Positions 1-64,000 are shown, counted from the first letter of the stretch. The stretch is DNA of 64,000 nucleotides from Desulfobacteraceae bacterium (GCA_004796375.1 QZLA01000348.1:1-64000), one strand, 5' to 3'. The notes: generated by a model not told the origin, from the letters alone. Translations and numbers: made by a program.

Positions 1-834
1 GTCCAGGCCTATGTGGGGGAGATCACCCCGGAGGGGAGTGAGGGGTATTCCATGGGGCTGTTTAATTTGTCCATGTTTTCCAGCCTGAGTCTTGGCCCCC
101 TGTTCGGGGGCGTCATCAAGGATGTCTGGTCCATGGATGCCGCATTTGCCAGCATGGGGGTCTTATCTGTGGTGGGCTTGATCCTGTGCCTGGTCTTTCT
201 GCCGCCGTTGTCCGAGGAGGTGATCCGGTCCCGGGAACGGGCCCCGGTGACCTGGCCGGTACTGATCCGGAACAAAAGCCTTTTGGGGCTCTTTTCTTTC
301 CGTCTGGCGTATACCGCCTGTATCGGCGTGATCTGGTGTTTCCTCCCTTTGTATGCGGACCGGCAGTTTTCCCTGTCCAGTTCCGCCACCGGGCTGCTGG
401 TCATGCTCGGCGTGTTTGTATCCGGGGTACTTCACCTGCCCATGGGATGGATATCGGACCGGGCCAGTAAGTATATCCTGGTGGGAAGCGGCGGGGTGAT
501 ATGTGTGATCGGCATGCTGCTGCTGACCCTGGCACAAACCTACAACGACCTGTTATTCGCTGTTGTCGTCTTCGGTATTGGCGGCGGCATCTCCATGCCC
601 TCCATCATGGCCCTGGCCGTGATCAAAGGAGAGGAAGCCGGTGCCATGGCATCGGTCATGTCGGTGCTGACCGTGGCCCACTCACTGGGCATGCTGGCCG
701 GATCCATGGCGGCCGGTGTGTTGATGGATTTTATCAATCTTCGGTTTGCCTTTCCCTTTGCCATGGCCATTATGGTCCTGGGAACCGGGGTGTTTCTCTG
801 GATCGGTCCTGCTGCGGCTGCTCGGGAAGATTAA
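1..834 (+). CDS. MFS transporter, C-terminal part (cut by window edge)
   Basis: The reading frame is open from the first base, so the gene starts before the window; about 277 C-terminal residues are visible. They form a chain of hydrophobic helices with the MFS motif-C-like GPLFGG early on and a cytoplasmic-loop-like GWISDRASK segment midway, consistent with the second half of a 12-helix major facilitator. The substrate cannot be told. The stop codon overlaps the stop of the convergent gene at 831 by a few bases, leaving no room for a separate terminator. Family sure, function unknown. Confidence 0.8.
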   Translation, partial: VQAYVGEITPEGSEGYSMGLFNLSMFSSLSLGPLFGGVIKDVWSMDAAFASMGVLSVVGLILCLVFLPPLSEEVIRSRERAPVTWPVLIRNKSLLGLFSFRLAYTACIGVIWCFLPLYADRQFSLSSSATGLLVMLGVFVSGVLHLPMGWISDRASKYILVGSGGVICVIGMLLLTLAQTYNDLLFAVVVFGIGGGISMPSIMALAVIKGEEAGAMASVMSVLTVAHSLGMLAGSMAAGVLMDFINLRFAFPFAMAIMVLGTGVFLWIGPAAAARED

Positions 835-2507
835 TCCACCTGCCAGCACTCATGGTTGTAGATGGTCAGCAGGGCAGGGGCCAACACCGAGTTGACGCGC
901 GTATCTTCCGTTTCCAGCTGCCCCTTGCCAAAGGTGAGTTCGGCGCGGAACACTTCTGGTGTGATAAACCGGGTGTTCACCTTAAAATCAAGGGTTCGGG
1001 CCTTTGAGAGCACCTTATCCTTCCGGATAGACGGGTGCCAGGCCAGATGCCAGCCCCAGTCTCCGAAGCTCGGTACATTTTCGTGGAAGGGGAGTGTGGA
1101 AAAGCCAGCGCTCTCAATGGTCCGGCCGATGCACAAAAAACTTTCCTTTGCCAGGTAGGGCGAGGTGGACTGGACCACCATCATGCCGTTGACCGACAGG
1201 CGGCGACGGACCTTCTGGTAAAACTGCCGGGAGTAAAGTTTCACCAGTTCCGGGGTGGACGGGTCGGGCATATCCACGATAATCACATCCCAGAATCCCT
1301 TCACGGTTTCAAGGAATTTATCGGCATCCACATTCATCACCTCGACATCAGCGATCCGGGTGGTGGTGTTGATTTTTTTTAAAAAGCCGGTGGTTTGTGA
1401 TTCCATGTATACCGAGCGATGACCGTCAGGTAGAATGCCCTGGCCGGTGCGGGTCACCACCCGTGCGTCCCGGAATGCATTGGCATTGATCCGGGTCAGC
1501 AGCGGGTGGGTGGAGGCAAGCTGGGTCATGACCGGATCCAGGTCCACGAGAAGCACGGATTCCACATCATCATATTTGAGCACCTCCCGCAAGGCGCAGC
1601 CGTCTCCGCCGCCCAGGATCAGCACACGCTTTCGTACCGGGACCAGATGCATGATCGGGTGGACCATGGGTTCATGATACCTCACCTCATCCAGGCTGCA
1701 GAACTGGAGGTTGCCGTTCAAAAACAGGCGGACCTCATCCAGAGGGGTATAGTGGGTCATGACGATGTGCTGGTACCGGGTGGTCCGGGAAAGGACAATG
1801 GGGTCATCATACAGCGGCTGCTCAAGTCTAAGGTTCCAGTCCCGGTTCTGGGTATATCCATAGACCAGTGCACTGCAGGTCAGCAAAAGTATGACGGGCA
1901 TCACCACTGTTTTTTTTAAGAGGCCGATCCGGGTAAAGTAGATGAAGGTAATCAAAGCAAGGATAAAGTTGATGCCGGCCGTGACAAAGGCGCCTTCGGT
2001 GATGGGAAAATACCGGATCAAAATATACACGTAGATCAGGGCGCCGGCCAGGCTGCCCAGGTAGTCGGCAGACAGGATGTTCCCCAGGTTGGTGGACAGC
2101 TCCCGGGTATAGTCATTGTTGATCCGGATGATAATGGGGATCTCAAGGCCGATCATGATGCCGATTATACTGACGAAAAAGTAGAGGGCCAGGTTGTAAT
2201 GGGCGGTGTGGCCGTAGGCCAGGTAGGTCAGGGTGGGGGAGAATCCACCGGCCAGGGCCAGGGCGATCTCCACGGTGAAAAAGGCAGCGATCAACTTGGA
2301 TTTGGGGACCTGGGTCTGGATCAGGCTGCCAAACCCCATCCAGAACAGCATCATGCCGATCACAATGGCCCATTGTTCAAAGGAGTTGCCCAGGATCATG
2401 GATGCCAGGCTGGCCTGGATGTACTCGAGGATGATCCCGCAGGCGCCTGATGCAAACATGCAGGCGCACAGCAGGATGGTGGCAAAATTAACCGACTGTC
2501 GGGTCAT
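831..2507 (-). CDS. Membrane-anchored spermidine synthase-like aminopropyltransferase
   Basis: 558 residues. The first ~220 residues hold about seven hydrophobic helices; the rest is a spermidine-synthase/SAM-methyltransferase fold. Family landmarks are YHEPMVHP, the nucleotide-binding LILGGGDGCALREVL, the acidic VDLDP, and the catalytic-region IIVDMPDPSTPEL with its aspartates. Soluble SpeE moves an aminopropyl group from decarboxylated SAM to putrescine; fusion to a multi-helix membrane domain marks a separate subfamily whose substrate is unknown. It is the last gene of a six-gene minus-strand set and starts 3 bp after the DUF350 stop, with no strong ribosome site of its own, suggesting translational coupling. 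A polyamine role in envelope stress is inferred from context. Confidence 0.85.
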   Translation of the reverse strand: MTRQSVNFATILLCACMFASGACGIILEYIQASLASMILGNSFEQWAIVIGMMLFWMGFGSLIQTQVPKSKLIAAFFTVEIALALAGGFSPTLTYLAYGHTAHYNLALYFFVSIIGIMIGLEIPIIIRINNDYTRELSTNLGNILSADYLGSLAGALIYVYILIRYFPITEGAFVTAGINFILALITFIYFTRIGLLKKTVVMPVILLLTCSALVYGYTQNRDWNLRLEQPLYDDPIVLSRTTRYQHIVMTHYTPLDEVRLFLNGNLQFCSLDEVRYHEPMVHPIMHLVPVRKRVLILGGGDGCALREVLKYDDVESVLLVDLDPVMTQLASTHPLLTRINANAFRDARVVTRTGQGILPDGHRSVYMESQTTGFLKKINTTTRIADVEVMNVDADKFLETVKGFWDVIIVDMPDPSTPELVKLYSRQFYQKVRRRLSVNGMMVVQSTSPYLAKESFLCIGRTIESAGFSTLPFHENVPSFGDWGWHLAWHPSIRKDKVLSKARTLDFKVNTRFITPEVFRAELTFGKGQLETEDTRVNSVLAPALLTIYNHECWQVD

Positions 2508-2510
2508 ATG

Positions 2511-3401
2511 TTAGAGGGAAAATGCGATGATGATGGCCACGGCATTGATCGCACACTGGGCAACGATCAGGGCCGCAACATTCCTGTCCTCCTTGACCTC
2601 GGTGGCCAGGTTGGTGGTCGGCAGCAGCAGTTTTTCAATAATTACCCTGAAGGCTAACAGCAGGATCACCCCGGCAAACGCATAAAAGGCAAAATTTACA
2701 ATATCATTTTCCCAGCCGGTAAAGGGACCTGCAATACTGGCCTGGAGAACAATGCCCAGGGCAATGAGAATGCCGCCGAGTCCCACGCCGGCCGCCAGGT
2801 TGTTATCCTTGATCTCTTCTCTGACATTAAACGGGGTGATGATCTCATACAGGTACCCAAAGGCCAGAAGGCAAATCTGCCCTGCGACAAAAAAGAAAAA
2901 GGTGCTTTCTATACCCTGAATAAAAGTGCCGCCCTCGCCGCTCAGGCTGCCGCGCAGGATGAATCCGGTGGCGATAAAGATCCCGGCTTCCACCATGCCC
3001 ACGGCCGTGTTCCCTTTGGTGGTGATCCCCTTTTTGTCAATAAATTCCCGGATGCACTCTTCATCATTACTGATATGTCCGAGCATCACCTTGTCATTGA
3101 TCCAGCGGCAGGAGAACATGCAGGCCAGGATAATGACACCGTCCAGCAGCAGGATAAACAGGTCACTGACAAAGCCCCTGCCGGCACCGGACAACGCACC
3201 GGACAATGCAATGGCAATGGCGAGATACAGCCCTGCCCGCCGCAGGCCTACGGCCGCGTTCCCGTCATCGATCTGGATATCGTCGTCAAAGTCAGAGGTC
3301 CGCCAGTCATCAATCTGTTTGGCCAGCCAGATAAAGAGGATGCAGATGATCACAAAAACAATGCCCTGGCCCATTCCACTTAAAATTTCAGCAATATTCA
3401 T
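2511..3401 (-). CDS. DUF350 (YjfL-like) multi-helix membrane protein
   Basis: 296 residues from the ATG at 3401, which lies 7 bases after AAGGAG; an in-frame ATG at 3404 is also possible, and an upstream extension lacks a ribosome site. The protein has about eight helices arranged as repeated DUF350 units: recurring motifs are AAVGLRRAGLYLAIAIALSG, TAVGMVEAGIFIATGFILRG and LAAGVGLGGILIALGIVLQ, i.e. three similar blocks separated by acidic or charged loops. In E. coli the DUF350 protein YjfL sits in an operon with a PspA homologue and a glutathionylspermidine synthase homologue. Here the partners are TelA-like, DUF4178 and spermidine-synthase-like genes. Its molecular function is not known. 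Confidence 0.85.
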   Translation of the reverse strand: MNIAEILSGMGQGIVFVIICILFIWLAKQIDDWRTSDFDDDIQIDDGNAAVGLRRAGLYLAIAIALSGALSGAGRGFVSDLFILLLDGVIILACMFSCRWINDKVMLGHISNDEECIREFIDKKGITTKGNTAVGMVEAGIFIATGFILRGSLSGEGGTFIQGIESTFFFFVAGQICLLAFGYLYEIITPFNVREEIKDNNLAAGVGLGGILIALGIVLQASIAGPFTGWENDIVNFAFYAFAGVILLLAFRVIIEKLLLPTTNLATEVKEDRNVAALIVAQCAINAVAIIIAFSL

Positions 3402-3420
3402 CATTATTCTCCTTGGAAAT

Positions 3421-5019
3421 TTATTTACCTTTGCTTTTGGGACCACCGCCCCTGATTTTTGCACCCGCACCCCTCACAGAAGGGGCCTGGGCTTTCAGGC
3501 CGCCGCGTTTAGCAAATGCAGAGCCAAGAAACCGCGGGGATTTTTTTACATGGCTTCCATAGGTGCCGTAACGGTAACCCCCGCCATAGGAGGCGCCGAA
3601 ATAATGCTTTTTGCGTTTATACTTTCTGTCCCAATCGTGCCAGGAGTTGTAAGAGTAGTAGGACGGCGGCATGAAAAACAGGGTGGAGAAAAAGGCGTAT
3701 TTGCCGTACCAGGACCAGAACCGGTCACCGTTATTATCCTCTTTCCACTCGCCGTAGCGGGCGTCTCCCACATAAGCCATGCCGGGCGGTGTGGCCTGGC
3801 GGATACGGTCAGATTCAAATACGCCGTAGGGCTTGGTCAGGATCGACATGCCCAGAAATTCCATATTATTGAAATAAAAATCGGCTGACACCGGTTCCCA
3901 GTCGCTTTCACGCTGTTCACCATTCTCCTCGATCAGGTATTTATGAAAATATTTTTCCCGGCTGTCATTGACCCAGAAAACCGCCCAATCATGGGCGCGC
4001 TTGGTCCAGTTGGCCTTGGGATTTATCTGAAGCTGGTCCCATCGATTTCCGATGTGGCTTTTAAAATAGGGCCTGAGCTCGGCAATGGTGTCAATGGTCG
4101 TGGTGTCGAAAAATTCATAGAGTTCAGGGCTCACCTGCCGCTTAAAGGATACAATGGAGGGACTGTAATAGTCCGAATAATTATCCCAGGACTCCCGGGT
4201 CACCGTGATGGTGTATTCCGCTTTCATATCCTGTAAAATTTTGGTGTAACTGGAGTAGAGCCCTTTGACCTCTTTTCTGAATTTGGGATCGCTTTTCTCA
4301 AGGGTCTGCACGGCACGGGTCAGCACAACATCGCTGTCTGTCATGGCCGCATAATCGGTGTCCGTACCGTCCTGGTGGGCGGCATACTGGGTTTGGATCA
4401 CCTTGGCTGCTGCTGCGGCCTCCCGTTCTATTTTCAAGAAGGGCGCAAGTTTGGCATCAATGTTCGCCACGGAGTTGGGAAACTCTTTTTTGGCTTTTGC
4501 CGCTGGATCTTCAGCCAGCCGGGCCACCTGTTCTGAAATCTGGTTGGATCGGGATTGGGCACTCTGGTGGATGGCATCGGCATTTTTAATGGTGTTTTGG
4601 AGTTGATCATACCTGTCGTAAGGGTGCCTGGAGGTTTTCACCGCCCGCTTCAGAGCCTGCTGGACCCGGCCGACCTGGGTGATCACCGAATGGGCCCGGG
4701 TTTCATCATTGAGTTTGACCAGGGGAAGCAGGTCTTTTTCATACAATTTCCTGGCCCGTTCCAGCTCCAGTTCCGCCTGGTCAAAGGATGTGACCCAGTT
4801 CTCCCGGTCAGAGTATCTCAGGAAAGGTTCAAATTCGGGTGATGCCGTCAGTTTTGGAAATTTCTCCCGATTTTCCGCAATGGTTTTCTTTGTGGTCTTA
4901 AACTGGGATTTGAGTGCATCCGCCCGTTGCTTGACCTCTTTTGGCAGTCCGCCGCAGGCGGCCAGCAGGAGGCAGAGGATGAGGCATGCCGTTATCTTGA
5001 ATCGGCTGTGTGTCTTCAT
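3421..5019 (-). CDS. Lipoprotein of the DUF350/DUF4178/TelA operon
   Basis: 532 residues from the ATG at 5019, chosen because it begins a lipoprotein signal peptide (LLLAACGG, lipobox Cys about residue 22) and overlaps the upstream DUF4178 stop as ATGA (5016-5019). The mature part is long, charged and helical (many Lys/Glu/Gln to about residue 270), then a globular part rich in Trp and Tyr, and finally a basic Gly/Tyr tail (GASYGGGYRYGTYG, then KSPRF and a Lys/Gly-rich end). I recognise no enzyme motif. It should be tethered to the inner or outer membrane and may sense or scaffold at the envelope with its operon partners. Confidence 0.75.
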   Translation of the reverse strand: MKTHSRFKITACLILCLLLAACGGLPKEVKQRADALKSQFKTTKKTIAENREKFPKLTASPEFEPFLRYSDRENWVTSFDQAELELERARKLYEKDLLPLVKLNDETRAHSVITQVGRVQQALKRAVKTSRHPYDRYDQLQNTIKNADAIHQSAQSRSNQISEQVARLAEDPAAKAKKEFPNSVANIDAKLAPFLKIEREAAAAAKVIQTQYAAHQDGTDTDYAAMTDSDVVLTRAVQTLEKSDPKFRKEVKGLYSSYTKILQDMKAEYTITVTRESWDNYSDYYSPSIVSFKRQVSPELYEFFDTTTIDTIAELRPYFKSHIGNRWDQLQINPKANWTKRAHDWAVFWVNDSREKYFHKYLIEENGEQRESDWEPVSADFYFNNMEFLGMSILTKPYGVFESDRIRQATPPGMAYVGDARYGEWKEDNNGDRFWSWYGKYAFFSTLFFMPPSYYSYNSWHDWDRKYKRKKHYFGASYGGGYRYGTYGSHVKKSPRFLGSAFAKRGGLKAQAPSVRGAGAKIRGGGPKSKGK

Positions 5020-5651
5020 GAGCCCCCCTTGCTGATCAACGTGATACTCATCGGTTCCACGGGATGGCTGGTATAGATCTGGTAGGATTCCTTTCCCGAT
5101 CCGGAATCCCACTCCTCAATGGTCAGAAAGCGGGTGTGGCTATCATTTTCAAATTCATACATGTACACCTTTTCTTCCTTGCTGCCCTTCTGATAAATGG
5201 AGGCCCAGTCATCCTCATACCAGTATTTCTCACCCTTGAGAACGATTACATCACTGTCATCGGCGATCTGGTCGAGATCATCTTCATCAATGGCTTCCCC
5301 CGCGTCATCGGTCAGGTCCCTGAACCTGAACCGTTCAAGGGTCTGGGTTACTTCCAGCTCATCATCATGCTCCCATTCAAACCCCACCGTGTCTCCGCTT
5401 TCCAGACACAGGCAGGTGAGTTCCGTGACCGTAAATCCCTTTCTTTTGGAAAAGTCATCACTGCACTCCTCATATTCAGCCATCTCCTTGACGTAATAGG
5501 TGCGGTCAAGATAGGTGAAAAAGCCGCCCGGCCTGACATCTTTGACCGTGAGTGACGACTGCTGGGGCTTGGGTACCAGGTCGCCGGTCTTGAGTGTCCG
5601 GATGGCATTGAAACGTTCCTGAAATGATTTTTCAACGGCGGCATCCAACAT
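5016..5651 (-). CDS. DUF4178 domain protein
   Basis: 211 residues, cytosolic (no signal or membrane segment), with AGGAGG placed 7 bases before the ATG. The all-beta pattern (GGFFTYLDRTYYVKEMAEY, then LCLESGDTVGFEWEHDDELE and later GEKYWYEDDWASIY) fits DUF4178, a small acidic domain often encoded beside DUF350, polyamine and TelA genes. It is strongly acidic, with runs such as DEDDLDQIADDSD. The stop overlaps the lipoprotein start by 4 bp. Biochemical function unknown. Confidence 0.75.
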   Translation of the reverse strand: MLDAAVEKSFQERFNAIRTLKTGDLVPKPQQSSLTVKDVRPGGFFTYLDRTYYVKEMAEYEECSDDFSKRKGFTVTELTCLCLESGDTVGFEWEHDDELEVTQTLERFRFRDLTDDAGEAIDEDDLDQIADDSDVIVLKGEKYWYEDDWASIYQKGSKEEKVYMYEFENDSHTRFLTIEEWDSGSGKESYQIYTSHPVEPMSITLISKGGS

Positions 5652-5681
5652 GAATGATCCTCCTATGATTACTTTTACGGT

Positions 5682-6917
5682 TTAGGAATCCTGGCGCCTG
5701 GCGGTCAGTGCGTCGGTCCGTGCCCGGAATTTTTCGTTCATCTGGCCCAGCGCATTGGAACTCTGGCTGGCAATGCTGATGGTCTCCTGGCAGATCTGTG
5801 CATAGGTATCGAACGCTTTTTCATACGTCTGACAGGCCTCTTCCAGGGCATCGATGTTTACGGTCATGCTCTGGCTCATCTTTGCACCCTTGACAGCCGC
5901 ATCCCCGATGACCCGGGCAGTGTCTTTCATGGTTTCTGCGGCCGCCTGCTGGACCATGTCCAGGTGCTGCAGGGTTTCCATCTGCTGCTCGGCTGCCACC
6001 CGGACGGCCAATGCGTTTTTCACGGCCGTGGACAGGATCATGTCGGTCCGCTGGACCAGGCGGCGGACCAGGTGAGAGTTTCTTACCATCATTTCACCCC
6101 CAAACCGGGTCTGGAGATTCGAATTGTCAATGGTCTGAAGATCCACTACGGCCATGGCAAGATCCGAGCACAATGTGGTCACCGCTTCTTTCACCCGGGG
6201 ATCTGAAATGGTCGGCAGCTGATCCTGCAGTTTTTTCCAGATCAATTGACCCAGGAAGATCTGCTCCTGGAGTTTGGGCTGGATCTCTTTGAGGGAATCA
6301 CAGATCGTGGTCAACTCTGCCGCATCCATAGCCACCTGGTCCGCCTCACGGCGCAGGTGGTCCCGGATACCGTCGATGGTCGAGTTGACCGATTCCCGTC
6401 GTTCGGCAATAATTTTGAGGACTTCGTCGCCTTTGGGCATGCGGGATACCGATTTGGTAAACAGTCCCATCACCTTCTTGGAGAACTCGGCCGGGGTGCG
6501 GGCCACCACCGTGGGGTTCACCTTGTCCAGCTCCAGCTTGATGGCCAGGATATTCTTCCCGACCGGGGAGGAGTCATCCTGGGCCACGTTTTTAAGGACA
6601 GAGCCCATTTTCCGGTCATACAGGCTGACCTGCGCCTGGGTTTCATTCATTACATCCTGGCCCATGTTGAACACAAAGTTGCCCAGCTGCCAGTCTGACG
6701 GGTCGGTCCCGACCTTGTCGGCAAACTCCTGTGCCTGGGTTTCAAGGGCATTGATATCATCATCACTGAGGTGTTTCGGAACCACCGGAACAATATTGGA
6801 TGGGGCCTGTACCGGTGTGAGGGCACCCTGGCCGGATACCTCGGAAGCATCTGCCAGGACCGGGGCCTTGGCTTGGTCAAGAACGGATTGAAGATCTTGG
6901 GTCGTCTGGGAATCCAT
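5682..6917 (-). CDS. Toxic anion resistance protein, TelA-like
   Basis: 411 residues, largely alpha-helical with coiled-coil character and no membrane segment; AAGGAGGAATT precedes the ATG. Length and features such as QLGNFVFNMG, LQDQLPTISDPRVKEAV and the helical QMETLQHLDMVQQA match the TelA/KlaA family, named after plasmid tellurite resistance but widely found with envelope-stress genes. The chromosomal context suggests a structural or regulatory envelope role rather than tellurite detoxification. It is the second gene of the operon. Confidence 0.85.
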   Translation of the reverse strand: MDSQTTQDLQSVLDQAKAPVLADASEVSGQGALTPVQAPSNIVPVVPKHLSDDDINALETQAQEFADKVGTDPSDWQLGNFVFNMGQDVMNETQAQVSLYDRKMGSVLKNVAQDDSSPVGKNILAIKLELDKVNPTVVARTPAEFSKKVMGLFTKSVSRMPKGDEVLKIIAERRESVNSTIDGIRDHLRREADQVAMDAAELTTICDSLKEIQPKLQEQIFLGQLIWKKLQDQLPTISDPRVKEAVTTLCSDLAMAVVDLQTIDNSNLQTRFGGEMMVRNSHLVRRLVQRTDMILSTAVKNALAVRVAAEQQMETLQHLDMVQQAAAETMKDTARVIGDAAVKGAKMSQSMTVNIDALEEACQTYEKAFDTYAQICQETISIASQSSNALGQMNEKFRARTDALTARRQDS

Positions 6918-6954
6918 AATTCCTCCTTAAAATTTTGGCCAGTGTCAGGGCCGG

Positions 6955-7488
6955 TTATGAGAATTTGGTGGACAGGAAATTGGCCATGGTTTTAAACTCG
7001 GCGGTTTCATTTTTTTCAACAATGGCTCGGGATCTTTTGGATACTTCGGAAAGGTTGTCGATGGTTTTGGTAAAAATGTCCAGCTGGTGGGCGCGGCTTT
7101 CAAGGGATAAATCCATAAACTCCTTGACGGTTTTATAAAAGTGCTGCTGGCCGATTTTTTTTATTTCATAAGTCAGGGTTTCCGACGGATAGCGTTCCAT
7201 CATCTGCGGGATCACCACCCGAAGATCATCAATGATCGCCTCGAGCTTTTCCAGGATCGCCTCATCCAGATCAGGGTCCTTCCGGATCAGGATGTTCAGG
7301 GCCAGCAGGGAATCCAGGATCTGGCGGTATTCGTTTTCAGGTGCGGGCTCACTTGCGGGCGATGCCTGGGCCAGGGTCTGGGCCGCTTCCTGGATCACCG
7401 ATCCGGCACCCTTTTTCTGTGAACGGAGAAACAGGATCACTCCGATAATAATGCCCACAGCAATCAACAGGACAATAATACTTGACAT
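6955..7488 (-). CDS. Single-TM helical protein upstream of telA-like gene
   Basis: 177 residues from the ATG at 7488 (6 bases after AAGGAG; the adjacent ATG at 7491 is possible). One N-terminal membrane helix (SIIVLLIAVGIIIGVILFL) is followed by a short Ala/Pro-rich linker and a wholly helical, charged cytosolic domain with DPDLDEAILEKLEAIIDDL and TLTYEIKKIGQQHFYKTVKE. TelA genes in Firmicutes are often paired with XpaC-type proteins; this may be the counterpart, but I cannot show homology. First gene of the operon. Confidence 0.7.
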   Translation of the reverse strand: MSSIIVLLIAVGIIIGVILFLRSQKKGAGSVIQEAAQTLAQASPASEPAPENEYRQILDSLLALNILIRKDPDLDEAILEKLEAIIDDLRVVIPQMMERYPSETLTYEIKKIGQQHFYKTVKEFMDLSLESRAHQLDIFTKTIDNLSEVSKRSRAIVEKNETAEFKTMANFLSTKFS

Positions 7489-7529
7489 CATATACTCCTT
7501 GGTTGAGGGTGAATGCCGTTAATCATTTA

Positions 7530-7557
7530 AACATAATGCGCAAAGAGCTGTTTTCAA
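7530..7557 (-). promoter_or_regulatory. Candidate sigma-70 promoter of the envelope operon
   Basis: Reading the minus strand, TTGAAA (7557-7552) is followed after 16 bases by TATGTT (7535-7530), about 40 bp before the first operon gene. It is the best -35/-10 pair in the 7501-7651 gap; the match is moderate. Confidence 0.4.
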
Positions 7558-7601
7558 CTTAGGAAAATGTTAAAAAGTGTAGGATTTTCATTTCATACCA
7601 T

Positions 7602-7660
7602 GGCTCCTGGCAAACCGCAATCAGGTTTTTACCGGGTGTGCCCAAGAACCGTCAGGAGCC
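7602..7660 (-). terminator. Possible stem-loop after the hybrid kinase pair
   Basis: GGCTCCTG at 7602-7609 pairs perfectly with CAGGAGCC at 7653-7660, enclosing 43 bases that hold a second partial GGTT/AACC pairing. It overlaps the stop of the 7652 kinase. There is no clear U-run, so intrinsic termination is uncertain. Confidence 0.3.
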
Positions 7661-9886
7661 GGGGTGGTCGAAAATATTCCTGATTTTTGCGCAAAGGTCC
7701 CTGACCAATATCGGCTTCATGACCATATCGGCAAACCCGATCTCTTTGGCGTGGGCCAATGTGATCTCTTCACTGAATCCTGTGGACATGATCACAGGGA
7801 TATCTCCACGTATCCGGTGCAGCTCTTTGACCAGTTTATCGCCCCGGATTCCCGGCATGGACAGGTCGGTAATCACCAGGTCAAAGCGGTCCGGTGATTG
7901 ACAAAACTGCGTGATGGCGGCTTCAGGATCTGAGAATTCACTGGTCTGGTACCCCAGCCGATTCAGCGCTTTTTTCTGCATATCCAGGATCGCCTCTTCA
8001 TCATCAACCAGGAGGATGTGTTCATCTCCTGCAAAGGGTTCCGGGTTTTCCGGATCCGGGGCTTGGCGGACAGTGGAGAGAGCATCCAATACCGGAATAT
8101 ACACCCTGAATTCAGTTCCCTCTCCAGGTTCGCTTTTCACACGGATACTGCCGTTCATTTTTTTTACAATACCATGGGTGACGGACAGTCCCATACCGGT
8201 ACCCTTACCTTTTTTCTTTGTGGTGAAAAACGGGTCAAATATTTTATCAATGATTTCGGGTGGAATACCTTTTCCGGTATCGGCAATAGTCAGGCAGACG
8301 TAACTGCCGGGTGTCAGTCCATGATCCTGCAGGTCATCCGGAGTGATGGCCGCCTCATCCAGGGTTATCCGGATTTCACCCGGATCGTCGCCGATGGCAT
8401 GAAACGCGTTGGTGGTCAGGTTCATAATAATTTGATGAAGCTGCGTGGCGTCGGCATGGATGGGGCTGCAGTCCTTGTTCAGGGAGTTTTTTATCTCAAT
8501 ATGCCGGGGGATGGTCGACCGCAATAGTTTGACGGCTTCCTTGAGAATGATCTGAAACCGTATCGGGTGATGATCGACATCATCCTGCCGGGAAAAGGCA
8601 AGGATCTGATGAACCAGTTCTTTGGCACGCAATGCACTGGCATGTATCTGGTTCAAACTCTCCCGGGTGGCGGTATCCGCCTCCTTTTTATCCTCCATCA
8701 GCATCTCTGTGAATCCGAGGATGGGAAACAGGATGTTGTTAAAGTCATGGGCGATGCCCCCGGCCAGGGTGCCGATGGCCTCCATCTTCTGTGCCTGCTG
8801 AAGCCTGGATTCATATTCGATCTGCTTTTTTTCAAGCGTTTTGATGGTGGTAACATCGGTGTGGGTCCCGAGGATTCGCAGCGGGCCATTCTGATCGTCC
8901 CATTGCAGCAGTTTTCCCCGGGCCACCACCCATCGGAAGGAACCATCCTTGCAGCGGATACGGTGGCGGTTCATGAAATAGGGGCGATCTGGACGGATAT
9001 TCTGGTAAAGGTCCGATTGGAGACGGGGCCGCTCTTCCTCAGAGACCCGGTCGAGCCATTCATCGATATGATCCTGGATGTCGTGCGCCTCATACCCGAA
9101 CATTCTTTTCCACTGTGAGGAGAAAAACACCCGGCCGGTCTGAAGATCCCAATCCCACACCCCGTCGCCCGCACCCTCCAGTGCAAAATGCCATCTTTCT
9201 TCACTCTCTTTTAAGGACAGGATGGTCCGGTCATGGGCTTTTACCTTTTCTTCAAGCTGGGTGGCGGTGTCCTGGAGCAAGCGGCTCGTCTCCTGGGCGT
9301 GCCCTAACGAGTAGGCGATACCCTGAATCAGTCTTGCCATGGCAATGACAGATATCATGCTTAAAAACATCAGGGTGACCGACGTGGTCATCCAGGTGTC
9401 AGACGTATGTAATTCAAGATGAATCCACGCGTTAAAGTCTTGATTGAGAAGGTACTGGAAGATCGTCAGGATGATACACTGGCCGCAAAGGACAATGAGC
9501 CCTGACCGGATTCCCAGGATCAGGGTGGCAAAAACCGAGGTGGTGTACAGCCAGATCCTTGCACTGCCGATGGGGCCGGTGGAGAAAAGGGACAGTGAGC
9601 CCAGGCCGAAGAATATCATCACGCCTGCCCATGCTCTGATCTTAAAAGGAATCGGTTGGGTAAAGGCAAGGGTAAGGCAGAAAAGATAGGAGAGATGGTA
9701 GGCGATCAGGTTGAACCAGAGTCCGTCCTCAATCGCCGCAAAAGTACTCCTGACCAGGGCCGGAAGTGCGGTGATACAGATGGCTGCAATGACAAACCTG
9801 AAACTGTTTTCCTGCCACTGTCTCAGGGTCAGTGACTGGTCAACCAAAAAAAAACGCTGTAAAAATGCCGGTAAGAAACGCTTCAT
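7652..9886 (-). CDS. Hybrid sensor histidine kinase (TM-PAS-HisKA-HATPase-REC)
   Basis: 744 residues. About six or seven N-terminal membrane helices (to ~residue 195) and a short coiled coil lead to a PAS/PAC unit (GDGVWDWDLQTGRVFF), a HisKA H-box (GTLAGGIAHDFNNILFPIL), an ATPase domain (N-box NLTTNAFHAI, G-box DTGKGIPPEI, FDPFFTTK) and a C-terminal receiver (LLVDDEE, phospho-acceptor in LVITDLSMPG). The start abuts the stop of the upstream kinase with no gap, so the two are co-translated. No separate response regulator is adjacent; output must go through phosphotransfer elsewhere. Signal unknown. Confidence 0.92.
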   Translation of the reverse strand: MKRFLPAFLQRFFLVDQSLTLRQWQENSFRFVIAAICITALPALVRSTFAAIEDGLWFNLIAYHLSYLFCLTLAFTQPIPFKIRAWAGVMIFFGLGSLSLFSTGPIGSARIWLYTTSVFATLILGIRSGLIVLCGQCIILTIFQYLLNQDFNAWIHLELHTSDTWMTTSVTLMFLSMISVIAMARLIQGIAYSLGHAQETSRLLQDTATQLEEKVKAHDRTILSLKESEERWHFALEGAGDGVWDWDLQTGRVFFSSQWKRMFGYEAHDIQDHIDEWLDRVSEEERPRLQSDLYQNIRPDRPYFMNRHRIRCKDGSFRWVVARGKLLQWDDQNGPLRILGTHTDVTTIKTLEKKQIEYESRLQQAQKMEAIGTLAGGIAHDFNNILFPILGFTEMLMEDKKEADTATRESLNQIHASALRAKELVHQILAFSRQDDVDHHPIRFQIILKEAVKLLRSTIPRHIEIKNSLNKDCSPIHADATQLHQIIMNLTTNAFHAIGDDPGEIRITLDEAAITPDDLQDHGLTPGSYVCLTIADTGKGIPPEIIDKIFDPFFTTKKKGKGTGMGLSVTHGIVKKMNGSIRVKSEPGEGTEFRVYIPVLDALSTVRQAPDPENPEPFAGDEHILLVDDEEAILDMQKKALNRLGYQTSEFSDPEAAITQFCQSPDRFDLVITDLSMPGIRGDKLVKELHRIRGDIPVIMSTGFSEEITLAHAKEIGFADMVMKPILVRDLCAKIRNIFDHPGS

Positions 9887-12244
9887 TTAGGGTTCCTGTC
9901 GCAATACACCATTGACCTTGATGGCAAGGTCCTTAAGAGAGAATGGTTTGGCAATGAAGTTGATTCCCTCGTCCAGGACCCCGTGGTGGGCAATTACATT
10001 GGCCGTGTAACCGGACATGTACAGGGTTTTCAGTTCAGGGCAGATCAGGTGGATCTGGCTGGTGAGTTCCCGGCCATTCATCTGCGGCATGATCACATCG
10101 GTGATGAGCAATTGAATACTCCGCCCGTCAGACCGGGCAATAGCCAGTGCATCATCCGGTGTATCTGCTGTCAGGACTTTGTAATTGAGGCTTTCGAGCA
10201 TCTGCTTGCCCAGCTCCAGAATGGATGCGTCATCTTCGATCAGCAGGATGGTCTCCTCGTTGCCCTGGGGAATCACATCCAGGGATTTGGGTTCCAGTTC
10301 AACGGTTTTACCGGCATGTTTGGCCAGGTAAATTTTAAAGGTGGTTCCCTGCCCGGGCTCACTGTATACATTGATAAATCCGCTGTTCTGTTTCACAATA
10401 CCGTAAACCGTTGCAAGGCCCAGCCCGGTACCCTCACCCACACCTTTGGTGGTAAAGAACGGTTCAAAGATCTGGTCCATGATCTCTTTGGGAATGCCCT
10501 TACCGTTGTCGCTGACGGCCAGCATGGCATACTGGCCGGGCTGGAAACCGGGGTGATCTTCACAGTACTTTTTACCCAGTGACATATTCAGGGTTTCAAT
10601 GGTGATCTTTCCCACACCTGAAATAGCATCCCGGGCGTTAACGCAGAGATTCGCCAGGATTTGATCCACCTGTGACGGATCGATTTTCACAGGCCAGAGG
10701 TTTTCGTCAGGCATCCAGGCCAGATCAATGTCCTCTCCAATGAGCCGGCGAAGGATTTTGAGCATGCTGTCCACGGTTCTGTTCAGGTCAATCACCTTGG
10801 GGTCCACGGTCTGCTTGCGGGCAAACGCCAGCAGCTGACGGGTGATCTCGGTGGCCCTCCGGGAAGCCGAAAGGATGGCCTCCAGGTTTGAATGCAGGGG
10901 GTTATCCTCTTTCATTACAGCCATGGAAAGCTCGGCATAACCGATGATAATGCTGGAGATATTGTTGTAATCATGAGCAACACCGCCGGCAAGGCGTCCC
11001 ACCGATTCCATCTTCTGGGCCTGTATCAACTGGTTTTCCAGAAGTTTTAACTCCTCCTCTGCTTTTTTCCTGATGGTGATGTCCTGAAAAATTCCCTTGG
11101 TCACCATGGGTGAACCGTCATCGCTGTAAAGGTGATCGGCCACCGCATAGATGTTGATGGTATCACCGCTCTGCTGGATCAGGCGGAACTCGACAGCCAG
11201 AGATTCATGGTCGGCAATGGCGTGTCGCAGCTCCTCCCGGATACGCTCCTGATCATCATCATGGATCAGGCTGAAAAAATCATCGTCGGAAAAGGGTTCG
11301 ATAATATCGGTATAGCCAAGCAGCCTGAAAAATCCTTTGGACCAATAGGTGTTATCGGTTTTCCAGTTTTTTTCAAAGTATCCCAGTTTGGCGATGGTTT
11401 CAGCCTGTTCAAGGGAACTGAGGCTTTTCTGCAGGATTTTTTCCTCATTTTCAAGTTTGGATACCAGTTCTTTTTCTCTCTGAAAGGATACTTTGAGGTC
11501 ATAGTTGGCCTGATGCAGTTCCTTGGTCCGTTCTTTCACCATCTGCTCAAGCCGGATGTTCATATTGGTGGTTTTGCTTTCTGCAATCTTGAGCAGGTCA
11601 TTGAGCATGAAGTCTCTTCGGGACATCAGTTCCAGGGCATAGCAGACCATCATTCCTAAAAGGTTAATGCCGAACATGTAGAAAAAATCGGTCAGGATCA
11701 CCATGCGGTCAAGCTGGGCAAAAATGACGGCACTGACCGAGTACAGGGTGACGATGGTATTACCGGCAAATGCGGCCCACAAAAAGGTAAGCCGGATAAA
11801 GGCATAGCAGAAAAACAGACAAAAGATAATACCGATGAAATTATAGACCGGGTATGTGGCGCTTGTGATGACCGACACAGTAGTAAACCCGGCACCTGTG
11901 GCCAGGACATAGAAGGCGAACAGCTGCTGCCAGAACCGGGCATAATACTTCAGGGCGAAAAAGGAAGCGGCAAGCCCGAGAAGGAACACCAAAGTGACCG
12001 TCAGGATGACCAGGGTCCAGGTGCCCAGCCGTCCGGGATCAATGAAAAAGGCATCCCACATCCCCACGATACAAAAAAAGAATATGGATATCACATGACA
12101 GATCCTGCCCACCTGCAGGTTGCTTTCAAAGTAGGAAGATTTGAATCTGGCTTCAAGGTTTCTGTCGTGAAAGGAGAGGGTCATCCGGTTGATTGAGAAA
12201 TCGATTCCGCTCTTTTCACGACTGTCTGTAAACTGACTGAACAA
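9887..12244 (-). CDS. Hybrid sensor histidine kinase (TM-coiled coil-PAS-HisKA-HATPase-REC)
   Basis: 785 residues. The start is a TTG at 12244, supported by AAGGAG five bases before it; the next in-frame ATG lies about 20 codons later. Six or so membrane helices end near residue 210, then a coiled coil (~230-285), PAS/PAC ([19 protein letters not shown]), H-box ([19 protein letters not shown]), ATPase motifs ([28 protein letters not shown]) and a receiver with LLIEDDAS and [13 protein letters not shown]. It shares architecture with the following kinase but the sensor halves differ, so they may read different cues into a shared pathway. Confidence 0.92.
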
Positions 12245-12516
12245 TCAATCTCCTTAGAACAGTGAGGTGCGGTTTTTGCCGGTTGAACCGTTTATGTTTT
12301 TCTCAAAAAGATATCATAACATTATTCGTGGACTGATCAAAGTCTGTTTTTGTGAAAAAGTAAAAATATGGATTGGCGAATAGCACCTGCGCCCGGTTAT
12401 TCGGAACAGACCCCAAAAAAAATCGTCGTATCATCTGTTTTGACCTAAACCCCTCAATGAAGTTGTTTTGGGTACCTTCATCAAGCCTGTGACACCAATC
12501 TTCAATGGATACCAAC
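12245..12516. other. AT-rich intergenic stretch, no gene seen
   Basis: This spacer separates the divergent kinase operon from the Cache gene. A possible 70-codon frame on the minus strand has no ribosome site or recognisable family and is not called. Regulatory elements of the Cache gene follow at 12517-12577. Confidence 0.5.
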
Positions 12517-12545
12517 TTGGCATCGTAACAAAGCGGCTATATACT
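12517..12545 (+). promoter_or_regulatory. Sigma-70-type promoter of the Cache gene
   Basis: TTGGCA (12517-12522), a 17-base spacer and TATACT (12540-12545) each match consensus at five of six positions. The predicted start near 12552 gives a leader of about 35 bases. Confidence 0.6.
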
Positions 12546-12577
12546 TTTCGTAATTCCAAACAGATCGTTACGAAAAG
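12544..12577 (+). promoter_or_regulatory. Perfect 10-bp inverted repeat over -10 and ribosome site
   Basis: CTTTTCGTAA (12544-12553) and TTACGAAAAG (12568-12577) are exact inverted copies 14 bases apart. The left arm begins in the -10 box and the right arm contains the AAAAGG ribosome site of the gene at 12587. A dimeric repressor site is the simplest reading; because transcription should start at the edge of the left arm, an RNA hairpin would be only partial. Confidence 0.55.
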
Positions 12578-12586
12578 GACATTCCC

Positions 12587-13051
12587 ATGAAAATTTCTAT
12601 GATTTTAAGGTTGATGGTGTTTGTTTGCCTGATGGTTTTTCTCGCGTCAGGCAAGGGGGTTGCCGCTGAAACGGCAACCAAAGAGGAGTGTGTCGCCAAA
12701 TCAAAAGAAGCCGCAGAACTGGTCAATTCCGCAGGGCTGGATGCGGCCATTGAAAAGATCAATGACCCGAATGGACCCTTTGTCTGGAAAGATACCTATG
12801 TGTTTGCACTGGATATGGATTCCGGAAAGGTCATCGCCCATCCCATCAAACCGAAACTGATCGGTAAGATGTTGACCGGTCTAAAAGACGTCAACGGTAA
12901 AATGTTTTTTGTCGAGTTCATCAATGTCGGTAAGAGTAAAGGGGAAGGATGGGTCGATTACATGTGGCCCAAACCGGGCGAAAATTATCACGCTTTCCCT
13001 CCTGGGAATTACCGGTATGTGTATGATTTCCGGGGTCAATGCCTATCTTGA
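12587..13051 (+). pseudogene. Exported Cache-domain protein, 3' end replaced by out-of-frame sequence
   Basis: The frame encodes 154 residues: a signal peptide (cleavage near GVAAE), then a single-Cache sensor fold with FVWKDTYVFALDMDSGKVIAHP and GWVDYMWPKPGE, the usual landmarks of single-Cache proteins. In relatives WPKPGE is followed by about 20 residues (a lysine-rich strand and a G-x-G strand). Here coding similarity stops at 12982, where the sequence joins a chemotaxis receptor fragment in another frame, leaving an unrelated tail. The product may still be made, but it lacks the last strand of the domain. Confidence 0.65.
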
Positions 13052-13679
13052 TCTGAACCGGCGGGTTGACCAGAACGTCAACTATATCAGCCAGGAGACG
13101 GTCAGGTTCGCTATCCAGCGGGGGGCTGTCGAGAACCAGGTACTCGACGGCGTGACGGCAACGGTGATCGATTCTCACAAGGCCGTCCAGATCAAGATCA
13201 ATGATGCATTAAAACGTATTGAGGATCAATCTGCAAGCCAGGCCGTAAAGACAATCATTGAAAAGATCAATGCCGATGAAACCCGTCATGCCGAACTCTT
13301 TAATGAAGTGACCCAAAATGTAAGCGACATCGGCACGGAAAAGGTGTCCATAACAGATACCCTCAAACAGTTGGGTGATACGTTGGGGGAGGCGATTTCC
13401 ACCATAGATGCCGAGGAGGTGGAACTGGCCATGGAGGGAGAAAACCTGGACGGGATGACACAGATCTCAGAGGTGATCCAGGAGGTCGATGGCATTGAGT
13501 CCACCATTGCCACGGCTGTAGAGGAGCAGTCCGCATCTTCAAAGGAGATTGCCCATAATATTTCCCAGGCCTCTGCCGGTGAAATTGCAAACCAGAGTTC
13601 CCAAGTGAATTTGAGCGCAGAAACCCTTGCACGGTTGGCAGAAGGTTTGGAGAAACTGGTTAACCGGTTTAAGATTTAA
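12978..13679 (+). pseudogene. Decayed methyl-accepting chemotaxis protein fragment
   Basis: From about 12978, in a frame different from the Cache gene, the translation reads like a chemotaxis receptor: first membrane helix (IITLSLLGITGMCMISGVNA), helical ligand domain (RRVDQNVNYISQETVRFAIQ), then signalling-domain pieces (STIATAVEEQSASSKEIAHN) and the usual C-terminal LARLAEGLEKLVNRF. The conserved hairpin tip that binds CheA/CheW is missing, the second membrane helix and HAMP are not seen, and SQASAG joins directly to EIANQSS, implying several internal deletions. No start of its own remains. Non-functional as a receptor. Confidence 0.75.
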
Positions 13680-14280
13680 CCGGCAGGCGCTCCGTGAGTA
13701 AAGCGGCTGGATTCAGGGATCTGATCTGGGCGACCGTCATGGGGTCAACTTCCCGGTGACGGGTGGGTGGCCATCCTAAGAAATGGGTGATCAGGATCTG
13801 AAGTGTATCGCCATGGGACACCAGTAAAATGGATTTCTTCTCATGGCATGCCTCCAGACCGGCGATGCACGCCAACGCCCGGGAGAGAACCTGTTCAACC
13901 GGCTCTACCTGGTGGCGGGTGGTCATGTTGCGGTCATCGGCCCATACCTTGCCATAGTTCTTATCGGAGGTCAGCTCCCACGTCCCGAAAAATCGCTCCC
14001 TGATCAGAGAGGAATGCTCTACAGCCGTGTTACACTGGAGCAGGTCCCTTACCTCCTGGGCGGTCTGGCGCGTTCTTAAGAAATCGGATGCCACGATCCG
14101 GGTGGATGCGTCCAGGACCGGCCAGCCCTTGATGGCCTCCCGTGCCTGGTGTTTTCCCTTGTCGGTCAGCCCGTAGGCATCGATCCCGTGTTCCGGGCTG
14201 CTGACAATAATGCCTTTTACATTGGCCATACTCTGGCCGTGCCTCATGATGTAGTACCTGTTTCTAAGGGGATGTTTCAT
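13669..14280 (-). CDS. Histidine phosphatase family protein (phosphoglycerate mutase-like)
   Basis: 203 residues. The catalytic RHG near the N terminus (YYIMRHGQSMAN), SDFLRTRQTA and the second histidine in VSHGDTLQI define the histidine phosphatase superfamily. No membrane or signal segment. Substrate cannot be assigned; related proteins include cobalamin and sugar-phosphate phosphatases. It converges on, and overlaps by 11 bp, the chemotaxis receptor remnant. Confidence 0.85.
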   Translation of the reverse strand: MKHPLRNRYYIMRHGQSMANVKGIIVSSPEHGIDAYGLTDKGKHQAREAIKGWPVLDASTRIVASDFLRTRQTAQEVRDLLQCNTAVEHSSLIRERFFGTWELTSDKNYGKVWADDRNMTTRHQVEPVEQVLSRALACIAGLEACHEKKSILLVSHGDTLQILITHFLGWPPTRHREVDPMTVAQIRSLNPAALLTERLPVKS

Positions 14281-14300
14281 CAGGGGATGCTTATGAATTC

Positions 14301-16382
14301 CTATTTTGCCGGATCAATCGGAAGTTTAAGTTCAACCCGGGTTCCCTGACCCGGGTGTGATGATACATGCAGTACGCCGCCGAAATTGGCAATTCTCTCG
14401 GAAAGACTGTAAAGACCAAACCCTTCGGTCGGCGTTGGATCGTCAGGATTGACGTCAAACCCGGCGCCCTCATCCTGAACATCCAGCGCGATACAGCCGT
14501 CCTTTAGCGAGAGTTCGACATGGCCGCTGTCTGTCCCGGAGTGTTTGATGATATTGGTGATCAATTCGCTGGCCACCCGGTAAAGGGTAATTTTTTCCGG
14601 CCGGTCCATTTCAGGTATATCGATGATGCGGTTGGTGTAATGGATATGGCTGTTGTGTCTGGTATTGAATTCATCGATCAAAACGCCGATGGCAATATCA
14701 ATATCAAAGTCGTCAAGAATCGGTGGGGCCAGGTTGTATATCAAGGTGCGGATTTCACGGACAGCCTGTTCCAGCATGGATTGTATCTCGTTCAGATCCC
14801 GGTTGTATTGATCATGATGGTGTTCCCGGAGATCCTTGATTCTGGAAAGGCTCAATCCAAGGGTCTGTACAACGCTGTCATGAAGATCCGCGGCAATCTT
14901 TTTCCGCTGTTTTTCTTCGGAGTAGACCAGGTACTGGTTCAGCCGCTCAAGCTTCCGGGTATGTTCCTTTTCCATCCGATCAGACAGCTTCAGTTTCTGC
15001 ACCATTTCATTGAATGAATCAAACAGCATGCCAAGTTCATCTGTTTTACGGTGCTTAAAGGTGATGGAAAAATCTCCGTTGGCCACCTGCCGGGTCGTTT
15101 CGACAAACTTCTTGATGGGTTGAATAAACAGGCGGATGATGAACAGGATAACAACGATGGAAAACAACAGTATCAGCAGGGAGTGGCTGATGAAATTTTT
15201 CCAGATGAGGCCAAGGCTCTCATTCATTGCAGTCTGGGTTTTGCTAACGGAAGAGATCAGGTCCGATTCCCGGCTGACCACCACCAGTTTCCATTCAACG
15301 GTTTCCAGGTGACCGATCCCCAGGACATAGCGCCCGCCATCCAAGTCGATATCCACCAGGCCCTCACCCGATTGAGTAATCCTGTGTGACAGTTTGCGGA
15401 CATTTTCAAACGTTGAGTCGGACAACCGGTACTGGAAGATATCATCTGACTGGCGAAGGCGGGTCAGATCAATCTCAAGTCCGAAAAGTGCAAAATAGGC
15501 TTTTGGGAAGGCAATGATATTACCGTCACCGCTGATCAGGAAACTGAATGTCACGGTATCATTTCCCGGTGCTGCCGTGGTCGGGATGGATCGGGTCAGT
15601 TCACGGATCATGGCATCAACCGGGACATCAATGCCGGTGATGGCCCTGAGTGTTCCGGCCCGGTCAATTACAGGTGATGATGCGGTCATCATAAGTCCGT
15701 CAATAACATCATCCTTGTAAATATGGGTCCACCGGGTCTTCTTGATCGAGTCCGGGTTCCGGGTGAACATTGTGACCGGTTCACCGGATCTGAGATCAAA
15801 TTGATCCGGTGGGGGCAAGTTGAAGCATCGGGCCCTGGCCACGGGATTCCGGGTATGGTATTTACCGATACCGCTTAAGGTAATCATATGGGCGGCAAGG
15901 CTCTCCTCGATCAGGGTCTGGGCCTCAACCAGGAACGGTTCCATATGGGTCAGGGCCAGAAGTTCCTTTTTCACCTCATCTGAAATGATCCTATCCCCCC
16001 AGTAAGCGGTGATGACCGGTTCGCTATCGGGACTGTAAAACATCCGGCTGCTTTCGTGGAACCGGAGTGCGTTTGGACGAAGGGGGGAGGATGCATACAG
16101 AATCGTATCATTGTAGACAGCGGCAGACTTTCTGGCCAGGAGTGCGGACACTGCCGTGATCCGTTTGAATACTTCGTTGTACACTTTGGCATGGGCATGT
16201 GCGATCTGTTCAAGATAATTCCTGGACAATGTGCTGATCTGGTCCTGATTGACACGGGATGCATAGTCGCCGAGCTGCCTGAACGATTTCTGCGTGACGT
16301 AGAACAGGGGGATTACTGTCAGCAGAAGAATGACGACGGCAATAATAAACAGCTTTCTGGAGATGGATAACCCTTGGATCAT
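14301..16382 (-). CDS. Cache-HAMP sensor histidine kinase, NarL/HisKA_3 type
   Basis: 693 residues. A first membrane helix (LFIIAVVILLLTVIPLFYV) is followed by a ~330-residue extracytoplasmic dCache-like domain, a second helix (~385-410), HAMP, and a HisKA_3 dimer domain with the phospho-acceptor in KIAADLHDSVVQTLGLSLSR; the ATPase has ELITNIIKHS and DEGAGFD with FGLYSLSERI. HisKA_3 kinases normally signal to NarL-type regulators, none of which is adjacent. It overlaps the upstream MFS gene by ATGA, so a transporter and sensor are co-translated, suggesting the sensor and transporter handle related carboxylates. Confidence 0.9.
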   Translation of the reverse strand: MIQGLSISRKLFIIAVVILLLTVIPLFYVTQKSFRQLGDYASRVNQDQISTLSRNYLEQIAHAHAKVYNEVFKRITAVSALLARKSAAVYNDTILYASSPLRPNALRFHESSRMFYSPDSEPVITAYWGDRIISDEVKKELLALTHMEPFLVEAQTLIEESLAAHMITLSGIGKYHTRNPVARARCFNLPPPDQFDLRSGEPVTMFTRNPDSIKKTRWTHIYKDDVIDGLMMTASSPVIDRAGTLRAITGIDVPVDAMIRELTRSIPTTAAPGNDTVTFSFLISGDGNIIAFPKAYFALFGLEIDLTRLRQSDDIFQYRLSDSTFENVRKLSHRITQSGEGLVDIDLDGGRYVLGIGHLETVEWKLVVVSRESDLISSVSKTQTAMNESLGLIWKNFISHSLLILLFSIVVILFIIRLFIQPIKKFVETTRQVANGDFSITFKHRKTDELGMLFDSFNEMVQKLKLSDRMEKEHTRKLERLNQYLVYSEEKQRKKIAADLHDSVVQTLGLSLSRIKDLREHHHDQYNRDLNEIQSMLEQAVREIRTLIYNLAPPILDDFDIDIAIGVLIDEFNTRHNSHIHYTNRIIDIPEMDRPEKITLYRVASELITNIIKHSGTDSGHVELSLKDGCIALDVQDEGAGFDVNPDDPTPTEGFGLYSLSERIANFGGVLHVSSHPGQGTRVELKLPIDPAK

Positions 16383-17620
16383 TTTGACTGGCCGGGGATA
16401 GGTTGCCTTTGTATGGTTATTTCAGGTTTTACAAGCAGCAGAAGAATCAGACCGGCAAGGCTGACGCCCAGGACCACGGCAAACGGAGCGGTATAACTGT
16501 GACTGATATCGAACAGGTACCCGGTGATGATCGGTCCGATGGCACCGCCAGTGGTGCCGAAACACACCACCATGCCAAACAGGGCGCCATGGGACGCCGT
16601 GCCGAAAAATTCAGCCACGATGGGAGAGATGACGGTAAAAATACCGCCGTGGGCCAGTCCGTAGATGGCAGCAAACAGGTAAAGCTCCCACAGGGTGTCT
16701 GCCAGCTGCAGCCAGAGCAGCCCGGTAATGAGTATGGCAAAAGACAGGATCATGGAGGATTTGCTGCCGATCCGGTCGATAATAATTCCGATGACAAAGC
16801 GCCCGGCCATGCTGACGCCGCCGATGGTGGACAGCACACCAGCTGCCTTGTGGGGGGATATGCCCACATCCCTGCCGTGGGGAACAATATGCACCAGGAT
16901 GCTGAGCAGACAGTAAACCACCAGCAGGTTGATCAGGCAAAGTATCCAGAAGTTAACGGTCCGGGTGGCCTGCGCAAAGGTCAGGTCGTCACGGGTGTTA
17001 TCCCGGCCGGTGCGTTGCGAAGGTTCATCCGTCATGGCCCCGGGATCTCTCCGGATCAGACGGGCGATGATGGACAGAAGGATCAATGAGCCGGCCCCCA
17101 GGACCAGGTAGGCATTTCTCCAGCCTGTACCGCTGATGAGAAAACTGGCCATAAGGGTGAAGCACAACTGGCCCGCGCCGGTCCCCACTTTGGTGATGCC
17201 GGTCATGAGGCCGCGTTTATGCGGAAACCAGCGGGCAATGGTGGTCAGTGCGATTACGTCAACAGAGCTTAATCCGATCCCGAAAATGATGCCGAAAAAA
17301 AGGTAGAGCTGCCACACCGCCCCAAGCTGTGACATGAGCATGCAACCCGAACCAAAGAAAACAGCTGTCACCGTCATGATCCGCTTGGGGCCGACCCGGT
17401 CATTCAGGCGGCCGATAAAGATACCGAAAAGGCCGGATATGAAAAACGCCAGGGAGGATGCACCTGAAATGGTTGCCCTGGACCAGCTGAATTCGGTCAT
17501 CAAGGAGTTGAAAAACACACCGTAAGAGATATAGATGCCGATCCCGATGGCCTGAATGCCGAAACAGCAGGCAATGATAACGGGGGCATATGATTTTGTC
17601 CGGGCGGCATGGGATGTCAT
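16379..17620 (-). CDS. MFS transporter, oxalate/formate antiporter (OFA)-like
   Basis: 413 residues with 12 predicted membrane helices. Features of the OFA group include a first helix ending YGVFFNSLM, the loop motif GRLNDRVGPKRIM between helices 2 and 3, and the second copy IDRIGSKSSM. The family moves mono- and dicarboxylates; substrate is unproven. The stop overlaps the kinase start at 16382. Confidence 0.85.
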   Translation of the reverse strand: MTSHAARTKSYAPVIIACCFGIQAIGIGIYISYGVFFNSLMTEFSWSRATISGASSLAFFISGLFGIFIGRLNDRVGPKRIMTVTAVFFGSGCMLMSQLGAVWQLYLFFGIIFGIGLSSVDVIALTTIARWFPHKRGLMTGITKVGTGAGQLCFTLMASFLISGTGWRNAYLVLGAGSLILLSIIARLIRRDPGAMTDEPSQRTGRDNTRDDLTFAQATRTVNFWILCLINLLVVYCLLSILVHIVPHGRDVGISPHKAAGVLSTIGGVSMAGRFVIGIIIDRIGSKSSMILSFAILITGLLWLQLADTLWELYLFAAIYGLAHGGIFTVISPIVAEFFGTASHGALFGMVVCFGTTGGAIGPIITGYLFDISHSYTAPFAVVLGVSLAGLILLLLVKPEITIQRQPIPGQSK

Positions 17621-17686
17621 GCTCTACCCTTAGTTGGAATGACACGGTTCTGTCAAGGGATTTATTTTGGAAAGGGGTGTTGCAGA

Positions 17687-17723
17687 CCCCAAAGCACCTT
17701 AAGGAATGGCAGGTGCTTTGGGG
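17687..17723 (-). terminator. Strong stem-loop downstream of the 87-residue gene
   Basis: CCCCAAAGCACC (17687-17698) and GGTGCTTTGGGG (17712-17723) form a perfect 12-bp stem with a 13-base loop, about 35 bp past the stop of the minus-strand gene at 17757. No U-run follows, so efficiency is uncertain, but the location between two genes fits a terminator. Confidence 0.55.
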
Positions 17724-17756
17724 ATAAGACGCCCGGAAAAAGGGGGTATCAGGGGA

Positions 17757-18020
17757 CTAACCGGGCGACAGTACCGATGTGTCGGGTATGGCCTGTGCAT
17801 CATCCTCTACCTGGTCGGCAGGGACCATTTGCAGGGCCTGGTCAGGGTCTTTTTCATCCTGGTGATTTTTAATCATTTCAGCGCCGGTCACCACACTGGC
17901 AAACCCGGTACCCAGGACAACGGTCAGAGCGACCAGGTCAACAACGGCATGGGCAGATGATGCGGTTCCAAAAGAAAACAGGGTTAAAACAGCAACAAAG
18001 ATGATCAGTGACTTTTTCAT
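17757..18020 (-). CDS. Small exported protein divergent from tetR
   Basis: 87 residues. A Sec signal peptide (KSLIIFVAVLTLFSFGTAS, cleavage near AHA) is followed by a short hydrophobic glycine-containing stretch (LVALTVVLGTGFASVVTGAE) and an acidic tail. AAAAGGAGATATTATA precedes the ATG. I do not recognise the family. It shares an intergenic region bearing three operator-like palindromes with the TetR gene, so it is probably controlled by that regulator. Confidence 0.7.
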   Translation of the reverse strand: MKKSLIIFVAVLTLFSFGTASSAHAVVDLVALTVVLGTGFASVVTGAEMIKNHQDEKDPDQALQMVPADQVEDDAQAIPDTSVLSPG

Positions 18021-18102
18021 TATAATATCTCCTTTTAATTCATCATAATTAGTATTTTAAAACCGTTTTGGGTCAGTCCCGACTAGGGGAGATTTAAATA
18101 AC

Positions 18103-18175
18103 TGACCTTTGGTCATTTGTTTAAAATATAAGTGACCCTTGGTCAGTTGTCAAGTAAATAAATGAACGATGGTCA
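18103..18175. promoter_or_regulatory. Three TetR-type operators at exact 30-bp spacing
   Basis: The cores TGACC-TTT-GGTCA (18103-18115), TGACC-CTT-GGTCA (18133-18145) and TGAAC-GAT-GGTCA (18163-18175) are 13-bp palindromes, the last with one mismatch, whose starts are exactly 30 bp apart. They lie between the exported 87-residue protein and tetR. Size and symmetry fit TetR-family operators, the likely ligand being the product of the gene at 18276. Confidence 0.7.
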
Positions 18176-18226
18176 TTTATTTTTCATATTTTTTTTAAGT
18201 ATGGTATATTGACACCCGGTTGAAGA

Positions 18227-18246
18227 ATATACTATCCGGAGTATAT
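18227..18246. promoter_or_regulatory. 20-bp palindrome before tetR
   Basis: ATATACT (18227-18233) and AGTATAT (18240-18246) are exact inverted copies around ATCCGG. A TTGACA lies at 18209-18214 just upstream, so the palindrome falls where the -10 of that promoter should be. A second operator unlike the TGACC sites is possible. Confidence 0.4.
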
Positions 18247-18275
18247 ACCTTTATATAAGAAAGGACATCACATCC

Positions 18276-18929
18276 ATGGCCGTGCAGAAAAGAGCAATCA
18301 ATGATCGGGATAAACAGAAACGAAGGGATAAAATTTTAAGAACAGCCTGGCAGCTTTACAAAAAAACAGATGGAAAGCTGCCCACGGTTTCTGTGATTGC
18401 TCAAAAGGCCGGACTGTCAAAAGGATGTGTGTACCTCTATTTTAAAACCAAGAATGAAATTTTTCTCCACCTGTTCATGCATCAGCTCGTTCAGTGGCAG
18501 GCGTCTGTGGAAGAACATCTTCGAAAAACAGATCAGAAGTTATCTGAAACCGATTATGCCCGGATCTGTACAGACTATGTGGTCAAGAATCCACTGCTCC
18601 TGAAAATGGGAAGTATTGCACCCACGATTCTTGAGGAAAGCACGGATGAACGGGTCGTTCTGGATGTGAGAATCCAGCTTGCAAAGATCCTTGACGACCG
18701 GAGCCGGTTGACCCGCAAACTGTTCCCCGGTTTGTCAATGGCCCAGTGGATGAATGTCCATCTGCGGATTTATGCACTGATATTCGGGCTGTGGCAGATG
18801 TTTTACAACTCTCCCCATATCAACCAGGTGCTCCAGAATACCAGGATCGACATGTTTGAGTCGGATTTTAAAGAGAGTGTGGTCAGTTCGGTGGCTACAT
18901 TTTTAAAGGGAGCCCTGATCGCATCATGA
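18276..18929 (+). CDS. TetR/AcrR family transcriptional regulator
   Basis: 217 residues. The N-terminal helix-turn-helix occupies about residues 12-60 (RDKILRTAWQLYKK, then VSVIAQKAGLSKGCVYLYFK), followed by an all-helical ligand domain with no close assignment. It overlaps the M20 hydrolase gene by ATGA, so the two are co-translated; the inducer may be a substrate or product of that enzyme. Palindromes upstream suggest autoregulation and control of the divergent small gene. Confidence 0.92.
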   Translation: MAVQKRAINDRDKQKRRDKILRTAWQLYKKTDGKLPTVSVIAQKAGLSKGCVYLYFKTKNEIFLHLFMHQLVQWQASVEEHLRKTDQKLSETDYARICTDYVVKNPLLLKMGSIAPTILEESTDERVVLDVRIQLAKILDDRSRLTRKLFPGLSMAQWMNVHLRIYALIFGLWQMFYNSPHINQVLQNTRIDMFESDFKESVVSSVATFLKGALIAS

Positions 18930-20155
18930 CCGACCCGTGCGTGAAGTTGGACCCCTCTACCGTGGCGTCATGGGAGCAGGAGCTGAAGCGCCTGAGACGT
19001 GATTTTCACCAGTATCCCGAATTGGGGTTCCAGGAGTTTAAAACCCAGGAAAAGATCCTTCACTACCTGAGTAATCACGGAATCCCGGCGCAGAAGATCG
19101 CCGGAACCGGCGTCAAGGCGATTCTCCAGGGGACCGCCCGGCCAGATCCTGAGAAAAACGTTCCTTCAAGTAAAACCATCCTGCTCCGGTCGGACATGGA
19201 TGCCCTGCCTGTGAAAGAGGAAACCGGCCTGGCATTTCAGTCAACCCATGACGGGATCATGCACGCCTGCGGTCATGACGGGCATATGGCCATGCTCCTG
19301 AAGGCGGCAGCCGTTTTGTCGCAGCTCAGTGACCGGTTCACCGGGAATGTTGTCTTGGGTTTCCAGCCCAATGAAGAGGATGCCGGTGCATATCTGATGG
19401 TTGAGGAGGGGATCCTGGAAAATCCCGGGGTGGATGCCGCCTTTGGCTGCCACCTGTGGAGCGGTTTGGATTCAGGGAAGATCGACATTACCAAAGGTCC
19501 GGTTATGGCGGCCAGTCACTATTTCTTCCTGACCATCAAGGGGAAAGGCGGCCATGCCGGGTTTGCCCACACGTCTGTTGACCCGATCTTCATTGCGGCC
19601 CAGATCATCCAGTCTGCCCAGTCCATCCAGACCCGGCAGATAGATGCCCTGCACCCGGCGGTCATCATGTTTACAGCCATAGAGGGTGGATCCACACCAA
19701 CGATCATCCCCGGACAGGTGGAGATAAAAGGGTCCATCCGGTTCCTGTATGACCGGGGTGAGGAGATCCTTGAAAAATTTGAACACCTGGTGGCCGGTGT
19801 ATGTCAGACCCACGGCGCGTCGTTTGAATTGTCCTATAAGCTGGGCAACCATATGCTTTCAAACAGCGATGATATGACCCGCCTGGCTGCCCGCTCGGTA
19901 CTGGACATGGCCGGGGGGCAGGACCGGTTGGTTACAGGGACCCGGACCATGGCCGGGGAGGACTTTTCCGAGTTCTCACGGCGGGTGCCGTCGGCATACG
20001 CTTTTGTCGGCAGCAGGAATATAGAGAAAAATACCCACTTCCCCCACCATCATCCCTGTTTTGACATTGATGAGGATGTTCTGATGCAGGGTGCGGAGTT
20101 GTATATCCGGGTGGCCCTGTCATTTCTCACCGGGTCACAGGATGTTACAATTTAA
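18926..20155 (+). CDS. M20 family amidohydrolase (hippurate/IAA-amino acid hydrolase-like)
   Basis: 409 residues, cytosolic. Motifs include DFHQYPELGFQEFKTQEKI, RSDMDALPVKEETGL, the metal-ligand region HACGHDGHMAML, the glutamate pair in QPNEEDAGAYL and a late TMAGEDFSEF. This is the M20D group that hydrolyses N-acyl amino acids, aminoacyl-auxin-type amides or peptides using a two-metal centre. The exact substrate cannot be told. Co-translated with TetR, unusual enough to suggest it removes the regulator's inducer. Confidence 0.9.
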   Translation: MTDPCVKLDPSTVASWEQELKRLRRDFHQYPELGFQEFKTQEKILHYLSNHGIPAQKIAGTGVKAILQGTARPDPEKNVPSSKTILLRSDMDALPVKEETGLAFQSTHDGIMHACGHDGHMAMLLKAAAVLSQLSDRFTGNVVLGFQPNEEDAGAYLMVEEGILENPGVDAAFGCHLWSGLDSGKIDITKGPVMAASHYFFLTIKGKGGHAGFAHTSVDPIFIAAQIIQSAQSIQTRQIDALHPAVIMFTAIEGGSTPTIIPGQVEIKGSIRFLYDRGEEILEKFEHLVAGVCQTHGASFELSYKLGNHMLSNSDDMTRLAARSVLDMAGGQDRLVTGTRTMAGEDFSEFSRRVPSAYAFVGSRNIEKNTHFPHHHPCFDIDEDVLMQGAELYIRVALSFLTGSQDVTI

Positions 20156-20243
20156 AACAAATCCGGGCTTGAACACCTGGATCAAGGATGTACAATATAT
20201 CAAAAGGCCGTCATGGTCTGAATATAACCCATACGGAGGCTTT

Positions 20244-20714
20244 ATGAAAACGTTATCCCATCTTACTGTTCATATATCCATCCTGGTATGCGCAATTCTC
20301 CTGGTCACCGGGTGCGTATCCAGCCGGTCCGGCAATGTTTACTCCAGGCGGGATGCCCGCCAGGTGCATACCGTGGACTACGGACGTGTCATATCGGTCC
20401 GGCATGTCCAGATTGAGGGAACCCAGTCCCACTTCGGTACGTTGGCTGGTGCCATCATCGGCGGGGTGATCGGGTCCACCATCGGCAGCGGATCCGGGCG
20501 AACGCTGGCCACGGTAGGCGGCGCAGTGGCCGGTGGTATGGCCGGCACGGCCATGGAGGAGGATGCCACTAGGAGAAACGGTCTTGAAATCGAGGTGGAC
20601 ATGGATTCAGGTGACACCCTGGTCATCGTCCAGGAGGATGATATCGATCTTAGGCCCGGAGACCGGGTCCGGGTATTGACCGCCCGGGACGGCAGCGCCC
20701 GGGTTTCTTTTTAG
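20244..20714 (+). CDS. Outer-membrane lipoprotein with glycine-zipper 2TM domain (SlyB/Pcp-like)
   Basis: 156 residues from the ATG at 20244, preceded by GGAGG; longer upstream frames have no ribosome site. Lipoprotein signal with lipobox LVTGC. The middle has the glycine-zipper pattern (LAGAIIGGVIGSTIGSGSG then VGGAVAGGMAGTA) followed by a beta-rich C-terminal part (DTLVIVQEDD, LRPGDRVRVL), as in SlyB/PcpA lipoproteins. Likely anchored in the outer membrane; SlyB proteins stabilise the envelope in enterobacteria. Confidence 0.85.
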   Translation: MKTLSHLTVHISILVCAILLVTGCVSSRSGNVYSRRDARQVHTVDYGRVISVRHVQIEGTQSHFGTLAGAIIGGVIGSTIGSGSGRTLATVGGAVAGGMAGTAMEEDATRRNGLEIEVDMDSGDTLVIVQEDDIDLRPGDRVRVLTARDGSARVSF

Positions 20715-20733
20715 TTAAAGGCGCGTGTATCGA

Positions 20734-20761
20734 TTGACCTTTTGGTTTTCATGGTTATAAT
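20734..20761 (+). promoter_or_regulatory. Promoter of typA
   Basis: TTGACC (20734-20739), a 16-base spacer and a perfect TATAAT (20756-20761) lie in the short gap before typA, giving a leader of roughly 35 bases. Confidence 0.7.
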
Positions 20762-20802
20762 GCGTGAGCTAAAAACCCAAACCTTTAACACATTGGAATA
20801 CC

Positions 20803-22650
20803 ATGAAAACAGATACCCAGTACAACGAGCGACTCAGAAACATCGCCATCATTGCCCATGTTGACCATGGAAAAACCACCCTGGTGGACGCCATGTTCCG
20901 CCAGAGCGGGTTGTTCAGGGAGGGGCAGCAGGTGGATGACCGTCTCATGGACAGTATGGACCTTGAGCGGGAGCGCGGGATCACCATTGCCGCCAAAAAC
21001 TGCTCTGTGCTGTGGAAGGATATCAAGATCAATATCATTGATACCCCCGGGCATGCGGATTTCGGTGGTGAGGTGGAGCGCGCCCTGTCCATGGCAGACG
21101 GCGCCATTCTCCTGGTGGATGCCTCGGAAGGCCCCCTGCCCCAGACCCGGTTTGTACTGAAAAAGACCTTTGAAGCCAACCTCAAGGTCATGGTGATCAT
21201 CAACAAGATCGACCGGAAAGATGCGCGGCCGGATGAGGTCCTGGACATGGTGTATGACCTGTTCATCGACCTGGATGCCACGGACGAGCAGCTGGATTTT
21301 ACCTACCTGTATGCCATCGGCAGGGACGGGATTGTCAAGGAGACCCTGGAGGAGGATACCCGGGATCTGACCATCCTGTTCGAAAAAATCGTGGAAGAGA
21401 TGCCGGCGCCCGGATTTGACCCCAGTGCCCCGTTCCAGATGCTGGTATCGGACCTGAGTTATTCCGATTATCTGGGGCGCCTGGCCATCGGCAAGGTGTT
21501 CAACGGACAGGCCCGGTCCAAGGAGAGTCTGGTGTGCATCAATGACCAGGGGGAGCCCCTGCCCCTCAAGGTGACCCAGCTCCAGGCCTACGAGGGCATG
21601 TCCCTGATTCCTGTGGATGATGCCCATCCCGGCGATATTGTGGTGATCTCCGGGATGGAGGAGGTCAAGATCGGGGATACCATCTGCACCAGTGAGTCGC
21701 CCGTGGCCATGCCGCGGATCACCGTGGACGATCCCACGGTATCCATGCGGTTTTCCATTGCCACCTCACCCTATGCCGGTACTGAAGGCAAGCATGTCCA
21801 ATCCTCAAAAATCCGGGAGCGCCTGTTCAAGGAAACCCTGATGAATGTCGCCATACAGGTGGAAGATACCCAGGACCGGGACAGTTTCAAGGTGATGGGC
21901 CGGGGCGAGCTGCAGCTGGCCATCCTGATTGAAACCATGAGACGAGAAGGGTTTGAGCTCTGCGTGGGTCGCCCTGAGGTGATCTTCCGGTATGAAAACG
22001 GGGAGCAGCTCGAACCCATCGAGCACCTGTTTGTGGACTGCGACGAGAACTTCATGGGGGTGGTTACGGAAAAACTGTCCATCCGAAAAGGGAAAATGAT
22101 CAACATGGCCAACCATGGGCGGGGCCGGGTGCAGATCGAATTTTCCATTCCCTCCCGATCGCTGATCGGATACCGGGATGAGTTTTTGACCGACACCCGG
22201 GGGACCGGGATCATGAATTCGCTGTTTTCAGGCTATGAATCCTTCAGGGGCGAGTTCCCGGTTCGCTTCACCGGGTCCATTGTGTCGGACCGCAAGGGCA
22301 AGGCGGTTCCCTATGCCCTGTTCAACCTTGAACCCAGGGGGCAGCTGTTTATCGAACCCGGTATGCCGGTGTTCGAGGGGATGATCATCGGGGAGCATAA
22401 CCGCAATACCGATATCAATGTCAATCCGTGCAAGGAGAAAAAGCTGACCAATATGCGGGCGGCCGGCAAGGATGAAAATGTGGTCTGCTCGCCGGTCAAG
22501 GCCATGACCCTTGAAAAGGCGATTCACTTCATAAGGGATGATGAAATGGTTGAGGTCACCCCTCAATCCATCCGGCTTCGCAAAACGGTTTTGTCTGCGT
22601 CCCAGCGGCAAATGAACCGGGCAAAGCAGAAAAAAGAACTGACCGGATAG
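20803..22650 (+). CDS. typA: Ribosome-associated translational GTPase TypA/BipA
   Basis: 615 residues, the normal size. G1 AHVDHGKTT, G2 RGITI, G3 DTPGHADF and G4 NKID are present, with the TypA-specific ERERGITIAAKN and downstream domains V and C-terminal KKLTNMRAAGKDE. It is an EF-G-like GTPase that acts in ribosome assembly and stress adaptation, notably at low temperature. It has its own consensus promoter and no co-transcribed neighbour. Confidence 0.97.
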   Translation: MKTDTQYNERLRNIAIIAHVDHGKTTLVDAMFRQSGLFREGQQVDDRLMDSMDLERERGITIAAKNCSVLWKDIKINIIDTPGHADFGGEVERALSMADGAILLVDASEGPLPQTRFVLKKTFEANLKVMVIINKIDRKDARPDEVLDMVYDLFIDLDATDEQLDFTYLYAIGRDGIVKETLEEDTRDLTILFEKIVEEMPAPGFDPSAPFQMLVSDLSYSDYLGRLAIGKVFNGQARSKESLVCINDQGEPLPLKVTQLQAYEGMSLIPVDDAHPGDIVVISGMEEVKIGDTICTSESPVAMPRITVDDPTVSMRFSIATSPYAGTEGKHVQSSKIRERLFKETLMNVAIQVEDTQDRDSFKVMGRGELQLAILIETMRREGFELCVGRPEVIFRYENGEQLEPIEHLFVDCDENFMGVVTEKLSIRKGKMINMANHGRGRVQIEFSIPSRSLIGYRDEFLTDTRGTGIMNSLFSGYESFRGEFPVRFTGSIVSDRKGKAVPYALFNLEPRGQLFIEPGMPVFEGMIIGEHNRNTDINVNPCKEKKLTNMRAAGKDENVVCSPVKAMTLEKAIHFIRDDEMVEVTPQSIRLRKTVLSASQRQMNRAKQKKELTG

Positions 22651-22746
22651 ACAGTGTGTAAATTTGTGGAAACTTATTTTTAATCGGGGCGATCTGATGG
22701 AAAACGCAACGCGGCGATATCCGGATTATGGCTTTCGTCAGATCGC
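22651..22746 (+). other. Inverted repeat after typA
   Basis: GCGATCTGA (22689-22697) and TCAGATCGC (22738-22746) are exact 9-bp inverted copies flanking about 40 bases; the pairing can extend with a bulge into GGAAA/CTTTC. No U-run follows. It may end typA transcription or insulate the downstream promoter. Nothing else is seen here. Confidence 0.4.
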
Positions 22747-22873
22747 TAACTCTAACCTAACAAGCTTCTAACACTTATCTAGTCGAATTTTAACCAAATT
22801 TTAGCGCCATTCAAACTTTTTTAACAAAATCCTAACATTTTTATTGACACACGAACCCGAGTATTGGTATGGA
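22747..22873 (+). promoter_or_regulatory. Array of TAAC boxes at 11-bp pitch with promoter (Pho-box-like)
   Basis: TAAC or close variants begin at 22747, 22758, 22769, 22780 (TAGT), 22791, 22802 (TAGC) and 22813 (AAAC), each exactly 11 bp apart; two more start at 22822 and 22833, also 11 bp apart but shifted by 2. TTGACA follows at 22844-22849, with a weak -10 (TATGGA) at 22868-22873. Direct repeats on one DNA face are the hallmark of OmpR/PhoB-family sites (Bacillus PhoP uses TTAACA with similar pitch). It lies about 200 bp before the gene at 23077. Confidence 0.6.
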
Positions 22874-23076
22874 ATAACTCAGTTAGGTGTGTAACCTCTA
22901 TTCCTGAGCTGAAATGATCATTTTCACCCAATAACGGAAACGGTTGATCGTTGCAACTACCGGCAACAAGCCTAACACAATCATAACCTATGTGTTTAAA
23001 TGATGTTTAACGTGTAGCGCAGCTACGTGTTTTGGCTGTGCTGTTTATTTAATCTGTTATATTTGAGGAGGAAAAA
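22874..23076 (+). other. Leader of the DUF5132 gene
   Basis: About 200 bases between the candidate -10 and the ATG. GAGGAGG is well placed before 23077. No known riboswitch or open frame is recognised. Confidence 0.4.
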
Positions 23077-23319
23077 ATGAAATTCATCCCTAAAGGTCTG
23101 ACATTTGGTAATCTGGCAATCGGTGCCGGTGTTGTTCTCCTTGCACCTGTGGTCATTCCCATTGTGGGCAGTGTGGCCAAGCCGGTGGTAAAGGCAGCTA
23201 TCAAGGGCGCGCTGGTCACCTACGAGGGTGCCAAGGTGGCCCTGGCTGAAGCCAAGGAGTCCCTGGAGGACATGACGGCGGAAGCCAAGGCTGAAATCGC
23301 CAAAGATCCAGCAGAGTAG
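23077..23319 (+). CDS. DUF5132-like small membrane-associated protein
   Basis: 80 residues. A hydrophobic, glycine-rich helix (NLAIGAGVVLLAPVVIPIVG) is followed by an amphipathic helix rich in Ala, Lys and Glu (KAAIKGALVTYEGAKVALAE). The pattern matches DUF5132, small proteins repeatedly found beside HMA_2 and P-type ATPase genes. The helix composition suggests a membrane-inserting or oligomerising accessory protein. First gene of the TAAC-box cluster. Confidence 0.7.
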   Translation: MKFIPKGLTFGNLAIGAGVVLLAPVVIPIVGSVAKPVVKAAIKGALVTYEGAKVALAEAKESLEDMTAEAKAEIAKDPAE

Positions 23320-23352
23320 AGATTGATGACGCAGAAGAGGGGGCTGTAGAAT

Positions 23353-23874
23353 ATGTTGCCCCAGGCTACACTGGCTCACCATATCAACGGCAGGGCCCGG
23401 ATCAGGATCACCGGGCTTGGACGCGGGGCGGAATCGTTTTTCGAGCGGACGCAGAATAAACTGACGGAAAAGTTTAAATGCTGTGTGACGGTTTATCCGA
23501 CCACCCGCAGCATGGTAATTGAGGCGCCGGACCTGGATATTGACACGGTGTATCAGTATGCCGAATCCGAGCAGCTGTTCACACCCGCTCCGGCCAGGAC
23601 GCCTCAGAAAAATGTGGTGGCCAGCGTTGCCACAACCTATTTCAATCGATTCGATCAGGGGTTGAGGACCCTGACGTCCAATCGCCTGGACGTTTCGAGC
23701 TCGGTATTCATGGTGCTGATTATACATGCATGCCGTGAGATCCTCAATGGCAATTTGAGGACGCCATCGTGGTTTACCGCACTATGGTTTGCGTCAACCA
23801 TATATAATAGGGATTTCCTGAATTCGGGTCATGATGACGGGCAGCATCAGGATGAGGGGGGACATGATGGATAA
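23353..23874 (+). CDS. HMA_2-like domain protein with a C-terminal hydrophobic segment
   Basis: 173 residues. The first ~75 residues follow the HMA_2 pattern (HHINGRARIRITGL, then a helix and strands ending TTRSMVIEAPD) but lack the CxxC of true heavy-metal domains. Then comes a linker, a hydrophobic helix (VFMVLIIHACREIL) and a His/Asp-rich tail (GHDDGQHQDEGGHDG) that could bind divalent cations. The ribosome site is weak. Probably an accessory of the P-type ATPase encoded next. Confidence 0.65.
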   Translation: MLPQATLAHHINGRARIRITGLGRGAESFFERTQNKLTEKFKCCVTVYPTTRSMVIEAPDLDIDTVYQYAESEQLFTPAPARTPQKNVVASVATTYFNRFDQGLRTLTSNRLDVSSSVFMVLIIHACREILNGNLRTPSWFTALWFASTIYNRDFLNSGHDDGQHQDEGGHDG

Positions 23875-23900
23875 AAGTGTGACAAAAAAGGAGTAAGAAA

Positions 23901-26900
23901 ATGAAGACCATTATGCCTGTTCATACAGCGGTTAAAGGCAGGGGACGGTTCAATATTCCCCGACTCAAACGGTCTGTGAAATTAAAAGACTCCCTTGAAG
24001 CAAGCCTTGGGGCGCATCCATCGATTCTCGGGATATCAGCAAGCACAGTCACGGGTAAACTCCTGGTGCACTATGATCCTGCGCTGGGGTGTGACGATGT
24101 CACCCATATAATCGAGAAAAGCCTATCAAAAATTCCTGAAACCCGGGGTGCTCAAAATACGGCACCCACAGATTCCGACGCCTCAAAAGGACAGACGCAC
24201 AGGCCCAAGACAGAGCCGCAGCAGGATTCTGAAGCGGAGGACAAGGAAAAATCCAGGACCCAAAGGGCCATGGAAAAGCTTCAGTCCCTGCTCCAGCCGG
24301 GGGCGAGAGTACCGGAAGAAAAATGGTTTACCCGCTCCACCAAAAATGTACTTGCCCATTTTCAGTCCGATTCAAAACAGGGGCTTGATGCCAAGACCGT
24401 TTCGCAGCGCAGGAAAGCGTATGGTGAAAATCTTTTGCCAAAAACCACATCCCGTTCCGGTGTCGAGATTTTCATGGAACAGATGAATTCCCTGCCGGTA
24501 TACCTTTTAGGAGCCGCGGCCGGTGTTTCTATTATTACCGGGGGTATCCTGGATGCCGTGATTATCGGCGGTGTGGTGGTGGCCAACGGCATTATCGGTT
24601 ATGTGACTGAGAGCAAAGCGGAAAAGAACATTGATGCGCTCAATGAACTGGTACACCATATGGCAGAGGTCATTCGGGACGGCAAGCCTGTTTTCGTATC
24701 CGCCGAAGAGGTGGTGCCCGGTGACATTCTGATCCTCAAGCCCGGATCCTATGTGCCGGCGGACAGCCGCATCATACAGGCATCACAGCTGACCATCGAT
24801 GAAAGTATGCTCACCGGTGAAAGCCTGCCGGTTGAAAAATCTGCACGACCCGTTAAGAATGCCGACGCATCACTGGCTGACCGTAAAAACATGGCATTTA
24901 TGGGAACCTGCATCACCGGCGGCCAGGGCCAGGCCGTGGTGGTGGCAACAGGTGCTGATACCGAGATCGGCAAACTCAAGGTGCTGCTCAATGATACCCT
25001 GGTTCCCCAGACCCCCATTGAACGCCAGCTGGATTCCATCGGAAATCAGCTGATCCTGATGTGCGGTGCCGTGTGCGGCGGAATATTCTGCCTGGGGCTG
25101 GCCATGGGATTCGGATTTTTGAACATGCTTCGCATGTCCATTTCCCTGGCCGCTGCAGCCGTACCCGAAGGGCTGCCGGCCATGGCCACGGTGAATTTTG
25201 CCCTGGGCATCAACCGGATGAAGGAGCAAAATATCATTGTCCGGCACCTGCCGGCGGTTGAAACCCTGGGTGCGATCCAGACCATCTGCCTGGACAAGAC
25301 CGGTACCATCACCAAGAACCAGATGACGGTGACCACGCTTTACACCGGTCACAAGTGGGTGTCCCTTGAGAAAGATACATTGGTTTCCAATGATCAGGCC
25401 ATGGGTAGTGCCGATGCAAAGGAACTGGAAAAACTGCTGATGGTGTGTGCCCTGTGCTGTGAAACCCGGATTAACGGTATATGCTCGGACGGCCGGCTGG
25501 ATATTTCCGGCTCTGCCACCGAAAGCGCTTTGACTGAACTGGTGGACACTGCCGGGATTGATGTCAAGAAGGTGAGGAAGGCATCGCCTTTGCTCAAGAT
25601 CAACCACCGATCCGAGAAACGCCTGTTTATGAGCACGGTGCACCAGATCGATCGGGAAAATGAACACCTGCTCATGGTGAAGGGCAGCCCCCTTGAAGTG
25701 CTGGCCCGTTGTGATCATCACATCGTTGACGGCCAGACACTGGAATTGACCCGTAAAGACCGGGAGGATGTGGCCCGGGCCAATGAGTCCATGGCAAAGG
25801 ATGCCCTGCGGGTACTGGGTTTTGCCTATCGCTATGTGGATATCAATGAGGCGGGCGAACCTGAAACCGGCATGATCTGGCTGGGTCTGGTCGGGATGAT
25901 GGATCCGCCGAGGGACGGTATCCGTGAGTTGATCCGGCAGTTTCACCGGGCAGGGGTCCGCACGGTCATGATTACCGGCGACCAGCGTATTTCAGCCTGT
26001 GCCATCGCATCCTACCTGGATCTATCCCAGGGAGAAGCCCTGGACATCATGGATGCGGATGAGTTGAACACTCTGGAGGAACGGGAGCTCATGGAGCGGG
26101 CCAAAAACGTCCATGTTTATTCACGGGTGACCCCGTCCCAGAAGCTGAAAATTGTACAGGCGATCCAGGCCTCGGGCCAGACCGTGGCCATGACCGGGGA
26201 CGGCATAAATGACAGTCCGGCATTAAAAGCGTCTGATATCGGGATTGCCATGGGGGAAAGCGGTACCGATCTTGCCCGGGATGTGGCGGATGTGGTCCTG
26301 ACCCGTGACAACCTGGAACTGATGGCCTCGGCATTGGCGGACGGCAGAAGTATTTACCAGAACATCAGGAAATCGGTTCATTTTTCCCTGGCCACCAATA
26401 TCAGCGAAATCCAATTGATCGTGATGGCCATTGCCATGGGGATGCCGTCGCCCCTGAACGTGATGCAGCTCTTGTGGATCAACCTGATCTCCGATATCTT
26501 TCCGGGGCTGGCCCTGTCGGCTGAAAAGCCGGAGGTAGACGTCATGGAGGAGTCCCCGCGTGATCCTGAAGAGGAGCTGTTTGACAAAAAGGATTTCAGG
26601 ACCATGATGCTGGAGTCCACAGCCATTACCGGGGGGGCTCTGGGCTCCCTGTTTTACGGAATTTCGCGTTATGGTGCAGGTGCGGCAGCGGGTGGGCTGG
26701 CTTTTCAGACCCTGACCATCGGCCAGCTGCTTCATGCCATCACCTGCCGTTCAGAAAAGACCGGTGCCTTTACAAAGAAAAAACTGCCAAAGAACAGGTA
26801 CCTGGATTGGGCGGTGGGCGGATCAATCGTTCTCCAGATGGCCACCATGTTCTTCCCGCCGCTGCGCGCACTGCTGGGACTGACCTCCATCGGGCTGATG

Positions 26901-27083
26901 GACGGCCTGGTGATCGGTGCAACCTCAACGGTTCCGCTCCTGGTGAACGAGGCGATCAAGGCGGTGAAGGAGCCGGCAGTGGATGCGGATGATCCGGCAA
27001 AAGAGCCTGATTCCGAAACAGGGATCGGTTCTGATGCAGGCCGGGAAAAGATCGAAACTGAATTTACAGACTTATATAATTAG
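23901..27083 (+). CDS. Cation-transporting P-type ATPase, PEGLP type with N-terminal HMA_2-like domain
   Basis: 1060 residues. Residues 1-85 form an HMA_2-like domain (GRGRFNIPRLKRS) without CxxC; a charged linker runs to ~140. Then come the cation-ATPase N domain, actuator motif LTGES, membrane-helix motif VPEGLPA, phosphorylation site LDKTGTIT and hinge GDGINDSPALK, with about six C-terminal helices from residue ~835. PEGLP places the pump in the P2 class (Ca/Mn or monovalent cations), not the CPx heavy-metal class. The cation is unknown; the neighbouring CaCA exchanger favours Ca or Mn. Confidence 0.9.
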   Translation: MKTIMPVHTAVKGRGRFNIPRLKRSVKLKDSLEASLGAHPSILGISASTVTGKLLVHYDPALGCDDVTHIIEKSLSKIPETRGAQNTAPTDSDASKGQTHRPKTEPQQDSEAEDKEKSRTQRAMEKLQSLLQPGARVPEEKWFTRSTKNVLAHFQSDSKQGLDAKTVSQRRKAYGENLLPKTTSRSGVEIFMEQMNSLPVYLLGAAAGVSIITGGILDAVIIGGVVVANGIIGYVTESKAEKNIDALNELVHHMAEVIRDGKPVFVSAEEVVPGDILILKPGSYVPADSRIIQASQLTIDESMLTGESLPVEKSARPVKNADASLADRKNMAFMGTCITGGQGQAVVVATGADTEIGKLKVLLNDTLVPQTPIERQLDSIGNQLILMCGAVCGGIFCLGLAMGFGFLNMLRMSISLAAAAVPEGLPAMATVNFALGINRMKEQNIIVRHLPAVETLGAIQTICLDKTGTITKNQMTVTTLYTGHKWVSLEKDTLVSNDQAMGSADAKELEKLLMVCALCCETRINGICSDGRLDISGSATESALTELVDTAGIDVKKVRKASPLLKINHRSEKRLFMSTVHQIDRENEHLLMVKGSPLEVLARCDHHIVDGQTLELTRKDREDVARANESMAKDALRVLGFAYRYVDINEAGEPETGMIWLGLVGMMDPPRDGIRELIRQFHRAGVRTVMITGDQRISACAIASYLDLSQGEALDIMDADELNTLEERELMERAKNVHVYSRVTPSQKLKIVQAIQASGQTVAMTGDGINDSPALKASDIGIAMGESGTDLARDVADVVLTRDNLELMASALADGRSIYQNIRKSVHFSLATNISEIQLIVMAIAMGMPSPLNVMQLLWINLISDIFPGLALSAEKPEVDVMEESPRDPEEELFDKKDFRTMMLESTAITGGALGSLFYGISRYGAGAAAGGLAFQTLTIGQLLHAITCRSEKTGAFTKKKLPKNRYLDWAVGGSIVLQMATMFFPPLRALLGLTSIGLMDGLVIGATSTVPLLVNEAIKAVKEPAVDADDPAKEPDSETGIGSDAGREKIETEFTDLYN

Positions 27084-27091
27084 GTAATGCT

Positions 27092-28120
27092 ATGGATGCA
27101 ATGTTCAACACAGCTATATCTGCGTCATCACTTCCGGTCCTGTTATTGATAATCGGTATCCTGATCTATATCCTCGGGAAGGGTGCCGATCTTCTGGTAG
27201 ATGAGGCCGTGGTGCTGTCCACCCGGATGGGGATTTCCAAGGTATTGATCGGTGTGACCATTGTCAGTCTGGGGACCACGGTCCCTGAAGCCGCCGTTTC
27301 CGTATTCGCCGCGGTGAAAGGACGGCCGGAGATCGCCCTGGGCAATGCCGTGGGCTCGATTATCTGCGATACCGGTTTGATCCTGGGATTGATCACGCTG
27401 TTTGCCCCTATTTCCCTGAAAAACAGTGTGATTCACCGGCAGGGGTGGTTTCAGCTTTTTGCAGGCGTTTTGCTGGTGGGATCCTGTATCCCCTTTTTCG
27501 GTGATATCCGGGTATTCCAATCCGGTGGCACGCTGCCCAGGCAGATGGGAATCGTATTCCTGGTTCTCCTGGCAGTTTATTTATGGGGCTCCATCCGCTG
27601 GATGAAAGATGACACCATAGACGAAAAAGATGATGAAACCGAGCAGGCCCAGTGGCGGGTCGTGACCACCGTCGGAAAGATCGTCCTGGGTTCGGGCATG
27701 GTGGTGATATCATCCCATTTCCTGATCCCGACGGTTCAGGCATCTGCGTTACGCCTGAGCCTTCCGGAGGGCCTGATCAGTGCGACACTGGTAGCATTCG
27801 GCACCTCACTGCCGGAGTTGGTCACCTCGGTGACCGCCGTCAGAAAAGGATATGGAGAGCTTGCCCTGGGTAATATCATTGGAGCGGACATTCTAAACGT
27901 GCTCTTTGTTGCCGGTGCTTCAGCCACTGTCACCAGTGGCGGTCTTGAAGCTCCGGTTCATTTTTTCAAGCTTTTGTTTCCGGCCATGATGGGCACCCTG
28001 ATTATTTTCAGGCTGGGGATACACTATTCAGGCCATGTCTTTAAAAAACAGTTCAGTATCATGCTGCTGTGCATTTATGCCATCGTTACCGTTTCCAGTT
28101 ATCTGGGAATTGCAGCATGA
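27092..28120 (+). CDS. CaCA-family sodium/calcium exchanger-like protein (YrbG type)
   Basis: 342 residues, about ten helices. Two alpha repeats are evident: GTTVPEAAVSVFAAVKGRPE with GNAVGSIICDTGL, and GTSLPELVTSVTAVRKGYGE with GNIIGADILNVL. Acidic residues in the G-T-x-x-P-E motifs coordinate the cation in the family. Starts 9 bp after the ATPase stop, so co-expressed; together they would move the same ion by ATP-driven and secondary routes. Confidence 0.88.
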   Translation: MDAMFNTAISASSLPVLLLIIGILIYILGKGADLLVDEAVVLSTRMGISKVLIGVTIVSLGTTVPEAAVSVFAAVKGRPEIALGNAVGSIICDTGLILGLITLFAPISLKNSVIHRQGWFQLFAGVLLVGSCIPFFGDIRVFQSGGTLPRQMGIVFLVLLAVYLWGSIRWMKDDTIDEKDDETEQAQWRVVTTVGKIVLGSGMVVISSHFLIPTVQASALRLSLPEGLISATLVAFGTSLPELVTSVTAVRKGYGELALGNIIGADILNVLFVAGASATVTSGGLEAPVHFFKLLFPAMMGTLIIFRLGIHYSGHVFKKQFSIMLLCIYAIVTVSSYLGIAA

Positions 28121-28190
28121 ACCCTACAGATATCGGCCGTGTATTGTACAAGCACATGAAAAAAGAGTGAATTGAATATAAGGAGGAGTG

Positions 28191-28790
28191 ATGTACTGGA
28201 TTTCCGTTTCCGCGCTGGCTGCTGTTGCCTATTTTTATTCCAAAGGAAAAAAATGTGCTGCAGCGGTAAAAGGGGATGAATCATCCGCTAAAGCCGGATC
28301 TGTAAAAGAAGAGAGCGTCCAACAAGATGAGGCCGGAAAGGATTCTTCCGGCGTACCCGAGCCGGAGGACACCCCGGTCAAGGATGAGCAGGCGGAAAAG
28401 ACAGATGATTCCAATCAGTTCCTGGCATCCATGGCCCATGTATCCGACCCGCTGGAGCGTCATGCCCGCTATATGGATGAGATTGACAGGGCGTATAAAA
28501 AGAGAAATATAGAAGACGGTATGCGGGATCTGTTTTTAGAGTATGCCCAGCACTATGTGAGTGAATTTTCGTCACTCAAAGATGCGGTGCTCAAGCAGTT
28601 CGGAGACAATCCCAAGCTGGTGACGGTCTTTAAGCAGCTGGCCATTGTGTATGAAGAGTCACAGCTGTATGACCGGGCCATTGAACTGTGTGAGGCAGCC
28701 ATCGGGTATGGCCTTGAGGATGGGACCAAAACCGGTTATCCCGGCCGGGTTGCGAGAATAAAAAAGAAAAGCGCCAACAGCAATCGTTAG
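28191..28790 (+). CDS. TM-anchored protein with acidic linker and helical domain
   Basis: 199 residues from the ATG at 28191, after AGGAGG. One N-terminal hydrophobic helix (ISVSALAAVAYFYSKGKK) is followed by a ~60-residue Glu/Asp/Ser-rich linker and a helical C-terminal domain (~85-190) containing TPR-like helices (VFKQLAIVYEESQLYDRAIE). No enzyme signature. May be a scaffold for the ATPase cluster, of which it seems the last plus-strand gene. Confidence 0.65.
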   Translation: MYWISVSALAAVAYFYSKGKKCAAAVKGDESSAKAGSVKEESVQQDEAGKDSSGVPEPEDTPVKDEQAEKTDDSNQFLASMAHVSDPLERHARYMDEIDRAYKKRNIEDGMRDLFLEYAQHYVSEFSSLKDAVLKQFGDNPKLVTVFKQLAIVYEESQLYDRAIELCEAAIGYGLEDGTKTGYPGRVARIKKKSANSNR

Positions 28791-28794
28791 CGCT
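28770..28794 (+). terminator. Weak stem-loop at the end of the ATPase cluster
   Basis: AGCGCCAAC (28770-28778) pairs with GTTAGCGCT (28786-28794) with one mismatch across a 7-base loop, overlapping the stop codon. A genuine U-run is absent. Confidence 0.3.
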
Positions 28795-28824
28795 CTTCAG
28801 GGGTAACCTAATTGGGAGCGGTTT

Positions 28825-29181
28825 CTATATAAAGGCGGCAATATAAGACAGGCCGTTGGCCTCTAATACCCGTCCGGCCAGGAATGAAAACGTGGCTTTG
28901 CCCAGCGTCAGGGCAAGTTTTTCATGCTGGGCACTGCTGGGCGTGCCGGACGTCTTGTCCACGTGATACCCGTTTTCAGACAGGATATCAAACAAATGGT
29001 CCGACCTGATGGAGAGTCTGTCATATTCCACGACAATACTTCCGGTCAGATCGTTGGTTTTCACTTTATACACGCCCTGGATACTCAGCAGGTCTTTAAC
29101 ATGCTGGAGGCGGTAGGGATTGTTTCTCAGCTTCTCAAATTTAACTCTCAGCCGTCCGGGAACATCATGTACACTATACAT
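28825..29181 (-). CDS. HMA_2 domain protein
   Basis: 118 residues. HDVPGRLRVKFEKLRNNPYR, SIQGVYKVKTNDLTGSIVV and EYD give a clear HMA_2 fold without metal-binding cysteines; the C-terminal 35 residues are hydrophobic (ATFSFLAGRVLEANGLSYIA) and may insert in the membrane. It is convergent with the ATPase operon but carries the same TAAC boxes upstream, so probably the same regulator. Confidence 0.75.
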   Translation of the reverse strand: MYSVHDVPGRLRVKFEKLRNNPYRLQHVKDLLSIQGVYKVKTNDLTGSIVVEYDRLSIRSDHLFDILSENGYHVDKTSGTPSSAQHEKLALTLGKATFSFLAGRVLEANGLSYIAAFI

Positions 29182-29224
29182 AGATGATCATTCTCCACTA
29201 GCAAAATTCACATTCACTGGACAG

Positions 29225-29288
29225 AATATAAAGTTCAATTGTTGGGAAAAAATTAGTGTAGTTTAAAAAATGTGTTAGGCGTCTGTTA
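29225..29288 (-). promoter_or_regulatory. TAAC-box promoter of the HMA_2 gene
   Basis: On the plus strand GTTA starts at 29274 and 29285 (11 bp apart), with looser copies at 29252 (ATTA) and 29241 (GTTG), i.e. also in 11-bp register; read on the minus strand they are TTAACA/CTAACA in the direction of transcription. A TATATT (29230-29225) lies downstream as a candidate -10. Confidence 0.5.
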
Positions 29289-29292
29289 AGGA

Positions 29293-29727
29293 TCAGTTTG
29301 TCTCGTCCGGCTCATCGACAAACGCCGTGATCCGGGCTTTGATATTATCCCGGATGTCCCGCACCTGATCCAGCTGTTCTTCATGGGTGCCGGCCGCGTC
29401 TTCGGGATCGGGAAACGGCCAGTTGAGGCGTTTGGTAATACCGGGAAACACCGGGCATCGGGCCTCGGTCTCAGCGTCACATACTGTGATCACATGGGTA
29501 AACAGCTCACCGTTTTTAAACAGGGTAAAGGCGCTTTGCGGGATTTTGTCCGACAGGTCAACCCCCTCCTCTTTCATCACTTCAAGAACGAGCGGGTTAA
29601 CCGATTCTGCCGGGTCGAGACCGGCACTTTTTACTTGATACTCCCCGTTGCCAAGCATCGTTAAATAGGCTTCTGCTATCTGGCTTCTGCCCGAATTTTT
29701 ACCGCAGATGAACAATACTTTTTTCAT
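29293..29727 (-). CDS. arsC: Arsenate reductase, low-molecular-weight phosphatase type
   Basis: 144 residues. The loop CGKNSGRSQ near the N terminus is the Cys-x5-Arg active site; VCDAETEARCPVFPG holds the second cysteine and WPFPDPEDAAG is the usual C-terminal signature of thioredoxin-coupled ArsC. It reduces arsenate to arsenite, or could act as a phosphatase. No arsenite pump or ArsR gene is adjacent; instead its promoter has the TAAC boxes of the ATPase cluster, consistent with phosphate-starvation control. Confidence 0.8.
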   Translation of the reverse strand: MKKVLFICGKNSGRSQIAEAYLTMLGNGEYQVKSAGLDPAESVNPLVLEVMKEEGVDLSDKIPQSAFTLFKNGELFTHVITVCDAETEARCPVFPGITKRLNWPFPDPEDAAGTHEEQLDQVRDIRDNIKARITAFVDEPDETN

Positions 29728-29780
29728 AACGTGGTTTTGCCTCCAGGATGTTGATGCTATTTTTTCATCACATGAATGAT

Positions 29781-29817
29781 GTGAAATTTTTGTTAGGGAG
29801 TGGTTAGCAGGAGGTTA
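29781..29817 (-). promoter_or_regulatory. TAAC-box array before arsC
   Basis: GTTA begins at 29792, 29803 and 29814, exactly 11 bp apart, with GTGA at 29781 in the same register. On the minus strand these read TTAACC, CTAACC, CTAACA towards arsC. Confidence 0.55.
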
Positions 29818-29950
29818 AGGTACGATTTTGATTTAACCCGTAAAAAAAATGAATTATTTTTGATCGATTTTTTATATCAGGTGTCATTCATTAACAAAGG
29901 GGCAAATATCTTGTAATTCACCCCACGATGATAATAGAATGGAGGACATC

Positions 29951-30511
29951 ATGAGAACATCAATATCCATAAAAAAAGTAACTGTCGGTATTCTGGCTAT
30001 AATGATTTTAATTTCCCTGACCGCGGTTTCCGCCCATGCCGGTTCCGGTCGGCGCCATACGGCTGAAGGGATTATAATCGGCACTACCCTGGGATTTCTC
30101 GGGGCCAGCCTGATCCATGATATGCATGATGATCACCGGGTGACGGTGGAGCACCGGGTCGTGCATCACAAAAGGGGGCACCGGAGGTGGCACCGGGGTG
30201 ACGGGTGTGAACCCAGAGGATATGACAACGGAAACATCAACCGGCATCCCCGCAGAGGGCACAAACCCCGTCACAGCCGGGTCATCACCCTGGATGACTG
30301 GACCGATGATGAGCGGGTGGTCAGAAAACACCGCCGTCGAGGTCACTGGGAGATCAGGCGCATCTGGGTCCCTCCCGTGTACAAGGAAAAGTGGGTGGAG
30401 GGGCATTACAGCCACCGAAAAGGGCGCTGGGTCAGGGGGCACTGGAAGCGCAAGATGATCAGAGACGGATACTATAAAAAAGAAAAGGTCTGGGTGAGCC
30501 GCCGTTATTAA
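29951..30511 (+). CDS. Exported basic His/Arg-rich protein
   Basis: 186 residues from the ATG at 29951 (GGAGG five bases upstream). Signal peptide (TVGILAIMILISLTAVSAHA), a short glycine helix (IIIGTTLGFLGASLI), then a very basic region with many His/Arg and a C-terminal part with repeated GHW/GHY motifs (HRRRGHWEIRRIWVPP, KEKWVEGHYSHRKGRW), like YxxGHW-repeat envelope proteins. Function unknown; lies just before an ECF sigma factor gene and may be its target. Confidence 0.7.
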   Translation: MRTSISIKKVTVGILAIMILISLTAVSAHAGSGRRHTAEGIIIGTTLGFLGASLIHDMHDDHRVTVEHRVVHHKRGHRRWHRGDGCEPRGYDNGNINRHPRRGHKPRHSRVITLDDWTDDERVVRKHRRRGHWEIRRIWVPPVYKEKWVEGHYSHRKGRWVRGHWKRKMIRDGYYKKEKVWVSRRY

Positions 30512-30543
30512 TAAGGTGACCCGGGGCCTGATGACAGGATACT

Positions 30544-31119
30544 GTGAATCCGATAGATGCAAGCCAGGAACAGGATTTAGTCGAACGGTTAAAACAGGGA
30601 CAGGAGTGGGCGGTCAGCATGCTGGTGAAGCAATATCAGGGAATGCTTTTAAATATCGCTTACTCCATCACCCTGGATCGGGAAGAAAGCCTGGAAATCG
30701 TACAGGATGTATTTGTCAAGGCGTGCAGCGGGATCAAGGGGTTCAGGCAGGATGCCAGCCTGGGGGGGTGGCTCAGGAAGATCACCATCAACACCTGCCT
30801 GAACTGGAAAAGAAAATGGAAGCGGCGGTTCCGGTGGAGCCATGATCCCATAGAATCGGATGATGACTGGATACTCAAGGATGTGGATCAAAGCGGTTCA
30901 AACCCGGAAAATCAATACCGGGAGAAGGAGTTCGAAGAAAACATCATGAAACAGATATCAAAACTTCCGGAAAAGATACGGGTGGTATTCGTACTGAACG
31001 CATTGGAAGGGATGTCCTATGATGAGATTGCCGAACACCTCAACATTAAAAGAGGTACGGTGAGTTCAAGGCTGCACCATGCCAGGAAAATATTGATGGA
31101 TTCCTTCAAGAGCCTATAG
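30544..31119 (+). CDS. ECF sigma factor (RpoE-like)
   Basis: 191 residues starting at GTG 30544. Region 2 (MLLNIAYSITLDREESLEIV, DVFVKA) and region 4 (LPEKIRVVFVLNALEGMSYD, RGTVSSRLHHAR) are complete, with a Lys/Arg-rich linker. It directs RNA polymerase to a stress regulon, held inactive by the anti-sigma protein encoded next. Confidence 0.92.
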   Translation: MNPIDASQEQDLVERLKQGQEWAVSMLVKQYQGMLLNIAYSITLDREESLEIVQDVFVKACSGIKGFRQDASLGGWLRKITINTCLNWKRKWKRRFRWSHDPIESDDDWILKDVDQSGSNPENQYREKEFEENIMKQISKLPEKIRVVFVLNALEGMSYDEIAEHLNIKRGTVSSRLHHARKILMDSFKSL

Positions 31120-31136
31120 GGGAAGGAGCACGGATC

Positions 31137-31628
31137 ATGAAAAAACAATGTCAGGCATATGCACCGGAAGTATTGAGCCGGTTTGCGGACAATGAGCTTG
31201 ATGATGTGCTTTACCGGCAGATCCAGGCCCATACAGATGGGTGTAACCAATGCAGGCAGGTCATTGACGGCTACAGACAGGTGTCTCAGGCGGCTTCCCA
31301 TGCCATCGCTTCAAAGGTATCGACCTTTGATACCGGCGGCCTTGGAACCGCCGTGATCGAGCGGGTGGCCCCGCAAAAGAGTGGGGGGTTTAAAAAAGTA
31401 TTTGATTATTTTTCCCTAAAGCTTTATTTGAAAGTAGCATCTGTTGCAGCGGTCATGGTATTGGGTCTGGCATATTTCCAGGACACACCGTTGAACATGA
31501 ATATGAGGGAATTTAGTGAACTCCGCGAGCCCAGCGCCATTGTCACCTCAGTGGATGCGCGTTCATCTGTAATGATATTTGAAACAGAGAAAAGCAAACA
31601 CACCGTGATCTGGTTTTCAGAAACCTGA
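31137..31628 (+). CDS. Membrane anti-sigma factor with zinc-finger motif
   Basis: 163 residues. The N-terminal HTDGCNQC with an upstream Cys fits the zf-HC2 anti-sigma domain; one membrane helix (LKVASVAAVMVLGLAYF, ~105-122) leads to a short exported tail. AAGGAG precedes the ATG, 17 bp after the sigma gene. Confidence 0.8.
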   Translation: MKKQCQAYAPEVLSRFADNELDDVLYRQIQAHTDGCNQCRQVIDGYRQVSQAASHAIASKVSTFDTGGLGTAVIERVAPQKSGGFKKVFDYFSLKLYLKVASVAAVMVLGLAYFQDTPLNMNMREFSELREPSAIVTSVDARSSVMIFETEKSKHTVIWFSET

Positions 31629-31657
31629 TTCGCGGAACCGGACAGGAGCAAGGGACA

Positions 31658-32134
31658 ATGTTTAAACCATACCTGAACGTGAACCGATATCAGATATCTC
31701 TGTGGGCAGTGATCATCATCTGTGCATTGTCTGTGTTTACCGCAGGCGTTCAGGCCGGTGACCGGGTCAATACCCATGTCCGGGTAATTCATGCCGCCCA
31801 GGGGGCCCGCCATATCGATGCCGGTCTTGATGACCTGGCGGCCGAACTGGAATCCGTATTCAGGTATACCTCCTACCGGTTGATTCAATCCAAGGGAATG
31901 ATGCTGGGATACAATGAAAAGGGCCGGGTCGGCCTTCCGGGCAAACGGATGCTCGTGGTCAGTCCCACCAGTATCGACGGTCAGCGGATTCAATACCGGA
32001 TCACCATTCACAAGGGCAAAAAGCAGGTATTCCAGACCCAGGTGCTTTTGAAAAACAGAAGCAGTATCACCATCGGCGGTCCCCAGTTCAAGAAGGGGTA
32101 CCTGCTCTTCAATATTTCGGGCCGGATCAACTGA
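31658..32134 (+). CDS. Exported protein of the ECF sigma operon
   Basis: 158 residues with a signal peptide (ISLWAVIIICALSVFTAGVQ, then AGD) and a mature beta-rich domain (HVRVIHAAQGARHIDAGLDD, YRLIQSKGMMLGYNEKG). No family recognised. Its place right after sigma and anti-sigma genes suggests an envelope role in the same response. It converges on the ResB-like gene with no gap. Confidence 0.65.
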   Translation: MFKPYLNVNRYQISLWAVIIICALSVFTAGVQAGDRVNTHVRVIHAAQGARHIDAGLDDLAAELESVFRYTSYRLIQSKGMMLGYNEKGRVGLPGKRMLVVSPTSIDGQRIQYRITIHKGKKQVFQTQVLLKNRSSITIGGPQFKKGYLLFNISGRIN

Positions 32135-32938
32135 TCATCGTTTCCAGGTCAGGGCCAGGTATCCCGCCAGCAACCCGATCAGCAGAATATAAACCGCGAA
32201 AAATACACGGTTCCAGGGATTGCGCGTCAACGTGATCTCAACACCGATCGCATCATCCGGTAGCTCACCCGGGCCCGTTCGGCTGACAAATTCTTTGAGT
32301 GTGATTCTAAAGCCGTTACAGCTTACCGGTGCGAGCATGCCAATGGTTTTGGCTTTGGGATGGTGATTGCCTCCCTCCACCAGAAGGGTGGCCGTGTTTT
32401 CATTCATGGGGAATCGCTTCCGGGTCATATGGCGCCGCCGTTCAAGCCGTTCCATGGTCAGAAGATCAATGCCGGCAGTGTATTGAACCGAATCCAGGCG
32501 GATGACGATACCGTGGTCCGAGGAACGGTCCCCTGGAAACAGCCGGATACCGTGATGCTTCTGGGTTGAAACCATGACCATCCCATGGCAGGCCAGAAGC
32601 GCAATAAACATCAGATGCAGCAAAAAGAATATCCAGGAAGGCCATGCAGGCCGGGTCATGCACCGTTTGAGCTGGATATAGAGGGTGCAGCACAGGGCAT
32701 TGATCATGAGCAGCCCTGCAGCAAGACACAGTATGAGAAGCCAGGCTGCCACCAGGGGGTAATCCGACCATGCCGCACCCAGCCAGTCAAAAAGGCTTTG
32801 ATTATTCAAAGCGGTAAACCCGTCACGGAACTTGGCTCGAAAAGAGATGCCCGCACCGGACCAGAGTAGGGCCTGGATCAGGAACAGGGTCAAAAAGGTG
32901 AACTCAATGGCGGCCAGTTTTTTAATCAGCGGCTTCAT
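32135..32938 (-). CDS. ResB/CcsB-like membrane protein
   Basis: 267 residues from the ATG at 32938, which overlaps the upstream stop as ATGA. Three N-terminal helices (FTFLTLFLIQALLWSGAGI, PLVAAWLLILCLAAGLLMIN, WIFFLLHLMFIALLACHGMV), a large exported beta-rich domain, and a last helix near the C terminus, the layout of ResB in System II cytochrome c assembly. It is shorter than typical ResB. Pairing with a CcsA-like gene supports the call. Confidence 0.6.
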   Translation of the reverse strand: MKPLIKKLAAIEFTFLTLFLIQALLWSGAGISFRAKFRDGFTALNNQSLFDWLGAAWSDYPLVAAWLLILCLAAGLLMINALCCTLYIQLKRCMTRPAWPSWIFFLLHLMFIALLACHGMVMVSTQKHHGIRLFPGDRSSDHGIVIRLDSVQYTAGIDLLTMERLERRRHMTRKRFPMNENTATLLVEGGNHHPKAKTIGMLAPVSCNGFRITLKEFVSRTGPGELPDDAIGVEITLTRNPWNRVFFAVYILLIGLLAGYLALTWKR

Positions 32939-33726
32939 GATACCATCCAAAAGCATATGCCCGCGGGAAGGATGCGGATCAACAGCCTGACGGGTCCTGA
33001 TTTTGATATACATCCGGGCAGATGACAGGCGGTCATCACCATCAGGAAGACACCCGAGGCTTTGAAAAATCCCTTATTCCACTGCCATACATCGCCCAGC
33101 CAGTTGAGGCACCACCAGGATCCGGCACATTCGCTGATCAGGAAGCAGCAGGCCCCGAGCAGCAGAAAGTTTCGCCCGGTTCCGGTGGTATCCATATCAG
33201 GGGCCGGACCGTGGTGACCCGTTCCTGAGTACCAGGCAGCGGTAAAACTTGATGCAGCAAACAGGAAAAATCCTGTGGCCAGCACCCGGAAATGAAAAAA
33301 CAGGTTTACATATACATTGTCGTACATGGTGTACTCACTGCCCGTGGCTTTGGAACCCAAGGCCATGAAGGCAAGCAGGGCGACAATGACGACCCGGTTG
33401 ATGACCTGTCGCGCGGTGTGCGGCAGCATCTTCAGGAAGCGGGTATTTTTCCTCTGGGAAAGGTGATGAACACCTGGAGGTATTGCGTAGCGCAGGTTCA
33501 GTCCTGAAATGAGGAAGATCAGGACCATCCCGGTTTCAAACCGGCCGGCAAAGGGAAGGCGCCGGGTGATCAGGATCATGAGGACACATCCGAGGGCTGC
33601 CGTCAGCCAGCCGGTCATTTCACAGGCGTTGGCAGGGCCGGGTTTGTTCAGGACGGATAAAACCAGGGAGAGTATGAACAGCAACAGCAGGGCATAATAG
33701 GTCGTGGTAAATATCACTGGGGGCAT
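32935..33726 (-). CDS. CcsA/ResC-like haem-handling membrane protein
   Basis: 263 residues from the ATG at 33726 (GAGGA about nine bases upstream; a GTG at 33750 is an alternative). About eight helices. The segment GSWWCLNWLGDVWQWNKGFF resembles the tryptophan-rich WWD domain of CcsA/CcmF, which presents haem for attachment to apocytochromes, though not every conserved position is kept. Overlaps the preceding ATPase gene by 13 bp, so it belongs to the metal-uptake operon. Confidence 0.6.
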   Translation of the reverse strand: MPPVIFTTTYYALLLLFILSLVLSVLNKPGPANACEMTGWLTAALGCVLMILITRRLPFAGRFETGMVLIFLISGLNLRYAIPPGVHHLSQRKNTRFLKMLPHTARQVINRVVIVALLAFMALGSKATGSEYTMYDNVYVNLFFHFRVLATGFFLFAASSFTAAWYSGTGHHGPAPDMDTTGTGRNFLLLGACCFLISECAGSWWCLNWLGDVWQWNKGFFKASGVFLMVMTACHLPGCISKSGPVRLLIRILPAGICFWMVS

Positions 33727-34535
33727 ATCGGTTTTTCCTCGCCCGCGCACGCAGTCAACAGCATCCGGGGTAAAAAAAGGGAATGGTCGGAAGTGATGGG
33801 CACCGCCGCTGCCTGTGTATCATACAGGCGACCGATATGGTCGGCAGTCATCACCTCCCGGGCAGGACCATTTTCCAGGACCATGCCATCCTTGATCATG
33901 ATCACATGATCGGCAAACAGCATGGCCATATTGGGATCGTGCATGGTCGCCATCACACAGAGTTTTCGGGTCTGGCACAGGTGTTTGATCCTGGACAGCA
34001 GATGATACTGGTTGTTGAAGTCCAGGTGATTGGTGGGCTCATCCAGGAGCATAAAGGGGGTGGACTGGGCCAGCGCAGAGGCCAGGAGCACTATCTGGCG
34101 TTCTCCTCCGGAGATCCGGTTGAAATTTTTTCTGGCCAGGTTGCAGGCGTTCAGGGTGTTTAAAGCCGCCCATGCCAGATCATAGTCTTTATTGGAGGGG
34201 CTCTGGGTGACGCCGATAAAGGGCGCCCGGCCCATCACCACCACATCGATCACCTTGAACGGAAAGATATCGATATGCTCCTGGGGCACCAGAGAGATCT
34301 GTCGGGCGATCTCTTTTTGTGACAGTTCACTGATGGGAGTGGACCGGATGATCACCTGACCGGCGCCGGGCCTGAGTATCCCGTTGAGACAATGGAGCAG
34401 GGTGGTTTTACCGGATCCGTTTCGACCCAGGATGGCATAGAACTTTCCGGGGTCTGCCCTGAAAGAGATCCCTTTGAGAATGTGCTTCCCGGAATAGGTA
34501 AAACACAGATCCCGGCATTCAAGACTTAGAGCCAT
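33714..34535 (-). CDS. FecE/BtuD-like ABC transporter ATPase
   Basis: 273 residues. Walker A GRNGSGKTT, Q-loop LVPQEHID, signature ISGGERQ, Walker B MLLDEPTNHLD and a downstream switch His (MATMHDP). The importer class moves siderophores, haem, cobalamin or metal chelates. Overlaps the permease gene by 10 bp. Confidence 0.93.
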   Translation of the reverse strand: MALSLECRDLCFTYSGKHILKGISFRADPGKFYAILGRNGSGKTTLLHCLNGILRPGAGQVIIRSTPISELSQKEIARQISLVPQEHIDIFPFKVIDVVVMGRAPFIGVTQSPSNKDYDLAWAALNTLNACNLARKNFNRISGGERQIVLLASALAQSTPFMLLDEPTNHLDFNNQYHLLSRIKHLCQTRKLCVMATMHDPNMAMLFADHVIMIKDGMVLENGPAREVMTADHIGRLYDTQAAAVPITSDHSLFLPRMLLTACAGEEKPICPQ

Positions 34536-35569
34536 CCACTCCCCCTGTTCCTGTATAACAGGTATCCAAATACCGGCGCACCGGAAAGGGCGGTAATGAT
34601 GCCCACCGGGATTTCAGATGCGATCAGGGTGCGTGCGGCCACATCCGCGGCCAGCATGAAAATGCCTCCCAAAAGGGCGGTCACGGGCAGCATATGTTCA
34701 TGGGAGGGGCCGGCAATGGTTCGTGCCATGTGGGGAATGATCAGACCGATCCAGGAGATCTGGCCGCAGATGGATACGGTCATGGCCACGATCAGGGTGG
34801 AGGTGATGATAAAGATCACCCGGAACGCCTTTGGGTTCGCCCCCAGTGCTTTGGCCTGGACATCGCCTAACGAGAGGATGTTGAGCCGGAAGCGCAGCGC
34901 CATGAAAATACTGACCCCGATCAGGGTGGCGGGCAGGGCAATCCATACCCCGCTCCAGGTGACGCCGGTAAACGATCCCATGATCCAGAATATAATGCTG
35001 GGGAGTTCATCATAGGGGTCTGAAAAGTATTTGATCAGCATGAGCATGGCATTAAAAAAGGACAGGACCACCATGCCGGACAACACCAGCACGATGATCG
35101 GTTTGACCGAGATGATCCTGGAGATACCCACGGACAGGAAAACAGCCAGCAGCCCGAACCCGAAGGAGAGCAGGTGGACCTTTATAAAATCACTGCCCGG
35201 AAGAATCAGGCCCAGGGCCGCTCCAAAGGTGCATCCGGCTGCAACACCCAGAATATCGGGAGATACCAGGGGGTTCCGGAACAGGCCCTGGTATACGGCC
35301 CCGGATACGGACAGGCCCATCCCGACAATCACGGCCATGATGCACCGGGGCAGCCGGATCCAGATAAACCCCATCTGTTTGGCCAGAAGATCGTCCGTAA
35401 TGGGGGTGCCCAACCAGGCGGACCGGAACATCGCAACGGCATCGGTCAGTGAGATGTCAAGCCGGCCCATGGTCAGAGAGACGAGAAAAATGAGCGCCAG
35501 GGACATCATGAGCCCGATGATCAGCCGGGTCGGCAGCAGGTTTTTTGTCGTATAAATGGAAAGAGTCAT
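34526..35569 (-). CDS. FecCD-family ABC permease
   Basis: 347 residues, about ten helices. Family motifs RLPRCIMAVIVGMGLSVSGA, GLFRNPLVSPDILG and GQISWIGLIIPHMAR are intact. One permease gene implies a homodimer. Part of importer 1 (33714-36651). Confidence 0.93.
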   Translation of the reverse strand: MTLSIYTTKNLLPTRLIIGLMMSLALIFLVSLTMGRLDISLTDAVAMFRSAWLGTPITDDLLAKQMGFIWIRLPRCIMAVIVGMGLSVSGAVYQGLFRNPLVSPDILGVAAGCTFGAALGLILPGSDFIKVHLLSFGFGLLAVFLSVGISRIISVKPIIVLVLSGMVVLSFFNAMLMLIKYFSDPYDELPSIIFWIMGSFTGVTWSGVWIALPATLIGVSIFMALRFRLNILSLGDVQAKALGANPKAFRVIFIITSTLIVAMTVSICGQISWIGLIIPHMARTIAGPSHEHMLPVTALLGGIFMLAADVAARTLIASEIPVGIITALSGAPVFGYLLYRNRGSGWL

Positions 35570-35586
35570 GGCATATTTTCCGGTGT

Positions 35587-36651
35587 TTAATCCAGGTTGT
35601 CATGGAGGGTGCCGCCCATCCCGGACATGGACTTGCCGAACAGGGTTTTGTGGAAGCGGTCCGCCATCCGAAGAATGTCGACATCCAAGAATTTCTCAGG
35701 ATAGGCCTTTTGGGCCATCCACAGGACCCCGAGAACGGACAAGGGAGAGGGGAAGTCCCATGGGGACAGGTCTGAGGGACAGCGGAACACCTGTTTGTCC
35801 CGGATCGCGCTGACCCGTTTCAACGCGGGACTGCTCAGGCGTTTTATCGTATTCTTATTCAAGTGCTGGGACAGTACGACCAGATCCGGGTTCCAGGCCA
35901 TGAACTGCTCGGGTGATATATCCTGGAAGTATCCTTCCAGATCATGGGATACGTTCCGGATGCCGGCCCGTTCAAACATCTTGTCCTGCAGCATATTCCG
36001 GGTGGTGGTGGAGAACAGCCCGATGGAGGAGGCAAAGTATCCGGTTCTGCGCTCGTCCGGCCCAATGGCGCCAATGCGCTGATCCACAAATGACAGGATG
36101 TCATCCATGGCATTGAAAGCGGGCCGGGTTCTTTGGGGTTCACCAACCGCACGGGCGATCAGGTTCAGAGCCGATTTAATGGTGCTAAAATCCTCCGGGA
36201 GGATAATCAGTGAAGGGATACCGACCTGTTCCAGCCGCTGACTCAGGGCAATGCCGTCTTTTTGCGCAAATAGAATGACCAGGTCAGGGGCCAGCGCGAT
36301 GACGGTTTCATAGCTGAGTCCCATTCGCTTGTTGCCCACAGCAATGGTATCTGCAATTGGCGGATGGACTGCAAGGTGCAGCCTATCCTGTTTGGAGGAG
36401 GTGTCCACGCCCACCAGTTTATCGCCCAGGCCCAGGGACAATACACACAGGGTGGCCGGTTTAAAGGTGGTGACCAGCCTGTGGACCGGTTTGGATATCG
36501 TTACGGCCCTGCCGGCCATATCTTCCAGGGTGATCGCGGATAGAGCACCTGTAGGGCGCGCCAGGGACAACGCGAGAACCCAGATACATATCAGCGCAAA
36601 GCGATATGGCCCGTTTAAGCCGATTCGGCAGTAGGGATCCTGGTCAGCCAT
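35587..36651 (-). CDS. Periplasmic metal-chelate binding protein (FecB/BtuF fold)
   Basis: 354 residues. A signal peptide (FALICIWVLALSLARPTGAL) follows a ~16-residue hydrophilic leader. TroA-like fold: TLEDMAGRAVTISKPVHRL at the start of domain 1 and LSPWDFPSPLSVLGVLWMA in domain 2. Ligand unknown: iron chelates, cobalamin, or molybdate/tungstate are all possible for this fold. Confidence 0.88.
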   Translation of the reverse strand: MADQDPYCRIGLNGPYRFALICIWVLALSLARPTGALSAITLEDMAGRAVTISKPVHRLVTTFKPATLCVLSLGLGDKLVGVDTSSKQDRLHLAVHPPIADTIAVGNKRMGLSYETVIALAPDLVILFAQKDGIALSQRLEQVGIPSLIILPEDFSTIKSALNLIARAVGEPQRTRPAFNAMDDILSFVDQRIGAIGPDERRTGYFASSIGLFSTTTRNMLQDKMFERAGIRNVSHDLEGYFQDISPEQFMAWNPDLVVLSQHLNKNTIKRLSSPALKRVSAIRDKQVFRCPSDLSPWDFPSPLSVLGVLWMAQKAYPEKFLDVDILRMADRFHKTLFGKSMSGMGGTLHDNLD

Positions 36652-36699
36652 AACATCTCTTTCTTTTTATAGGTTTCGGGGTGGGGCAGGTAAAGGCCA

Positions 36700-37422
36700 T
36701 CAGGTGATCTCAAAGGTGACGGTGACATTGAATGTCAGCGGTGTTTTTTTAAACAGGTGGCTTGGGGGGCCGGGGAACGGTGACGCTTCCTTAATCGCCT
36801 CTACCGCCGCCCGGTTCAGATGGCGGTGACGGGATTTTCTGGCAATATTCACGGCCAGAACCTCCCCTTTGCGGTCAATGGTGAATGTGATTTTCACCCG
36901 CCCTTCAATATGTCTGGATTTAGCGATCTGGGGGTACTTCTTGAATTGCTCGATCCTGAGCTGAACCATGTCAAAGTATTCCTTAGGGGTTGAATAGGCA
37001 TACTCCGGTTCATCTACCACCATCTTGGGAACGGGCACGTTCAGCACCGGAATCTGCAGTCCTGCCGTGCTCAGGCCTGCAGGTACCTCAGGGGCTGAAA
37101 TGGCTTCGGTCAGGTGTTCAGGGATGTCAGGTGCCAGGGGTTTTATATTGATTTTAGGTGCCCTGAACGGCTTGACGCGAACCTGCCGGACCGGGTGGAT
37201 TTCAGGCGCCTGCTGTCTGGGCCGGGGTTTGGGGATGGCCCGGATTCTGGGTTGAACCGTCTCATGCATGGTCAGTTCGATATAGGAGATCGGACCCTTT
37301 TCCAGCATGTCGGTCAGGTGAAGGAACAGGATGAGGTGGGCCCCCAGTGATAGGAGGATCAGCACCTGGAGAAGACGGTTGGATGATGGGGGGGCAATCG
37401 GGGGTGGCATGGCAATTTCCAT
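36700..37422 (-). CDS. tonB: TonB-like energy transducer
   Basis: 240 residues from the ATG at 37422 (a TTG two codons earlier would overlap exbD). One N-terminal helix (LQVLILLSLGAHLILFLHL), a Pro/Lys/Arg-rich periplasmic stretch (AIPKPRPRQQAP) and the C-terminal TonB domain (KKYPQIAKSRHIEGRVKITF, DRKGEVLAVNI). Couples proton motive force to TonB receptors such as the one at 43823. Confidence 0.9.
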   Translation of the reverse strand: MEIAMPPPIAPPSSNRLLQVLILLSLGAHLILFLHLTDMLEKGPISYIELTMHETVQPRIRAIPKPRPRQQAPEIHPVRQVRVKPFRAPKINIKPLAPDIPEHLTEAISAPEVPAGLSTAGLQIPVLNVPVPKMVVDEPEYAYSTPKEYFDMVQLRIEQFKKYPQIAKSRHIEGRVKITFTIDRKGEVLAVNIARKSRHRHLNRAAVEAIKEASPFPGPPSHLFKKTPLTFNVTVTFEIT

Positions 37423-37424
37423 GA

Positions 37425-37832
37425 TCAAAGCCCCTTTTCAGTGGCCAGGCAAAGGCGCCCCGCACCCGCGGCTTTGGCAATATCCATCACCTTGACCGCC
37501 TTGTTCAAGACGATGGTTTTATCCGCCTTGACCACCACCAGCCTGTCCTGCTGCCCTGCGATCATGGTTTTAAGCGCTGAATACAACTGATCCACAGGGA
37601 TTTTTTGGTTCTGCAGGAACACCGCTCCATGCCGGTTCAGGGAAACGGTAATTTCCTGCCGGGTCTGGGGGGCCGCAGCCCTGGCATTTGGGAGTTTGAT
37701 CTTGATTCCCTCCTCGACCAAAAAGTTGGTGGTGAGCAAAAAGTAGATCAAAAGCAGGAATACAATGTCGATCAGGGAGGTCAGCGGCGCCTGAATCGGG
37801 TAGGGAGAGCGCTTGTTTTTGTAGATGGTCAT
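37425..37832 (-). CDS. exbD: Biopolymer transport protein ExbD
   Basis: 135 residues. One membrane helix carrying the essential Asp (LTSLIDIVFLLLIYFLLTT) and the periplasmic domain with LVVVKADKTI. Partner of ExbB in the TonB motor; 6 bp after exbB. Confidence 0.93.
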   Translation of the reverse strand: MTIYKNKRSPYPIQAPLTSLIDIVFLLLIYFLLTTNFLVEEGIKIKLPNARAAAPQTRQEITVSLNRHGAVFLQNQKIPVDQLYSALKTMIAGQQDRLVVVKADKTIVLNKAVKVMDIAKAAGAGRLCLATEKGL

Positions 37833-37838
37833 TTTGCT

Positions 37839-38444
37839 TTACCTTCCGGCGGCCGCCTTGAGGAAGGTGACCGCCCCATCCTGGAGCCGGGCCTCATATT
37901 TGTCCACCCGGGAAAGCAGGTAGGAGTGCGCAACCATGGTGGGCAGCGCCACGGCAAGACCCAGGGCGGTGGTGAGCATGGCCTCCCAGATACCTCCTGC
38001 CAGGACCGCAGCGTTGACCTTGCCGCCCATCTCCTGGATCACCATGAATGCCTTGATCATCCCGATAATGGTCCCCAAGAGTCCTAAAAGCGGTGCTATA
38101 TTACCGATGGTGGCCAAGGTCTGCAGATAGTTGGACAGGCTCCTGACCTCCGTATCCGTGGCATTGGCAATGACCGTATCCAGAACCTCTTGGTCGAGGT
38201 CCTTGGCGCTGATGGCCTGGACCAACACCCGGCCCATGGGCGAATTGCTTTGTTGTGAAATCTCAAGGGCTTTTTGCTTTTCATCCCTTGAAATCAGATC
38301 AGCCACCCGTTCAGCCAGGCCTTTGCCCCGGCTTCTCATCATGGCATACCGGATCATGCGCTCCAGAAATATCGCCAGCACAATGACCGAGCAGAATAAA
38401 ATGGGAATAACCAGTACACCGCCTTTGCCTAAAAATGCCAACAT
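37839..38444 (-). CDS. exbB: Biopolymer transport protein ExbB (TolQ/MotA family)
   Basis: 201 residues, three helices. Motifs LATIGNIAPLLGLLGTIIGM and AGGIWEAMLTTALGLAVALP are typical of ExbB/TolQ. GGGAGG-like CAGGGAGGA precedes the ATG. Forms the proton channel of the TonB system. Confidence 0.93.
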   Translation of the reverse strand: MLAFLGKGGVLVIPILFCSVIVLAIFLERMIRYAMMRSRGKGLAERVADLISRDEKQKALEISQQSNSPMGRVLVQAISAKDLDQEVLDTVIANATDTEVRSLSNYLQTLATIGNIAPLLGLLGTIIGMIKAFMVIQEMGGKVNAAVLAGGIWEAMLTTALGLAVALPTMVAHSYLLSRVDKYEARLQDGAVTFLKAAAGR

Positions 38445-38493
38445 ATCGTCCTCCCTGTCTGTACAATCCTATGGGTTTAATGGGTAACACGGG

Positions 38494-40206
38494 TTAAATG
38501 TGATCGGTGATATCGGGGATACCATCAAAGTCCAGGTCCTTTTTCCTTAGAACCATAGATTCTGTTTTATCATAGGTTTCCCAAAGATCCGGTTTCTGAT
38601 CCAGATTGGTGTCCTCTTCTATGGTTGTAAGAATTCCGTCGTGATAATAGTACCAGGTATCCACCTGATGGTCCTGGTTCCGATCATGTTCTGCCCGAAG
38701 CGGCCGTTCCTTGTGATCAAACAGCCAGGTGATGTTTAAAAAATCAGATCCGCCCTCCTTTTCCATGCTTTTTTCAAGGCGGCCGTCCCGGGTATAAAAT
38801 TCTTTGATATCAATGTTTCGATCGGAATCCTCATCCAACTCTTTGCATATCAGGGCATCTTTTTTATAGAAACACCGCAGGTCACACACCTGGTCCCGGT
38901 CAAAATCCTGTTCAATGATCATGGACCACTCCTTATGATCCAGGATTTGGGTGGTCTCAAAAAAGCCGTCAAAATCCTGGTCCTGAATCACCCGGATCCG
39001 TTTGCCATTTTTATAAAAGGCTTTACAGTCCATCTGCTTGTCCTGGTTTTGATCCTTTTCAATCCGCGTGAGACGGTTATGATCATAGAACTGACAGATA
39101 TCCGGCACACCGTTGAAGTCGGTGTCGATCTCGCTGTGGGTTTTCTCCTCCCTGGCATTGAAAAAGATGGTGATATCCTGTTTGTTATCGCTGTTTTTAT
39201 CAATGGTTTGATGGTGGAGCTTTCCGTTTTGGTATACGGACAGGGTTTCAAAAAATCCGTCATGGTCTGAATCAAATTCCGATTTAACCGGTATATTGTT
39301 TTTAAAGTGACGTCTTTGATCCACCTGCCCGTCAAATGCAGAATCCTCTTCGATCAGGGACAGCATGCCCTTGGGGTCAAACGTCAGAAACTGGTCAACC
39401 CGCCCGTCAAAATTGGTATCCTTGTGTTGCGTGGCCGGCGTATTCTTGAAAAAAGCGGTCTGGTCATCCACCTGTCCATCACAGTTTGTGTCCCGTTCCA
39501 ACCGTTGGATGTCACCGTAGCGGTAATGACTGAACACAGTGAATGGCTGGGCATCGCAGGGGGTATGCCGGATGGTTTCGGGGTATCCGTTTGCATCATA
39601 GTCTATGATTTTTTCTATGATGCCGTCTTCATTGTCGTCGGTTTTCTGTAGTGTCGGCAGGTTGTTGGAAAAGGACTGCCAAACATTGACCGTCCCGTTG
39701 GCATTGGTATCACGGGTCAGGGACCTTAAATACCCCTGATCGTAATGGTAGATCATGTCAAATTGACCGTCCCGGGTGGTATCCTTTTTCAGGCACTTGA
39801 GGCGCTGCTCATCGTCAAAAAGGGCTTCCTGGATGATGCGGCCTTCAATGTCCAGTTTGGTCTGCCGGGTACGTTTCTCATTGTCAAGATAGTCGATGCG
39901 GTCCACCCGGGCATCCCCGTCAGCATCTGTTTCGATACGGGCCAGTTGCCCATCGGTGTAGAACCGCCAGGTGTCAAAGGTGCCGTCAAAATCGGTATCG
40001 ATGTCAACTCTTCTGATCTGACGGTTGGGGTCATAAATAAAAATCTGGTCGATGAGGGTGTCTTGGTTCATGTCTTTTTCGATGCGGTGATCCGCAGCCC
40101 TTGCAGGGACTGGCAGGCAGAAGGCAAGAATCATCAACCCAACGAAAAACCGGCCGGCGGCACTGATCAAAACGGGGGGCGCTGGAAAAAATGGATGGAT
40201 AGACAT
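38494..40206 (-). CDS. Exported repeat protein with D-x-D-x-D-G calcium-loop motifs
   Basis: 570 residues from the ATG at 40206. After a signal peptide (FFVGLMILAFCLPVPARAAD) almost the whole protein is about 20 degenerate repeats of ~24-27 residues, each with an acidic loop such as DTDFDGTFD, DADGDARVD, DTNFDGRVD, DQDFDGFFE or DLDFDGIPD followed by an aromatic strand (WRFYTDGQL, CQFYDHNRL, WYYYHDGIL). The loop resembles EF-hand/dockerin calcium sites and thrombospondin type 3 repeats. It heads the exbB-exbD-tonB-importer operon. A role as a periplasmic or surface metal-binding partner is inferred; no homologous function is known to me. Confidence 0.75.
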   Translation of the reverse strand: MSIHPFFPAPPVLISAAGRFFVGLMILAFCLPVPARAADHRIEKDMNQDTLIDQIFIYDPNRQIRRVDIDTDFDGTFDTWRFYTDGQLARIETDADGDARVDRIDYLDNEKRTRQTKLDIEGRIIQEALFDDEQRLKCLKKDTTRDGQFDMIYHYDQGYLRSLTRDTNANGTVNVWQSFSNNLPTLQKTDDNEDGIIEKIIDYDANGYPETIRHTPCDAQPFTVFSHYRYGDIQRLERDTNCDGQVDDQTAFFKNTPATQHKDTNFDGRVDQFLTFDPKGMLSLIEEDSAFDGQVDQRRHFKNNIPVKSEFDSDHDGFFETLSVYQNGKLHHQTIDKNSDNKQDITIFFNAREEKTHSEIDTDFNGVPDICQFYDHNRLTRIEKDQNQDKQMDCKAFYKNGKRIRVIQDQDFDGFFETTQILDHKEWSMIIEQDFDRDQVCDLRCFYKKDALICKELDEDSDRNIDIKEFYTRDGRLEKSMEKEGGSDFLNITWLFDHKERPLRAEHDRNQDHQVDTWYYYHDGILTTIEEDTNLDQKPDLWETYDKTESMVLRKKDLDFDGIPDITDHI

Positions 40207-40499
40207 GGCAGACAATCACCTGTTGATATGGGTTCACCAAAACGAATTTCTAAATCCAATGTGTATGATTTTTAGTTGCTATTGTCAAGCAAAGTGATCA
40301 ATAGTGATTTTTTATAACCAATAATAACCAATAATGACTTGATTGTTTGATTGGCAAATCCTCCAACACATTGTTTTGAATGGTCGGGATGAAAACAGTC
40401 GGAAAAAACTTTAAAAAAGATGAACCTTTTGACCGGTTGGCGTGACCTACTGGATAAGCGCACAGAATAAATCAACCATTTATCAAAAGGAGAAACGTT
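40207..40499. promoter_or_regulatory. Divergent control region with 10-bp direct repeat
   Basis: On the minus strand TTGACA (40288-40283), a 17-base spacer and TACACA (40265-40260) form a candidate promoter for the metal operon. Upstream of it the decamer TAACCAATAA occurs twice in tandem (40315-40324, 40325-40334). A convincing Fur box was not found. The plus-strand promoter for the gene at 40500 is not clear. Confidence 0.45.
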
Positions 40500-40835
40500 A
40501 TGAGGTTCACAAAAAAAACATTTGCATTTATGGCTGCCGTCAGTGTCATTTCTGTTATCACCGTTACATTTGCCGGGCAGGCTCTTGCGGCTCAAAAGTT
40601 TTCCCGAAATATGCAGACCGTCGTGCAGCCCACGGGTTCACAGGTGTCTGCCACACCCATACCCCTTCCGGGTCCCACCACACCGGCTGCACCGCATCAG
40701 ATCCGGTCGCACCGGTTGCATCAGGTATCTACCATGCCCGTTCCCCTTCCAGGACCGAAACAGAATGCAGGTGCCGGATTTTCTGGAAACCGCCCCTTTG
40801 AAAAGGTGGGCGCCACGCCGATCAGTATTCCCTAA
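40500..40835 (+). CDS. Small exported Pro-rich protein with three internal repeats
   Basis: 111 residues. Signal peptide (FAFMAAVSVISVITVTFAGQ, cleavage near ALAA). The mature part repeats QVSATPIPLPGPTTP, QVSTMPVPLPGPKQN and KVGATPISIP, about 40-45 residues apart. AAAGGAGAAACGTT precedes the ATG and a good terminator follows, so it is a monocistronic, probably well-expressed gene. No family recognised. Confidence 0.65.
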   Translation: MRFTKKTFAFMAAVSVISVITVTFAGQALAAQKFSRNMQTVVQPTGSQVSATPIPLPGPTTPAAPHQIRSHRLHQVSTMPVPLPGPKQNAGAGFSGNRPFEKVGATPISIP

Positions 40836-40879
40836 CCGGGGAGATGGATCTATTGAAAATGAACCCAGCGATTGCGGCT

Positions 40880-40909
40880 CCCTGGAGTGATTACCTCCAG
40901 GGGGCTTTT
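40880..40909 (+). terminator. Intrinsic terminator of the small exported protein gene
   Basis: CCCTGGAG (40880-40887) and CTCCAGGG (40895-40902) form a perfect 8-bp stem with a 7-base loop, followed by GGC and TTTT. It overlaps the stop codon of the convergent cytochrome gene. Confidence 0.7.
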
Positions 40910-42837
40910 CTTGTGAAAAACATGGCAACAAGGGCCAGGGTCATCAAGGCAATGCCGGGATTAATACCGGATAGATAGACAAGAACCACGGGATGCACGA
41001 CCCCTAGAACCTTTCCCAACTGCTTGTTAACCCACTGGAACGACCGGGAAAACCCCATAAAGTCCGCCATCGTCATGAAGCGGGGCCGGCCCTGGTCGCC
41101 AAAATAATCCGTCACCACCAAACCGTTGAACATGTGGGCATCAGTTGAGTGACAGTCGGAGCATCCGCTGGCGCCTAAGGCCTTTTCTTTGGGGGCAACA
41201 TTGTGGCTGATACTGAAATAGGGCAGTCGGGTCACCCAGGAGGTATCGACCCGATGCTTGAGTGAACCATTATCATCCAGTGTAAACAGGGTGCCGGCGT
41301 TGTGATAACAGGGTGCGGGCTGATCAAAACGGGGATTGCGGCTCAGTTGCGCCTTCAAGGTGTTGAGCATGAGGTGGATATCTGGGCCTTGGTGAAAATC
41401 CCATTCATGGTCCCGCAGGCTCAGTCGGTCGCGGCACCGGGTAAAGGCCTCTTTGACTTCAGACAGGAACAGAGGAACATATCGACCACGGGTGTCCTGA
41501 TTGGTGAAAAGGCAGGCATACATGGGGTTGACCGGTGTGATTCTCTGTTTCCCGTCTGCATCCTTTTTCCGTCTGACATAGGCCGGCTTCCAGGGTTGGT
41601 AACTGCCGAACCGTTTGGCATTGATCTGGCCGTGTTTGCCAAAACTCCCCGTATTCAGGTACATGGCACCGATGGCACTCCGGTTCAGCTCAGGGATATG
41701 GCAGGCTTCACAGGAGAGTTTGTCCAGGTGGTCCCGCCGGATGACCCGGTGCTGCATGCGGGCGGCGCCCTTGTAACCGGTTTCATGACAGTCCCTGCAG
41801 GACCGCATGGAGTGGTCCAGGTCATCCCTGACCCGGTTGGCCATGGCGTTGCCTTTAGTAAAATTGTGGTCGATATTGCCCTCGTGGCAGTCAATGCAGG
41901 TGAGTCCGGCCAGGTGATGTACATCCGGATTGAGCGGATCACCCCAGGAGGTCCCCCGTTTGCTCATATCTATGGTGGCGTGGCATATCAGGCAGTTGTC
42001 CGCGGTCGGTTTGGGCACCATATCCGGGAGGATAAACGTACCGTCCTGGTTAAAGCATCTCAGGTTGTAGGTGACCCTGGGGGTGTCTCCGTTGATGACA
42101 CGACCGCTGACCTGGCCGATACCGGCGGCGGCTGTACCGGCCCATTTGAAATTCAGGGCCTTGATCTGTTTGATCCGGGTCTGGAGCTGGTAGCGGCGGG
42201 AGTGGCAGATCAGGCAGTCCGCCTCGATCACACCGGTCTTGTCCCACTGGCTTTGGTAATAATCGCCGTCCAGGGTCAGGGCCAGCCCGGGATTTTTTGC
42301 CAGGTGCCGGTCATACCTCAACCCGTTCCGGTCAAATTCCAGCATGCCTCCGCCGGGGTGGCAGGCTGCGCAGCCTGGCTTCTGGAATCCTTTAAATGCC
42401 TTGGGCACTCTTGCAACAAAATCAAAGGCGGTCAGGTCAATGGCCTCGGGGCAGTGGTTCTGCTTTTTTGCCAGCTGGAAAAAGCCCACCGGTGTGAGAT
42501 TCCCGGTTAAACCATGTGACAACAGCCAGGGGGTGTCCGTATCTTTAAACCGGTCATCGCCAGCCCCGGACCATCCCATATCAAAGTGGTATCCCCGGGT
42601 GATCCGATCATAATCATGACAGGTGCCACAGGTCTGGCGGGTTGAAAACGGCTGGTGCGCATTTTCTCCGGTTATGGGATTGATGATCATTCCCTGATCA
42701 GTCCTGAGAAAGAAGGGCGGGCAGAGGTCAGCCCGGCAGTCGCAGGTGAGAAGAACTCCCATGAACAGGCAAAAAAACCAGAAAAGCTGGCAGGCCTTTG
42801 AGGGCTGGCAGTCGGGTTTAAAGCATGGCATCATCAT
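40891..42837 (-). CDS. Membrane-anchored octaheme cytochrome c
   Basis: 648 residues from the ATG at 42837 (ATGs at 42834 and 42831 are equally possible). Signal segment (LFWFFCLFMGVLLTC), then eight CxxCH haem sites: CGTCH, CAACH, CLICH twice, CIDCH, CRDCH, CEACH and CSDCH. A single C-terminal membrane helix (GIALMTLALVAMFFTRK) anchors it with haems outside. I cannot assign it to a known octaheme enzyme (tetrathionate, nitrite or hydroxylamine type); spacing and the long segment before the last haem suggest its own family. Follows the exported deaminase gene by 15 bp. Confidence 0.85.
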   Translation of the reverse strand: MMMPCFKPDCQPSKACQLFWFFCLFMGVLLTCDCRADLCPPFFLRTDQGMIINPITGENAHQPFSTRQTCGTCHDYDRITRGYHFDMGWSGAGDDRFKDTDTPWLLSHGLTGNLTPVGFFQLAKKQNHCPEAIDLTAFDFVARVPKAFKGFQKPGCAACHPGGGMLEFDRNGLRYDRHLAKNPGLALTLDGDYYQSQWDKTGVIEADCLICHSRRYQLQTRIKQIKALNFKWAGTAAAGIGQVSGRVINGDTPRVTYNLRCFNQDGTFILPDMVPKPTADNCLICHATIDMSKRGTSWGDPLNPDVHHLAGLTCIDCHEGNIDHNFTKGNAMANRVRDDLDHSMRSCRDCHETGYKGAARMQHRVIRRDHLDKLSCEACHIPELNRSAIGAMYLNTGSFGKHGQINAKRFGSYQPWKPAYVRRKKDADGKQRITPVNPMYACLFTNQDTRGRYVPLFLSEVKEAFTRCRDRLSLRDHEWDFHQGPDIHLMLNTLKAQLSRNPRFDQPAPCYHNAGTLFTLDDNGSLKHRVDTSWVTRLPYFSISHNVAPKEKALGASGCSDCHSTDAHMFNGLVVTDYFGDQGRPRFMTMADFMGFSRSFQWVNKQLGKVLGVVHPVVLVYLSGINPGIALMTLALVAMFFTRKAPWR

Positions 42838-42858
42838 AAACAAAGGTGGTGTCCCGAA

Positions 42859-43554
42859 TCAGGGCTTGATTTTATTTTTTTGGTTTTTCCGGTTCCGGGC
42901 AAAACTTCGGTTGGAATAGTTAAACAGGTCCATGGCCAGCTGTTCGATGTCAGGCGAGCATTTGGCTTTCCTGTATTCCCGGTCTGCGGCAAACGCCTGC
43001 CAGAACGGGGGCAGTTGATCCATGCGGGATACCATTCCGCCGTCAGGGTCTTCGGCAACATAAATCATGGTTTTGATTCCCGAGTTGATGATCCGTGTCA
43101 GGCACATGGGGCATGGCTCCATGGAGCTGACAAGGACGAGGTCCCTGCACTCTCTTGGATTGGTGGTTTTGTCACGGGTTTTTTGGGCCCGGTCTTCATA
43201 CCGGTTCAATAGATCCATCTCCCCGTGAAGGTCACTCCGGAAGTGGGGGGCGTGCTGCCGGTTTCGGCCGGTTTCGATCACCTGGCCGGTCCTGGAGTTC
43301 ACCAGGCAGGCACCGATACCCCCGGATCCGGCCTTGAGCGAGGTCAGTGCCTGGTTAATCACGATCAGGCCGTAGACATCATCCGGGAAATCCGGATGGG
43401 CACTGGCTGATTGGATTCGCTGCTCCAGGACAGCCAGTTTTGAAAGATCCGCATGGGTGGCTGCGTCCCCAACCAGGAAAAAAAAGACGACCACCATGCA
43501 AAGGAACCGGGTCAAAGGGTTTGCAGCAGCGGTCCTGAGATTAATCGTTTTCAT
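42859..43554 (-). CDS. Exported zinc-dependent deaminase (CMP/dCMP/guanine deaminase fold)
   Basis: 231 residues from the ATG at 43554. A Sec signal peptide (RFLCMVVVFFFLVGDAATHA) precedes a complete deaminase core: HGEMDLL supplies the zinc-binding His and catalytic Glu, and SSMEPCPMCLTRI supplies the Cys pair. Deaminases of this fold are normally cytosolic; export is unusual. Substrate unknown (guanine, cytidine-like or pterin bases). Forms a two-gene unit with the octaheme cytochrome. Confidence 0.8.
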   Translation of the reverse strand: MKTINLRTAAANPLTRFLCMVVVFFFLVGDAATHADLSKLAVLEQRIQSASAHPDFPDDVYGLIVINQALTSLKAGSGGIGACLVNSRTGQVIETGRNRQHAPHFRSDLHGEMDLLNRYEDRAQKTRDKTTNPRECRDLVLVSSMEPCPMCLTRIINSGIKTMIYVAEDPDGGMVSRMDQLPPFWQAFAADREYRKAKCSPDIEQLAMDLFNYSNRSFARNRKNQKNKIKP

Positions 43555-43630
43555 GATCAATGACGGTGCGGTTGCACACGGGCTCTCCTTTGGAAAGTGA
43601 GTTGTTACGACCTGCGACTTGATGAAGAGG

Positions 43631-43660
43631 ATTATTAGGAATATTGGTTTGTTTTGTCAA
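43631..43660 (-). promoter_or_regulatory. Promoter of the deaminase-cytochrome unit
   Basis: On the minus strand TTGACA (43660-43655), an 18-base spacer and AATAAT (43636-43631), five of six to consensus. An ATTGGTTT on the plus strand (43644-43651 region) lies in the spacer. Confidence 0.55.
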
Positions 43661-43729
43661 GTATATAAAACCAAGTTCGTCAATAGAACGAATAATTACT
43701 GAATATAACCATAAAACATGCAAACTGGA

Positions 43730-43758
43730 TTGACATATCCTGTCCCATCCTTTACAAA
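43730..43758 (+). promoter_or_regulatory. Promoter of the TonB receptor operon
   Basis: TTGACA (43730-43735), 17-base spacer, TACAAA (43753-43758), about 65 bp before the receptor ATG. It diverges from the deaminase promoter. Confidence 0.6.
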
Positions 43759-43822
43759 TAAAAACTTATGGTCAAAAAGCGTGTAGCAAATAGATTGACA
43801 AGGTTTCTAAAGGAAAACGAGT

Positions 43823-45820
43823 ATGAATTTGAAAAAGATATACCGCATCGCATCTTTGCTCTTGATCTGGGCAGTCCTGATCGGGGGGCTTGGGGCAGGC
43901 ACTGCCATTTCCGGTGAAAACGAGAACAAAACCACCCAGCCTTATGTTCTGGGTGAAGTGGTGGTCACGGCAGACCAGCCTGCAGACAAAGCCACCACCA
44001 TGTTTGAAGTGACCGGCGAAGAGATAGAGATGCAGAATGCCCAGACCCTGGATCAGGCACTCAAGCTGATTCCCGGCCTGGATGTGCGCACCGGAAACGC
44101 CGGTATCCCCCGCGTCAATATCCGTGGTTTTAGATCCAGGCATACCATTTTGCTGCTCAATGGGGTGCCCATGAACTCCACCTATGACGGTCAGTTTGAT
44201 CCCAGGATTATTCCCACAGCCAATATTGCCAGGATCAAGGTATCCTTTGGAACCCATTCCGTGCTGTACGGCCAGGGCGGCATGGCCGGTGTCATCAATA
44301 TCATCACCAGGCAGGGAACCCAGGGCCTTCATGTGGATGTTTCCGCCCAGGTGGATGAGCGGGGCAGCAAACTGGGCAAAGCCAGCGTGTCTGGGGGAAA
44401 GGACAATGTGGACTGCTTTGTGAGCATGGTGAAAAAAGAATCCAAGGGGTTCCTGATGTCTGATGATTTTGAACCCACCACGCTTGAAGACGGGAACTTA
44501 AGGGAAAATACCGATGCGGAACAGCGCAGCCTGTTCGGAAACATCACCTTTGAGCTGGGTGAAGACTCGCTATTGGGTCTGACCGTTGAAAATTCGTCCG
44601 GTGAATTCGGCATCCCACCCACAGTGGCGGATGATAAAAAGAGTGATTTTTACAAGAAAGCCAAATATGAACGGGTCAATGATTTTAACACCTTTTCAAG
44701 CCAGGTATCCTACAGTTTTGATCCGGATTCTGTATTCGGCTTCAGAACCTGGGTTTTTGTCAATGAATATGACGAGGACCGCGGCCGCTATGACGATAAC
44801 AGCTACAGCAAAATGAAAAAGAAAGGGTCCTACGAAGGCACCAATGAATCCGCGGTGCAGGGATTTACCTTGCAGCCGCATCTCGATTTCGGGGGCAAAG
44901 GCATCTTGACCGCATCTTTGTCCGCTGAAAAGGATGAGTACCGGTCATGGGGTGAAAAGGTGCTGAAAAAAAATGAAAAGGCCACGCCCTACAGCTCTGA
45001 TAATGACCTGGATCTCTATTCCACAGCCCTGGAGTATAAAATCAGGGTGCTGGACCGGCTGGATCTGGTGGCCGGATACGGGCATCACTGGCAGAACCGC
45101 ACCCAGGGACAGGATGATGACAAGGGCAGCTATATGCTGGGGGCAAGTATTGAGATCATGGATGGCACCACTTTGATGGCATCCTATGCCCGGAAAATCC
45201 GCTTCCCCTCCATCCGGCAGCTCTATGATACCGAGTCCGGTAACAGCGATCTGACTGTGGAGCAATCCGACAATTACGAGATCGGTGTGATACAGGACAT
45301 CTGCGATGACCTGGAACTGAGCGTTTCGGTTTATCAGAGTGATGTTAAGGACTATATCGAAAAACTGGTTTCCACAGACCTGTATGAAAACAACGATAAA
45401 TACCGCTTCAAAGGTGTGGACCTGCTGCTGACCCGATCGATTCCGGGCAACGGAACCCTGAGTGCCGGATACTCCTATCTGGACAGTGAAGACCGGTCAG
45501 TGGGAGCCCAGCGGGATGTACTGCAGAACCGGCCCAAGCACATGGTCAAACTGGCCGCAAGTTTCAGTTTTGATTTTGGATTGACCGCCCATGCCGATTT
45601 CATACGGGTGATGGAGCAGTATTACTACTCAGATGACTTTGACAAGGGCAAGCTTGAGGATTATTCCATCCTGAATTTCCGCTTTGAGCAGAAGGTGCTC
45701 AAGGACAACCTGTCCCTGTTTTTAGGGGTGGACAATCTTCTGGATGAAAATTATGAAGAGGGGTACGGACTTCCCCAGGCCGGTCGGACCGCCTATGCCG
45801 GGGTCCGGGTCACCTATTAA
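43823..45820 (+). CDS. TonB-dependent outer-membrane receptor
   Basis: 665 residues. Signal peptide, TonB-box-like start of the mature part, plug domain (ALKLIPGLDVRTGNAGIPRV, RGFRSRHTILLLNGVP) and a 22-strand-type barrel ending in an aromatic-terminated strand (AYAGVRVTY). Takes up a metal chelate or cobalamin-like ligand, energised by TonB/ExbBD encoded at 36700-38444. First gene of a four-gene plus-strand importer operon. Confidence 0.92.
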   Translation: MNLKKIYRIASLLLIWAVLIGGLGAGTAISGENENKTTQPYVLGEVVVTADQPADKATTMFEVTGEEIEMQNAQTLDQALKLIPGLDVRTGNAGIPRVNIRGFRSRHTILLLNGVPMNSTYDGQFDPRIIPTANIARIKVSFGTHSVLYGQGGMAGVINIITRQGTQGLHVDVSAQVDERGSKLGKASVSGGKDNVDCFVSMVKKESKGFLMSDDFEPTTLEDGNLRENTDAEQRSLFGNITFELGEDSLLGLTVENSSGEFGIPPTVADDKKSDFYKKAKYERVNDFNTFSSQVSYSFDPDSVFGFRTWVFVNEYDEDRGRYDDNSYSKMKKKGSYEGTNESAVQGFTLQPHLDFGGKGILTASLSAEKDEYRSWGEKVLKKNEKATPYSSDNDLDLYSTALEYKIRVLDRLDLVAGYGHHWQNRTQGQDDDKGSYMLGASIEIMDGTTLMASYARKIRFPSIRQLYDTESGNSDLTVEQSDNYEIGVIQDICDDLELSVSVYQSDVKDYIEKLVSTDLYENNDKYRFKGVDLLLTRSIPGNGTLSAGYSYLDSEDRSVGAQRDVLQNRPKHMVKLAASFSFDFGLTAHADFIRVMEQYYYSDDFDKGKLEDYSILNFRFEQKVLKDNLSLFLGVDNLLDENYEEGYGLPQAGRTAYAGVRVTY

Positions 45821-45845
45821 ACCGTAAGACACCGGTTATTGAACC

Positions 45846-46862
45846 ATGGCACCAGGGCAGCGCGCGAAAACCATTGGATTGTATACACTCCTGGTGATAC
45901 TGCCGCTGCTCTGTGTGTTGATATCCTTGTTTCTGGGACGCTATCCCATCCCGGTTTCTGAAGTTTTTTCGGTGATCTTTTCCTGGATCACCGGGGAGAG
46001 GCCGGATCCCACCCATTTTTCAGTGATCTTTCATATCCGCATGCCACGGGTGGTGCTGGGTGTTCTGGTGGGGGGAAGCCTGGCGGTGAGCGGGGCCGCC
46101 TTTCAGGGGCTTTTCAGGAACCCCCTGGTCAGTTCCGGCATGCTGGGAGTAAGTTCCGGTGCAGGTTTTGGTGCGGCCCTGGCACTCATCCTGTTTACAG
46201 ATTTTTTCTTTGTGTACCCCTTTTCATTCGGGTTCGGCCTGGTGGCTGTCTCCCTGTGTTTTTTCATTGGCCGGTTCACCGCATCAACCCAGGCGATCAC
46301 TTTGGTGCTGGGCGGTGTGATCGTCGGCTCCATTTTTTCGGCATTGATCTCATTTTTAAAATATGTCGCCGATCCCATGGATGAACTCCCGGCCATCGTG
46401 TTCTGGCTCATGGGCAGCCTGTCCCGGGCAGAATACAGTCATATTTATACCGCAGGCGTCCCCATGATCCTGGGGACTGCCGGCCTGATGCTCATCCGGT
46501 GGCGCCTCAATGTCATGGCCATGGGCGACAAGGAAGCACGAACCCTCGGGCTGAATGTGAACCTGACCAGGATATTTATCATTGTTTGCGCGACTCTGGC
46601 CACGGCCGGGGCAGTCTGCGTCAGCGGGGTGATCGGATGGGTCGGTCTGGTGGTTCCCCACATGGGCCGTATGATGGCGGGCAACAATAACAAGGTGTTG
46701 ATCCCGGTCTCCTTTTCCACGGGGGCCTGTTTCCTGGTGATGGTGGACAACATCAGCCGTTTGATTTCCACCAGTGAGATGCCGTTGAGCATCCTGACTG
46801 CCCTGATCGGCGGGCCTTTCTTTATTTATCTTTTAAAACAGACCAAGGGCAGGCAGTGGTGA
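45846..46862 (+). CDS. FecCD-family ABC permease (importer 2)
   Basis: 338 residues, about ten helices, with RMPRVVLGVLVGGSLAVSGA, GLFRNPLVSSGMLG and GVIGWVGLVVPHMGR. Overlaps the ATPase gene by 7 bp. Similar to the permease at 34526 but clearly diverged, so not a recent duplicate. Confidence 0.93.
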   Translation: MAPGQRAKTIGLYTLLVILPLLCVLISLFLGRYPIPVSEVFSVIFSWITGERPDPTHFSVIFHIRMPRVVLGVLVGGSLAVSGAAFQGLFRNPLVSSGMLGVSSGAGFGAALALILFTDFFFVYPFSFGFGLVAVSLCFFIGRFTASTQAITLVLGGVIVGSIFSALISFLKYVADPMDELPAIVFWLMGSLSRAEYSHIYTAGVPMILGTAGLMLIRWRLNVMAMGDKEARTLGLNVNLTRIFIIVCATLATAGAVCVSGVIGWVGLVVPHMGRMMAGNNNKVLIPVSFSTGACFLVMVDNISRLISTSEMPLSILTALIGGPFFIYLLKQTKGRQW

Positions 46863-47725
46863 GCCAGAATCAATCCCCATCCGACGTCAAACGATCAGGC
46901 ATCCAGTCCGTGATCACAATCGACCACGCCACCTTTTCCTATGACGGGGCAGCGGTGTTCTCCGATGTGACCCTTGGCCTCCAGCCCGGGGAAACCCTGT
47001 GCCTGCTCGGCCCCAACGGGTGCGGCAAAACCACGTTGATCGACTGTATCCTGGGAATTCATCACCTGGATACCGGGCGCATCCTGATTCGGGGGGAGGC
47101 GGTCACCGCACTGACACCAAAGCAGATGGCCCGGCATATCGCCTATGTGCCCCAGAACCACACCAAGCATTTTTCCTATACGGTCATGGATGTCCTGCTC
47201 ATGGGCCGGACCCCCTATCTTCCCTATTATGCATCTCCGAGTGCTGAGGATGTGGCCCGGGTCGAAGCGGTTCTGGATGAATTCAGGCTCTATCATCTCA
47301 GGGACAGGGATTATACCCGGCTTTCAGGCGGAGAAACCCAGCTGGTTATGATCATGCGGGCCCTGGTTCAGGATACGCCGGTCATTATCATGGATGAACC
47401 CACGGCCCACCTGGATTTTAGGAACGAACTCATGGTTCTGGAAGCCATGGTTCGACTGGCTTCTCAACAGGACAGGACCCTGGTGATGGCCTCCCATTTT
47501 CCAAACCATGCATTTTATCTGGAAAATGAGGGGGTACCGGTTCAAGTGGCATTCATGAACCATTCAACGGTCACCCTTTCAGGCGGTCCGTCCCAGGCGT
47601 TGACCCAGGCCAATCTGGAACACTTTTACCGGGTCAGCACCCAGGTGGTTGAATACCGGGTGCCACGGGAAAAGAGAATGTTTAAACAGATCATTCCCAT
47701 ACATACATTGGACAAGGATATATGA
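46856..47725 (+). CDS. FecE-like ABC ATPase (importer 2)
   Basis: 289 residues from a GTG at 46856 inside the permease gene. Walker A GPNGCGKTT, signature LSGGETQ, Walker B IIMDEPTAHLD and switch His in MASHFPN. Overlaps the binding-protein gene by ATGA. Confidence 0.93.
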   Translation: MVSQNQSPSDVKRSGIQSVITIDHATFSYDGAAVFSDVTLGLQPGETLCLLGPNGCGKTTLIDCILGIHHLDTGRILIRGEAVTALTPKQMARHIAYVPQNHTKHFSYTVMDVLLMGRTPYLPYYASPSAEDVARVEAVLDEFRLYHLRDRDYTRLSGGETQLVMIMRALVQDTPVIIMDEPTAHLDFRNELMVLEAMVRLASQQDRTLVMASHFPNHAFYLENEGVPVQVAFMNHSTVTLSGGPSQALTQANLEHFYRVSTQVVEYRVPREKRMFKQIIPIHTLDKDI

Positions 47726-48792
47726 AACATTTCCGTTTTAATTGCGCCGCCCTGGTCATCATCCTGTGGGTGGCCCTGGGGACACAGATTCACGCCTCCG
47801 GGGCCGCACTGTCTGATCGCATTGATGTCACCGATGGTTTCGGTAACCGGGTCATCCTGGATCACTCCCCTCAAAAGGTTGCCTGTCTGTATGCATTTTC
47901 AGGTCATGTGGTGACCATGCTCGGCCGGGGGAGGGATATGGCGGCCATTGTCAATGGCCTGAAAAAAGATGTCATGCTCAGGCAGCTGGTGCCGGGGATC
48001 AAAAAGATCCCGGTGCCTGCCAAAGGGGGAATCATCAACATCGAAGCCCTGCTGAACACCGGGTGTGATTTTGTGTTTCTCAAGCCTGAAACCGCAAAGA
48101 TCCAGGCAGAGATCAAAAAACTGGAACGGTTCAGTCTGCCATACTATGTGGCAGGGTATAACAGTATGGCCGGGCAGATGAAGACCATTGAATCCATGGG
48201 AAAGATTTTAGGTTGCTTCGAGAAAGCCCGGGCCTATACAGGATATTATCGGGATACCATTGAACGGGTCAGGAATAGAACCCGTCAAATTCCTCAAAGG
48301 GAGCGGGTCAGGCTCTATCATTCTGTCAATGAGCCCACACGCACCGACGGTCCCAACACCATTGAAGCGGACTGGACATCGGTGTGCGGCGTGATCAACG
48401 TATCCGTGGGAGAATCCCTCAAAGAGAAGGATAACAAGCATTTTGCCGGCATGGAACAGATCCTTTTGTGGAACCCTGAGGTGATTATTGTTAACCAGGA
48501 GGGGGTGGATGAGATGATCCGGACCCATGACAAATGGTCCGCCATCCAGGCAGTGAAAGACAACCGGGTATATGGCATCCCTGTGGGAATTTCACGCTGG
48601 GGGCATCCCGGCGGGCTTGAAACGCCCCTGGCCATCCTGTGGACCGCAAAAACGGTTTATCCTGGATTGTTTCAGGACCTGGATCTCCGATCGGAGATCA
48701 AAACGTTTTATCACAGGTATTTTGACCTTACGCTGGATAACGCCATGGTGGATAAAATCCTGGCCAACCAGGGGATGCGTCTCAGGAAATAA
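47722..48792 (+). CDS. Periplasmic binding protein of importer 2
   Basis: 356 residues with signal peptide (CAALVIILWVALGTQIHAS). TroA-like fold: VTDGFGNRVILDHSPQKV and, late, GISRWGHPGGLETPLAILWT. The latter stretch recalls the MolA-type molybdate/tungstate binding proteins, but I cannot prove ligand. Converges on the ModF-like gene, overlapping by 11 bp. Confidence 0.87.
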   Translation: MKHFRFNCAALVIILWVALGTQIHASGAALSDRIDVTDGFGNRVILDHSPQKVACLYAFSGHVVTMLGRGRDMAAIVNGLKKDVMLRQLVPGIKKIPVPAKGGIINIEALLNTGCDFVFLKPETAKIQAEIKKLERFSLPYYVAGYNSMAGQMKTIESMGKILGCFEKARAYTGYYRDTIERVRNRTRQIPQRERVRLYHSVNEPTRTDGPNTIEADWTSVCGVINVSVGESLKEKDNKHFAGMEQILLWNPEVIIVNQEGVDEMIRTHDKWSAIQAVKDNRVYGIPVGISRWGHPGGLETPLAILWTAKTVYPGLFQDLDLRSEIKTFYHRYFDLTLDNAMVDKILANQGMRLRK

Positions 48793-50281
48793 GCGGTGGA
48801 CCTTTATCCAGTGCCAGGTGCTTGGACACGATATCCGGTATTTCCTGCGGCACATGGGTCACATAGACCAGGGTGGCGCTTGATCGGTTCACCTGCCGGG
48901 TGATCATCTCCAGGATCATGCGGGTGTTCTCAGGGTCAAGATTCTGGCAGGGCTCATCCAGGAGCAGGAGCAGCGGTTCCTTGACCAGTGCCCTTGCAAT
49001 GAGTCCCAGGCGCTGGATTCCCGGTGACAGTGCGCCGAACAGCCGGTCCTTTTCAGGTATAAGTCCCATGGATGAGATCAGGTTTGAGGCCGTTGCTAAC
49101 TGCGGTGCTGAACAGGTTTTAAAACACCCCAGGGAATCAAAAAAGCCGGAACAGACCACCTCAAACAAAGGGATATCCTTGGGAAAATAGAGGTGAAGTT
49201 CAGGAGATACCAGGCCGATACGGGCCTTGATGTCCCAGATGCTCTCCCCGCTGCCCCTTGGAATGCCGAACAGGGTAATATCATTGGCATAGGCCTGGGG
49301 GTGGTCCCCGGCAATCAGCCCCAGCAGTGTGGTTTTGCCGGATCCATTGGGTCCGGTCAGGGCCCAGTGTTCTTTTTCACGGATGGTCCAGCAGATATCC
49401 TCCAGGATCACCTGCCTGCCGTAGGTCACCCGGACCTGTTTCATATCGACCAGGACAGGTGATTCGGTTTGCGATGGTGCCGGGCCGGTATCTATTTTTC
49501 CCGGATTTGATTTCCCGGTTATGACCGTAGGCGGGGTGCCGGGTACCGGGGTGGTGGGGGATGCGGCCCGGACCGCGGCAGTTATCGGCCGGCCTGGTAC
49601 ATGCTGCACCGGATCATGGGGGCCGCAATATTTCACCTGAAACCGGTCCAGTTCTATCCTGTGGGTGATACAGGAGGGCAGGGCGTCCGGGTGTGTTTCC
49701 ACGATAATGCAAGGGGTCTGCCGGGTCACCCAGGAGAGGATGTGATCCATTTTGGGTCTATACACCTGATCCAGTCCGGCAAACGGGCTTTCATAGATGA
49801 TCAGCTCAGGTGCGTTCACCAGGACACCGGCCAGGACCACCTTCTTAAGTTCCCCATTGGACAACTGGTTCATGCGTTTGGACAAAAGCGGGTCAATCTC
49901 CAGCATCCGGGCAACAGGGGCGATATCCGTCAAAACATCAGCGGCCGGCACAGATTTAGCCGAAAGATAGGCTTCCACGCCCATGGTTTCATCATCCATG
50001 ATACTGTTCCAGCGGGATTGATAGAACACCCCCTGCCCACGGATCAGGGAGGAAACCGCATTGATGCTGATCTGTTCAATGCATTTACGATCCGGGCAAA
50101 ACAATCTGCCGCCCAAGGGTCTGATCCGGCCCTTGACAGCAGCCGTGAGCATGGACTTGCCGGAGTTGTTCGGACCCACAACAGCCCAGCACTCGCCCGT
50201 TTCAACGGTCCAGTCGAGTCCATGAAATCCCTGTGAATCTTTGGGTGCCAATGACACATTGTCAAACTTGATGATCTGCAT
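48782..50281 (-). CDS. Double-ATPase ABC protein, ModF-like
   Basis: 499 residues from the ATG at 50281; upstream codons lack a ribosome site. Two ABC cassettes: Walker A GPNNSGKS and GPNGSGKTT; the first keeps LSNGELKKVV as signature but a degenerate Walker B (LIIYESPFAGLD), the second has LSPGIQRLGL and LLLLDEPCQNLD. A ~60-residue Pro/Thr-rich linker joins them. The layout is that of ModF/PhrA, encoded beside molybdate transport in E. coli and not itself a transporter. Its place opposite importer 2 hints at a Mo/W link. Confidence 0.8.
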   Translation of the reverse strand: MQIIKFDNVSLAPKDSQGFHGLDWTVETGECWAVVGPNNSGKSMLTAAVKGRIRPLGGRLFCPDRKCIEQISINAVSSLIRGQGVFYQSRWNSIMDDETMGVEAYLSAKSVPAADVLTDIAPVARMLEIDPLLSKRMNQLSNGELKKVVLAGVLVNAPELIIYESPFAGLDQVYRPKMDHILSWVTRQTPCIIVETHPDALPSCITHRIELDRFQVKYCGPHDPVQHVPGRPITAAVRAASPTTPVPGTPPTVITGKSNPGKIDTGPAPSQTESPVLVDMKQVRVTYGRQVILEDICWTIREKEHWALTGPNGSGKTTLLGLIAGDHPQAYANDITLFGIPRGSGESIWDIKARIGLVSPELHLYFPKDIPLFEVVCSGFFDSLGCFKTCSAPQLATASNLISSMGLIPEKDRLFGALSPGIQRLGLIARALVKEPLLLLLDEPCQNLDPENTRMILEMITRQVNRSSATLVYVTHVPQEIPDIVSKHLALDKGPPLIS

Positions 50282-50329
50282 GAGGCGTTTATACCAGGGA
50301 TCAGGCAGGCCTGGCAATCACGAAATCAT

Positions 50330-50352
50330 AAAGGGGACAACTTGACCCCTTT
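50330..50352 (-). terminator. Terminator of the DUF3795 gene
   Basis: AAAGGGG (50330-50336) and CCCCTTT (50346-50352) form a perfect stem with a 9-base loop just past the stop of the minus-strand gene at 50366. Confidence 0.5.
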
Positions 50353-50379
50353 AAATATATCAGGTTTAAATATATCGGG
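50350..50379. repeat. Tandem 15-bp duplication
   Basis: TTTAAATATATCAGG (50350-50364) is followed directly by TTTAAATATATCGGG (50365-50379), 14 of 15 identical, spanning the end of the DUF3795 gene. A replication-slippage duplication. Confidence 0.7.
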
Positions 50380-50857
50380 GGCGTGTGAGTGATCCCTTGT
50401 AAAACGCCTCAATCCCCTTTTTTTGAATGATCTCATTCCATTTGATCCACCGTTGGTGCAGGTGCGCGTCAAAATTGGTCCGGCTGCAGGGAAATTCATC
50501 GCATTCATAGCAGAAATCGATGCCTTTTTCCTGGTGGCAGACCCTGACACCGCAATCTTTGAAAAGTTTGCACTGCTCATGCCGGCATCCCTTGCAGTTT
50601 TCAGAGGCAAAATATTGGAGCATCTCTTTAAAGGCCGGGTACTGGCGAAACACCGACTGATTCAGCATGACCTCAAACCGCGGCGCATACGCATCAAAAT
50701 TTCCGAGGCGATCCAGCAGTTGAAGGCTTAAGGCCCTGATCTCTGAATCCACATGGGCAAAGCAGGTATTACAGCTCAAACCGCAGGGGGCAATGGCGTC
50801 CTTGATCTGTTCGATTGATGGGCCCGACAAGGCTTTGGGGGTGTGATCCTGGGGCAT
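50366..50857 (-). CDS. Cys-rich DUF3795 protein
   Basis: 163 residues, AAAGGAGAAAACA before the ATG. Cysteines are arranged as PCGLSCNTC, ENCKGCRHEQCKLFKDC, VCHQ and FCYECDEFPC, typical of DUF3795, presumed to bind zinc or an iron-sulfur cluster. Common in anaerobes, function unknown. Stands alone. Confidence 0.8.
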   Translation of the reverse strand: MPQDHTPKALSGPSIEQIKDAIAPCGLSCNTCFAHVDSEIRALSLQLLDRLGNFDAYAPRFEVMLNQSVFRQYPAFKEMLQYFASENCKGCRHEQCKLFKDCGVRVCHQEKGIDFCYECDEFPCSRTNFDAHLHQRWIKWNEIIQKKGIEAFYKGSLTRPRYI

Positions 50858-50983
50858 TGTTTTCTCCTTTCAATGATATGGTGGGTATTCTGTGTCAGGA
50901 TACCTCTTGAAACCCGGGTTGAAAAGTGGCATAAACGACATTTAGAATGGCTTTAACGACAAATTTGGATCAGGTGAGATGTG

Positions 50984-51958
50984 ATGAAAAAAGCGGTTGT
51001 GTTGGGATGCATCAATACCATGGCCACCACGGTATTTGGCCCCATGGATATTTTAAATCAGGCAGGTCGCCTGTGGGCAAGGGTTCACGGGGAACCCAAA
51101 ACCCCTTTTTTTGATGTGTGCCTTGCATCGCCGGACGGCGGGCCGATCCGGTGCACCAATAATGTCATGGTCCAGCCCCATAAAAGTATCCGGGAGATTG
51201 AACAGGCAGATTTGATCGTGATCTCATCGGCCACCTATATTGACCGGATCATTGAAGCCTATCCGGATCTGGTCGATTGCCTGCGCCGTCACTATGACCA
51301 GGGGACCCATATGGCCAGTGTCTGCACCGGGGTTAATCTGCTGGCTGAAACCGGCCTGCTGGACGGAAAAAGCGCGACCCTGCACTGGGGGTTTACCCGG
51401 AGTTTTAAAAAAAGGTATCCGCATATTGCCCTGGAACCGGAAAAAATGGTGATCGATCACGGCAGGCTTTACTGTTCCGCCGGAGTCACGGCCGGCATGG
51501 ATTTAAGCCTTTACCTGGTTGACAAATTCTGCGGCAGGCAGGTGGGCCTGGAGCTGGCAAAGAGCATGGTGCTGGACCTTGGCAGGCGGCTCCAAACCCC
51601 GTACAGTGCCTTCATGGCCCCCAGGGATCACCGGGATCCAGTGGTCATCGCCGTACAGGAGAGGATCGAGGCCAGATATGTTGAATCCATCGATTACAAT
51701 GATCTGGCTGCACAGGCAGGGGTGAGCCGCCGGTCTTTGGAGCGCCGGTTCAAGCGGGCCACCGGCATGACACCATTGAGTTATCTTCAGCAGTTTCGGG
51801 TTGAAACGGCGCGGCAGCTTCTGGAAACGGGCGGCCATACCTTCAGTGAGGTTACCTATATGGTGGGATATGAGGATGTCTCATTTTTCAGAAAATTGTT
51901 TGTCAAACTCACCGGCCTTCGGCCCAAGGCTTACCAGCAACGCTACTTGTCAACTTAA
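50984..51958 (+). CDS. GlxA-family transcriptional regulator (DJ-1/PfpI + AraC HTH)
   Basis: 324 residues from the ATG at 50984 (AGGTGA six bases before; a GTG at 50981 is less likely). Residues 1-190 form a DJ-1/PfpI-like domain with SVCTGVNLLAE at the elbow cysteine; the C-terminal 100 residues are an AraC HTH (NDLAAQAGVSRRSLERRFKR, GYEDVSFFRKLFVKLTGLRP). Such regulators often control amine or amino acid catabolism. No adjacent target is obvious. Confidence 0.9.
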   Translation: MKKAVVLGCINTMATTVFGPMDILNQAGRLWARVHGEPKTPFFDVCLASPDGGPIRCTNNVMVQPHKSIREIEQADLIVISSATYIDRIIEAYPDLVDCLRRHYDQGTHMASVCTGVNLLAETGLLDGKSATLHWGFTRSFKKRYPHIALEPEKMVIDHGRLYCSAGVTAGMDLSLYLVDKFCGRQVGLELAKSMVLDLGRRLQTPYSAFMAPRDHRDPVVIAVQERIEARYVESIDYNDLAAQAGVSRRSLERRFKRATGMTPLSYLQQFRVETARQLLETGGHTFSEVTYMVGYEDVSFFRKLFVKLTGLRPKAYQQRYLST

Positions 51959-52040
51959 AAGATTTGAATAATTGGTGAAAAACCGGTAGGAATAAGATAA
52001 TATTCGAGAATACCCTAATCTTACGGACAGGAGGATGCAG

Positions 52041-52415
52041 ATGGCAAAAAGAAAACCTTTCAAGATGATCTTGCTGGTACTTGTCACCGTGACCGGTATG
52101 CTGCTGGGATCTGTTTCCCTGACCGGGTGCGGTTCGGACCTGCCGTTTGAATATCGCTACACATCGGCAAATTCCGTACAGATCCGGTACCAGGACCGGA
52201 CGTACACCTTGAACCGGTTCGGACCCAAGCTGAACACCCCGTTTGAGTATGAGTTTGAATCTGATGGCGACATAGATATTACCATTGCCGGCAAAACCTA
52301 TGATATCGACAGCCCCTATGATATCGATTCTTCGAAAAAGAAAAAGAAAAAAAAGAAGACCACCAAGAAGAAAACAACCGCCAAGAAAAGCAGCACCAAG
52401 CGAAAGAAAAAATAG
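52041..52415 (+). CDS. Small lipoprotein with Lys-rich C-terminal tail
   Basis: 124 residues from the ATG at 52041 (AGGAGG six bases upstream). Lipoprotein signal with lipobox SLTGC, a short beta-rich middle with ITIAGKTYDIDSPYDIDS, then a tail of about 27 residues almost wholly Lys, Thr, Ser and Arg, encoded by an A/G-rich tract containing several A-runs. The tail may bind anionic polymers or the cell surface. No family recognised; 7 bp separate it from the convergent PhoD-like gene. Confidence 0.65.
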   Translation: MAKRKPFKMILLVLVTVTGMLLGSVSLTGCGSDLPFEYRYTSANSVQIRYQDRTYTLNRFGPKLNTPFEYEFESDGDIDITIAGKTYDIDSPYDIDSSKKKKKKKKTTKKKTTAKKSSTKRKKK

Positions 52416-52422
52416 ATGGATG

Positions 52423-54312
52423 TCAGCTCTCCCGGTCCTGGGGTTCAAACAGGAGGGGGGGCTTGTCCGCATAAATTTCTGCAATTTCCAAGGGTGCTCC
52501 CTTGTCATCCAGGGTGACGCGGCCGATACCGCAGGCATTGATCAGGCGCTGTTTTTCCCTGCCCTTTGGCACCCGTTCATGGATCACCATATCCCGCCGT
52601 TTAGTGAATAGATTCAACGGGGACCAGGGGGAATACATGATCTGGTTGACCGTGTCCAGCCAGGTCAGGATCGAACCGGGAAATTCATTTTTTATCCCGG
52701 AGGAGGTGATTTGCCAGATCCCGGGGCAGTTTTTGGAGAACCGCAGTTCCACATCATAGGCAAAAGAATAGTGCACGTCACCGGAGATGATCACGTTGTG
52801 GGATGCGGTCCTTGCATTCTTGAATATTTCCAGCAGGGCATAGGCGGATTTCCGGTGGCCCATCCAGTTTTCCGCATCTACAGCCAGGGAATACCCGAAC
52901 ATGGTGAAGAACCGCTGGATCAGCTCGATGATTTTTACCCCGAATATGGGCGCTGGTGCCACCAGGAGGACGGCCTGGGTGCGCATGAGTTTGTGCTGAA
53001 GCTTCATCAGTGCTTCCCAGTTCAACAAGCCGGACGGGCTTGCCGGGCGGCGGTCCCGTTTCCAGCGTTGTGTTCGGCTGTCCACCACCACCAGTTCGGG
53101 GAACAGCGGAACCTCATAGTGCCAGTGCCTGAAGTCCAGGAGCCGATCGATAAACCGGTCGTGGTTGGGTTTTTCAGGTTCTGTAAAATAGCGGTCTGCC
53201 GCTGTGAGCAGATCTTCGGGGAAAGTGGCCGGGGAGTTTCCCAGTCCCTGGCATAAAAAGTAGGCCATCAGGCCGTTGCCGATGATGCGTTTGGTGAAGG
53301 GATGGCCGTAGGCCCGCTGTTCCCACTTGGATGTGAGGTTCCAGTCATCCGTGACATCATGGTCATCAAAGATCATGTAGGTGGGGATATGGGCTAACAG
53401 CCGCTGGACTTTGGGCAGCTCTTTTACAAACCCTTCAATGGCAAGGCTTTCTTTCTCATAGATCGCTTTGAATTTCACCGGGATTTTCATGGGATCGACA
53501 GATAACCGATCCCAGAGTGCCGGGGACCATACCAGGATATACATAGCCATCCATTCTGCAAAGGTCACCATGTGATTCTGGGCAAAGCTGGATGAGAAGA
53601 TGTGCTTGGCACCACCCCGGCGGTACCATTTTTCGCCGATCTTTGTCCGCGGCAGGATATTCTTTCTCAGGTAATAGCAGTCCGGGCGGGCATACAGTTC
53701 GTGAGAGTCTTCAACCGCTGCATCATCAAAGGATTCGGGATAAAGACCGAGTATTCTCACCACGGAATGGATCGCCTGGAGCATGGGACCGGCCACATCG
53801 TCCGCATAGATCTGGTCACCGGTCAGCATCAGCAGGGCCGGTCGAAGCGTCATGTCATCCAGGGAGTGCCGGATTTCACGGTCCAGCCCGGTAAACGCGT
53901 CGGTGGAGTCGTGATGGGGCTTCCGGCACGACCCGTGAAAGAACCGTTTTATTTTTTCCCTGACCACAAAGGAGGGTCTTGCCTGGCCCGGATATACGAT
54001 ATGGGGAAGCATCCGGGTCAGCTGCATCCCCTGATCTGTTTCAATGTCATATTCGATTTTCTGGTCACAGGGAAGCGGATCGTCAAAGCGGATGTGGGCC
54101 AGGTGAACCCATGCCCGGGTACCGACCCGAAACACCTTCAGGGAGGTCTCATCCGGATCAATGGTAAAATTACGGTCGGGCAGATAATAATGAATCCGGG
54201 CAGAGAGCGTTTGGGGGCTGATCCACCAGAGTACCATTTCATCGGAGGTCAGCCGCCTGAGCATGGGGCCGCAGATAAAATTGGGGAGCGGTTGGGTGAT
54301 TTTCTGATCCAT
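52423..54312 (-). CDS. PhoD-like metallophosphatase
   Basis: 629 residues from the ATG at 54312 (GAGG eight bases before; TTG at 54324 possible). Metallophosphatase motifs are LTGDQIYADD, MIFDDHDVTDDWN and NVIISGDVHYSF, as in the PhoD/alkaline phosphatase D superfamily (Ca/Fe-dependent phosphodiesterases). No signal peptide is seen, so it is probably cytosolic, unlike classical PhoD. Starts 8 bp after the DNRLRE gene, so co-transcribed with it. Confidence 0.85.
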   Translation of the reverse strand: MDQKITQPLPNFICGPMLRRLTSDEMVLWWISPQTLSARIHYYLPDRNFTIDPDETSLKVFRVGTRAWVHLAHIRFDDPLPCDQKIEYDIETDQGMQLTRMLPHIVYPGQARPSFVVREKIKRFFHGSCRKPHHDSTDAFTGLDREIRHSLDDMTLRPALLMLTGDQIYADDVAGPMLQAIHSVVRILGLYPESFDDAAVEDSHELYARPDCYYLRKNILPRTKIGEKWYRRGGAKHIFSSSFAQNHMVTFAEWMAMYILVWSPALWDRLSVDPMKIPVKFKAIYEKESLAIEGFVKELPKVQRLLAHIPTYMIFDDHDVTDDWNLTSKWEQRAYGHPFTKRIIGNGLMAYFLCQGLGNSPATFPEDLLTAADRYFTEPEKPNHDRFIDRLLDFRHWHYEVPLFPELVVVDSRTQRWKRDRRPASPSGLLNWEALMKLQHKLMRTQAVLLVAPAPIFGVKIIELIQRFFTMFGYSLAVDAENWMGHRKSAYALLEIFKNARTASHNVIISGDVHYSFAYDVELRFSKNCPGIWQITSSGIKNEFPGSILTWLDTVNQIMYSPWSPLNLFTKRRDMVIHERVPKGREKQRLINACGIGRVTLDDKGAPLEIAEIYADKPPLLFEPQDRES

Positions 54313-54320
54313 GATTTGCC

Positions 54321-56261
54321 TCAATCTCTTTCAGTGGTGGACCCGGTTCCCCCAAAGGAACCCTGGCCCGGGTTTGATCTGGCCCTGACGCCTGATATGA
54401 TCAGTTCCGGCCGCTTGGCGGCATCTTTGAATTCCTTTGAGTAAAAGGCATACTGGGACTCCGGTGACCCAGACCGTGGCGGGGAACTGCACTTAATCAT
54501 CAAGCCATGGTTGGGGCTTCCGGCCAGCCAGGATTGAACCAGAGGCGAGATGTCTATCTCGACGAATTTGTTTTCGCCGGGGCCGGGATGGAAAACCACA
54601 GAGGGTGCCGGAACATACCTTGGCTGATTGATCCAGGATATATCACCGGGTCGTGTCACCGCGGGGTTCTTGGTGCTGCCACGGCCCTCACTCCAGGAAC
54701 TGAGCAGCTTGAATACCCCAAGGTCCAGGGCCGGTCGGCCGCCGGTACGGGTGTGATATAGCCTGAGTACGGCCCGGTTGAGTCTCTGGCGTTTGAATGC
54801 AGACAGGTCAAACTTGATAAAGGTCCGCTTTTCTCCGCCTGTGGGGTGCCATCCAGCTCCGAGGACCTGGGACAACCCCTGGTTGGTCCGGCTCAGGTTT
54901 TTTCGGGTGTCGGCATAAACATAGCTGTCGGCCACAGGAGGCAGGCGGATGCTGTCTGCCGGATGCAGGACCGGTTTCGGGACGGTGATGATCTCCTTTT
55001 TCTTTATATTTTTTTTGGGCGGCATTGCAGGTTCAGCGTCGGTTTTCGGCGGGGGCTTGATTCTGGTGCCTCTCGGTTTTCCAGAACAGACCGGTGTTTC
55101 CACACCGTAATGTCGTTTTAAATCATCGCGTCTAAATTTCCATATCCTTGTGTTGCATGATTTCCCGTCTTCACCGGTCCATCTCACCTGGGCCGCATTG
55201 GCGGTGCAGGATATGGACAGGCTAACGGGGTCCGCAAGAGCCGCGCCAGGGATATGACCGGAGTAATGAACCCTCCCCCGGTTCCGGCTTGAATCAAAAT
55301 GGTAAACCTGGAAAAGCAGCCTGCCGCCGCCCCGGGGAATATACACCAGAAAACCGGTGTTAAAGCCGCCGGTCCGGGGCCCGGTACACAGGGCAAACCC
55401 GTCAACCGGGCCGATGCGGGAAACGATTTTGCATTTTTTTGACCAGATGTTTTTTGAGACCTTCCATTGCTGGCTGCAGACGCTCAGGTCGTCATGCCCG
55501 CCCCGGGTAACGAACCGGTTCATGTCCGGCTTCTCCTCGTCTGGCCGCCTGGTACGGATACGGATTCTTTTGGTCAGCTCGGCCACATCGTAGCTGCTGC
55601 CTTTCCGGATTCCCAGGGTCACATCATGGTGACCGGGTTCAGTAAACTTGAGGCTGATTTCCGGGCCGCTTTTGACATAGGCATCATTCACGTACCATCG
55701 GTATTCACTGATACGGTAGGGGTTGCGGCATTGCTGAGTGAACACGATGCTGTCTCCGGATTCAAGTGTGGGTTTTGACGCGTTTTTAGGGGTATAGATA
55801 AAATCAACCTCAGACGCATGGATGGGTTCGATGCTGATTTTCCCTCTCAGAGACTGGTTTTCGCTGGGATCTGTTGAAATCATCATCACTTTTAGGCGGT
55901 ACTCACCGGGGGTATGAAATCTGTAGGTAATGGACTGGCCTGTTCCCACCTGTTTTCCATTCACATACCAAGCAAAGGTATACCGGTTTCCGGGAGTGAG
56001 CCCACGGGTCACTATGGCCAGCGAATAGGAGGTTTTAACCCGATAGGGCGGCGGTTCGTCCCCCTCTATAATCATGTCCAACAGCTCTGGCAGGCCGGAA
56101 TCCTGAGCATTCACTGCAAGATCCACCGAATTCAAGCCGTCTGTAATACGCGCTGCTCCTGCCGCGTCTGTACCTGGGATGGAAAAAACTGTCCAGATGA
56201 TCATCAGGGCATATACAATCATATTAAACGGTTTAATAGGGGGGTTCTGCATGGTTATCAT
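54321..56261 (-). CDS. Exported protein with PKD-like and DNRLRE (CBM96-like) domains
   Basis: 646 residues, GGGAGG eight bases before the ATG. Signal peptide (MIVYALMIIWTVFSIPGTDA). Residues ~70-230 look like two PKD/Ig folds (TFAWYVNGKQVGTGQSITYR, GEYRLKVMM; YRWYVNDAYVKSGPEISLKF). A middle basic linker precedes a C-terminal DNRLRE/CBM96-like domain (~445-625) with ADSYVYADTRKN, TFIKFDLSAF and FVEIDISPLVQSWLAG. Binding of surface polysaccharide is inferred. Pairing with a phosphatase gene is unusual. Confidence 0.75.
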   Translation of the reverse strand: MITMQNPPIKPFNMIVYALMIIWTVFSIPGTDAAGAARITDGLNSVDLAVNAQDSGLPELLDMIIEGDEPPPYRVKTSYSLAIVTRGLTPGNRYTFAWYVNGKQVGTGQSITYRFHTPGEYRLKVMMISTDPSENQSLRGKISIEPIHASEVDFIYTPKNASKPTLESGDSIVFTQQCRNPYRISEYRWYVNDAYVKSGPEISLKFTEPGHHDVTLGIRKGSSYDVAELTKRIRIRTRRPDEEKPDMNRFVTRGGHDDLSVCSQQWKVSKNIWSKKCKIVSRIGPVDGFALCTGPRTGGFNTGFLVYIPRGGGRLLFQVYHFDSSRNRGRVHYSGHIPGAALADPVSLSISCTANAAQVRWTGEDGKSCNTRIWKFRRDDLKRHYGVETPVCSGKPRGTRIKPPPKTDAEPAMPPKKNIKKKEIITVPKPVLHPADSIRLPPVADSYVYADTRKNLSRTNQGLSQVLGAGWHPTGGEKRTFIKFDLSAFKRQRLNRAVLRLYHTRTGGRPALDLGVFKLLSSWSEGRGSTKNPAVTRPGDISWINQPRYVPAPSVVFHPGPGENKFVEIDISPLVQSWLAGSPNHGLMIKCSSPPRSGSPESQYAFYSKEFKDAAKRPELIISGVRARSNPGQGSFGGTGSTTERD

Positions 56262-56727
56262 TGGTTGCGCCTCCCTTTGCCTAAATGGTTTTTGGGGTGG
56301 ACTGTTATAGCCGTTGAAGGGCTAAGAGAGTATCGGTATATCCGAATGCCAGCATACAAGGCAGCGGTTAAAATTTCAAGTCCGAGAATCACACATCCTG
56401 CTTGTCTTCCGATTTCCATGATCTGCTCGGAAAATTCTAATGAAAATCTCCATTGGTTATGGGGAATTTCGAAGTTAAAAATGAGGATTTCCCCAATATT
56501 TTTAATTGGGAATAGTTGATAAGAACATACTGGGGTAATCACTAACTGCGAATCATCTCACAGCGTTCAGGATCCGGAGCCAGGTCAGACACCTCAATCG
56601 GCATTTCATCTTTCAAGGCCAGGGGGAGCCCTTTGGCAGGGCGCTATTTTAATGGGCCTTTTGTACTCAGCGCGGGCAGTGCTTATCCCGCCGACCGATG
56701 TGTCAATTAAAACCAAAGGAGTGTGTC
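56262..56727. other. Intergenic region between divergent genes
   Basis: About 465 bases. A 94-codon minus-strand frame (56258-56542) has one hydrophobic stretch but no ribosome site or recognised family and is not called. No clear promoter pair was found; AAGGAG sits six bases before the ATG at 56728. Confidence 0.4.
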
Positions 56728-58977
56728 ATGGAAAAAGGTAAGCGAAAAAATGTGAAACTTGAGGTCAGTGTAGACTTGGCCCCTTCAGATCCCAAGCCGG
56801 ATCAAAAAGGCGTGATCTACGCCTTTGACTCAAAAAACCGGTTGGTGGGCCGCAAGTCACTTCCTTCAGGAAAGGGTGGAAAGGTAGAGCTCAGCCTTTC
56901 AGCGGAACTCAGGCAGGAGAAGCTCAGGATCATCATCGGACCTGAGTTATCGGAAGCTGTGATCCATGATCAAAAATGCCTGGCTGTTAAACTGCCCATG
57001 GGCAAGCGGCCTGAACCGCCCATTACGCCGGGAATGGTCTTAAAAAAGGGCGGTACTGAAAAACGGCTCCGGATGTCGGACCGCGTCATGAAAACCGATA
57101 TGCAAGTATCCGCGGATCGCTTCAGGTTGTGGGGGCAGTGCTCGTGCACGGTAAGGGGACGCCTGGTCAAGCAGGTCGAGCTGCCTGACGGAAGTATCCG
57201 CGAGATGGGGGTTTACCAGGCCTGCATCTACATTTATGAGGTGGACCGGGTCTATTATGTCATCGAACAGCTCCCGGAACTTGAACTGCTGCGGATACGG
57301 GATGAATTGATTGAGATTTTCAGGCAGTGGCCGCCGGACCCCTTCCCACCGGAACCGGTCCCCCCGGATCCCTGGCCGCCGGGGCCTGAGCCGTTCAGGA
57401 GTGAAATTCCCGGCATCCGGGCAGTCAAGTGGGCACTGCCCCAGGTGCATACTGCCCTGAAAGAGAAAAAGCTGGCGGAATTTGAGCCGGTATTCACGTC
57501 CCAGTCCGCCGTGGCACTGAGGCGGGAACTTCTGGCCCGGGCAGACAAGCTGATTCCCTATCTGTGCTTTATGCCCCATGTTTACGGTTTCTTTGACAAG
57601 GATTTTATCACCTGCACCTGCACAGACAGTTCCGGGTATTTTGAGCGGGAGATCACCTACTCCTGCCTGGATGACAAGCCGGATCTCTACTTTACGGCCC
57701 ACCAGTGTATCGGCGGCAACTGGGTGACGCTCTATGACCCCGGGCTCCGCTGCCATGTTCACTGGAACTACGCCTGCGGCAGCGAAGTCCTCCTGGTCAC
57801 AGATGAACCCGGTGCCATCCTTGGGGTCGAAGAGAACATCGACCCGCCCGCCGATGTGTATACCTGGGTGGAACCCCATGGTATTGGCAATGCCAATCTG
57901 CATGTTATCAATGATGACGGTACCATGGATTACACGCATAACGAACAGCCCATTGAGGGCGCCCCGTTCGGTGCCCGTCTCAAGTTCCGCATGGGCAAAA
58001 GCAATAATATACCCAACAATGAGGCGTACTATTATCGCCTCCAGTACCGGCAGGGAACCGGGGGCCAATGGCATGAATCACTGGAGCCGGTGACCCGGCA
58101 CTACATCCATGAAGAGGATGGCAAGATCACCTTTCCAACCGTGGCATTGGGGCCCAAGCCGGTCAACGGGATGCATCTTTACCGGTTCAAACCGCGCAAA
58201 CCCAAAGACCTGGATTCCAGCCTGGATGAGGATATGGACCAGTGGCCGGATGAAACCTGGTTCGGGTCAGACCTTGATGCCGGTTATTTTAATACGGTAA
58301 AATTCCCAGGAGGGATTGAGAATGCCCATGGCCTGTACCAGATCAAGATCGAGGTGTATGATATAAACGGTAATATTGTGAATCCCTATGAAGCCAATCC
58401 TAAATTTGAGTTTATTAAGCCCATTACAAAAGATTCGCCGAATCAGGCAACTGAAACCGATGTAACGGATGTCGCTGACCGGGACGATGAAGGGTTTATT
58501 TTCAACCTGGTGATTGACAACCGGTCGTGCACCGCCGCGATTGACCTGCCCCTGGTGGATGGAGAGCTGCAATCGGAATCGGAATGCGGGTTCCTGACCT
58601 ACGAAACCTCGGATGACGTGAAAATTTCATTTACCGCCAGCCATCCGGGCAATCATGCCATAGCTTCATTTACCCTGAAGCGGGGAAGCAGTAATGCTGC
58701 CGGAGGGAATATGAATCTCTCCTGGGAAGAGGTGGCTTCCCCCTCACCTGGCGATAGTGTCTCCAATGGGTATACGAATGACAATGACGGTGATTTCCAT
58801 AAAACCGTGGGTGTGGCTACATTGCTCGGGCCCTGTACCAATGCGGCATTTGCCGAGCGCCTGCATGTCTATGCCAAGGCGTTTAACGGGTTTCACCGGA
58901 TTGCATGGTATGACGGTCGCTATTATGACGCGTCTGATTTAAGGGCATTTGCCCTGGCGTTGGATGATTCCGAATAA
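56728..58977 (+). CDS. Large uncharacterised protein with proline-rich linker
   Basis: 749 residues from the ATG at 56728, after AAGGAG. No signal peptide or membrane helix. N-terminal ~90 residues are beta-rich (LEVSVDLAPSDPKPDQKGVI); ~120-180 has a carboxypeptidase-regulatory-like fold (CTVRGRLVKQVELPDGSIRE); then PPDPFPPEPVPPDPWPPGPE at ~210-230, a helical part (~240-290), a Cys/Trp-rich domain (DFITCTCTDSS, HQCIGGNWVTLYDPGLRCHV) and beta domains to the end. A stem-loop follows. Composition resembles secreted or surface proteins exported by non-Sec routes, but this is a guess. Function unknown. Confidence 0.7.
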   Translation: MEKGKRKNVKLEVSVDLAPSDPKPDQKGVIYAFDSKNRLVGRKSLPSGKGGKVELSLSAELRQEKLRIIIGPELSEAVIHDQKCLAVKLPMGKRPEPPITPGMVLKKGGTEKRLRMSDRVMKTDMQVSADRFRLWGQCSCTVRGRLVKQVELPDGSIREMGVYQACIYIYEVDRVYYVIEQLPELELLRIRDELIEIFRQWPPDPFPPEPVPPDPWPPGPEPFRSEIPGIRAVKWALPQVHTALKEKKLAEFEPVFTSQSAVALRRELLARADKLIPYLCFMPHVYGFFDKDFITCTCTDSSGYFEREITYSCLDDKPDLYFTAHQCIGGNWVTLYDPGLRCHVHWNYACGSEVLLVTDEPGAILGVEENIDPPADVYTWVEPHGIGNANLHVINDDGTMDYTHNEQPIEGAPFGARLKFRMGKSNNIPNNEAYYYRLQYRQGTGGQWHESLEPVTRHYIHEEDGKITFPTVALGPKPVNGMHLYRFKPRKPKDLDSSLDEDMDQWPDETWFGSDLDAGYFNTVKFPGGIENAHGLYQIKIEVYDINGNIVNPYEANPKFEFIKPITKDSPNQATETDVTDVADRDDEGFIFNLVIDNRSCTAAIDLPLVDGELQSESECGFLTYETSDDVKISFTASHPGNHAIASFTLKRGSSNAAGGNMNLSWEEVASPSPGDSVSNGYTNDNDGDFHKTVGVATLLGPCTNAAFAERLHVYAKAFNGFHRIAWYDGRYYDASDLRAFALALDDSE

Positions 58978-59003
58978 TCTTCTTGCGGTACCCCCCCCAT
59001 TCT

Positions 59004-59046
59004 GCAGCCTGCAGGGCGAAAACCTCAACCCCGTCCTGCAGGCTGC
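59004..59046 (+). terminator. 12-bp perfect stem-loop after the 749-residue gene
   Basis: GCAGCCTGCAGG (59004-59015) and CCTGCAGGCTGC (59035-59046) pair perfectly across a 19-base loop, 26 bases past the stop. A T5 lies about 16 bases later. Terminator or transcript-end stabiliser. Confidence 0.55.
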
Positions 59047-59091
59047 CCCGGTCATTAACCTCCTTTTTAACCCTGCATTTGAAATTTTCAC

Positions 59092-59128
59092 TTGACAATA
59101 AAATAGTAGTTACTACAATAGTCACTAT
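59092..59128 (+). promoter_or_regulatory. azlC promoter with two abutting palindromic operators
   Basis: TTGACA (59092-59097), 16-base spacer, TACAAT (59114-59119). Two perfect 11-bp palindromes, GTAGT-T-ACTAC (59106-59116) and ATAGT-C-ACTAT (59118-59128), cover the -10 and start region one base apart. TAGTnACTA resembles the TACT-spacer-AGTA type half-sites of TrmB-family regulators; the gene at 60211 is the likely binder, as a repressor. Confidence 0.7.
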
Positions 59129-59173
59129 GATGTTTTTATATTTGCAACCATCAAACCAGCCGGGTGACAACAC

Positions 59174-59899
59174 ATGATCAAAGATGATATCAAAGAGGCC
59201 CTGAAAGGCGGCCTCCCCCTGTTTATCGGCTATGTTCCCCCGGCCATTGCGTTCGGGATTCTGGCAAAGAGCTGCGGGATCTCTTTGCTGGAAAGCTTTT
59301 TGTTTTCTGCGGTGGTGTTTGCCGGGGCCAGCCAGTTTATCGCATTGAATCTGCTGATGACCGGTATGGGCTTTGGCGGGATTATCCTTACCACACTATT
59401 GGTAAACTTCCGCCATTTTCTGATGAGTGCCTATCTGTCTACCCGGGTGGGAAAGATCGCGAAACGGCTCTATTTTTTCATGGCGTTCGGTGTGACAGAC
59501 GAGGTATTCAGTGTACTGTCATTTTCAAAGCGGGAATTAACGCCGGCCTATGTGTTTACCCTGCAGATGTCTGCCTACACAGGGTGGGTATCCGGCACAT
59601 TGACAGGATTTATCCTGGGGGGATTCCTGCCGCAGATTCTGACCCAAAGTATGGGAATCGCCCTGTATTCACTGCTGCTGGCCATTCTCCTGCCGGAGTT
59701 GAAAGCGTCGATAAAGGCAGTGATTCTTGCCCTGGCTTCCGGTCTGCTGAACACCCTGCTGGTCTGGCTGGACCTGCTGCCCGGGGGCTGGAATATTATT
59801 GTCTGTATCGTGGTGATCGCGTTTGCAGGGTCGTTTTTCATGGGGGTTGAATCATCGGATTCCCAATCAAACAAAGATGGAGAAGAAGCATATGGATAA
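59174..59899 (+). CDS. azlC: AzlC-family branched-chain amino acid exporter large subunit
   Basis: 241 residues, about seven or eight helices. Starts with LPLFIGYVPPAIAFGILAK and has AVVFAGASQFIALNLL, NFRHFLMSAYLS and MAFGVTDEVFSVL, all typical of AzlC. With AzlD it exports branched-chain or other neutral amino acids. Overlaps azlD by 8 bp. Confidence 0.92.
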   Translation: MIKDDIKEALKGGLPLFIGYVPPAIAFGILAKSCGISLLESFLFSAVVFAGASQFIALNLLMTGMGFGGIILTTLLVNFRHFLMSAYLSTRVGKIAKRLYFFMAFGVTDEVFSVLSFSKRELTPAYVFTLQMSAYTGWVSGTLTGFILGGFLPQILTQSMGIALYSLLLAILLPELKASIKAVILALASGLLNTLLVWLDLLPGGWNIIVCIVVIAFAGSFFMGVESSDSQSNKDGEEAYG

Positions 59900-60200
59900 C
59901 TTGATTCCGTTGATCCTGGGAATGGCTGCCGTGACTTACGGGCCAAGGATGATCCCCTTTTTCCTGATCAGCGGCACCCAATTGCCGGTTCGTGTGGACG
60001 CGTTTTTAAAATGTATACCCATTGCGGCCATTGGGGCATTGATCATACCGGGTGTGTTTTCAGCAATACCCGGGTCTCCCCTGGCTGTGGTCATGGGGAT
60101 GGGGTTTGCCTTGATCGTCGGTTTCTGGCGCGGCGGGATCGTCATTCCGGTGATCGGTTCTGTGGCCGCAGCATATATGGTGCTCTGGCTGTCTCAATAG
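59892..60200 (+). CDS. azlD: AzlD-family small subunit
   Basis: 102 residues from the ATG at 59892, within azlC (an ATG at 59877 is possible). Three or four helices with AAVTYGPRMIPFFLI and IPIAAIGALIIPGVF, typical of AzlD. Confidence 0.88.
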   Translation: MDNLIPLILGMAAVTYGPRMIPFFLISGTQLPVRVDAFLKCIPIAAIGALIIPGVFSAIPGSPLAVVMGMGFALIVGFWRGGIVIPVIGSVAAAYMVLWLSQ

Positions 60201-60210
60201 AGGGGGGACT

Positions 60211-61053
60211 ATGGACCAATCCATGCGTATCATGAACGATATGAAACGACTCGGCTTTTCCGAGTATGAATGTAAAGCGTACCTGACCCTGCTGCAGACC
60301 TATCCCCTGAACGGTTACGCGTTGAGCAAGCATTCGGGGATTCCGCGCTCGAGAATCTATGAGGTGATTAAAAGCATGATCAACAAGCAGATGGTCACCG
60401 AGCAGGCCCAGGAAAAGCAAAAGCTGTACTACCCCATGGAACCGGAGCTGTTCATCCGCAAACTCAGGAAGGAATATGAAGATGCATTCACCGGTATATC
60501 TCAGTATGTTTCCAAACTGTACCAGGCCAAACCGCAGGATGACAAGCTGGTGGTCATCAAAGGGCGTCAGAATATCATCGACTTTTTGAAGATCCTGATC
60601 AAAGGGGCCGAGCAGCGGGTGGCCATGTCTATCTGGGATGAGGAGATCCAGGAAATCATTCCGGAACTGGATCAGTCCATTGGGCGTGGGGTCATGCTGC
60701 GCGGGATCTATTTCGGAGAATCGGTTCCCTATGACACCCTGGTACCCCACCGCCGGATCAAACGGTATATGGCCGAGAAAAAGCAGCGGTATCTTTCCAT
60801 CATCATTGACGGATCCCATGCGGTGTCCGGTGTGGTATCCCGGGGTGAGGAGAGCAAGGTCACCTGGACACGGGATGAGGGTTTTATCGAAATCAGTGAA
60901 GATTATATTGCCCATGACCTGTTGGTGAATCTCTATTCCGCCTCACTGGGTAATGATGCCTACAAGGCCTATGAGGCGTTTGCCGATAAAGTCCATAACC
61001 AGTATTTTCATTACTCAGAGGAGGAGTTCAACACCTACCGCTCACTGGAGTGA
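60211..61053 (+). CDS. TrmB-family transcriptional regulator
   Basis: 280 residues, GGGGGG before the ATG, 10 bp after azlD. N-terminal winged helix (LGFSEYECKAYLTLLQTYPL, SRIYEVIKSM), a helical dimer region, and a phospholipase-D-like regulatory domain (~105-270; VVIKGRQNIIDFL, SIIIDGSHAVSG). TrmB proteins are best known from archaeal sugar metabolism; control of an amino acid exporter would be a less usual role. Confidence 0.88.
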   Translation: MDQSMRIMNDMKRLGFSEYECKAYLTLLQTYPLNGYALSKHSGIPRSRIYEVIKSMINKQMVTEQAQEKQKLYYPMEPELFIRKLRKEYEDAFTGISQYVSKLYQAKPQDDKLVVIKGRQNIIDFLKILIKGAEQRVAMSIWDEEIQEIIPELDQSIGRGVMLRGIYFGESVPYDTLVPHRRIKRYMAEKKQRYLSIIIDGSHAVSGVVSRGEESKVTWTRDEGFIEISEDYIAHDLLVNLYSASLGNDAYKAYEAFADKVHNQYFHYSEEEFNTYRSLE

Positions 61054-61194
61054 TCCTGTGGGCATCCTGTTATGGTTCGATTAAACCATCCGGGCGGTTC
61101 CATTACACGGTAGACAGAACCTGGAATCTTTTTTATAATGCCCCGGCATTGAGGGGGGATAGAATTTTTTAGTTGACTCGAATGATGAGGACCT

Positions 61195-63972
61195 ATGACT
61201 ATTGGAATCGATCTTCCCGACACCAGGTGGTTCACAGGGTGTAACCCCTTGAATGTAAGACCTATTTTTCTTGCAGCGATGGCCGCCATCCTGCTTTTCC
61301 TGACGTGTGAATATGCAGCTGCAGCGCCTTCGACGCCTGCGGTGATCTCACTTTCAAACACCATTGCCGTTGAGCAGATTGAACCGTTGGGGGCCAATAT
61401 GAGTACCCTGGCCGGCGGCACCAACCTGTTGACCAATAATTTGATCTGGGGGAGCGGCATGGAACCGGCCGTTGCCCGCTACCTCATCCGGGTGGAACGC
61501 TCCGGCCCGGGCTGGATCGAGTGGGACCAGAGTTCCGGCGGTGTTCACATGTGGGACCAGAATGCCACCGGATTCGGTGATGGAGCCAATGTGCGGCTCT
61601 ACCGGATCGTGGACAGCAGCGGCCAGGCCCTGTCATACAGCAATGGTACCGACATGAGTGATGCTACCGGCGCTGACCGCGTCATTTTCCTGGGTGAAAC
61701 CACCGTGCCGGTCGGGGGGTGGGTGGCCGACGGTTCAAACGGACCGGTCAACCGGGTATCCCTGGCCAATACCGCACTGTTACCTGAGTACGGAGACCAT
61801 GCCATCATCACGGTGACCAAGAACCGCCTGACGTCATCAGAGGTGCACACCCGTCTGCATCAGTGGTTCAACCCGGATGTCAATATCATGAGCGCCTCAT
61901 CCAGCGGGGTGACCATGGACCTGGTGGCCCATCCCGGAATTCTGCCTGCCCAGTTTACAGAGCCCGGGGAAACCTGCCTGAAGGTGGTTGCACCGTCCGG
62001 GGGTGGGTGGTGCGGCCAGTGGCTGTTTCACGGTCATGATCAGGGTGAGGGGCAGTGGTATACCCAACTCGAACCCGGGGCGTTATACCGTGCCGAGGTG
62101 TGGCTCCGCCAGGAAAATATTCCCAATGGAGAAGTCCGGTTCTATGCGGCAGGGCCTTACAGTTCACTCACACAGCAGGCACCCTGGACCGTGACCGGGC
62201 AGTGGCAGCGGTTCACCTATGACTTTACCGGCCCGGCATACCCGAATCCGGCATCCTATCACGCAGCACTCGGCATCCAGATGATGGATCAGGGCACGTT
62301 GTGGCTCGATAACTTCATGGTCTACCGGTATGATGCTGCCCATGATTTTAAGCCGTTCACCCCAAACCGGGTCAGTTTTGACGAAATGATGTCGGTGATG
62401 CCGTCCAGGGGCTCCAAGCCGGCCCTTCGTTTTTACAACACGACCTATGCGGGGCATTCACCCATGAAGCGTCTGCTTTCAAACTATGCCAGCAGCCATA
62501 TCAATTTTATCTATAATGTGGGGGCTGCACACGGCCAGGTGGCCACCATCCCCCATGTCATGAACTGGGCCCTGGCCACGGGCATCTCCCCCTCAAACCG
62601 GATTATCCCCTATATCACCCTGTCCGAGGAGTATACAGAAGTTGAGTGGCTGCAGTTGGCCGAATACTTAGGCGTTCCCTATGATCCGGCAATAGATACG
62701 CCGGCGTCCAAACCATGGGCGTATCTGAGGTATCAGCAGCGGGGCCAAGGTACGCCCTGGACCGATGAATTCAGAGAGATCGTGATCGAACTGGGGAATG
62801 AAACCTGGCATGCCGGTGTGTTTGCCGGGTGGCACGGGTTCGGCCGGCCCAATTGGGTCCACCATGGCGGCCGTGAATACGGATTGTTTGCCGACTACTA
62901 TTTCAACCGGATGGTTGCGGCACAATCCTGGTGGTCTGAGAACCATCTGGATCAAAAAATCAAATTTGCATTGGGGGCCAATTACGACGGCAGCCCGGAT
63001 GCATATGGTGAACTGGCCGCACAGAATGCACCGGATGTCACGTCCTATCTGGGCCATGCCAATTATGTGGGACCCAAATGGGAGACTGGGGAGGTGCCCT
63101 TTCAGAGCTTTGATGATCACGGCATGCAGGAAACCCTGGTGGGGGCTTACCTGACCATGTTTCCCCTGATCGAAGAGGTGGCAGCCACAAGGGATCAGCT
63201 CAAGGCCGGAGGCTTGGCAGATTACCGGCCCATCGCCTATGAGGGCGGCCCATCCGGGTATTACCTGCCCGGAAACGGTACCCCGGAGCAGGTGGTTATA
63301 TCCCAGCAGTACGGCAAGTCATTGGGTATGGCAGTCAGTGCCATGGATGCATGGCTCTACTGCAGTCTCAACGGGTATGCCCACCAGGAGTATTTTGCCT
63401 TTGCCTGCGGGGGCAACTGGACCTCCCATACCATGCCCCGGGCCGGTGGATTCAGGCCCCACCCGGGCTGGTTGGCCCTGAAAATGCGTAACCTGTATGC
63501 ACCGGGAACCCGGATGCTGGAGACTGCTTTTCAAAGCATACCCACCTACACCCGGGAAGGGCAAGAGATTCCCCTGATATCTGCCTATGCCGTCCAGGGA
63601 AGCGGCAGTACAGCCCTGTTTATCCTGTCCAGAAAGGTGGACGGGGTTCATGACGGTGCAGATTTCGGCGACGGAACAACCCCAGTGACGGTCACGCTGC
63701 CCTTTACGAAATGCAAAACCCTGACGCGATATGCCCTGACCGCACCGGACGGGTCTCCGGCCGACCCCCGGGACAATAACATCACCACTCAGACCGTTGC
63801 CATCACATCTGTGAACCTGGATCCGAATGTGATCCGCCAGGGTGTGCTCAGCATCGACCCGGATACCGGCGGCATCACCGGCGGGATGCCGCCCGGCACC
63901 CTATATTTATATGTATTTGAATTCAACAGAGGTATCGCCGGGTTCCCGGCCAATCTGCTGCTGCTGGATTGA
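61195..63972 (+). CDS. Large exported glycoside-hydrolase-like protein
   Basis: 925 residues. After a ~20-residue hydrophilic leader comes a signal peptide (IFLAAMAAILLFLTCEYAAA). Residues ~250-370 look like a carbohydrate-binding beta-sandwich (AEVWLRQENIPNGEVRFYAA, GTLWLDNFMVYR). The core (~430-780) resembles a clan-A TIM barrel: VIELGNETWHAG carries the Asn-Glu acid/base pair (Glu ~536) and IAYEGGPSGYY a candidate nucleophile (Glu ~683). A C-terminal beta domain follows. Substrate and GH family cannot be told. Confidence 0.7.
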   Translation: MTIGIDLPDTRWFTGCNPLNVRPIFLAAMAAILLFLTCEYAAAAPSTPAVISLSNTIAVEQIEPLGANMSTLAGGTNLLTNNLIWGSGMEPAVARYLIRVERSGPGWIEWDQSSGGVHMWDQNATGFGDGANVRLYRIVDSSGQALSYSNGTDMSDATGADRVIFLGETTVPVGGWVADGSNGPVNRVSLANTALLPEYGDHAIITVTKNRLTSSEVHTRLHQWFNPDVNIMSASSSGVTMDLVAHPGILPAQFTEPGETCLKVVAPSGGGWCGQWLFHGHDQGEGQWYTQLEPGALYRAEVWLRQENIPNGEVRFYAAGPYSSLTQQAPWTVTGQWQRFTYDFTGPAYPNPASYHAALGIQMMDQGTLWLDNFMVYRYDAAHDFKPFTPNRVSFDEMMSVMPSRGSKPALRFYNTTYAGHSPMKRLLSNYASSHINFIYNVGAAHGQVATIPHVMNWALATGISPSNRIIPYITLSEEYTEVEWLQLAEYLGVPYDPAIDTPASKPWAYLRYQQRGQGTPWTDEFREIVIELGNETWHAGVFAGWHGFGRPNWVHHGGREYGLFADYYFNRMVAAQSWWSENHLDQKIKFALGANYDGSPDAYGELAAQNAPDVTSYLGHANYVGPKWETGEVPFQSFDDHGMQETLVGAYLTMFPLIEEVAATRDQLKAGGLADYRPIAYEGGPSGYYLPGNGTPEQVVISQQYGKSLGMAVSAMDAWLYCSLNGYAHQEYFAFACGGNWTSHTMPRAGGFRPHPGWLALKMRNLYAPGTRMLETAFQSIPTYTREGQEIPLISAYAVQGSGSTALFILSRKVDGVHDGADFGDGTTPVTVTLPFTKCKTLTRYALTAPDGSPADPRDNNITTQTVAITSVNLDPNVIRQGVLSIDPDTGGITGGMPPGTLYLYVFEFNRGIAGFPANLLLLD

Positions 63973-64000
63973 GTCCTCCTAACAGAATCCTATTGAAGCC

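Follow-up and report, generated by a model that had tools for sequence, protein, structure and literature searches.

A P2A-type ATPase with HMA_2 and DUF5132 partner proteins forms a conserved gene module linked to phosphate genes in two bacterial phyla

A stretch of 64,000 nucleotides from a Desulfobacteraceae bacterium (GCA_004796375.1, QZLA01000348.1:1-64000), referred to below as the window, carries a cluster of genes for a P2A-type cation ATPase and its putative partners, the HMA_2-like proteins and a DUF5132 protein. This module is conserved as a unit in two phyla, among many sulfate reducers and Nitrospirota, and so is no local linkage; its link to phosphate genes is real. We put at about even the chance that it is a PhoB-controlled cation module which, under phosphate starvation, would extrude Ca2+ (possibly Mn2+) in a manner tied to membrane remodelling.

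The five genes located between positions 23077 and 28790 on the plus strand constitute one operon with intergenic gaps of 8-70 bases. They encode, in this order, a DUF5132 protein, an HMA_2 protein of 173 amino acids (HMAtm), a P2A ATPase with an N-terminal HMA_2 domain, a protein of the Na/Ca-exchanger family and an anchored acidic protein. A small HMA_2 gene (HMAs) and an ArsC-like gene lie beyond the operon on the minus strand. The features of the region are as follows.

22735-22836, plus strand: Pho-box-like array with CTAAC/TTAAC cores at 11-bp spacing, upstream of the operon
23077-23319, plus strand: DUF5132 protein, 80 amino acids (Pfam PF17195, 3.3e-12; 46.7 bits, cut-off 25)
23353-23874, plus strand: HMAtm, HMA_2 protein, 173 amino acids (Pfam PF19991, 28.6 bits)
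23901-27083, plus strand: P2A-type ATPase, 1060 amino acids, N-terminal HMA_2 at residues 2-59 (Pfam/NCBIfam and structure matches)
27092-28120, plus strand: Na/Ca-exchanger family protein (CaCA), 342 amino acids (Pfam PF01699, 5.4e-48)
28191-28790, plus strand: membrane-anchored acidic protein, 199 amino acids, TPR-like C-terminus (orthologues in loci L023, L025 and L027)
28825-29181, minus strand: HMAs, small HMA_2 protein, 118 amino acids (Pfam PF19991, 38.9 bits; HMA fold)
29252-29300, minus strand: Pho-box-like array upstream of the HMAs gene
29293-29727, minus strand: ArsC/LMW-phosphatase-like protein with CX5R motif, 144 amino acids (Pfam PF01451, 5.7e-14)
29781-29829, minus strand: Pho-box-like array upstream of the ArsC-like gene

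The initial annotation had listed a DUF5132 protein, a sodium/calcium-type exchanger and an anchored acidic protein in this region, and all three are present. The DUF5132 protein has a single hydrophobic segment and an amphipathic helix, and the exchanger contains two Na_Ca_ex stretches (163 bits). The start of the acidic protein was placed at ATG 28191 (MYWISV..., which fits the orthologues) and not at GTG 28188; no Pfam family scores above its cut-off in this protein. The ArsC-like protein is present too; it has the CX5R motif and two Cys residues further on, but its score against the arsenate reductase model TIGR02691 is below the cut-off (102.8 versus 174.3 bits). Its relatives are found near the module in five further loci.

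Three HMA_2-like domains devoid of CxxC, one of them fused to the pump, had also been annotated and were recovered here. At the Pfam cut-off of 30 bits for HMA_2 (PF19991), HMAs (38.9) and the pump N-terminus (30.2) score above the threshold and HMAtm (28.6) just under it, although its orthologues support the assignment. In HMAtm the HMA-like domain is followed by two predicted membrane helices and a C-terminal PWYTxxWYA-like motif. CxxC is absent from all three domains of the cluster and from the N-termini of the 57 orthologous pumps, and a CxxC pattern occurs somewhere in one of the 63 relatives of HMAtm; the reading of these domains as plain metallochaperones was rejected for this lack of CxxC. 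A basic GR.R-type motif is common to the three domains, and in alignments of HMA_2 proteins the His and Arg residues of an H..GR.R-type motif are invariant. The AF2 model of HMAs adopts the HMA fold (Z 9.6 to the HMA domain of ATP7B and 9.3-9.4 to CopZ). That of HMAtm has a pLDDT of 94-98 over residues 1-80; a Foldseek search with it gave no match under E 0.001, which is not evidence against an HMA fold. Since the metal-binding CxxC is missing and the basic residues are invariant, we infer that the HMA_2 domains would not act as metal carriers but would keep pump and helpers attached to anionic surfaces of the membrane, or act as sensors of anionic lipids.

The pump carries PEGLP, DKTGT, Cation_ATPase_N and Cation_ATPase_C and is of P2A type, in agreement with the P2 signature first noticed in it. 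The best NCBIfam models are PMR1-type (TIGR01522, 640.9 versus an equivalog cut-off of 798.3) and SERCA-type (TIGR01116, 522.3 versus 703.4), and as both scores fall below the cut-offs the protein is designated P2A-type and assigned to neither equivalog. Among solved structures, human SPCA1, Listeria LMCA1 and SERCA come closest to it. The catalytic and calcium-ligand residues of the predicted pump were shown to be intact: in SERCA numbering, E309 is kept in 56 of 57 pump orthologues and N768, E771, N796 and D800 in all 57, the T799 position is occupied by Ser or Thr, and the position of about E908 by Gln. The protein is thus likely to be a calcium-type pump, with Mn2+ as a possible alternative substrate; the ligand residues do not discriminate between Ca2+ and Mn2+.

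A gene-cluster survey had been proposed as a check on the cluster, and it found HMA_2 and DUF5132 genes linked to P2 pumps elsewhere. The class sample comprised 192 genomes, with DUF5132 in 16 and HMA_2 in 38. An HMA_2-P2 pump lies alongside in 14 of the 16 DUF5132 genomes; conversely, DUF5132 adjoins in 14/14 genomes that encode an HMA_2 protein of about 1000 amino acids (the P2 pump; in one genome an assembly break divides it). The other two DUF5132 matches are the weakest and adjoin shorter HMA_2 pumps of 720-770 amino acids; the only one of these two pumps that was checked (locus L034) is P1B-type and situated near feoB. When the HMAtm family was used to scan 85,000 species genomes, 70 loci with the module or parts of it emerged, some in genomes shared with the class sample, and in most of them the linkage to a P2 pump holds. 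All are Desulfobacterota-type ('Deltaproteobacteria') or Nitrospirota, the latter including Nitrospira and Candidatus Magnetominusculus. The P2 pump was called in 63 of the 70 loci, and at least four of the remaining seven end at or near a contig end; where both HMAtm and the pump were called, they are encoded on the same strand without exception (58/58). DUF5132 was called in at least 38 and the HMAs gene in at least 43 of the 70 loci, both counts being minima because the ORF picker misses some genes. The proposed ion-handling gene set is therefore recurrent, but not in its full extent. The exchanger was met outside the window in L067, L124, L125 and L025 and is absent from most loci. Like the acidic protein, it occurs in few loci, all from a small number of Desulfobacterota lineages; both are thus accessory and lie outside the core.

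The phosphate link, suggested initially by Pho-like boxes, was borne out by the arrays, by the genes that share the box and by gene neighbourhood. With up to two mismatches, the pattern YTAACN6YTAACN6YTAAC matched nine times in the 64-kb window against 0.19 expected; with up to three, the window has 13 matches, every one of them inside one of the three arrays, and each array faces the gene that it precedes. Genome-wide, the one-mismatch pattern gave 18 matches versus two for the reversed control. Among the genes towards which this box is oriented are those for PstC, PhoH2 and a phosphonate-type hexapeptide transferase, and a PstS-like gene is preceded by a two-mismatch box. More boxes are located in intergenic regions beside PhoU, UgpB and a PHO4-family transporter, oriented away from these genes. 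Some of the other genomic matches, e.g. the one before dnaA (L046), show no obvious connection with phosphate and could be due to chance. Similar arrays precede the operon in the Desulfobacula/Desulfotignum-type orthologues L118, L122, L124, L125 and L126, and the HMAs orthologue of L125 has a similar box upstream. The regions upstream of 61 loci were also searched for 11-bp repeats without a preset motif; as this revealed no signal common to the lineages, the Pho boxes are claimed for Desulfobacteraceae-like relatives only.

Genes for PstS, PstC/A or PhoU, the only ones counted, occur in the sequence retrieved for the locus in 13 of the 70 loci, as compared with about 0.5 expected if genomes of 4 Mb with 1.5 pst operons each are assumed. 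A 'PstB' protein cluster (24 loci) was dropped as evidence, since single linkage had merged other ABC ATPases into it. In L072 the gene order on a single strand is pump-MetK-like-PstS-PstC-PstA-PstB, and in L074 and L078 the module and the pst genes run in divergent directions, phoB and phoR lying between them in L078.

The commonest partner outside the window is a second MetK, encoded directly after the pump in 42 loci, often with a 4-base overlap. An ordinary MetK was found elsewhere in the genome in 4/4 checked genomes that carry the paralogue. In E. coli MetK numbering, all 42 paralogues have D238 changed to His, K269 to Arg, and E55 and Q98 replaced, and they retain the ATP/metal residues H14, D16, E42, K245, K265 and D271. 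Although the paralogue scores above the metK cut-off, its identification as an ordinary SAM synthase was rejected, as the four replaced residues are the methionine-binding ones. Judging from the residues kept and replaced, it may perform the ATP chemistry with a different acceptor, or hydrolyse triphosphate. The lost methionine-binding residues would thus predict a new reaction. Another recurrent neighbour, a protein of about 230 amino acids in 25 loci, has a hydrophobicity profile with a single periodicity, which peaks at 98 degrees (11 residues per 3 turns), and resembles the lipid coats perilipin and synuclein in amphipathic periodicity. Both the MetK paralogue and the 11-residue-repeat protein are missing from the cluster in the window, whose genome encodes only one MetK. 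Other genes near the module are OlsB-like and OlsA-like (four loci each) or encode a PS decarboxylase and PHP-type glycosyltransferases, neighbours that point to phosphorus-free lipids. CorA and cation-efflux (CDF) genes are found near the module in some loci, and in L068, L072 and L083 the P2 module has P1B-like HMA_2 pumps next to it.

In the explanation to which we give about even chances, scarce phosphate would induce the operon, and the P2A pump, together with the exchanger in this lineage, would export Ca2+ (possibly Mn2+) from the cytosol. The need for this export probably arises because cells at low phosphate would import metal-phosphate complexes and swap phospholipids for phosphorus-free lipids, and because this uptake and lipid swap would alter free and membrane-bound Ca2+. 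DUF5132 and HMAtm would serve as membrane-side partners of the pump. The explanation is supported by the conserved cassette, the Pho-box arrays, the pst/pho linkage, the lipid genes, the calcium ligands and the second calcium-type carrier; it is weakened by the restriction of the 11-bp array to Desulfobacteraceae-like relatives and by the lack of the exchanger in most loci.

The same components might, by analogy with ferrosomes or acidocalcisomes, build or load an internal vesicle in which Ca (or Mn) is stored with phosphate or polyphosphate, the pump and HMA_2 proteins acting with membrane-shaping helpers. The several membrane-anchored helpers, the lipid-coat-like protein of 25 loci, the P1B-like HMA_2 pumps adjoining the module in three loci and an accessory logic common to the HMA_2/P1B clusters beside feoB (L034) would fit such a compartment. 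We nevertheless regard it as rather unlikely, since the 11-residue-repeat protein is missing from the window, the cluster is without a FezC-like cytochrome, and phosphate starvation is an odd moment for storing phosphate. Extrusion of Mn2+ or of another divalent cation instead of Ca2+, for example to rebalance Mn and Mg as phosphate, their main cytosolic partner, drops, would be in keeping with SPCA1, a Ca/Mn pump, as the closest characterised pump and with the CorA and CDF genes near some modules; the full SERCA-like residue set, including the N768 and E771 positions absent from SPCA1, and the Na/Ca-exchanger family protein within the operon make it unlikely.

P2 pumps transport out of the cytosol and the Pho-box arrays argue for Pho control of the operon, so that the pump might chiefly feed the periplasm with Ca2+ for Ca-dependent Pho phosphatases or phospholipases. 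This we hold to be very unlikely, as the surroundings usually provide ample Ca2+ and no conserved phosphatase partner was found among the loci. Bacterial P2A pumps are common, and an ordinary housekeeping Ca2+ pump could lie near phosphate genes by chance; the pst/pho linkage repeated in two phyla (13 loci against about 0.5) and the three oriented Pho-box arrays render this highly improbable. A wider and rather doubtful proposal joins several of the elements into a new phosphate-controlled system of two phyla, in which the P2A pump, HMA_2 proteins that bind anionic lipids and a perilipin/synuclein-like coat would form or load a membrane compartment for Ca handling while the lipids are remodelled. 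In the same proposal, to be taken with equal reserve, a MetK-derived enzyme of new specificity would be the dedicated partner in most lineages.

With regard to described systems, no mention of DUF5132 or CoBaHMA was found in the literature searched, which covered only a minority of subscription papers, and a bacterial link between calcium pumping and phosphate starvation appears not to have been described previously. The Ca2+-extrusion explanation would thus connect a calcium-type pump with the response to phosphate starvation and with changes in membrane lipids, in bacteria of two phyla. Like the P2A ATPases SPCA1/PMR1, LMCA1 and SERCA, the pump has the catalytic motifs and calcium-ligand residues; it differs from them in the N-terminal HMA_2, the dedicated HMA_2/DUF5132 partners, the Pho linkage and the Gln at about E908. 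The HMA_2 domains match the calcyanin-related CoBaHMA family in having an HMA fold without CxxC and conserved basic residues, whereas the P2A context and Pho control are particular to the present cluster. Calcyanin is a GlyZip protein of calcifying cyanobacteria; P-type ATPase fusions were reportedly noted in the description of the CoBaHMA family, and lipid binding has reportedly been proposed for it. Bacterial acidocalcisomes or polyphosphate granules (PMC4263762) likewise link a Ca2+-ATPase to phosphate, but are characterised by a Ca- and polyphosphate-rich compartment, which for the present module is no more than a possibility.

HMA_2-type partner proteins are a feature of ferrosome (fez) clusters, and HMA_2/P1B clusters beside feoB occur in the same class (L034). 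The parallel with fez clusters drawn in the initial annotation holds for the P-type pump with an N-terminal HMA_2-like domain and the separate HMA_2 proteins, and so does its reservation about the pump, which is P2A here and P1B-type FezB there; the neighbours are phosphate genes in one case and iron genes in the other. The DUF4405-like cytochrome FezC of the ferrosome system (PMC11334425) has no counterpart domain among the seven proteins of the cluster. By these two features, the predicted pump class and FezC, this is not a ferrosome cluster. HMA_2 partners of the kind associated with iron organelles would also serve a different class of pump.

The P2A (calcium-type) pump of the module, which carries an N-terminal HMA_2 domain, is followed immediately downstream by a MetK paralogue in locus L067 (13978-15201) and in 41 other loci. 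Sequence comparison demonstrated that the methionine-binding residues are gone from this protein, with D238 replaced by His and K269 by Arg (E. coli MetK numbering) in 42 of 42 cases, and that the ATP and metal residues are retained. Judging from these substitutions, the paralogue adjoining the pump may catalyse a new reaction.

Other genes have been found around the module. A divergent second P-type pump of approximately 1000 amino acids follows the first in L063 (15810-18845), L065 (16260-19316) and L070 (16427-19342), and in genomes G113 and G020 the N-terminus of the second pump likewise matches HMA_2. Close to the small HMA_2 gene there is a conserved gene for a small zinc-ribbon protein (L094:20044-20346 and 14 other loci), and a small DUF3562-like protein is encoded just 3′ of the module in 12 loci (L116:15648-15905 and 11 others). 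In the window, the cluster is followed at 29939-30511 by a gene for a basic, His/Arg-rich, secreted-looking protein with no family match.

A PHP-like/glycosyltransferase fusion protein, perhaps a phosphate-starvation glycolipid enzyme, recurs near the module (L118:3922-6378 and seven other loci). In L030 (4467-6947) an uncharacterised protein of approximately 826 amino acids, without Pfam match, adjoins phosphatidylserine (PS) decarboxylase; its relative in the window's own genome (L047:1-555) flanks a Pho-box-like site.

HMA_2-bearing pumps, P1B-type where tested, lie near feoB-like genes in a ferrosome-like layout in L034 (6775-15955) and L037 (1685-13187), accompanied in L034 by a weak DUF5132-like protein. 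A single stretch of L072 (766-14204) combines the P2 module, here with a MetK-like gene and pstSCAB, with a P1B-like pump bearing HMA_2 and a gene for a small HMA_2 protein; after the P2 module and pstSCAB an ArsA/Get3-like ATPase is encoded.

In L110 (3275-3967) and 24 other loci, the HMA_2 and pump genes are separated by one for a protein of approximately 230 amino acids, which belongs to no Pfam family and is built of near-perfect amphipathic 11-residue repeats similar to those of perilipin and alpha-synuclein.
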